Shown piece by piece: positions 1 through 22,631 of a stretch of DNA of 22,631 nt (within the stretch, counting starts at the first letter, position 1; each line of letters starts with the position of its first letter). Source of the DNA: a virus. Under the pieces are notes generated by a model, which searched no databases, had not been told where the DNA came from, and saw nothing but the letters and a program-made list of their open reading frames with translations. The stretch is from positions 1 through 22,631 of IMG/VR virus record IMGVR_UViG_3300046010_003851; one strand, written 5' to 3'. The position numbers and the translations under genes are program-made.

Positions 1-154
1 TGGTGGCGATCAGATCGAGGGACTCGCGGTGCGCATCGTCCATCTCTCTCCAGTTTTGGCCTTGCTTGAAGCAATCCTTGAGCTGCTGTGCCATCGCTGC
101 CGTACTGGCGTAAGAGCCATGCGTCTTTTCGCGTTCGTTCAGAATGTCAGTCAT
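1..154 (-). CDS. Conserved phage protein, N-terminal part (DUF6378-like)
   Basis: Only the first 51 codons lie in the window; the gene runs off the left edge. The ATG at 152-154 follows a good ribosome site (AGGAGC, about 6 bases upstream). The product begins MTDILNEREKTHGSY, followed by a helical stretch containing WREMDDAHRESLDLIA. This ILxERxxTHG start with a later QREALDMIA-like segment recalls a small phage family that I associate with DUF6378; that assignment is from memory and uncertain. The biochemical function of such proteins is unknown. It is the last visible gene of the minus-strand early operon, so it is probably co-transcribed with the genes to its right. Confidence 0.7.
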   Translation of the reverse strand, partial: MTDILNEREKTHGSYASTAAMAQQLKDCFKQGQNWREMDDAHRESLDLIAT

Positions 155-163
155 AGTTGCTCC

Positions 164-271
164 TCAATTCTCCAGCAAGGCCGCAATAGCCGTGAGTGGT
201 AGATCTGCTGCCAGTATTAGATGAAGAAGCCGTCGAGCTGCTGGGGCGTCACATCGCCGACGTGCTCTCAC
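164..271 (-). CDS. Possible 35-residue ORF, uncertain
   Basis: The gap between the genes ending at 281 and starting at 154 is open in one minus-strand frame. It begins at a GTG (269-271) with AAGCCAAGG just upstream and ends at a TGA directly before the ribosome site of the next gene. The predicted peptide has an Arg-rich start and a hydrophobic second half ending LPLTAIAALLEN. I recognise no family. Placement in a tightly packed operon and the neat fit between neighbours are the only support; the gap may equally be untranslated. Confidence is low. Confidence 0.2.
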   Translation of the reverse strand: MRARRRCDAPAARRLLHLILAADLPLTAIAALLEN

Positions 272-280
272 GCCTTGGCT

Positions 281-481
281 TCAAGCGGGTGGTCGAGGAA
301 TAGCCTCCTCATACCAACACCGCACCGGGAAATGCCCCTCAGTCCATTCGTCGATGATCCTGCGCGGATAACCCTGCTCCACCATCCACGCGATGATGTC
401 GTGGCGGCGGTCATCCGGCACGGGTTTTGGAAATCCGTATTTCCAACCTTGTGGCGGGTCTACTATCAAGGTGTCAGTCAT
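281..481 (-). CDS. Small phage protein with DPPxGWKYGFPKP motif
   Basis: A 66-residue protein starting at the ATG 479-481. An in-frame GTG immediately before it is an alternative start, and GGAGGGGAA serves as ribosome site. The start overlaps the TGA of the upstream gene by one base (TGATG), implying translational coupling. The N-terminus reads TLIVDPPQGWKYGFPKP, a motif I recognise from small uncharacterised phage proteins. The middle (DIIAWMVEQGYPRRIIDEW) looks helical and the C-terminus is aromatic and Pro-rich. No catalytic motif or membrane segment is visible. Function unknown; it sits among small accessory genes at the far end of the early operon. Confidence 0.75.
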   Translation of the reverse strand: MTDTLIVDPPQGWKYGFPKPVPDDRRHDIIAWMVEQGYPRRIIDEWTEGHFPVRCWYEEAIPRPPA

Positions 482-648
482 CACTTCCCCTCCAACATGG
501 CGCTTGCAAGTATTCTTGGCTCAGTTTCCTTGCCGTCTGCAATTAGTTTCAGCGCCGCCCGCAGCCGCTCAATCTCGTCAGCGGCCTCCCACCTGTAATC
601 GTCTTTGCTCAGCGAACCTTGACGCAGCGTTTCAACAATATCGGTCAT
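481..648 (-). CDS. Small helical phage protein, unknown function
   Basis: A 55-residue protein starting MTDIVETLRQGSL, with the central segment YRWEAADEIERLRAALKLI. This heptad-rich EAADEIERLR pattern is common in small phage early proteins and suggests a short amphipathic helix or coiled coil. A longer reading upstream in the same frame is possible, but the ATG at 646-648 is preferred. It has AAGGGGGCGAGG as ribosome site and overlaps the TGA of the preceding gene in an ATGA. The extended frame would overlap two well-supported genes. No enzymatic motif is seen; function unknown. Confidence 0.75.
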   Translation of the reverse strand: MTDIVETLRQGSLSKDDYRWEAADEIERLRAALKLIADGKETEPRILASAMLEGK

Positions 649-806
649 CCTCGCCCCCTTTCCAGATCCGCCTGGCGGCGGGCTTCCATGAGCTCTGCGT
701 AGAGCCGCCGAATATGTGCGTCGGCCTCCCGCAGGTCGGCCATCAGCTGCTGCACCTGGATCGCCAGTGCGCGGTTCACTGCCTCGAGGGTGGGCTCGCG
801 GGTCAT
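645..806 (-). CDS. Small coiled-coil phage protein
   Basis: A 53-residue protein, MTREPTLEAVNRALAIQ..., found by translating the gap between its neighbours. Its ATG (804-806) overlaps the stop of the PP-loop enzyme gene in an ATGA, and its own TGA overlaps the next ATG the same way, so three genes form a coupled chain. The sequence is strongly helical with a heptad pattern (IQVQQLMADLREADAHIRRL) and a basic C-terminus (ARRQADLERGRG), consistent with a short coiled coil. No conserved family is recognised. A protein-like composition and the exact fit between two overlaps make it likely to be real. Confidence 0.65.
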   Translation of the reverse strand: MTREPTLEAVNRALAIQVQQLMADLREADAHIRRLYAELMEARRQADLERGRG

Positions 807-1648
807 GCTGCCTCCTCAGTCGCACAGATCAGCCCGCACTCGGCGTCGTGCTCGTCATCAACGTCTGCGAATAGGAACCCCTGCCGGTCTACCTGATCGA
901 AGAGCTCGGCGTAGGAATGCTCGGTGATGAAGCGGGCGCCGCTGCCCGGCTTGACGCTGGCCTCCTGCGCCGCCCACCAGTCGGCCATGCCAGGGTTCTC
1001 GCGCATCAGCGCCTGCAGCTTGGCGCGACCTTTAAGGAAGCAGAGGTCACAGTTGCCCTCGTAGGGCTTTAGTTGCAGGTCGAACGGCTGCTGCGCCCAG
1101 AACGCCATCACGTCGCGCTTGGTAGCTTTGGCCTTCGACATCGGCATCACATTCCGCCAAGGCTGCTTGCCGCTGTCGTTTGCCGCCAGCGCCTTCAGAA
1201 CGCGGTGGCCTTCGTCGTAGCGAAGGCCAATGACGTTCGTCCAATTACGCCACCCCATAGCCTGCTTGCAGAAGTCACGCATGACGCGGATTTTGAGTTC
1301 GGATGTGCAGAACCTTGTGACGCTGTTCGGAAGGTAATTCTTTTTTTTGATCAGGTCGGCAAACGGACGCCCGTCGCGCGATGCAGAATTGAACCCAACC
1401 TCCTCAAACCGCGTATCGCCCAGTCGGTACTCCAGCCAATAAACCTTGACGTTCCAATGCGTGGCGCAGTCGTGGACAAAGCGCAGGGTTTCCTCACGCT
1501 CCTTGCCAGTGTTGGCAAAGGTGACAACCACATCCTCCGGCAGAATGCCGCCGTGTGCGTCGAGGATGTGCTTCAACATGTAGCCGCTGGTGCGCCCACC
1601 CGAAAACGAGATGAGCGCCGGGCCGGTGATCAGATAGGGGTTTGCCAT
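803..1648 (-). CDS. PAPS reductase-like PP-loop enzyme
   Basis: A 281-residue protein of the adenine nucleotide alpha-hydrolase superfamily, similar to phosphoadenosine phosphosulfate reductases. The PP-loop SGGRTSG is at residues 16-22, followed by FANTGKEREET (44-54), the usual second motif. C114 lies in RFCTSELK, and a CDLC pair (C200, C203) follows; such cysteines could bind zinc or an Fe-S cluster. Enzymes of this superfamily adenylate a substrate and often move sulfur; the phage versions mostly have no proven reaction. The start at 1646-1648 overlaps the transglycosylase stop (TAATG). A longer frame upstream is open but would run inside that gene. Because it shares an operon with a DpdA-like enzyme, a role in nucleic acid modification is possible but only inferred. 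Confidence 0.8.
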   Translation of the reverse strand: MANPYLITGPALISFSGGRTSGYMLKHILDAHGGILPEDVVVTFANTGKEREETLRFVHDCATHWNVKVYWLEYRLGDTRFEEVGFNSASRDGRPFADLIKKKNYLPNSVTRFCTSELKIRVMRDFCKQAMGWRNWTNVIGLRYDEGHRVLKALAANDSGKQPWRNVMPMSKAKATKRDVMAFWAQQPFDLQLKPYEGNCDLCFLKGRAKLQALMRENPGMADWWAAQEASVKPGSGARFITEHSYAELFDQVDRQGFLFADVDDEHDAECGLICATEEAA

Positions 1649-2067
1649 TACCGGGCCACCCGCCGCGCATAGGCTGCACCCGCTCGGGTGACCCGACGGA
1701 GAGCACTGACGCCTTGGTAGTGGCAAGCGGCAGCAATTCGATAATTACCTTTGGCCCCTCGATAACACATAGCTAGATGCCGCATTCCCCATTCGGTCTG
1801 GACCGCGCAGCTGGCTCGCCTGATCGATGGCCCTCTGTAGCCCATAGCGCGGGCCGTGGATGGCATGATCTGCAATGGCCCACTGGCACCGCTCTTGTTA
1901 TGGCGATGGCACTGTAGCCCGCTCTCCGCCCTTCCTATACGCAGCGCCAGATCAACCGGCACGCGGTGCCGTTTGGCCGCGGCTGTTACCAGTGCGGTGG
2001 CGTCAGAGGCAGTGGCTGGAATCGTATTTGCAAAAATCAGGCTCATCGCAATAATGAGGTTTCTCAT
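1648..2067 (-). CDS. Secreted lytic transglycosylase (SLT domain)
   Basis: A 139-residue protein with a hydrophobic N-terminus (MRNLIIAMSLIFANT) and an ATAS-type site near residue 21, i.e. a signal peptide, followed by an SLT-like domain. The catalytic glutamate is probably E48 in GRAESG; the SGASGPLQIMPSTARAMGY block (59-77) is the second hallmark. The family cleaves the MurNAc-GlcNAc bond of peptidoglycan. Cys and Arg/Lys residues are abundant in the mature part, suggesting a disulfide-stabilised basic periplasmic enzyme. The ribosome site is CGGAGAAAC. It lies in the early operon rather than beside tail or lysis genes. It may therefore be an endolysin-like or cell-wall remodelling enzyme; no holin is visible. 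Confidence 0.85.
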   Translation of the reverse strand: MRNLIIAMSLIFANTIPATASDATALVTAAAKRHRVPVDLALRIGRAESGLQCHRHNKSGASGPLQIMPSTARAMGYRGPSIRRASCAVQTEWGMRHLAMCYRGAKGNYRIAAACHYQGVSALRRVTRAGAAYARRVAR

Positions 2068-2174
2068 ATTGTTTCTCCGTTCATTATTTGATACAATCCG
2101 AGCCGACCTTTATGGCACCGCTCGCAGTCATTGGGTCTCGGGGCGGCGGCGTCCTCCTTCGTCAGCCGCCCCAT
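2064..2174 (-). CDS. Hidden 36-residue CxxCH mini-protein
   Basis: A short ORF overlapping the 3' end of the VRR-NUC gene by 47 bases; its TGA overlaps the transglycosylase ATG (ATGA). The product starts MGRLTKEDAA and contains NDCERCHKGRLGLYQI, with C17, C20 and H21, resembling half a zinc-binding knuckle. It fills an otherwise unexplained 60-base gap and links two genes by coupled overlaps, as elsewhere in this operon. The ribosome site is weak, so translation would depend on coupling to the gene upstream. No family is recognised. An ordinary gene caller would probably miss it. Moderate to low confidence. Confidence 0.45.
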   Translation of the reverse strand: MGRLTKEDAAAPRPNDCERCHKGRLGLYQIMNGETI

Positions 2175-2514
2175 CCATTTTCAACAATTGCAATAATTTG
2201 TCGCTCGCGTCCATAGCACCATAACCTACGATGACTTGATGGCCTATGCTTTCCAAGTATTGAACCACCGCTTTTTGCTCTGGCGATAGCCTTCCACCTT
2301 TTTTCCGTTTCATTTCGATCCATATTCCCCATGCCGGGATAAATAGATCAGGGATTCCTGGGACCACGCCTTCTCGGTGAAGCCGCTTTGCAGTTGCAAT
2401 ATTGCGCTTGCCACCATTAGGTATGGCGAAAATCAGCACACGCGGCCATCTTGCTCTGAACCATTGCACAAAACCGATTTGTTCGGCGTGTTCAAAAGGG
2501 AGGGAATTGGTCAC
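2128..2514 (-). CDS. VRR-NUC domain nuclease
   Basis: A small PD-(D/E)xK nuclease of the VRR-NUC family (128 residues from the GTG at 2512-2514). Visible elements are EHAEQIGFVQW (8-18), IPNGGKR (31-37), the catalytic PD at 55-56 in GIPDLF, E67-x-K69 in IEMKRKKGG, and Q80. Family members cut branched or single-strand-containing DNA and are common in phage replication modules. The frame can be extended to an ATG at 2583, but that adds a hydrophobic segment foreign to the family and would cover most of a Cys-rich mini-gene. The GTG start has AGGAAGG upstream, though at a long spacing. It follows the SF2 helicase, fitting a joint role in recombination or fork processing. Confidence 0.85.
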   Translation of the reverse strand: MTNSLPFEHAEQIGFVQWFRARWPRVLIFAIPNGGKRNIATAKRLHREGVVPGIPDLFIPAWGIWIEMKRKKGGRLSPEQKAVVQYLESIGHQVIVGYGAMDASDKLLQLLKMDGAADEGGRRRPETQ

Positions 2515-2641
2515 GTTTTTCGCAGCCTTCCTGCAATATTTTATCAGGCACAATATCGCGCCAATAAGTACAATATCGACCATCGTACAGGCTCATGCAA
2601 TTTGCGCACGCATCAGAATAACGGTTCGAGGAGTTCTGCAC
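2492..2641 (-). CDS. Hidden Cys4 mini-protein
   Basis: A short ORF between the helicase and VRR-NUC genes, about 49 residues from a GTG at 2639-2641, or 34 from the ATG at 2594-2596. It contains DACANCMSLYDGRYCTYWRD, then VPDKILQEGCEKRDQFPPF. The cysteines are spaced CxxC-x8-C-x15-C (C12, C15, C24, C40 in the longer form), typical of a small metal-binding knuckle. Small phage proteins with this YC...W...VP...GC...PF layout seem familiar, but I cannot name a family. The longer form keeps all four Cys and has AGAAGA close upstream, overlapping the helicase end by 29 bases. Its existence argues for the shorter start of VRR-NUC. Confidence 0.5.
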   Translation of the reverse strand: MQNSSNRYSDACANCMSLYDGRYCTYWRDIVPDKILQEGCEKRDQFPPF

Positions 2642-4247
2642 GTTCTTCTGGTGTGAGATGCTTTCGTGGTGTGTAGTCGAGTTGAACGATCTCATAGAAT
2701 TTATCATTTTTCTCGCTCGGCTTTACCTTGATTCTTTTTGGTCTATTCCAATGATCGCATTCTAACAATGCTTCCTCAGTAGTGTTGGCATTGGCACCAA
2801 GTGCTGGCTTGCGCTTGATGTAACGCTCGGCGGCATAACCACCGTGATCCGGGCAGAGCCACTCTGAAACCTTGATTAGACCGCAATAATAGGTCACGCG
2901 GATGCTATCTGGCTTTCCCTCCTTGTGCCAGCGGGAATAGCCTACATCAACAACTTCAGCCCATTCGGCTTGTACCTGGGTCGAGATCATGGCCCCACTA
3001 TAGGCTCGATTTCCGTGGTTGAGAACAGGTGGCGGGAAAGCGTAACCGCAGACAACACAATTCCGCATTGCGGCATGTTGGATGGTCTGGCAGCTAGGGC
3101 ATTCCTTGCATGGTGCTTCGCCATCTTCGGCCTTTCCTTTGATCTTCGGCTTCACCTTGTCAATGAATCCATGACGGATCACATTGTCGCCGTAATCCAT
3201 CACAAGGCAATCAACCTTTCCGGGAGCAATGCGAGTGCCTCGTCCGACGATCTGGACGTATAATCCTGCGCTCTCGGTTGCTCGTACTATGCCGATCAGA
3301 TCGACATGTGGCACATTGAAGCCCGTTGTCAGCACGTTGACGTTAATCAGACACTTGAATTCCCCGCGCCGGAACCGCTCGATCTTGTCGGTTCGCTCTG
3401 TCATGCTATCAGCCCCAGTCACGACATGGGATTCAATGCCGTGCGCTTGGAATTCATCGCGTAGCATATTGGCATGAACTACACCGCAAGCGAAGATCAG
3501 CCAAGCGCGGCGATCTGCACCATAAGCCACGATTTCGGCCACGGTTTCTTTTACCAGTTCTGGATCGGATGCCGCCTTGGCAAGCTCGCTTTCAATGAAC
3601 TCTCCACCTCGATGACCGACCTCGGAGAGATCGATCTTGCGTGCGCCAGCCTTGCTAATAACTGGAGCCAGGAATCCTTGCTCCATGAGGTCAGCAACTG
3701 GAATGTCATAGGCTATGCCATCAAAGATGGCTCCTTCCCCCTTATGGAGCCAGCCGCTGTCAAGCCGATATGGCGTTGCCGTGAGGCCGACGATCTTCAC
3801 GCCGGGATTCGCAATCTTGAGATCGGTGAGAAACTTGTTGTAGCGCGTACTATCCGTGCGCGGAATAAGATGGCATTCGTCTACGATCACAAGGTCAGGA
3901 GCCGGGACCATATCAAACGCACGCTTGTGAATCGATTGAATGCCAGCAAAGGTTATTGATCGGTCTAGTATCTTCTTCTTGAGGCTTGCACTGTAGAAAC
4001 CTACATCGGCCTCTGGGTAAAGGTTAAGCAGTTCCGCTGCATTCTGTTCAAGAAGTTCCTTGACATGCGTCAGCATCAAGACGCGCGTTCCGGGAAACGA
4101 CATTGCATCCTTGACCAGATGCGCGATGATGAGGCTCTTGCCTGATCCAGTCGGTGCGACGATCAATGGGTTGTCGCCTTTCTTGCTGGCCCAGTAATCA
4201 TACAGGCCATCGATGGCGGAGCGTTGATAGGGGCGGAGGTCAAGCAT
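2613..4247 (-). CDS. DEAD/DEAH-box SF2 helicase
   Basis: A 544-residue superfamily 2 helicase. RPYQRSAIDGL (5-15) is the Q-like entry motif, APTGSGKS (31-38) Walker A, VDECH near residue 120 Walker B, and GLTATPYR motif III. QIVGRGTRIAPGK near residue 336 is motif VI. A Cys-rich segment (CKECPSC...NCVVCGY, around 375-400) is probably a zinc ribbon, followed by an uncharacterised C-terminal domain. It would unwind DNA using ATP during replication or recombination. The start at 4245-4247 is chosen because MLDLRPYQ is a typical family N-terminus; it overlaps the transporter stop by 8 bases. A 15-residue longer start is possible but would lie deeper in that gene. Confidence 0.92.
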   Translation of the reverse strand: MLDLRPYQRSAIDGLYDYWASKKGDNPLIVAPTGSGKSLIIAHLVKDAMSFPGTRVLMLTHVKELLEQNAAELLNLYPEADVGFYSASLKKKILDRSITFAGIQSIHKRAFDMVPAPDLVIVDECHLIPRTDSTRYNKFLTDLKIANPGVKIVGLTATPYRLDSGWLHKGEGAIFDGIAYDIPVADLMEQGFLAPVISKAGARKIDLSEVGHRGGEFIESELAKAASDPELVKETVAEIVAYGADRRAWLIFACGVVHANMLRDEFQAHGIESHVVTGADSMTERTDKIERFRRGEFKCLINVNVLTTGFNVPHVDLIGIVRATESAGLYVQIVGRGTRIAPGKVDCLVMDYGDNVIRHGFIDKVKPKIKGKAEDGEAPCKECPSCQTIQHAAMRNCVVCGYAFPPPVLNHGNRAYSGAMISTQVQAEWAEVVDVGYSRWHKEGKPDSIRVTYYCGLIKVSEWLCPDHGGYAAERYIKRKPALGANANTTEEALLECDHWNRPKRIKVKPSEKNDKFYEIVQLDYTPRKHLTPEERAELLEPLF

Positions 4248-4764
4248 TGGCGGCTTTATTATTATGCCATGTCCACAAAAACGCAGCGGCAATGACTGTC
4301 ATCCACACCTTACCCAGCAGCTGCCCGCCCATGAACTCCAGCGAACCGAAGGCTAGCCACAGGAACGCCGCCGAGTCTGCAACAGCACCTACCACGCCGG
4401 AAGCTAGCACGGCCAGCGGCAAATTACGCTTCCGCAGCGGAGTGTAAACCGCGAGGTCCATCAACTCAGCGATGCCGAAGGCCACCGCCGAAGCGATTAC
4501 CAGCGCAGGAGGGGCAACCAGGATTGACAGCACCACGCCTGCCGCAATGGCCGCGAATGCCCACCGGACGCCCAGCAACTGCTGCACCGCATCACGCAGC
4601 ACCAGCGCCGCGCCAATCATCAGAACACCAGACGGGGCAGACAAGCCAAACCCTACCGGAACGAGGCACGGGCCGTTTGGAACGCAGAAAGTCCCGACAT
4701 TGCCAATTAGCCAGTTAGCCAACGGGATGGTTGCGAGATAAGCAAGGAAGACTGCAATTCTCAT
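4240..4764 (-). CDS. yhhQ: VUT/YhhQ-family queuosine precursor transporter
   Basis: A 174-residue, highly hydrophobic inner-membrane protein with about five to six predicted membrane segments. It carries family-like features: ANWLIGNVG, SAPSGVLMIGAALVLRD (an Arg-Asp pair at a segment end), AFGIAELMDLAVYTPLRKR and VADSAAFLWLAF. YhhQ/VUT proteins import 7-deazaguanine precursors (preQ0 or preQ1). It starts at the ATG 4762-4764, overlapping the stop of the DpdA-like gene as ATGA; a start 12 residues upstream would run into that gene. Its direct coupling with a DpdA-like enzyme supports a role supplying the base for phage DNA modification. A role in host tRNA queuosine supply is the alternative. 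The gene symbol is by family only. Confidence 0.85.
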   Translation of the reverse strand: MRIAVFLAYLATIPLANWLIGNVGTFCVPNGPCLVPVGFGLSAPSGVLMIGAALVLRDAVQQLLGVRWAFAAIAAGVVLSILVAPPALVIASAVAFGIAELMDLAVYTPLRKRNLPLAVLASGVVGAVADSAAFLWLAFGSLEFMGGQLLGKVWMTVIAAAFLWTWHNNKAANA

Positions 4765-5441
4765 GCGATGAGTTCCATTTGTTCTGGTTGGGTTTTCCAT
4801 TTAATTGGACATTGCACGGCATCAATGACGCGAGCCATTGCCTCGGGGCAGGAGTTCGTGTCTTTGTAGTTTCGGGCCACGTTCACGCTATCAACGCTTG
4901 CAAATGGCCACCGCTTTCCAGCTACTGCCATGCCTCTAAGCATATGTATCCACGGAATCGGACCACGACGTCCAAGTTCGTTGAATGCCTCATCAGTTCG
5001 CCTGCACCATGCGTCAGACCCCACTTGCCAATAGGCACCGGATGAGCCGAAGCAGACCTTTGGAAACTCCTGTGCGAAGTCCAAAAGGGTTTCGAAAGGT
5101 TCAGCCATGTGCCACACAGGTGCGCCAAGTTCTTTGCGATGCGGCCACTCTTTCACCAGATGAGCGTTGTCTTCCACATCGCCGTCAATAACGTCAGGGA
5201 TAACTGCCCAATGCGGATGACCAAGGCGGTTTTCAAGCCAGCGATAGTATCCTGTCCAATCCACGGCCTTGCCCTTGGTAAACAAGCTGAACGCGCCGTT
5301 GTCCCACATCACGCTTTGGCCGATCCGCAGGCAAATATCAGCATCTGCGGGATTAGCATATGAAACGCAAAAATTCTTTCCAGCCATGAGCCACAACTGG
5401 TCACGCGGCGTCAGTGGCGTGCCATGGTAATGGACTGTCAC
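4761..5441 (-). CDS. dpdA: DpdA-like DNA 7-deazaguanine transglycosylase
   Basis: A 226-residue protein resembling phage DpdA, a TGT-related enzyme that swaps guanine in DNA for a 7-deazaguanine base. TGT-like landmarks are WDNGAF (D47, compare DSGGF/DSGAF), PDVIDGD (D83, D86, D88), CFGSSG (130-135), HMLRG (166-170) and FASVDSVNVARN (D184). The typical TGT zinc cluster CxCxxC is absent, and the protein is short compared with tRNA TGTs. The GTG start at 5441 overlaps the nuclease stop (GTGA). The next gene is the preQ0/preQ1-type transporter, ATGA-coupled, which strongly supports the assignment. Which residue is the nucleophile, and which base is inserted, cannot be told from sequence. A nucleic-acid-unrelated role is unlikely. 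Confidence 0.78.
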   Translation of the reverse strand: MTVHYHGTPLTPRDQLWLMAGKNFCVSYANPADADICLRIGQSVMWDNGAFSLFTKGKAVDWTGYYRWLENRLGHPHWAVIPDVIDGDVEDNAHLVKEWPHRKELGAPVWHMAEPFETLLDFAQEFPKVCFGSSGAYWQVGSDAWCRRTDEAFNELGRRGPIPWIHMLRGMAVAGKRWPFASVDSVNVARNYKDTNSCPEAMARVIDAVQCPIKWKTQPEQMELIA

Positions 5442-6367
5442 TTCCCCATCCTCCCCTTGTGATTCCGCACCACTTCGCCTTCCTCGGTCACATACTCAAC
5501 CCAATCCTCGCCAGTATCATGTATCGGCAACTTCACGAGGTCAGGAATATAGATATGATCGCCGCAACCCGTGTATTGCTCGATCTCGTCCAGCGTTTTC
5601 TTGTGCCTGGCGCATGACCAGCTCCCATCTTTTTCTGCGGTGGAAAATGCGCAAGTGCGGCAATTCAATTCTGGCATTTGGTCACCGTGGCAGATTGAAT
5701 GATATGAGCAAAACTTGCACTCGAACCAAGCCGGATCATTATTCAGTTTCAATGGCGGCTTATTGGCAAAGATAACCTTGTCGGCTTTTGCGAGCAGTCC
5801 CTCCGCATATGCCTTGTCGGGGCGAATCCGTTCCGCATAAATCTCATCGTTATTCTTATTGACCGCAATGAACAGGCATCGTTCCATCCCGCTCAAATGC
5901 AAGCCGATCTGGCACTGCGCCCAATAGACCGGCTTCGCCTTTTCAAGGCCAAGATTGGTCAAGGTCTTGAAGTTCTTTTCATTCATGGTCTTTACTTCAA
6001 GCGTGTGAGGCTTTGTGCTTTCCGGCAATCCTTCAAGCACACCGTCGAGGCTCAAGGCAAAATGCCCACCGTGTGCCGCAAAGCGCGGCTGCATTCCAGT
6101 CTCAGGGTCTCGCTCCCAGACTGTGCAACCGGCAGCGCGAAGGTTCTGGATCACTCGCACTTCTTCGCGGTCGCCAGTCTCAAATAATCGCAAGATTCGG
6201 CCTTCGTGCAATTCTCGCCATGTCCATCGAAACTGATACCACAAAGACCTGGAGCAGGAATTACCGATCTGGCTTCCTCCAAGATGCGGCCTATGAGGTT
6301 GCTTGCGGCGGTCTTCATAGGATTTATAGATCGCCTTGACGATTGCCGGTGTCATGTCGAGTTTCAT
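5438..6367 (-). CDS. Cas4/RecB-like PD-(D/E)xK exonuclease
   Basis: A 309-residue nuclease of the Cas4/AddB/RecB type. The catalytic set appears as D108 (SLDG), E124-V-K126 (LEVKT) and Q153 in WAQCQIGLHLSG. C38 in GNSCSRSLWYQF, together with C217, C220 and C226 (FECKFCSYHSIC), has the split four-cysteine layout of a 4Fe-4S cluster in Cas4/AddB nucleases. A second Cys cluster follows (C236, C239, C252), possibly zinc-binding. Such phage enzymes resect DNA ends to prepare strands for annealing. The start has GAGGA upstream and directly follows the TAA of the preceding gene. Its stop overlaps the DpdA-like start. Together with the Sak4-like ATPase it suggests a phage recombination system. Confidence 0.85.
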   Translation of the reverse strand: MKLDMTPAIVKAIYKSYEDRRKQPHRPHLGGSQIGNSCSRSLWYQFRWTWRELHEGRILRLFETGDREEVRVIQNLRAAGCTVWERDPETGMQPRFAAHGGHFALSLDGVLEGLPESTKPHTLEVKTMNEKNFKTLTNLGLEKAKPVYWAQCQIGLHLSGMERCLFIAVNKNNDEIYAERIRPDKAYAEGLLAKADKVIFANKPPLKLNNDPAWFECKFCSYHSICHGDQMPELNCRTCAFSTAEKDGSWSCARHKKTLDEIEQYTGCGDHIYIPDLVKLPIHDTGEDWVEYVTEEGEVVRNHKGRMGK

Positions 6368-6802
6368 TTATTCCTCCAGCACATCCATTATAAGTTGTTT
6401 ATGATAGCCGGTCTCCAACTTGATGCGAGCGTAATCCCAGCCAGCTGCTTTCATGCGGCGAATCTCTTCTATCTTGATGGCCGATTTTTTCTTGAATGCT
6501 TCAAGTGATCGACGCCGCTTCATGCGCTTCACATAATCAGTCAATGTCGATACCGGAGCCTGGAATATATCAGCGATCATCGGCCATGACATTTTATCTT
6601 CTCGCATCTCCAGAATCAGATCATAACTTTCATCTGACCATTTGATCGAGCTTTCCGATTTCACAACAGCCGCAAATGGTGCGTTGTTTTTGAATGATGG
6701 CACCCAATCGTTTTCAACGAATTTACGGTGTATTTTCCCTTCCTGATCAAAAAACCAGAAATTGCCATCCAGTGCTTGCTTGATTTTTGCTTCTGTCCAC
6801 AT
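6368..6802 (-). CDS. HTH-like DNA-binding protein, unknown
   Basis: A 144-residue protein with GAGGGAACC upstream of its ATG. The N-terminal third (ALDGNFWFFDQEGKIHRKF) looks like a small beta domain. The middle (WSDESYDLILEMREDKMSW, then PMIADIFQAPVSTLTDYVKR) has the shape of a helix-turn-helix. The C-terminal part is Lys/Arg-rich with a second HTH-like segment (AAGWDYARIKLETGYHKQL). Two HTH-like repeats suggest DNA binding, perhaps as a regulator or replication accessory, but no family is recognised. Codon use is more A/T-rich than in the flanking genes. A hairpin with a T-run lies just upstream, so its expression may be partly separated from the DUF669 gene. Confidence 0.75.
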   Translation of the reverse strand: MWTEAKIKQALDGNFWFFDQEGKIHRKFVENDWVPSFKNNAPFAAVVKSESSIKWSDESYDLILEMREDKMSWPMIADIFQAPVSTLTDYVKRMKRRRSLEAFKKKSAIKIEEIRRMKAAGWDYARIKLETGYHKQLIMDVLEE

Positions 6803-6815
6803 GGTTCCCTCGTTG

Positions 6816-6845
6816 AAAAATAAGGGGCGAGCCTAAACCCGCCCC
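6816..6845 (-). terminator. Intrinsic terminator or attenuator within the early operon
   Basis: Read on the minus strand, GGGGCG and CGCCCC (6840-6845 and 6824-6829) form a 6-bp G+C stem around a 10-base loop, followed by TTATTTTT (6823-6816). It sits in the 53-base gap between the DUF669 gene and the HTH-like gene. With downstream genes lacking an obvious promoter, it is more likely a partial terminator that lowers expression of the distal operon. Confidence 0.5.
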
Positions 6846-6855
6846 CTCGTTTATA

Positions 6856-7305
6856 TTACCGCTTCCAAGGTGGGACTGTTGCGCTTGCTTGCGGTGGCGC
6901 GGCTGCGGCTGCACTTTCGCAGGGTTCATATCCGCTTACCCTGTTCTGTGCTCCGTATTGTTCGGTGTTCTCGACCTTCACCGTCACCATCAATGGCTTG
7001 TTGTGAAGGTCGCTCGATTCCTGGGGCAGCATCACACCAACCGACCGGCAGATCGCAGAGAGTGTGCGTTCTGCGATCTCCATCGCGGTCTTGCTTGGAT
7101 TGTTGATGTTGAGCTGGTCAAACACCATAGCCCCCTGATGCGGCCCCTCGATCACCTGCAGCGTCAGTTTCAGCATCGAGCCGGTCATGGCCTTGTTAGG
7201 TTTCTCCTCGCTTGCAGTGATGACTGCCTTATACTTGCCCGCGGGGAGCGTTGTACGTGGTGCTGACGGCTCGATAGCAGCAGCGTTAAATCCAGAAAGT
7301 TTCAT
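6856..7305 (-). CDS. DUF669 family protein, probable ssDNA-binding partner
   Basis: A 149-residue protein starting MKLSGFNAAAIEP with AGGAGA upstream. The core LPAGKYKAVITASEEKP, then SMLKLTLQVIEGPHQGAMVFDQLNINNP and ISAICRSVGV-like text, is the DUF669 pattern. It ends in an Ala/Pro-rich tail (AAAAAPPQASATVPPWKR), like the disordered C-terminal tails of OB-fold single-strand binding proteins. DUF669 genes regularly lie next to Sak4-type ATPases in phages, as here, and are thought to assist recombination, possibly by binding single-stranded DNA. A 27-residue longer start exists but would overlap the ATPase gene, so MKLSG is preferred. Confidence 0.82.
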   Translation of the reverse strand: MKLSGFNAAAIEPSAPRTTLPAGKYKAVITASEEKPNKAMTGSMLKLTLQVIEGPHQGAMVFDQLNINNPSKTAMEIAERTLSAICRSVGVMLPQESSDLHNKPLMVTVKVENTEQYGAQNRVSGYEPCESAAAAAPPQASATVPPWKR

Positions 7306-7321
7306 GTCAGTTCTCCTGTTG

Positions 7322-8077
7322 TTATTTGGAAACGAATGCTTCGAACGGGTTGCCACCGTCGAAGGTAAATGCAATGGGTTTGTCAATGCCGAAGCGGTTT
7401 TTTGTGACGGATGCAGCTTGCGGGTGACAGATTATCTCCCGCTCGCCGGTCGAGATCGCACGTTTCTTGTCGCCCGTCCCGCTGGTGTAGGTTTTAAGCC
7501 TGATCAGGCCGACCAGATCGCAATTGTCGGTATAGTGAGGAATCGACCGCTTGTGCATGCGAATCGTATACCGTGCATAGGGATCATAGTCTGGCAAGTC
7601 CAAGGTCTCCGTATCGGCGTGACCGATGAAGACGATGTTCATGCCTTTGTCATAGGCCAAGGCACCCGCCCATTCACGGATCAATCGGTGACGTTCGGCA
7701 GCGGTATTGTATCCCGCCCCGTAGCCACCACCGGCTTGATTGATGCTCTTTGCCTTTGCATCAGCGGCGACGATCTCGGATTCGATCATCGTCGCAAGTT
7801 GTGTGATGGAATCAACCACGAGCGTCTTGAAGTCGTGCTTCTGAGTTGCCAGCGCCTCGATGGCTTCAAGCACGTCTTGGCTCTTCGTCGCCAGAGGAAA
7901 CAACGATACATCGTCATTGCCAACCAAGCTGGTCGTGCCGTCCTCCGTGCGGATGAACACCGGCTTCGGCATCATTGCAGCCAGCGTGGTTTTGCCCATG
8001 CCGCCTTCGCCGAACAGCGTCATGATGACAGGCCGCTGGCCTTGTGGCTTGGACAAATTCTTCAGATCAATCGCCAT
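7322..8077 (-). CDS. Sak4-like RecA-fold ATPase (AAA_24)
   Basis: A 251-residue P-loop ATPase. Walker A is GEGGMGKTT at residues 23-31, preceded by a PVIMTLF strand. FKTLVVDSITQL supplies Walker B and the Ser/Thr sensor, and NIVFIGHADTE is a further conserved strand. This is the AAA_24 layout of phage Sak4-type recombinases, which promote single-strand annealing with help from a single-strand binding protein. The adjacent DUF669 gene, 16 bases downstream, and the Cas4-like nuclease fit that role. Its ATG lies within the end of the preceding gene (11-base overlap), so the two are translationally coupled. Confidence 0.87.
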   Translation of the reverse strand: MAIDLKNLSKPQGQRPVIMTLFGEGGMGKTTLAAMMPKPVFIRTEDGTTSLVGNDDVSLFPLATKSQDVLEAIEALATQKHDFKTLVVDSITQLATMIESEIVAADAKAKSINQAGGGYGAGYNTAAERHRLIREWAGALAYDKGMNIVFIGHADTETLDLPDYDPYARYTIRMHKRSIPHYTDNCDLVGLIRLKTYTSGTGDKKRAISTGEREIICHPQAASVTKNRFGIDKPIAFTFDGGNPFEAFVSK

Positions 8078-8252
8078 CTACTTCCTCCATCGTTATGCGT
8101 GACATTTTAAGTTCGCGCATTGCCGAGCGAACATTTTCTTTTGCCAATCGCAAATAAATGTTGCGATTGTTTCGATCCTTGCTTGCCGCCGCGAGATTAT
8201 CGCGAGCGTAAGTTAGGCTATCCATCGCTGCCTGCAGCGATACGCTGTTCAT
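8067..8252 (-). CDS. Small helical early protein
   Basis: A 61-residue protein (MNSVSLQAAMDSLTYARDNL...), rich in Ala, Arg and Asn and probably all-helical, ending SRITMEEVDGD. Its ATG overlaps the stop of the preceding gene (ATGA at 8249-8252), and its end overlaps the ATPase start. Double coupling and good protein-like composition support it as real. No domain is recognised. It may be an accessory factor of the recombination ATPase, judging from position alone. Confidence 0.7.
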   Translation of the reverse strand: MNSVSLQAAMDSLTYARDNLAAASKDRNNRNIYLRLAKENVRSAMRELKMSRITMEEVDGD

Positions 8253-8647
8253 GCTTCGGTCTCCCGCTGCGTGACCTCGACGCTTATCTTCCCCGGCTTC
8301 ACAATAAATGCCGGGGCGATCATCGCCCAGAGATCAGGCCGCTCCCTTGCGAGCCACTTGCAGCCCGATGGATCAGCTTCGGTGATGATCTTGATCGGCC
8401 AGAACTCCTGACCGATGCTAGTCTTGACGCCATCCCACTTCGTCACGTCGAGCTTCCGATAAATCGGCTGCGTGAGCGTGACTTTGTAGTGATCCAGTTT
8501 GTGAGTTAGCGACCCTTCTGATTTGACTTCGAGGGCTTGGGTCAGCTGCTCCTCTATCTGGTGACGGGCCTTGATAGCTTCCGCCTCGCGGCGTTTGGCT
8601 TCTAACCACCCTCCGCATAGGGCTTCGACGTTACTGTTGATGTGCAT
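8249..8647 (-). CDS. Conserved early phage protein, unknown function
   Basis: A 132-residue protein, first gene of the leftward operon, with an excellent ribosome site (AAGGAGGTG) before the ATG at 8645-8647. The N-terminal 45 residues form a charged helix or coiled coil (LEAKRREAEAIKARHQIEEQL). A beta-rich part follows with VTLTQPIYRKLDVTKWDGV and a C-terminal strand pair (PAFIVKPGKISVEVTQ). This layout is known to me from small conserved early proteins of many temperate phages, but no function can be assigned. Its first place after the control region suggests immediate-early expression, probably under the repressor-like boxes at 8682-8722. Confidence 0.75.
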   Translation of the reverse strand: MHINSNVEALCGGWLEAKRREAEAIKARHQIEEQLTQALEVKSEGSLTHKLDHYKVTLTQPIYRKLDVTKWDGVKTSIGQEFWPIKIITEADPSGCKWLARERPDLWAMIAPAFIVKPGKISVEVTQRETEA

Positions 8648-8681
8648 CTCGCACCTCCTTCTCTTTCTCAACACGGTGAGC

Positions 8682-8722
8682 TATTGCAAAAAAATGAAAC
8701 ATTTGCAATAAGAAAATTGCAA
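8682..8722. promoter_or_regulatory. Divergent control region with three TTGCAA boxes
   Basis: The 111-base gap between the leftward and rightward early genes holds TTGCAA at 8684-8689, 8703-8708 and 8717-8722. The first two form a perfect 9-bp inverted repeat (TATTGCAAA at 8682-8690, TTTGCAATA at 8702-8710) with an 11-base spacer. The layout is that of an operator cluster between divergent promoters. The likely binder is the small HTH protein encoded just to the right. Clear sigma-70 promoter elements could not be picked out with confidence. Confidence 0.55.
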
Positions 8723-8758
8723 TCTATCCCCAGACAGCCACAAGAAAGGGCTTTCACC

Positions 8759-8950
8759 ATGCTAACAATCGAGGAAATCGTTAATAAAATCAAAGACAAG
8801 CCGACAAGTGACATCGCCAGGGATACCGGTCTGTCCTACAACACTATCAAGAATCTGAAGTCCGGCCAGCGTGGTGCATATTCTGGCACCATCGACCGTC
8901 TATCGAAATATCTGCGTGGAGAGCCGCTGGACAACGAAAAGGCGATCTGA
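8759..8950 (+). CDS. Cro/CI-like HTH regulator
   Basis: A 63-residue protein from the ATG at 8759-8761, with AAGAAAGGG upstream. It is almost entirely one helix-turn-helix: MLTIEEIVNKIKD, then TSDIARDTGLSYNTIKNLKSG as the HTH, then TIDRLSKYLRGE. This is a minimal Cro-type DNA-binding protein. A longer frame starting at 8642 would cross the control boxes and is rejected. It lies next to three TTGCAA boxes that it may bind, and just before the primase-helicase gene. No larger CI-type repressor with a dimerisation or cleavage domain is present in the window, so lysogeny cannot be concluded. Confidence 0.8.
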   Translation: MLTIEEIVNKIKDKPTSDIARDTGLSYNTIKNLKSGQRGAYSGTIDRLSKYLRGEPLDNEKAI

Positions 8951-8964
8951 AGAAGGGGAATCAC

Positions 8965-11277
8965 GTGGATATTCTTGCGAGCGTTAAACACTACACGGAA
9001 CTCGGCTGGGCTTTGGTGACGATCCCAGCCGGTTCCAAGGCTCCTACGAATTATAACTGGCAACAGCCGGAACGGGCATTGCGTCAGCCCGACGATGCCG
9101 TGCGCTATTACAAGGCGAACCCTACGCACAATGTCGGCCTTCTTCATTCCGCTTCCGGCACCTGTGCCATCGACATCGACCATCTTGAGTGGAGCCGAGT
9201 TGCCTTCACTGCACTAGGTCTCGATCTAGATGCCATCCTTGCCAAAGCCCCGCGAATCGTAGGTCGCCCCGGTCGAGGCAAGGCTATTTTCCGCGCCCAT
9301 CGCGATGATCTCAAGACGCATAAGATCGCGTGGCCGAACCCAGATGGCAAAGGCTCATCGGTGGTCTTCGAGTTTCGTGGCGGTCCAGTACAGGACGTTC
9401 TGCCGCCATCGCTTCATCCCGATACCATGCAATCCTACTACTGGGACGGCCCGTCCTACGTTGATCTGCCCATGCTGCCGGAGCCGTTGCAAATAATCTG
9501 GGACCAATGGGACCGGTTCCGGGGGCAATTCCTCGATGCTTGCCCGTGGAAACCCAAGCCCCAGCTCCAAGCCCCGCTGCGGAAACGTGTTCAATCCGAG
9601 GCCACCAGCGTCATCGATGCCTATAATGCCGCGCACTCGATGGCCCAGCTTTTGCCACAATACGGCTACCGGCAGACCGCCAAGGATCGGTTCCTGAGTC
9701 CGAATTCCAAATCAGGCATCGCTGGCGTGATCCTGTTCGAGGATGGCACGGCTTACAGCCACCACGGTTCCGATCCCTTCGATTCGGCCCATAGCTTCGA
9801 TTGCTTCGATCTCTACACCCACTGCGAGCACGCCGGAAACGTGCGCGATGCGGTCAAGGCTGCGGCAGCATATCTGAACCTCAACACCGATCCGGCCTAT
9901 TCCTATGGCCCCCAGGATGCCGAGCATATCGCCCACGGGGCAACTGTCGCGAATAACATCATCCCCAGCCGCCGCGTGGCCCCACCAGACAACCCGCTGG
10001 CCGCTATTCCCGAACATCTGCTCTCGATCCCCGGCATTCTACAGGATGTGGTGAACTATTACGAAACCACTGCCATCAAGACGCAACCGCAGTTCGCAGT
10101 CCAGACCGCCATCGCGCTCGGCTCTGTTGCAATGGGGCGGCGCTGGACTACTTCCCAACGCAACTTCACCAGCCTGTACCTCCTCAACATCGGTGAAACC
10201 GGCTGCGGCAAGGAACACGCGAAGACGGTGATCGAGGCCATGCTCGATGCGGCCAATCTTGGCAACCTGATCGGCCCGTCAGGCTATACCAGCGCCAGCG
10301 GTGTCTTCTCGGCGCTTCTGTCTCGGCCAACGCACGTTGCCGTGATCGATGAACTTGGCCGCGCATTGAAGTCTGCCGCCAATCGAAACATGCAACACAA
10401 GGCCGATTCCTTGACTGCGATTATGGAGGCATTCGGCCGGCAAGACGGCGCTCTGAGGCCGCAGGGTTACGCCACGCTGGGTCTGACCAAGGAACAGCAG
10501 GAATCCTTCGAGAAGGTCATTCGCCGCCCATCCCTGACGCTACTGGGCATGTCCACGCCATCCGAATTCTACGGGGCGATCTCCGGGGGCGATGTGGCTA
10601 GCGGTCTACTTAACCGCTTCCTGATCGTGAAGTCGGAGATCGGCGCACAGATGAGCCAGGAACGGCGCATGGTAGGAATCAGCGACCGCATCAAGGATTG
10701 GCTCCGTGAAGCAGCAACGGCCTATTCCAGTGAGGGGAACCTGTCAGGCACCGACAGCGCCGATCTGCCGCCGAATCCGGTGGTGGTGCAGTTCACCCGC
10801 GAAGCCCTAGACCTGTTACGGGATTACGAGGCCGAGCTGCTGGCCGCAATCAAGGCAGAGAACGAATCCGGCCTTGAGGCGATGCACAACCGCTCGCGCG
10901 AAATTGCAATGCGGATCAGCCTGATTGTCGCCCGATCTATGGGACAGACCGAAATCGGCCCGGACCCGATGCGCTGGGCTATCGACTATGTGCGGTTCTA
11001 CTCTGGCCGCACGATAGACATGTTCAAGGAGAACATGGCCGAGAGCGACCACCAGGCAGCGGTGAAGGCGTGCTTTGCCAAAATCCAGAAGGCGGGTCTG
11101 AAGGGCGTCACCGAGGCAGAGCTGGAGAAGCGGGTGAGGAAGTTCGCCGCCTTGGAGCCGATCCGTCAGAAGGCAGTCATGGAGAAGCTGGCCTCGAACT
11201 ACGGATGCGAGTGCCGTAACGTCAACGAAGGCAAGCGGGGCAGACCTCGCATGGCGTGGTTTGTTCCGGCTGCGTAA
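8965..11277 (+). CDS. Primase-polymerase / DUF3987 helicase fusion
   Basis: A 770-residue replication protein starting at GTG 8965 with AGAAGGGG upstream, 14 bases after the regulator. The N-terminal bifunctional prim-pol domain (about 1-170) shows GWALVTIPAGSKAP (14-27), NVGLL, the catalytic acid pair D70-I-D72 followed by H73, and FRGGPVQDVLPPSLHPD (137-153). A linker of about 200 residues follows. The C-terminal DUF3987 helicase-like ATPase has Walker A GETGCGKE (410-417) and Walker B VAVIDE (458-463). Such fusions prime and unwind DNA at the phage origin. The last 100 residues are Lys/Arg-rich and may bind DNA. The long non-coding region directly downstream is a reasonable place for its origin. 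Confidence 0.9.
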   Translation: MDILASVKHYTELGWALVTIPAGSKAPTNYNWQQPERALRQPDDAVRYYKANPTHNVGLLHSASGTCAIDIDHLEWSRVAFTALGLDLDAILAKAPRIVGRPGRGKAIFRAHRDDLKTHKIAWPNPDGKGSSVVFEFRGGPVQDVLPPSLHPDTMQSYYWDGPSYVDLPMLPEPLQIIWDQWDRFRGQFLDACPWKPKPQLQAPLRKRVQSEATSVIDAYNAAHSMAQLLPQYGYRQTAKDRFLSPNSKSGIAGVILFEDGTAYSHHGSDPFDSAHSFDCFDLYTHCEHAGNVRDAVKAAAAYLNLNTDPAYSYGPQDAEHIAHGATVANNIIPSRRVAPPDNPLAAIPEHLLSIPGILQDVVNYYETTAIKTQPQFAVQTAIALGSVAMGRRWTTSQRNFTSLYLLNIGETGCGKEHAKTVIEAMLDAANLGNLIGPSGYTSASGVFSALLSRPTHVAVIDELGRALKSAANRNMQHKADSLTAIMEAFGRQDGALRPQGYATLGLTKEQQESFEKVIRRPSLTLLGMSTPSEFYGAISGGDVASGLLNRFLIVKSEIGAQMSQERRMVGISDRIKDWLREAATAYSSEGNLSGTDSADLPPNPVVVQFTREALDLLRDYEAELLAAIKAENESGLEAMHNRSREIAMRISLIVARSMGQTEIGPDPMRWAIDYVRFYSGRTIDMFKENMAESDHQAAVKACFAKIQKAGLKGVTEAELEKRVRKFAALEPIRQKAVMEKLASNYGCECRNVNEGKRGRPRMAWFVPAA

Positions 11278-11357
11278 CGATTGCGCCGGAGTATTGACCT
11301 AGCGTCAACTAACCAAGCCTTTACCCATAACATTACCCTACGTAACCTAGACCCGTT

Positions 11358-11382
11358 TAGAAGGCCGTAGAATGGCCTTCTA
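11358..11382 (+). terminator. Hairpin after the primase gene
   Basis: TAGAAGGCC (11358-11366) and GGCCTTCTA (11374-11382) form a perfect 9-bp stem with a 7-base loop, 80 bases after the primase-helicase stop. No T-run follows, so this would be a weak or factor-dependent terminator, or an mRNA 3'-end stabiliser. A DNA-level role in replication is also possible. Confidence 0.4.
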
Positions 11383-11556
11383 GGCTAAGGGCCATCTCTA
11401 TGCCTGACACTTAGACTTTGCCGCTGGCGGTGCGCCTGGCTTGATCCTTGGCCGGTGCTAAGGGGCAATCAGGCCATCCTAATGCGGTAGACCTATTATC
11501 GGCAGCATTTAATCAACGCCGCTTGTCCCCGAATTGAAGTCGAAGAAACCCTAGCA

Positions 11557-11568
11557 AACACTAGTGTT
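11557..11568. repeat. 12-bp perfect palindrome
   Basis: AACACTAGTGTT is fully self-complementary. It lies eight bases before the inverted repeat at 11576-11623 and could be a dimeric protein-binding site; a 12-bp palindrome is not expected by chance in so short a stretch, though the significance is modest. Confidence 0.5.
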
Positions 11569-11575
11569 CTTATAA

Positions 11576-11623
11576 AGAGAGAGTAATATTATCTATTATT
11601 ATATATATGACTACACTCTCTCT
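11576..11623. repeat. Inverted repeat flanking an A+T-rich core
   Basis: AGAGAGAGT (11576-11584) and ACTCTCTCT (11615-11623) are exact inverted copies around 30 bases, nearly all A and T in the middle. The arrangement resembles an easily melted DNA unwinding element bracketed by purine/pyrimidine arms. It may also form a long hairpin in RNA. Assignment to an origin is inference. Confidence 0.5.
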
Positions 11624-11801
11624 CATAGGTCTATGGCACCCCTTCCTTGGGAGACCCCCTCCCAGACCCCCTGAAATCGTACCCATAAATGCCTTAATAG
11701 ACCTTAGAACAGGCTAAATCATTGATAATAAAGGCTAATTTTGCCAAGAAATAAGGTTTTTGGCCTGAATTAAATATGGTTTTAATTCCAAAGGCCGATT
11801 T

Positions 11802-11841
11802 TTGCAGATTCCTGCAACATTCCGCTTGCAACAATCTGCAA
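11802..11841. promoter_or_regulatory. Compound 40-bp palindrome with TGCAA boxes
   Basis: Two nested inverted repeats share one centre: TTGCAGATT (11802-11810) with AATCTGCAA (11833-11841), and TGCAA (11813-11817) with TTGCA (11826-11830). TGCA cores recur at 11803, 11813, 11827 and 11837. The symmetry suggests a site for a tetrameric or two-dimer regulator. It lies about 70 bases upstream of the first accessory gene and shares the TTGCAA core with the control region at 8682-8722. Confidence 0.55.
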
Positions 11842-11911
11842 GATGTATAGGATCAGCTGCATAGAGAGAGGCGCGGCAATCCCGCCAGCGCCCAAAGCCC
11901 CGGAGGGCCAC

Positions 11912-12088
11912 ATGCTTCTCGCTTCCGCTACTACCTACCGCATCCTCGCAGACCGCGCCGATGGCTCGGTTCTGGAATGCTTCACTTGGCGCAAGTCGCC
12001 CGAAGCTGGCATCGAACGCGCTAAGCGCGATGCCATCACATTCGGCCACGCCGATCTCACCAACTTCCGGGCCGAACAGGCCGCCTAA
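11912..12088 (+). CDS. Small accessory protein, unknown
   Basis: A 58-residue protein starting MLLASATTYRILADRADGS at the ATG 11912-11914, with CGGAGGG as ribosome site. An upstream in-frame ATG at 11843 has no ribosome site and abuts the palindrome, so the shorter form is chosen. The sequence (VLECFTWRKSPEAGIERAKRDAITFG) looks like a small alpha/beta protein; no family is recognised. It is the first of five small genes that probably share one transcript ending at the terminator at 13065. Confidence 0.65.
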   Translation: MLLASATTYRILADRADGSVLECFTWRKSPEAGIERAKRDAITFGHADLTNFRAEQAA

Positions 12089-12094
12089 CCAACA

Positions 12095-12112
12095 GAGGGG
12101 CTTCGGCCCCTC
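12095..12112 (+). terminator. UUCG-tetraloop hairpin between accessory genes
   Basis: GAGGGGC (12095-12101), loop TTCG, GCCCCTC (12106-12112): a perfect 7-bp G+C-rich stem closed by a very stable UUCG tetraloop. It lies between two accessory genes. With no T-run it is more likely an mRNA stability or attenuation element than a full terminator. Confidence 0.4.
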
Positions 12113-12139
12113 CCACCCATCCCCAAGGAGGAACCCCCA

Positions 12140-12340
12140 ATGACCACCCAACTTAATGACCCCGCCTACCGCACCCACCCCATTACATTCCACGCCAAGA
12201 ATGGCAAGAATAGCTGGGCAGATGGAATCGCCCAATGCCTTATCGCCTCGCGCATCGAGGGCCATCCCCTCTCGCCCTACGGAAAGCTCCTCAACGAGGT
12301 TTGTTTTGAGCGCATCCGCCGCGTCGATAAATGGTCGTGA
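12140..12340 (+). CDS. Small accessory protein, unknown
   Basis: A 66-residue protein (MTTQLNDPAYRTHPITFHAK...) with a strong AAGGAGGAA ribosome site. It contains SWADGIAQCLIASRIEGHPLS and ends with a basic helix (FERIRRVDKWS). Polar and soluble; no motif or family is recognised. The gene is 13 bases from the next gene and looks part of the same transcript. Its ribosome site is the main evidence that it is translated. Confidence 0.65.
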   Translation: MTTQLNDPAYRTHPITFHAKNGKNSWADGIAQCLIASRIEGHPLSPYGKLLNEVCFERIRRVDKWS

Positions 12341-12353
12341 GGGGGAACATCCA

Positions 12354-12584
12354 ATGACCACAACCTTCCAGATCGGCCAGACCTACACCGCACGCTCCGC
12401 TTGCGACCACGAGTGCATCTTTGCTTGGACCGTCATCGCCCGCACGCCTAAGCAGATCACCCTCGAAGACAAGCACGGGCGCGTCTCCAAGCGCGGCATT
12501 TGCACCTACGATGGCGTAGAGGTCTGCTCACCGGATGGCCGCTATTCCATGTCTCCCTCGATCTACGCTAACCGCCCAGCCTAA
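12354..12584 (+). CDS. Conserved small phage/plasmid protein (CDHxCIF motif)
   Basis: A 76-residue protein starting MTTTFQIGQTYTARS at the ATG 12354-12356, with GAGGGGGAA upstream. The order TYTARSACDHECIF, TVIARTPKQITL, RVSKRGICTYDGVE and GRYSMSPSIYA matches a small beta-rich family that is widespread on phages and plasmids but has no proven function. Its beta-strand character and C16/C21 pair could support a compact fold. The frame also opens at 12156, which would overlap the preceding gene and is rejected. It belongs to the accessory cluster between replication and packaging modules. Confidence 0.75.
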   Translation: MTTTFQIGQTYTARSACDHECIFAWTVIARTPKQITLEDKHGRVSKRGICTYDGVEVCSPDGRYSMSPSIYANRPA

Positions 12585-12596
12585 AGGAGCAATCCA

Positions 12597-12911
12597 ATGA
12601 CCGACACAGAATTCATCCGCCTCGTAGCAACGGCTATCGAGACCGCCATTAGCCCCCACGCAGCAGCTCTTGGAGTCTATGCGCTCTGCCGCACTAAGGC
12701 TACCGCCGAGGGAATGAAGCCCGACATCGAGTGCGCCATCAGCGCCCCAGGCGAAGACCGGCACCATGACCAGATCAATTGCTGGTCCGTCTGCTTCGAG
12801 GCTGGCCCATATGACTGGGCCGTCGATGCCAGCCTTAACGCTTTATCAGGGAAGGTTGTGGCAGAACCCTACTACGGATTCGATCTTTCCTTCTACGAGG
12901 TGCGCTCATGA
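12597..12911 (+). CDS. Accessory protein, unknown
   Basis: A 104-residue protein starting MTDTEFIRLVATAIETAIS with AAAGGAGC as ribosome site. The N-terminal 30 residues look helical. A mixed region follows with DIECAISAPGEDRHHDQINCW and a C-terminal part rich in aromatic residues (PYYGFDLSFYEV). No signal, membrane segment or catalytic motif is apparent. Its stop overlaps the next small gene as ATGA, indicating coupling with a membrane mini-protein. Function unknown. Confidence 0.7.
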   Translation: MTDTEFIRLVATAIETAISPHAAALGVYALCRTKATAEGMKPDIECAISAPGEDRHHDQINCWSVCFEAGPYDWAVDASLNALSGKVVAEPYYGFDLSFYEVRS

Positions 12912-13012
12912 TCCGCGATATAGCCTTTCTAGCCTTGCAGCTTGTCAAGGTCGCATTGCTTCTGGCCGCGGTCTACGGCCTCACATATGCCTTCTTGCTC
13001 GTGACGCCATGA
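12908..13012 (+). CDS. 34-residue single-span membrane mini-protein
   Basis: A short ORF whose ATG (12908-12910) overlaps the TGA of the preceding gene. The product begins MIRDIAFLALQLVKVALLL and ends AAVYGLTYAFLLVTP: a charged start, then an almost wholly hydrophobic stretch long enough for one membrane span. It could be a small membrane effector or a regulator of a host membrane protein. It lacks the charged tail of a typical holin. It is the last gene before the intrinsic terminator at 13065. Evidence is the coupling and composition only. Confidence 0.5.
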   Translation: MIRDIAFLALQLVKVALLLAAVYGLTYAFLLVTP

Positions 13013-13064
13013 TGTGTTAGCCTTCTCGCGTGGTTCTCCCGTTTTCCTCCCTGCCACGCAACTT

Positions 13065-13093
13065 AAGCCCTGCCCTTGTGGCGGGGCTTTTTT
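13065..13093 (+). terminator. Strong intrinsic terminator of the accessory operon
   Basis: AAGCCCTGCC (13065-13074), a 5-base loop, and GGCGGGGCTT (13080-13089) give a 10-bp stem with one G-T pair, followed by a T-run to 13093. A classic rho-independent terminator. It separates the early/accessory genes from the late operon. Confidence 0.9.
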
Positions 13094-13100
13094 GTTGTTA

Positions 13101-13129
13101 TTTGTGCAAATGTTGCAATTTTCCGCAAC
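13101..13129 (+). promoter_or_regulatory. Control region of the late operon with TTGCAA box
   Basis: Between the terminator and the ParB-methyltransferase gene lie TTTGTGCAAA (13101-13110), TTGCAA (13113-13118) and the inverted pair GTTGC/GCAAC (13112-13116, 13125-13129). The TTGCAA core matches boxes at 8682-8722 and 11826. The late promoter should lie here, but no clear -35/-10 pair could be chosen; an activator-dependent promoter is possible. Confidence 0.4.
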
Positions 13130-13154
13130 TAAAAAACTGACCAGATGGTAAAAA

Positions 13155-14459
13155 ATGTCTGCGAGCAAGAAAGATAAATCCAATAATCTTCAGATTGTAT
13201 ATCGCCCCATCGAATCCTTGATCCCATACGCCCGCAATAGCCGAACTCACTCCGACGCCCAGGTGGCGCAGATCGCAGCATCTATCAAGGAATTCGGCTG
13301 GACCAATCCCGTCCTGATCGACGCCGAGGGAGGCATCATAGCGGGCCACGGGCGCGTCATGGCTGGCCGCAAGCTCGGCATCAAGGAAGCCCCGTGCATC
13401 GTTCTTGACAACCTCACAGAGGCACAGCGCCGCGCCTATGTTATCGCTGACAACAAGCTGGCGCTAAATGCCGGATGGGATATAGAGCTGCTCAAGGTGG
13501 AACTTGGCGATCTCCAAGCGCTCGACTTTGACCTGAGCCTCACCGGATTTGATGCAAGCGAACTTGGCAACCTGTTGGCCGAGAAAATAGAAGGACTCAC
13601 CGATGAAGACGCAGTGCCGGAAACGCCTGCCCGCGCTGTCACAGTGCTGGGTGACGTGTGGGTGCTCGGCAAGCATCGGCTGATGTGTGGTGACAGCACG
13701 TCGGTGGACGCGGTGGACAAACTGATGGCGGGCTGCAAGGCCGACATGGTTTTCACGGACCCGCCCTATGGAGTCGAGTACCAGTCGAACATGCGCACAA
13801 AGTCCCAGAAGTTCGATGTGCTGGCAAACGACGACCAGTTCTTGGACATTACGCCGATTGTTGAAATGTTCTCCACGGGGTGGGTGTTTGTCTGGACGAG
13901 CTGGAAAGTCCAGACAAAGTGGATTGAGATGTTCAGCGGGTTCGGATACCCAACAAATATCGTTATTTGGCACAAGCCAGGTGGCGGCATTGGCGACCTG
14001 AAGCGCACCTTCAGTAGCGACTACGAGGTCGCCCTTGTGTGGCACCGTGGCGCTGAACTGTGTGGCAAGCGCATCGGTTCGGTGTGGACAATCAACAAAG
14101 ACGGCGCGTCCACCTACGTTCACCCGACACAGAAGCCGGTCGCCCTGTCCGAGGAGGCGCTGGACAAAACCACCCGGCGCGGCGCGGTCGTGCTTGACCT
14201 GTTCGGCAGCAGCGGCAGCACGCTGATCGGCTGCGAAAAGACCAATCGCCAAGCCCGCCTGATGGAACTGGACCCCAAGTATTGCGACGTGATCGTCAAA
14301 CGCTGGCAGGACTTCACCGGCCAGAAAGCCACGCTGGAATCAAACGGCCAGACATTTGAGGACGTTGCCACCTCACGCTACGACTGGGAGAAGGACGCAT
14401 CCGGATCTTACACCGATGCAATTGCAGCCAAGCGTGCGGAACTTGAAGCATCCAGATGA
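13155..14459 (+). CDS. ParB-like / DNA methyltransferase fusion
   Basis: A 434-residue protein. Residues 13-130 are a ParB/Srx-type domain: RPIESLIPYARNSRTHS, GGIIAGHGR (59-67), DNKLALNAGWD. The C-terminal part is an amino-methyltransferase with motif IV DPPY (202-205), HPTQKP (323-328) and the AdoMet motif DLFGSSGS (348-355). This order is typical of the beta class, which methylates adenine N6 or cytosine N4. This fusion is common at the head of phage packaging modules, where it may protect phage DNA from restriction. The ribosome site is weak. The stop overlaps the TerS start (ATGA). The specificity of the methylation site cannot be read from sequence. Confidence 0.92.
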   Translation: MSASKKDKSNNLQIVYRPIESLIPYARNSRTHSDAQVAQIAASIKEFGWTNPVLIDAEGGIIAGHGRVMAGRKLGIKEAPCIVLDNLTEAQRRAYVIADNKLALNAGWDIELLKVELGDLQALDFDLSLTGFDASELGNLLAEKIEGLTDEDAVPETPARAVTVLGDVWVLGKHRLMCGDSTSVDAVDKLMAGCKADMVFTDPPYGVEYQSNMRTKSQKFDVLANDDQFLDITPIVEMFSTGWVFVWTSWKVQTKWIEMFSGFGYPTNIVIWHKPGGGIGDLKRTFSSDYEVALVWHRGAELCGKRIGSVWTINKDGASTYVHPTQKPVALSEEALDKTTRRGAVVLDLFGSSGSTLIGCEKTNRQARLMELDPKYCDVIVKRWQDFTGQKATLESNGQTFEDVATSRYDWEKDASGSYTDAIAAKRAELEASR

Positions 14460-14851
14460 CCGACGAACCAGCTCCTATCAAAAACAAAGTAGGTCGCCCC
14501 CAGATAGGCCGCAGCGAAGAAATCGCCAAGGCAGTGCAACTTCATACGCTCGTCGGCACGCCGCAGCCTACGCTTGCCAAGGTTCTCGGTATGTCAACCG
14601 AGACATTGACTAAATACTATCGAGATGAACTTGATACCGCCAAGGCCCAGGCTAACGCATCCATTGCCGGTCGGCTTTACAAGAAAGCAATGGACGGCGA
14701 CACAACCGCAATGATCTTCTGGCTCAAGACGCAAGCCCGCTGGCGTGAGACAATCGACATCTCCAACGAAGATGGATCGCTCCAGCAAGCCCCGATTCAG
14801 CAAGCAGTCCTTATAGCATTGAACAAGATTCAAGATGCTGAAGGCGAATGA
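14456..14851 (+). CDS. Small terminase subunit-like protein
   Basis: A 131-residue protein immediately before the large terminase. After a basic, flexible start (NKVGRPQIGRSEE), the segment AVQLHTLVGTPQPTLAKVLGMSTETLTKYYRDEL is a clear HTH. SIAGRLYKKAMDGDTTAMIFWLKTQARW follows, a pattern typical of phage small terminases and packaging HTH proteins. Small terminases form rings that recognise the packaging site. It overlaps the methyltransferase gene (ATGA) and the large terminase by 17 bases, so all three are probably coupled. Confidence 0.8.
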   Translation: MTDEPAPIKNKVGRPQIGRSEEIAKAVQLHTLVGTPQPTLAKVLGMSTETLTKYYRDELDTAKAQANASIAGRLYKKAMDGDTTAMIFWLKTQARWRETIDISNEDGSLQQAPIQQAVLIALNKIQDAEGE

Positions 14852-16220
14852 TTATGCGCTTCTGGCGGCGCGGTTGCACAACTTTACCCGCTACATGTTC
14901 CGCTCGAAGCGCAACATCGACATGCTCGACAACTGGCACCAAGCCCGTATCTGCAAAGCCTTGGAGCGCGTCTATACGGGCCGCACCAATCGCCTGATCA
15001 TCAATGTGCCACCTCGATCCGGCAAGACCGAGATCGCCGTTAAGGCATTTATTGCATGGTCTATGGGGCTAGCTCCAGATTCCGAATTCATCCATGCCAG
15101 CTATTCCAAACGATTAGCCACATCCAACGCATATGACATCCGCGCCATGATGCAGCACGAGGCTTATCGCCTCGTCTTTCCGTGGCTCAAGCTCCAGGAA
15201 GACAGCAAGGCAAAGGATGAGTTCCGCACCACCGCTGGAGGCATCGTCTATGCTACCGGCGCGGAAGGTACGATCACCGGCTATGGTGCTTCCAAGATGA
15301 GACCGACATTCGGTGGTGCCATCATCATCGATGACCCGCACAAGGCTGGCGAAGCCACCTCGACCGTGATGCGCCAGTCAGTGATCGACTGGTATCAATC
15401 GACAATCCAATCCCGCCTCAACAAGCCAGACGGACCGATCATCATCATCATGCAGCGACTCCACGAGGAAGACCTATCCGGCTGGCTGATCAACGGTGGA
15501 TCAGGAGAACCGTGGGAGCATCTCGTCATCCCAGCTCGTGACGAATCCGGCCAATCCTTCTGGCCCGAACAATTCCCGCCAGAGATGCTAGACCGCCTCG
15601 AACTCACCAGCCCATACGTTTTCGCCGGTCAATACATGCAACGCCCCGCCCCACTTGGTGGTGGCATTTTCAAGGATGAATGGTGGCGCTTCTTTGACGC
15701 CATGCCACCCATCAAGCATCGCGCGATCTATGCCGACACCGCGCAAAAGACAAAGGAGCAGAATGACTATTCGGTGTTCCAATGTTGGGGACTTACGCAA
15801 GACAATCAAATGGTTATGCTCGACATGGTGCGCGGCAAGTGGGAAGCCCCTGAACTGGAAACAATGGCTCGTGCCTTCTGGCAGAAGCATCATTCCCAGG
15901 CGTATCATGGGCCGCTCCGAGCCTTCAAGGTCGAGGACAAGGTAAGCGGCACCGGCCTGATCCAGAAGCTCAAGCGCGAGGGCATCCCGATTGTGCCGAT
16001 CCAGCGCAACATCGACAAAGTATCCCGCGCCTTCGACGCCGCTCCATACATCCAATCCGGAAATGTCTACCTGATGCGCTCGACCCCTCATCTTGCAGAT
16101 TTCCTCTCTGAGGCCGCCGTGTTCCCAAACGGAACCCACGATGATATGATAGACGCAACCATGAGTGCTATTTCCGATTTGACAGCGCCGCAGGCTACTC
16201 CTGCAATTCGCACCCTATGA
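14835..16220 (+). CDS. terL: Large terminase subunit
   Basis: A 461-residue packaging motor. The ATPase domain shows PPRSGKTE (59-66, Walker A) and IIIDDP (163-168, Walker B). GAEGTITGYGA is a conserved segment of this family, and PIIIIMQRLHEEDL is the coupling region. The nuclease domain follows with D301 in IYADTAQK, D311, a central VEDK and the C-terminal HDDMIDA. This is the full set for ATP-driven DNA packaging and headful or site-specific cleavage. Length is normal and no break is seen. The start overlaps the small subunit. It sits in the standard order TerS-TerL-portal. Confidence 0.95.
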   Translation: MLKANDYALLAARLHNFTRYMFRSKRNIDMLDNWHQARICKALERVYTGRTNRLIINVPPRSGKTEIAVKAFIAWSMGLAPDSEFIHASYSKRLATSNAYDIRAMMQHEAYRLVFPWLKLQEDSKAKDEFRTTAGGIVYATGAEGTITGYGASKMRPTFGGAIIIDDPHKAGEATSTVMRQSVIDWYQSTIQSRLNKPDGPIIIIMQRLHEEDLSGWLINGGSGEPWEHLVIPARDESGQSFWPEQFPPEMLDRLELTSPYVFAGQYMQRPAPLGGGIFKDEWWRFFDAMPPIKHRAIYADTAQKTKEQNDYSVFQCWGLTQDNQMVMLDMVRGKWEAPELETMARAFWQKHHSQAYHGPLRAFKVEDKVSGTGLIQKLKREGIPIVPIQRNIDKVSRAFDAAPYIQSGNVYLMRSTPHLADFLSEAAVFPNGTHDDMIDATMSAISDLTAPQATPAIRTL

Positions 16221-16228
16221 GGTCAATA

Positions 16229-17500
16229 ATGGGTTTTTTTGACATTTTTCGCCGCACCGAGCGCAAGGAAAGCCAAGCATCAAAACTGCTGGTCATGAAT
16301 CCAGGTCAACCAGTTTGGTCGCCGCGCAATTACGAATCCTTCGCCCGCGAGGCATACGGCAAGAATGTCGTTGCTTATCAATCAATAAATCGAATTGCTG
16401 ATGCTATTGCATCGGTCAAATTAGGCGTCTACCGCGGCGAACAGGAACTAACAGATCACCCGCTGCTCACGCTACTGCGCCGCCCGAACCCGATACAATC
16501 GTATGGCGATTACGTGCGTGCGAAAGTATCGTTCCTGATGATCGCTGGAAACGGCTACGAAGAGCGGTTCATGGTAGGCTCCGAGGTCAAGGAACTCTAC
16601 CAGCTCCGGCCAGACCGCATGTCGATCTTGCCATCTTCTAATGGCGTTCCTGCGGCCTATATCTACAAGGTAGGCCAGAACACCACTCGATGGGACGTTG
16701 ATCCTCGCACACTAACGAGCGATGTGCGGCATATCAAACTATTTAACCCGCTGAACGATTGGTATGGCATGTCACCCATCGAGGCAGGGGCATATGCGCT
16801 CGATCAGAACAACGAATCCATGTCGTGGATGCAATCGCTGCTCCAGAACTCTGCTCGACCATCCGGCGCTCTCACCGTCAAGGATGGCGGCACGCTTGCC
16901 GATGAGAACTTCAACAGGCTGAAAGCCCAGATCGAGGAGCAATATTCTGGCTCTGTAAATGCTGGCCGACCAATGCTCTTGGAAGGCGGTCTAGAGTGGC
17001 AGCAGATGGGTCTATCACCCACCGACATGGGTATCATCGAAGCCAAGTTCGCATCATCTCGTGACGTTGCCCTAGCCTTTGGCGTGCCACCACAGCTTCT
17101 CGGCATCCCCGGCGACAATACATATGCAAACTATGCCGAGGCGCGACTTGCCTTCTGGGAAGACACCGCGCTCCCGTTGCTCGATATGATCGTCCATGAT
17201 TGGAACGCATGGCTCGGTTCACTCTATGGCGTCAGCATCAAGCCAGATATTGATTCAATCCCTGCCATTGCAGAAAAACGCCTATCAATGTGGCAAATGG
17301 CTGACGCCAGCAAAGACCTGACAATTAACGAGCGGCGTGCGATCAAGGGCTACGGGCCGGTCGAAGGTGGCGATGTACTGTTCGTTTCCAGTGCTGAAAT
17401 GCCACTTGGAATGGCCGGTGAGCCAATGCCAGACATGACTATCGATGAAATGAAAACCATAGCCTATGGCACCGGCAATGGCTCGACGCCTAGTCGATAA
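16229..17500 (+). CDS. Portal protein (HK97 family)
   Basis: A 423-residue portal protein, the dodecameric ring through which DNA enters the head. It starts MGFFDIFRR, typical of HK97-type portals, with GAGGTC upstream. A start 12 bases earlier overlaps the terminase stop but lacks a ribosome site. Characteristic segments are NVVAYQSINRIADAIASV, HPLLTLLRRPNP, GNGYEERF, ELYQLRPDRM, and later FASSRDVALAFGVPPQLLGIPG and YANYAEARLAFWEDT. Length is normal. It overlaps the head morphogenesis gene by 23-35 bases. Confidence 0.93.
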   Translation: MGFFDIFRRTERKESQASKLLVMNPGQPVWSPRNYESFAREAYGKNVVAYQSINRIADAIASVKLGVYRGEQELTDHPLLTLLRRPNPIQSYGDYVRAKVSFLMIAGNGYEERFMVGSEVKELYQLRPDRMSILPSSNGVPAAYIYKVGQNTTRWDVDPRTLTSDVRHIKLFNPLNDWYGMSPIEAGAYALDQNNESMSWMQSLLQNSARPSGALTVKDGGTLADENFNRLKAQIEEQYSGSVNAGRPMLLEGGLEWQQMGLSPTDMGIIEAKFASSRDVALAFGVPPQLLGIPGDNTYANYAEARLAFWEDTALPLLDMIVHDWNAWLGSLYGVSIKPDIDSIPAIAEKRLSMWQMADASKDLTINERRAIKGYGPVEGGDVLFVSSAEMPLGMAGEPMPDMTIDEMKTIAYGTGNGSTPSR

Positions 17501-18263
17501 CAATCCGCGCCGCGAACATCGCCGCCAAGTTGCCTTGCTGGATCGCCTGACGGTTCAGTTCCGCGTCCGCCTACAACGCGAGATCGCAGCCGCGATGAAA
17601 GATATGGTCGAGCATTGGTTGCAGACTAATCAGGTAACCTTGCCGCGGGGCTTCTATGACCGCATCGAGGCAACTTATCGCCAGATGGCTCTGGCATCGA
17701 TCACACAATTCGGCCTTCGCATTCTAGACCAAGGCAAGGCACATGGATTGCCGCTAGAGACGAAGGAGAGCTTCGCGCAGATCATGACGCGGCTGGCATT
17801 GCGCTACGTTCAGCAGGAGATGATCCGCCGCCGCATCACCGAGGTTACAGAAACCACTCGCCGCCAGATCGTTAATGCCGTGGATCGAGGATATAGCGAG
17901 GGACTAGGCCAGCGTGCAATTGCCGATGCGATTCTCGATCTGGTGCCTTCCCTGTCATCGACCCGCGCCAACGTGATCGCCCGCACCGAGACGCACGGGG
18001 CAGCGAATTATGGTTCACAGGAAGCTGCAAAGCAGACTGGTCTGCCAATGCAGAAAGAATGGCTTGCGGCACAAGACGAGCGCACCCGCGAAACTCACCG
18101 GGAAGCAAACGGACAGATCGTCGGCATGGATGATACCTTTCGCGTTGGCGATTCAGATTTGCAATTTCCTGGCGATCCTTCCGGCTCTGCTCAAGAGGTC
18201 ATCAATTGCAGATGCACCCTCGCTTATGTCATTGATGACGAAGCCCTTGAGGCCATGTTGTGA
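17466..18263 (+). CDS. Phage head morphogenesis protein (Mu F / SPP1 gp7-like)
   Basis: A 265-residue minor head protein. The N-terminal two-thirds is helical (REIAAAMKDMVEHWLQ; MTRLALRYVQQEM). The C-terminal domain has the family signature: ANVIARTETHGAANYGS, EWLAAQDERTRETH, FPGDPSGSAQEVINCRC. Such proteins bind the portal and are packaged in the head. Two starts are possible, 17466 and 17478, both inside the end of the portal gene with no clear ribosome site, so translation is probably coupled. The order portal-Mu F-protease-capsid is standard. Confidence 0.88.
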   Translation: MAPAMARRLVDNNPRREHRRQVALLDRLTVQFRVRLQREIAAAMKDMVEHWLQTNQVTLPRGFYDRIEATYRQMALASITQFGLRILDQGKAHGLPLETKESFAQIMTRLALRYVQQEMIRRRITEVTETTRRQIVNAVDRGYSEGLGQRAIADAILDLVPSLSSTRANVIARTETHGAANYGSQEAAKQTGLPMQKEWLAAQDERTRETHREANGQIVGMDDTFRVGDSDLQFPGDPSGSAQEVINCRCTLAYVIDDEALEAML

Positions 18264-18292
18264 AATCAACCAACGGGTGATATATTAAAACA

Positions 18293-19405
18293 ATGCCTAG
18301 TCCTGGCCCGACCGAAGACGAAGACGAGTTCATTTCCCGTTGCATGAGCGACGAGGAGGCAATGGCTGATTTTCCTGACGAGGATCAGCGTTATGCTGTT
18401 TGCATTTCCAAGTGGGAAGGCAAGGCAGATGGCTTTGCACCGACCGAGGCAATGGCTCGTGAGGCCGAGCGAGGCCTTGCATGGCGGGAAGAATTTGGCC
18501 GAGGCGGAACCGAGATCGGTGTCGCCCGCGCCCGTGACATCAAGAACCGCCGCAATCTTTCACTCGATACCGTCAAGCGCATGAAGTCTTACTTTGCCCG
18601 CCACGAGGTAGACAAGCAGGGTCAAGGATTCTCTCCCGGCGAGGAAGGATACCCGTCTGCTGGCCGCATAGCATGGGCCTTGTGGGGCGGCGATCCCGGC
18701 AAATCATGGGCAAACAATATTGTAGATCGCGAGGAAGGCGACAAATCCATGTCAGAATCTATCCAGCATAAATCAGTTGCTCTCACCCTCAAGCGCGAAC
18801 CGGATCAGGATGGCGTCTTCGAGGGCTACGCATCGGTCTTCGGAATTGTCGATCAGGGCATGGATGTTGTAGAGCGCGGTGCGTTCCGCAAATCACTAGG
18901 CTCTCGCAAGGTCAAGATGCTGTGGCAGCATGATATGTCACAACCCATTGGTGTCTGGGACGATATTTATGAGGATGAACGTGGTCTTTTCGTTCGTGGC
19001 CGTCTGCTCAAGGAAGTTGAGAAAGGCCGTGAGGCAATGGCTCTGCTTCGTGCCGGTGCAATTGACTCCATGTCCATTGGTTATCGCACCATCGAATCCA
19101 TGCCGGAAGGCGATGGTCGCGTCCGCAAGCTCACCGAGGTCGATCTATTCGAGATCAGCCTTGTCACCTTCCCGATGCTCCCAGATGCAAAGGTGACGAA
19201 CGTCAAGTCGATCACGACTGAAAGAGATTTCGAGAAGTTCCTGCGCGAAGCCGGATATTCTCGCAAAGAAGCCGTAGCAATCACGCTCCACGGCTTCAAG
19301 GCCATACTGAAGCAGCGAGACGCTGGAGAGGATACGGCAGCAACCGAGGGGCTAGATACCCTCACGGCAAAACTGACAAAACTCAAAGGTGTATTCAATG
19401 TCTGA
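18293..19405 (+). CDS. HK97-type prohead protease with N-terminal extension
   Basis: A 370-residue protein with three parts. Residues 1-43 (EFISRCMSDEE...YAVCISKW) form a Cys-containing segment often attached to phage head proteins. Residues 58-145 (RGLAWREEFGRGGTEIGVA ... PSAGRIAWALWGGDPGKSW) form a second known but unexplained module. Residues 153-370 are the prohead serine protease: FEGYASVFG, H213 in LWQHD, and S261 in DSMSIGY, the likely catalytic pair. It trims the capsid N-terminal scaffold during maturation. An internal ATG at 18749, with GAGGAAGG upstream, would make the protease domain alone. The start at 18293 has a weak ribosome site. Confidence 0.9.
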   Translation: MPSPGPTEDEDEFISRCMSDEEAMADFPDEDQRYAVCISKWEGKADGFAPTEAMAREAERGLAWREEFGRGGTEIGVARARDIKNRRNLSLDTVKRMKSYFARHEVDKQGQGFSPGEEGYPSAGRIAWALWGGDPGKSWANNIVDREEGDKSMSESIQHKSVALTLKREPDQDGVFEGYASVFGIVDQGMDVVERGAFRKSLGSRKVKMLWQHDMSQPIGVWDDIYEDERGLFVRGRLLKEVEKGREAMALLRAGAIDSMSIGYRTIESMPEGDGRVRKLTEVDLFEISLVTFPMLPDAKVTNVKSITTERDFEKFLREAGYSRKEAVAITLHGFKAILKQRDAGEDTAATEGLDTLTAKLTKLKGVFNV

Positions 19406-20693
19406 AGAAATCAAGAAGGCAATCGGCGCTGTTGATGCGCTCCATGCCGGATTCGAAGAGTTCAAGAAGGCCAACGACGAGCGTCTTGCCCAGATCGAGA
19501 AGAAGGGCAGCGCAGATGTCGTGACCGAGGCGAAACTCCAGAAGATCGAGGCCGACCTCGAAAAGGCTCAGAAGATCGCTGACGAAGCCGTTCTTGCGGC
19601 CAAGCGTCAGTCGCGTGTTGTGACCGACGAGCGTGGCAATGCCGTCGATCTCGACAAGAAGGCCCAGGAATGGGCTTCGATGAATGCTCGCCGTCGTGGC
19701 GCTGTCATCGGTTCCTTCGGCGCTGCCGACATGGACGGCTACAAGGCCGCGTTTGACACCTTCCTCCGCAAGGGCGAAGAAGTCATGGGACCGGACGAGC
19801 GCAAGGCTCTCTCGGTTGGCACCGATCCCGATGGTGGCTATGTGGTCAATCCTGACCTCTCTGGCCGCATCGTCATGAAGGTGTTTGAGTCATCCCCGAT
19901 GCGTGCTTACGCTTCGGTTCAGGTGATCTCGTCTGACGCTCTCGAAGGTCTGTTTGATCTGAACGAGGCTTCTTCTGGCTGGGTTGGTGAGACGGATTCC
20001 CGTGCGGAAACCAACACGCCGCAGCTCGGCAAGTGGCGCATTCCGGTGCATGAGGTCTATGCAAAGCCGAAGGCTACGCAGAAGCTCCTCGATGACGCCT
20101 CGATCAACATGGAAGCATGGCTTGCTTCCAAGGTTGCCGAGAAGTTCGCCCGTGACGAAGCCAATGCTTTCGTTACCGGCAATGGTGTAAACAAGCCGCG
20201 CGGCTTCCTGACCTATGCGTCAGGCACCACGCTGCCAGGCACCATCGAGCGTTTCGACACGGGCGTTAACGGTGCATTTGCTGCCGCTCCCAATGGTGGA
20301 GACGTTCTGATCAATGCGCTCTACGGTCTGAAGCAGCAGTATCGTGCCAATGCGACTTGGTTCATGAACCGCGCCACGCTGAAGCTGACGCGCAAGCTCA
20401 AGGACTCGGATGGCGCTTATCTCTGGTCTCCAGGCATCGCAGCTGGTCAGCCAGCCTCGCTGCTCGGCTATCCAGTTGCTTCTTTCGAGGATATGCCCGA
20501 TCCGGCTACGGATTCGCTCTCCATCGCCGTTGGCGATATGCGCGAAGCCTATCAGATCGTGGATCGCCTCGGAATTCGTACGCTGCGTGATCCCTACTCT
20601 GCCAAGCCTTACGTGGAATTCTACACCACGAAGCGTGTCGGCGGTGATGTTGTGAACTTCGAGGCCATCAAGCTGATCGAGTTCACGGCCTAA
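19398..20693 (+). CDS. HK97-fold major capsid protein
   Basis: A 431-residue major capsid protein, starting MSEEIKKAIGAVDALHAGF with AAAGGTG upstream; the start overlaps the protease stop by 8 bases. Residues 1-75 are a charged coiled coil, the expected cleavable delta domain. The HK97 core then shows LSVGTDPDGGYVVNPDLSG, VISSDALEGLFDL, WVGETDSRAETNTPQLG, MEAWLASKVAEKFARDEANAF, NATWFMNRATLKLTRKLKD, SLLGYPV and VGDMREAYQIVDRLGI. The cleavage site cannot be fixed; around residues 95-120 is plausible. Codon use is rich in highly used C-ending codons, fitting high expression. Confidence 0.95.
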   Translation: MSEEIKKAIGAVDALHAGFEEFKKANDERLAQIEKKGSADVVTEAKLQKIEADLEKAQKIADEAVLAAKRQSRVVTDERGNAVDLDKKAQEWASMNARRRGAVIGSFGAADMDGYKAAFDTFLRKGEEVMGPDERKALSVGTDPDGGYVVNPDLSGRIVMKVFESSPMRAYASVQVISSDALEGLFDLNEASSGWVGETDSRAETNTPQLGKWRIPVHEVYAKPKATQKLLDDASINMEAWLASKVAEKFARDEANAFVTGNGVNKPRGFLTYASGTTLPGTIERFDTGVNGAFAAAPNGGDVLINALYGLKQQYRANATWFMNRATLKLTRKLKDSDGAYLWSPGIAAGQPASLLGYPVASFEDMPDPATDSLSIAVGDMREAYQIVDRLGIRTLRDPYSAKPYVEFYTTKRVGGDVVNFEAIKLIEFTA

Positions 20694-20698
20694 CAATA

Positions 20699-20724
20699 AT
20701 GGGGCGGCAATAACGCCGCCCCAT
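20699..20724 (+). terminator. G+C-rich hairpin after the capsid gene
   Basis: ATGGGGCGGC (20699-20708) and GCCGCCCCAT (20715-20724) form a perfect 10-bp stem with a 6-base loop, right after the capsid stop. No T-run follows, so it may act as partial terminator, processing site or 3' stabiliser that raises capsid over downstream products. Confidence 0.55.
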
Positions 20725-20750
20725 CACTTGCGCTGAGAGGAGTTCCTAGA

Positions 20751-21194
20751 ATGCGCGATATGATTTCCAATAAGCAGGTTGTCCTGCTTGGTACTGTGAC
20801 GCTTTCCGGCACCACGCCGGGGGCCACTTCTTGGGTTGACACCCGTGGCTTTGATGCCGTTACGCTGATCCTTGCCACCGACACGGTAACGGATGCTGGT
20901 GCTGCCGCTGGCTTCACCTTCACGGCGCAGCACGCCGACGACACCGCCGCCGCTTCGGCTGCGGCTATCGTGGCTGCTGATTCGGTCGATGGCACGATTG
21001 CTCTGTCTGTCACGGTGGACACCGATGACAACAAGCTGATCGGCGGCATCGGCTACAAGGGCAGCAAGCGTTACGTTCGTATGAACGGCGTTGGCACCAC
21101 TGCTACCGACGCAACCGTCAAGGTCTATGCGATTCTCAACAAGCCGCATCGCGCCAAGACTACGCTTGTCGGCAGCAACGTCGCTGCTACGTAA
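20751..21194 (+). CDS. Decoration-like small structural protein
   Basis: A 147-residue protein with GAGAGGAG upstream of its ATG. It starts MRDMISNKQVVLLGTVTLSG, is rich in Ala, Thr, Val and Asp, and predicts as almost all beta: GFDAVTLILATDTVTD, GTIALSVTVDTDDNKLIGGIGYKGSKRYVRM split over strands. The GYKGSKRYVR segment and a position right after the capsid are typical of small head-decoration or accessory proteins of siphoviruses. It has no detectable enzymatic motif. Exact function is unproven. Confidence 0.7.
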   Translation: MRDMISNKQVVLLGTVTLSGTTPGATSWVDTRGFDAVTLILATDTVTDAGAAAGFTFTAQHADDTAAASAAAIVAADSVDGTIALSVTVDTDDNKLIGGIGYKGSKRYVRMNGVGTTATDATVKVYAILNKPHRAKTTLVGSNVAAT

Positions 21195-21196
21195 CA

Positions 21197-21231
21197 GGAT
21201 AGGGGCGGGCTTCTGTCCGCCCCAATTATCC
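21197..21231 (+). terminator. Second G+C-rich hairpin, after the decoration-like gene
   Basis: GGGGCGG (21202-21208) pairs with CCGCCCC (21217-21223); an outer GGATA (21197-21201) pairs with TATCC (21227-21231), leaving a small bulge. No T-run. Its stem is close in sequence to the hairpin after the capsid gene, suggesting a shared function in limiting downstream transcription or protecting mRNA ends. Confidence 0.5.
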
Positions 21232-21242
21232 AGGAGATAAAA

Positions 21243-21473
21243 ATGAAAGCACTTCTGACGAGAGATTTTTCAATCGCTCCGGAAGGTCACACTGTTTTTC
21301 ATTTCAAGATGGGCGATCAGGTTACTGGCAAAACTGCTGAAATTGCACTTGCCAATAACGCAGCAATCGAAATCTCTGATATTGCACCACTTGAAAAAAA
21401 AGTCCAAATAGCGGTTGAATCCAAATCAAGGCGCTCAAAATCAAGCGAAAATTCAACGAAGGATAAGATCTGA
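21243..21473 (+). CDS. Small head/tail-region protein, unknown
   Basis: A 76-residue protein starting MKALLTRDFSIAPEGHTV with CAGGAG upstream. The first 45 residues look like a small beta barrel element (VFHFKMGDQVTGKTAEIALANNAA), a layout seen in small genes of phage head-completion regions. The C-terminus is basic and low-complexity (KSRRSKSSENSTKDK), probably disordered. A/T-ending codons become frequent here, unlike the capsid gene. The stop shares a base with the next start (TGATG). Function unknown. Confidence 0.7.
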   Translation: MKALLTRDFSIAPEGHTVFHFKMGDQVTGKTAEIALANNAAIEISDIAPLEKKVQIAVESKSRRSKSSENSTKDKI

Positions 21474-21904
21474 TGGCCGTCACCATTTCTCTTTACAATC
21501 ATACAGCAAAACTATTCGCAGAAGGCTCAAATGCTCATGGCGATACTTATAAGGTGAAGCTGTATTCTAGCGCAACATTTGATGCAACGAACACAACTCT
21601 TGCCGGTATCACTGGAACGGAAGCATCAACCGGAACTGGTTATACTGCTGGAGGCCAAGCATTAGCAAACGTTGCTGTTACAACTGTGACAACTAATGAT
21701 GCAAAATTCGACGCAGATGATTTGACTTGGACAGCATCAGGCGGTTCGATTACGGCATCTTATGCTGTAATTTATAATGATACAGATGCAAATGATCCAC
21801 CAATTGCATTTATTAATTTTGATGGATCTCAATCTGCCGGAGACGGAACAGATTTCAAGATCATCTGGAATGCAAATGGTATTTTCTCTTTCACTGTAGC
21901 ATAA
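21473..21904 (+). CDS. Conserved phage structural-region protein
   Basis: A 143-residue, Thr/Ala/Asp-rich, beta-rich protein: MAVTISLYNHTAKLFAEGS, DTYKVKLYSSATFDATNTTL, ASGGSITASYAVIYNDTDAND, PPIAFINFDGSQSAGDGTDF, KIIWNANGIFSFTVA. I recognise this as a common conserved protein of siphophage structural regions, with no function proven; a virion surface or tail-associated role is likely. No cysteines and no membrane segments. It is coupled to the preceding gene by TGATG and is A+T-richer than the head genes. Confidence 0.75.
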   Translation: MAVTISLYNHTAKLFAEGSNAHGDTYKVKLYSSATFDATNTTLAGITGTEASTGTGYTAGGQALANVAVTTVTTNDAKFDADDLTWTASGGSITASYAVIYNDTDANDPPIAFINFDGSQSAGDGTDFKIIWNANGIFSFTVA

Positions 21905-21916
21905 ATTCGGTGAATC

Positions 21917-22631
21917 ATGCCTGACGTTTTCAATCGTGCAAAAATGACAACTGCTACGGCAGGAACAGGCACAATTACGCTTGGTTCTGCCGTTTCTGGT
22001 TATCAAACTTTTGATAGTGCAGGAGTAACAAACGGAACAGTTGTTCATTACACGATTGAAAATGGAACTGCATGGGAAATCGGAACCGGAACATATACAT
22101 CTTCCGGCACAACACTTTCCAGAACACTTGTTCAAAGTTCAACTGGATCATTGCTTAATCTTTCCGGTTCTTCCGAAGTATTTATAACTGCACCGGCAAG
22201 TGCAATTGCAAATCTTGATGCTGTAAATGCATCGACAGCAAGGACAAATCTTGGACTTGTTATCGGTACAAACGTCCAAGCATATGACGCAGAACTTGCA
22301 GCGATTGCGAGTCTAACATCCGCAGCCGACCGCTTGCCATATTTTACAGGTTCTGGAACTGCAGCTCTTGCTACATTCACTGCTGCTGGTCGTACTCTTG
22401 TTGCCGATGCCGATGCTGCTGCACAGAGGACTACACTCGAACTTGTCGGACAGCAGACTATCTGGGTTCCTGCTGTTGCAATGTATCCGAGAACAACAAA
22501 TGGCCCACAGGGTGGTACAGTAGAAACTAGTACTAACAAAGTCATGCTTAAAACATTCGACTTTGATACGACAACTCAGGAGTTTGCTCAGTTTGCTATT
22601 CAAATGCCGAAGAGTTGGGATGAAGGGACAC
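21917..22631 (+). CDS. Tail/fibre-type protein, N-terminal part
   Basis: The gene starts at the ATG 21917-21919 and stays open to the right edge (238 codons seen). The first 95 residues ([19 protein letters not shown], ..., [17 protein letters not shown], ..., [10 protein letters not shown]) are the N-terminal module common on phage fibre and tail-associated proteins. A segment with [20 protein letters not shown] and [20 protein letters not shown] follows, the repeat-like linker found in phage fibres. The last part ([14 protein letters not shown]) begins a new domain that often precedes a virion surface region. Likely host-contact or virion surface protein; the receptor-binding end is outside the window. 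Confidence 0.75.

Follow-up and report, generated by a model that had tools for sequence, protein, structure and literature searches.

A phage transporter and DpdA-like transglycosylase pair as a candidate salvage-only system for DNA 7-deazaguanine modification

The locus and its two genes

We analyzed a linear viral record of 22,631 bp (the window), itself a fragment of a genome. Its minus strand contains a run of genes for a Sak4-like annealase, an SSB-like protein, an HTH-like protein, a Cas4/YqaJ-type exonuclease, a DpdA-like enzyme, a VUT transporter, a helicase and a VRR-NUC-like nuclease, the SSB-like and VRR-NUC-like identities being our own reading. Our analysis concerns the following features of this run:

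5441-4761, minus strand: DpdA-like guanine transglycosylase, 226 aa, GTG start at 5441
4764-4240, minus strand: transporter of the VUT/QPTR (YhhQ, COG1738) family, 174 aa, ATG start at 4764
4761..4764, minus strand: ATGA overlap, formed by the VUT ATG (4764-4762) and the DpdA stop TGA (4763-4761), as read in the sequence

An earlier note on this DNA had placed open reading frames with an ATGA overlap at 4240-4764 and 4761-5441. The coordinates were right, and the strand, which it had not given, is minus; the plus-strand frames across 4240-5441 are rich in stops. The DpdA-like gene begins with a GTG that overlaps, as GTGA, the stop codon of the exonuclease gene before it, and the helicase ATG (about 4247) again lies on the VUT stop. 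Because of these start/stop overlaps, the exonuclease, DpdA-like, VUT and helicase genes are probably translationally coupled. Both genes of the pair evolve under purifying selection, with dN/dS of about 0.03-0.2 where dS is unsaturated.

The assignment of the larger product to the DpdA-like transglycosylases, also made in the earlier note, was borne out by profile matches and conserved aspartates. The protein matches phrog_887, "queuine tRNA-ribosyltransferase" (E 8.6e-45), and an HMM of its family (163 sequences) recovers the DpdA1 of phage 9g, a proven enzyme (E 2.7e-10), along with relatives at E values to 2e-15 (Rinkes, Rosebush-like). When 3,528 other ORFs were scanned with this HMM, no unrelated match came before E 0.99, and the match at 0.0022, in L143, is a DpdA-like gene that also neighbors a transporter; host tRNA TGTs gave no significant match. 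The enzyme had no match in Pfam, its TGT family included, or in NCBIfam, and none to NF041059 (bDpdA) or the PADLOC Dpd models, by which the locus does not qualify as a Dpd island.

The predicted catalytic residues are D47 (DNGAF), D83 (PD) and D184 (DS), equated with those of TGT by the order of the motifs. Within the family, D47 and D83 are conserved in 163 of 163 members and D184 in 157. Four of the 163 have Gly in the D184 column, in place of the predicted nucleophile, and may be inactive or misaligned. The CxCxxC zinc motif of tRNA TGT occurs in none of the 163 members and is likewise missing from the phage DpdA1 proteins checked.

The earlier note had proposed HMM and structure searches of both proteins. 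The AF2 model of the enzyme, computed with 57 relatives, is a confident TIM barrel (pLDDT 91.5). Foldseek against viral predicted structures matched it to phage queuine tRNA-ribosyltransferases (best E 2.8e-8) and, at E 1.1e-3, to an uncharacterized protein from the DpdA2 phage nt-1 of Vibrio. The fold search of the PDB returned generic TIM barrels only and the PDB sequence search no relevant match. A profile-profile comparison of the enzyme family with host tRNA TGT alignments, which were of low diversity, found nothing, and the link to TGT thus depends on the DpdA1 intermediates and the published HHpred result for MED16 (PMC8306585). Overall, the analyses support the enzyme as a homologue of proven phage DpdA, and the window enzyme is predicted to insert a 7-deazaguanine into DNA.

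The second product had been named a VUT/YhhQ-family transporter, and the name holds at the level of the family: the protein passes the Pfam PF02592 cutoff (39.2 vs. 27.2 bits) and has six long predicted membrane helices (AF2 model pLDDT 94.7), though it stays below the cutoff of NCBIfam TIGR00697 "queuosine precursor transporter" (37.7 vs. 50.95 bits). Its match to PRK11212 (E 1.1e-4) is also far below the cutoff, and it matches phrog_4899 at E 1e-37. Given the score under the TIGR00697 cutoff, we named the protein by genomic context and not as an equivalog. The fold search of the PDB gave only a weak, nonsignificant likeness to ECF S-components (e.g., biotin). Escherichia coli YhhQ (QPTR, COG1738), a preQ0/preQ1 transporter with proven preQ0 uptake (PMC5372724), belongs to the same Pfam family and has six helices, but the phage-type transporter forms a separate, shorter subfamily with only a weak equivalog match.

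Pairing of DpdA and transporter across viral loci

With the enzyme as the sole query, IMG/VR yielded 186 relatives. We retained the best 80, and in every one of them a transporter lies on the same strand, no more than 2.5 kb from DpdA. The transporter as query added 72 loci, and the DpdA family of the window is present at 61 of these. At ten of the other 11, the neighboring gene is of another DpdA/TGT-like family (phrog_15826 at nine loci and phrog_1279 "queuine tRNA-ribosyltransferase" at L117), and the remaining locus, L130, is cut off. As a synteny control, we used 54 diverged loci, each with at least 1 kb on both sides. Within 1 kb of DpdA, the transporter was present in 54 of 54, the helicase in one and the exonuclease in none. 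The adjacency of DpdA and the transporter is far beyond chance. On the same counts, we rejected the recombination operon, in which the earlier note had placed the two genes, as a part of the system.

Gene order is variable, with dpdA first in 59 loci and vut first in 21, and the transporter subclade changes too. Transporter identity drops as low as 33%, whereas DpdA identity remains at about 60% or higher, and between the two proteins the distances are only weakly correlated (r 0.31). With this correlation and the changes of order and subclade, co-inheritance was rejected as the sole cause of the pairing. Because gene order and transporter subclade vary, the pair seems to have formed anew repeatedly, and such re-assembly is stronger evidence for joint function than shared descent gives. 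The pair occurs in differing phages, among them the cultured Pam5 (Pseudanabaena) and Rhizobium phage RHph_N3_2, as well as RHph_X2_30 (Casjensviridae), Opt-719 (Drexlerviridae) and Flyfo Tbat1_6.

Two variants of the arrangement were seen among these loci. A phrog_15826 gene takes the place of DpdA beside the transporter at L104, L105, L106, L116, L129, L143, L146, L148 and L149; it carries D-x-G-x-F and APDV motifs and matches the window weakly (E 0.0042), and from motifs, position and this weak match we infer it to be a DpdA/TGT-like enzyme. In Caulobacter phage DMCA (L161, 9708-10729), a short gene annotated as 6-carboxytetrahydropterin synthase (QueD) directly precedes a window-family DpdA, and we detected no transporter in the region examined; the QueD-annotated gene is possibly an alternative partner of DpdA.

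Precursor genes and transporter cargo

The salvage-only reading of the earlier note started from the lack of synthesis genes in the window. As the window is a linear fragment, that argument is weak on its own, and we searched for QueC, QueD and FolE in viral records, most of which are fragments as well. The window itself lacks QueC, and FolE was found in none of the 33 records searched, the window included. A contig of 33,464 bp, whose sequence is the same as that of the window across 15.4 kb or more, carries no QueC, QueD or FolE. In 49 related viral records, three of them deposited as complete genomes, neither QueC nor QueD was found. Together with the FolE count, this supports the salvage-only reading, and the absence of synthesis genes is strong but not complete.

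In genome loci with a window-family DpdA, a transporter adjoins the gene in 17 of 80. Of 50 host genomes tested, queC was missing from 6 of the 17 whose prophages bear the transporter and from 0 of the 33 whose prophages lack it (Fisher p 8e-4; p 0.0098 for alphaproteobacteria only). Five of the six queC-lacking genomes are metagenome assemblies, and for isolates alone the contrast is not significant (p 0.25). The pattern is as expected if the transporter made the phage independent of preQ0 synthesis in the host, but we consider it suggestive only.

The cargo of the transporter was studied by running its profile on 298 genomes of one bacterial order, that of Ensifer genome G002. The phage-type subfamily stood apart as 36 hits of at least 223 bits, with the remaining members scoring no higher than about 103 bits. 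Each of the four bacterial DpdA genes in these genomes has a transporter of this subfamily within 5 kb, with a chance of about 3e-4 per gene, and QueC adjoins the transporter at the same four loci. At three other loci, the subfamily lies beside a QueF-type gene, confirmed as QueF-II in two and assigned by clustering in the third. QueF acts on preQ0. Since the subfamily is found in Dpd islands and beside queF, whose substrate is preQ0, the neighboring queC, queF and dpdA genes point to preQ0 as the most likely cargo.

We observed alphaproteobacterial Dpd islands with the phage-type transporter beside QueC and bDpdA at L243, L244, L245, L293 and L294. The order in Devosia (L243) is DpdB, DpdA, DpdB, QueC, VUT and DpdF, with two copies of DpdB; L245 is from Microvirga, and L293 has QueE and QueD in addition. 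YhhQ is reported from about 9% of bacterial Dpd islands (PMC11888242).

Proposed function and competing readings

We interpret the pair, with a probability of about 0.7, as a minimal salvage-only cassette for DNA 7-deazaguanine modification. The transporter, in the inner membrane of the host, would import preQ0 (7-cyano-7-deazaguanine), and the DpdA-like transglycosylase would exchange selected guanines of the phage DNA for it in a TGT-type base exchange, with D184 as the nucleophile, D47 as the general acid/base and D83 in base recognition, as the roles in TGT suggest. Because the phage makes no precursor, the base would be environmental or host-made, and the transporter should free the phage from the need for a host that makes preQ0. 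Modification would affect few sites, and the benefit would probably be evasion of some host defense. Family membership, motifs, recurrent pairing, the absence of QueC, QueD and FolE, and the association with Dpd islands and queF are the observed basis of this interpretation; DNA as the substrate, rather than RNA, is deduced. Several points weigh against it: modification levels measured for family members are very low and close to those that a side reaction could produce, the transporter scores below the cutoff of the NCBIfam QPTR model, the host queC contrast comes mostly from metagenome assemblies, and most viral records are fragments.

The level of modification can be judged from two phages that carry distant members of the window-enzyme family, lack synthesis genes and were analyzed by LC-MS (PMC8306585, PMC6884629). 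Signatures of the modification in sequence composition are, in our judgment, uninformative. In virion DNA, dADG makes up 0.13% of G in Pantoea phage MED16 (PMC8306585) and 0.02% in Salmonella phage 7-11 (PMC6884629), and in MED16 it did not visibly hinder the restriction enzymes tried (PMC8306585). The MED16 homologue is 35.7% identical to the window enzyme (E 4e-30). Modification of DNA by enzymes of this family is, by this comparison, likely. The expectation of the earlier note that some guanines would be replaced and restriction blocked was not supported as stated, given the low levels in the relatives and the lack of visible protection by dADG in MED16. A stronger form of our interpretation, in which a sizeable share of guanines is replaced and resistance to restriction is broad, could draw on 9g-type phages, which have synthesis genes and about 25-30% of G modified, on CAjan, which requires dpdA for modification and protection (PMC6884629), and on import lifting the precursor level. 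Dense replacement with broad resistance is not supported for the window enzyme family, although no transporter was found near dpdA in the two phages measured, and we consider this form doubtful.

If the substrate were instead host or phage tRNA, the transporter would boost the precursor for tRNA modification and translation during infection. TGT homologues do act on tRNA, and a Q boost has been proposed for phages with synthesis genes and no DpdA (PMC6884629). A TGT gene is present in all 20 host genomes searched, which cuts both ways, as a host TGT already covers the tRNA task. The profile of the enzyme family picks up phage DpdA1 but no host TGT, the zinc motif is missing as in DpdA1, the modification of MED16 and 7-11 is in DNA, and bacterial copies of the transporter subfamily lie in DNA-modifying Dpd islands, which makes action on RNA unlikely. 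Ordinary conserved synteny, by which the genes would hitchhike without joint function and the transporter carry another nutrient, would suit the name of PF02592, "putative vitamin uptake transporter", and the varying substrate specificity of COG1738 (PMC11130926, PMC5372724). It is hard to reconcile with a transporter kept in the 54 diverged loci while other neighbors were lost, with swaps of gene order and transporter subclade, with enzyme partners replaced by other DpdA/TGT-like families, or with bacterial transporter copies accompanying QueC, QueF and DpdA, and we regard it as very improbable.

Parts of the proposed cassette are found in known systems. Phages 7-11 and MED16 (DpdA/TGT_1 cluster) share the homologous enzyme and the lack of synthesis genes (PMC6884629, PMC8306585), but no transporter was found by their dpdA and the base is presumed to be host-made. 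Enterobacter phage EC151 and Seuratvirus have a VUT transporter and DpdA in one cluster, but with a full folE-queD-queE-queC pathway and an enzyme of the DpdA1 type that is about 307 aa long (PMC8310023). Bacterial Dpd islands place the same transporter subfamily by a DNA guanine transglycosylase (L243, L245, L293 and L294), but their bDpdA, at about 430 aa, contains a zinc motif and is accompanied by DpdB and restriction genes (DpdF) (PMC11888242), none of which the phage pair has. A survey of 2019 listed 76 phages with DpdA and no synthesis gene, leaving the source of the base open, and found that YhhQ did not correlate with particular groups of phages (PMC6884629). Practically all loci of the DpdA clade analyzed here have the transporter, and import would be the answer to that question.

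Phages with YhhQ, phages with DpdA only and the supply of preQ0 by the host were already known, while a recurrent synthesis-free module of transporter and DpdA with exchangeable enzymes appears undescribed in the literature searched. A paper from 2023 is said to describe further DpdA subfamilies. A broader proposal, which we put at somewhat below even odds, is a mobile module in which the transporter is constant, at least three transglycosylase subfamilies (phrog_887, phrog_1279 and phrog_15826) are exchangeable, and environmental base is used for DNA modification in hosts that do not make preQ0. If the import reading is true, the DNA chemistry of a phage would depend on an environmental micronutrient, and the phage could modify its DNA inside hosts unable to make preQ0. 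For phrog_4899 and phrog_15826, whose functions are listed as unknown, the analyses also suggest roles.

Two other genes of the window may relate to nucleic acid modification. The minus-strand gene at 803-1651 encodes a PP-loop PAPS-reductase-like protein (phrog_424, E 4e-57; PADLOC SspD, E 3e-13), and RHph_N3_2 and RHph_X2_30 are also annotated with a "putative PAPS reductase"; a link to another nucleic acid modification is possible. On the plus strand, the translation of 13155-14459 reads as a protein with a ParB-like domain and a DNA methyltransferase-like part, which may provide a second DNA modification in this phage.
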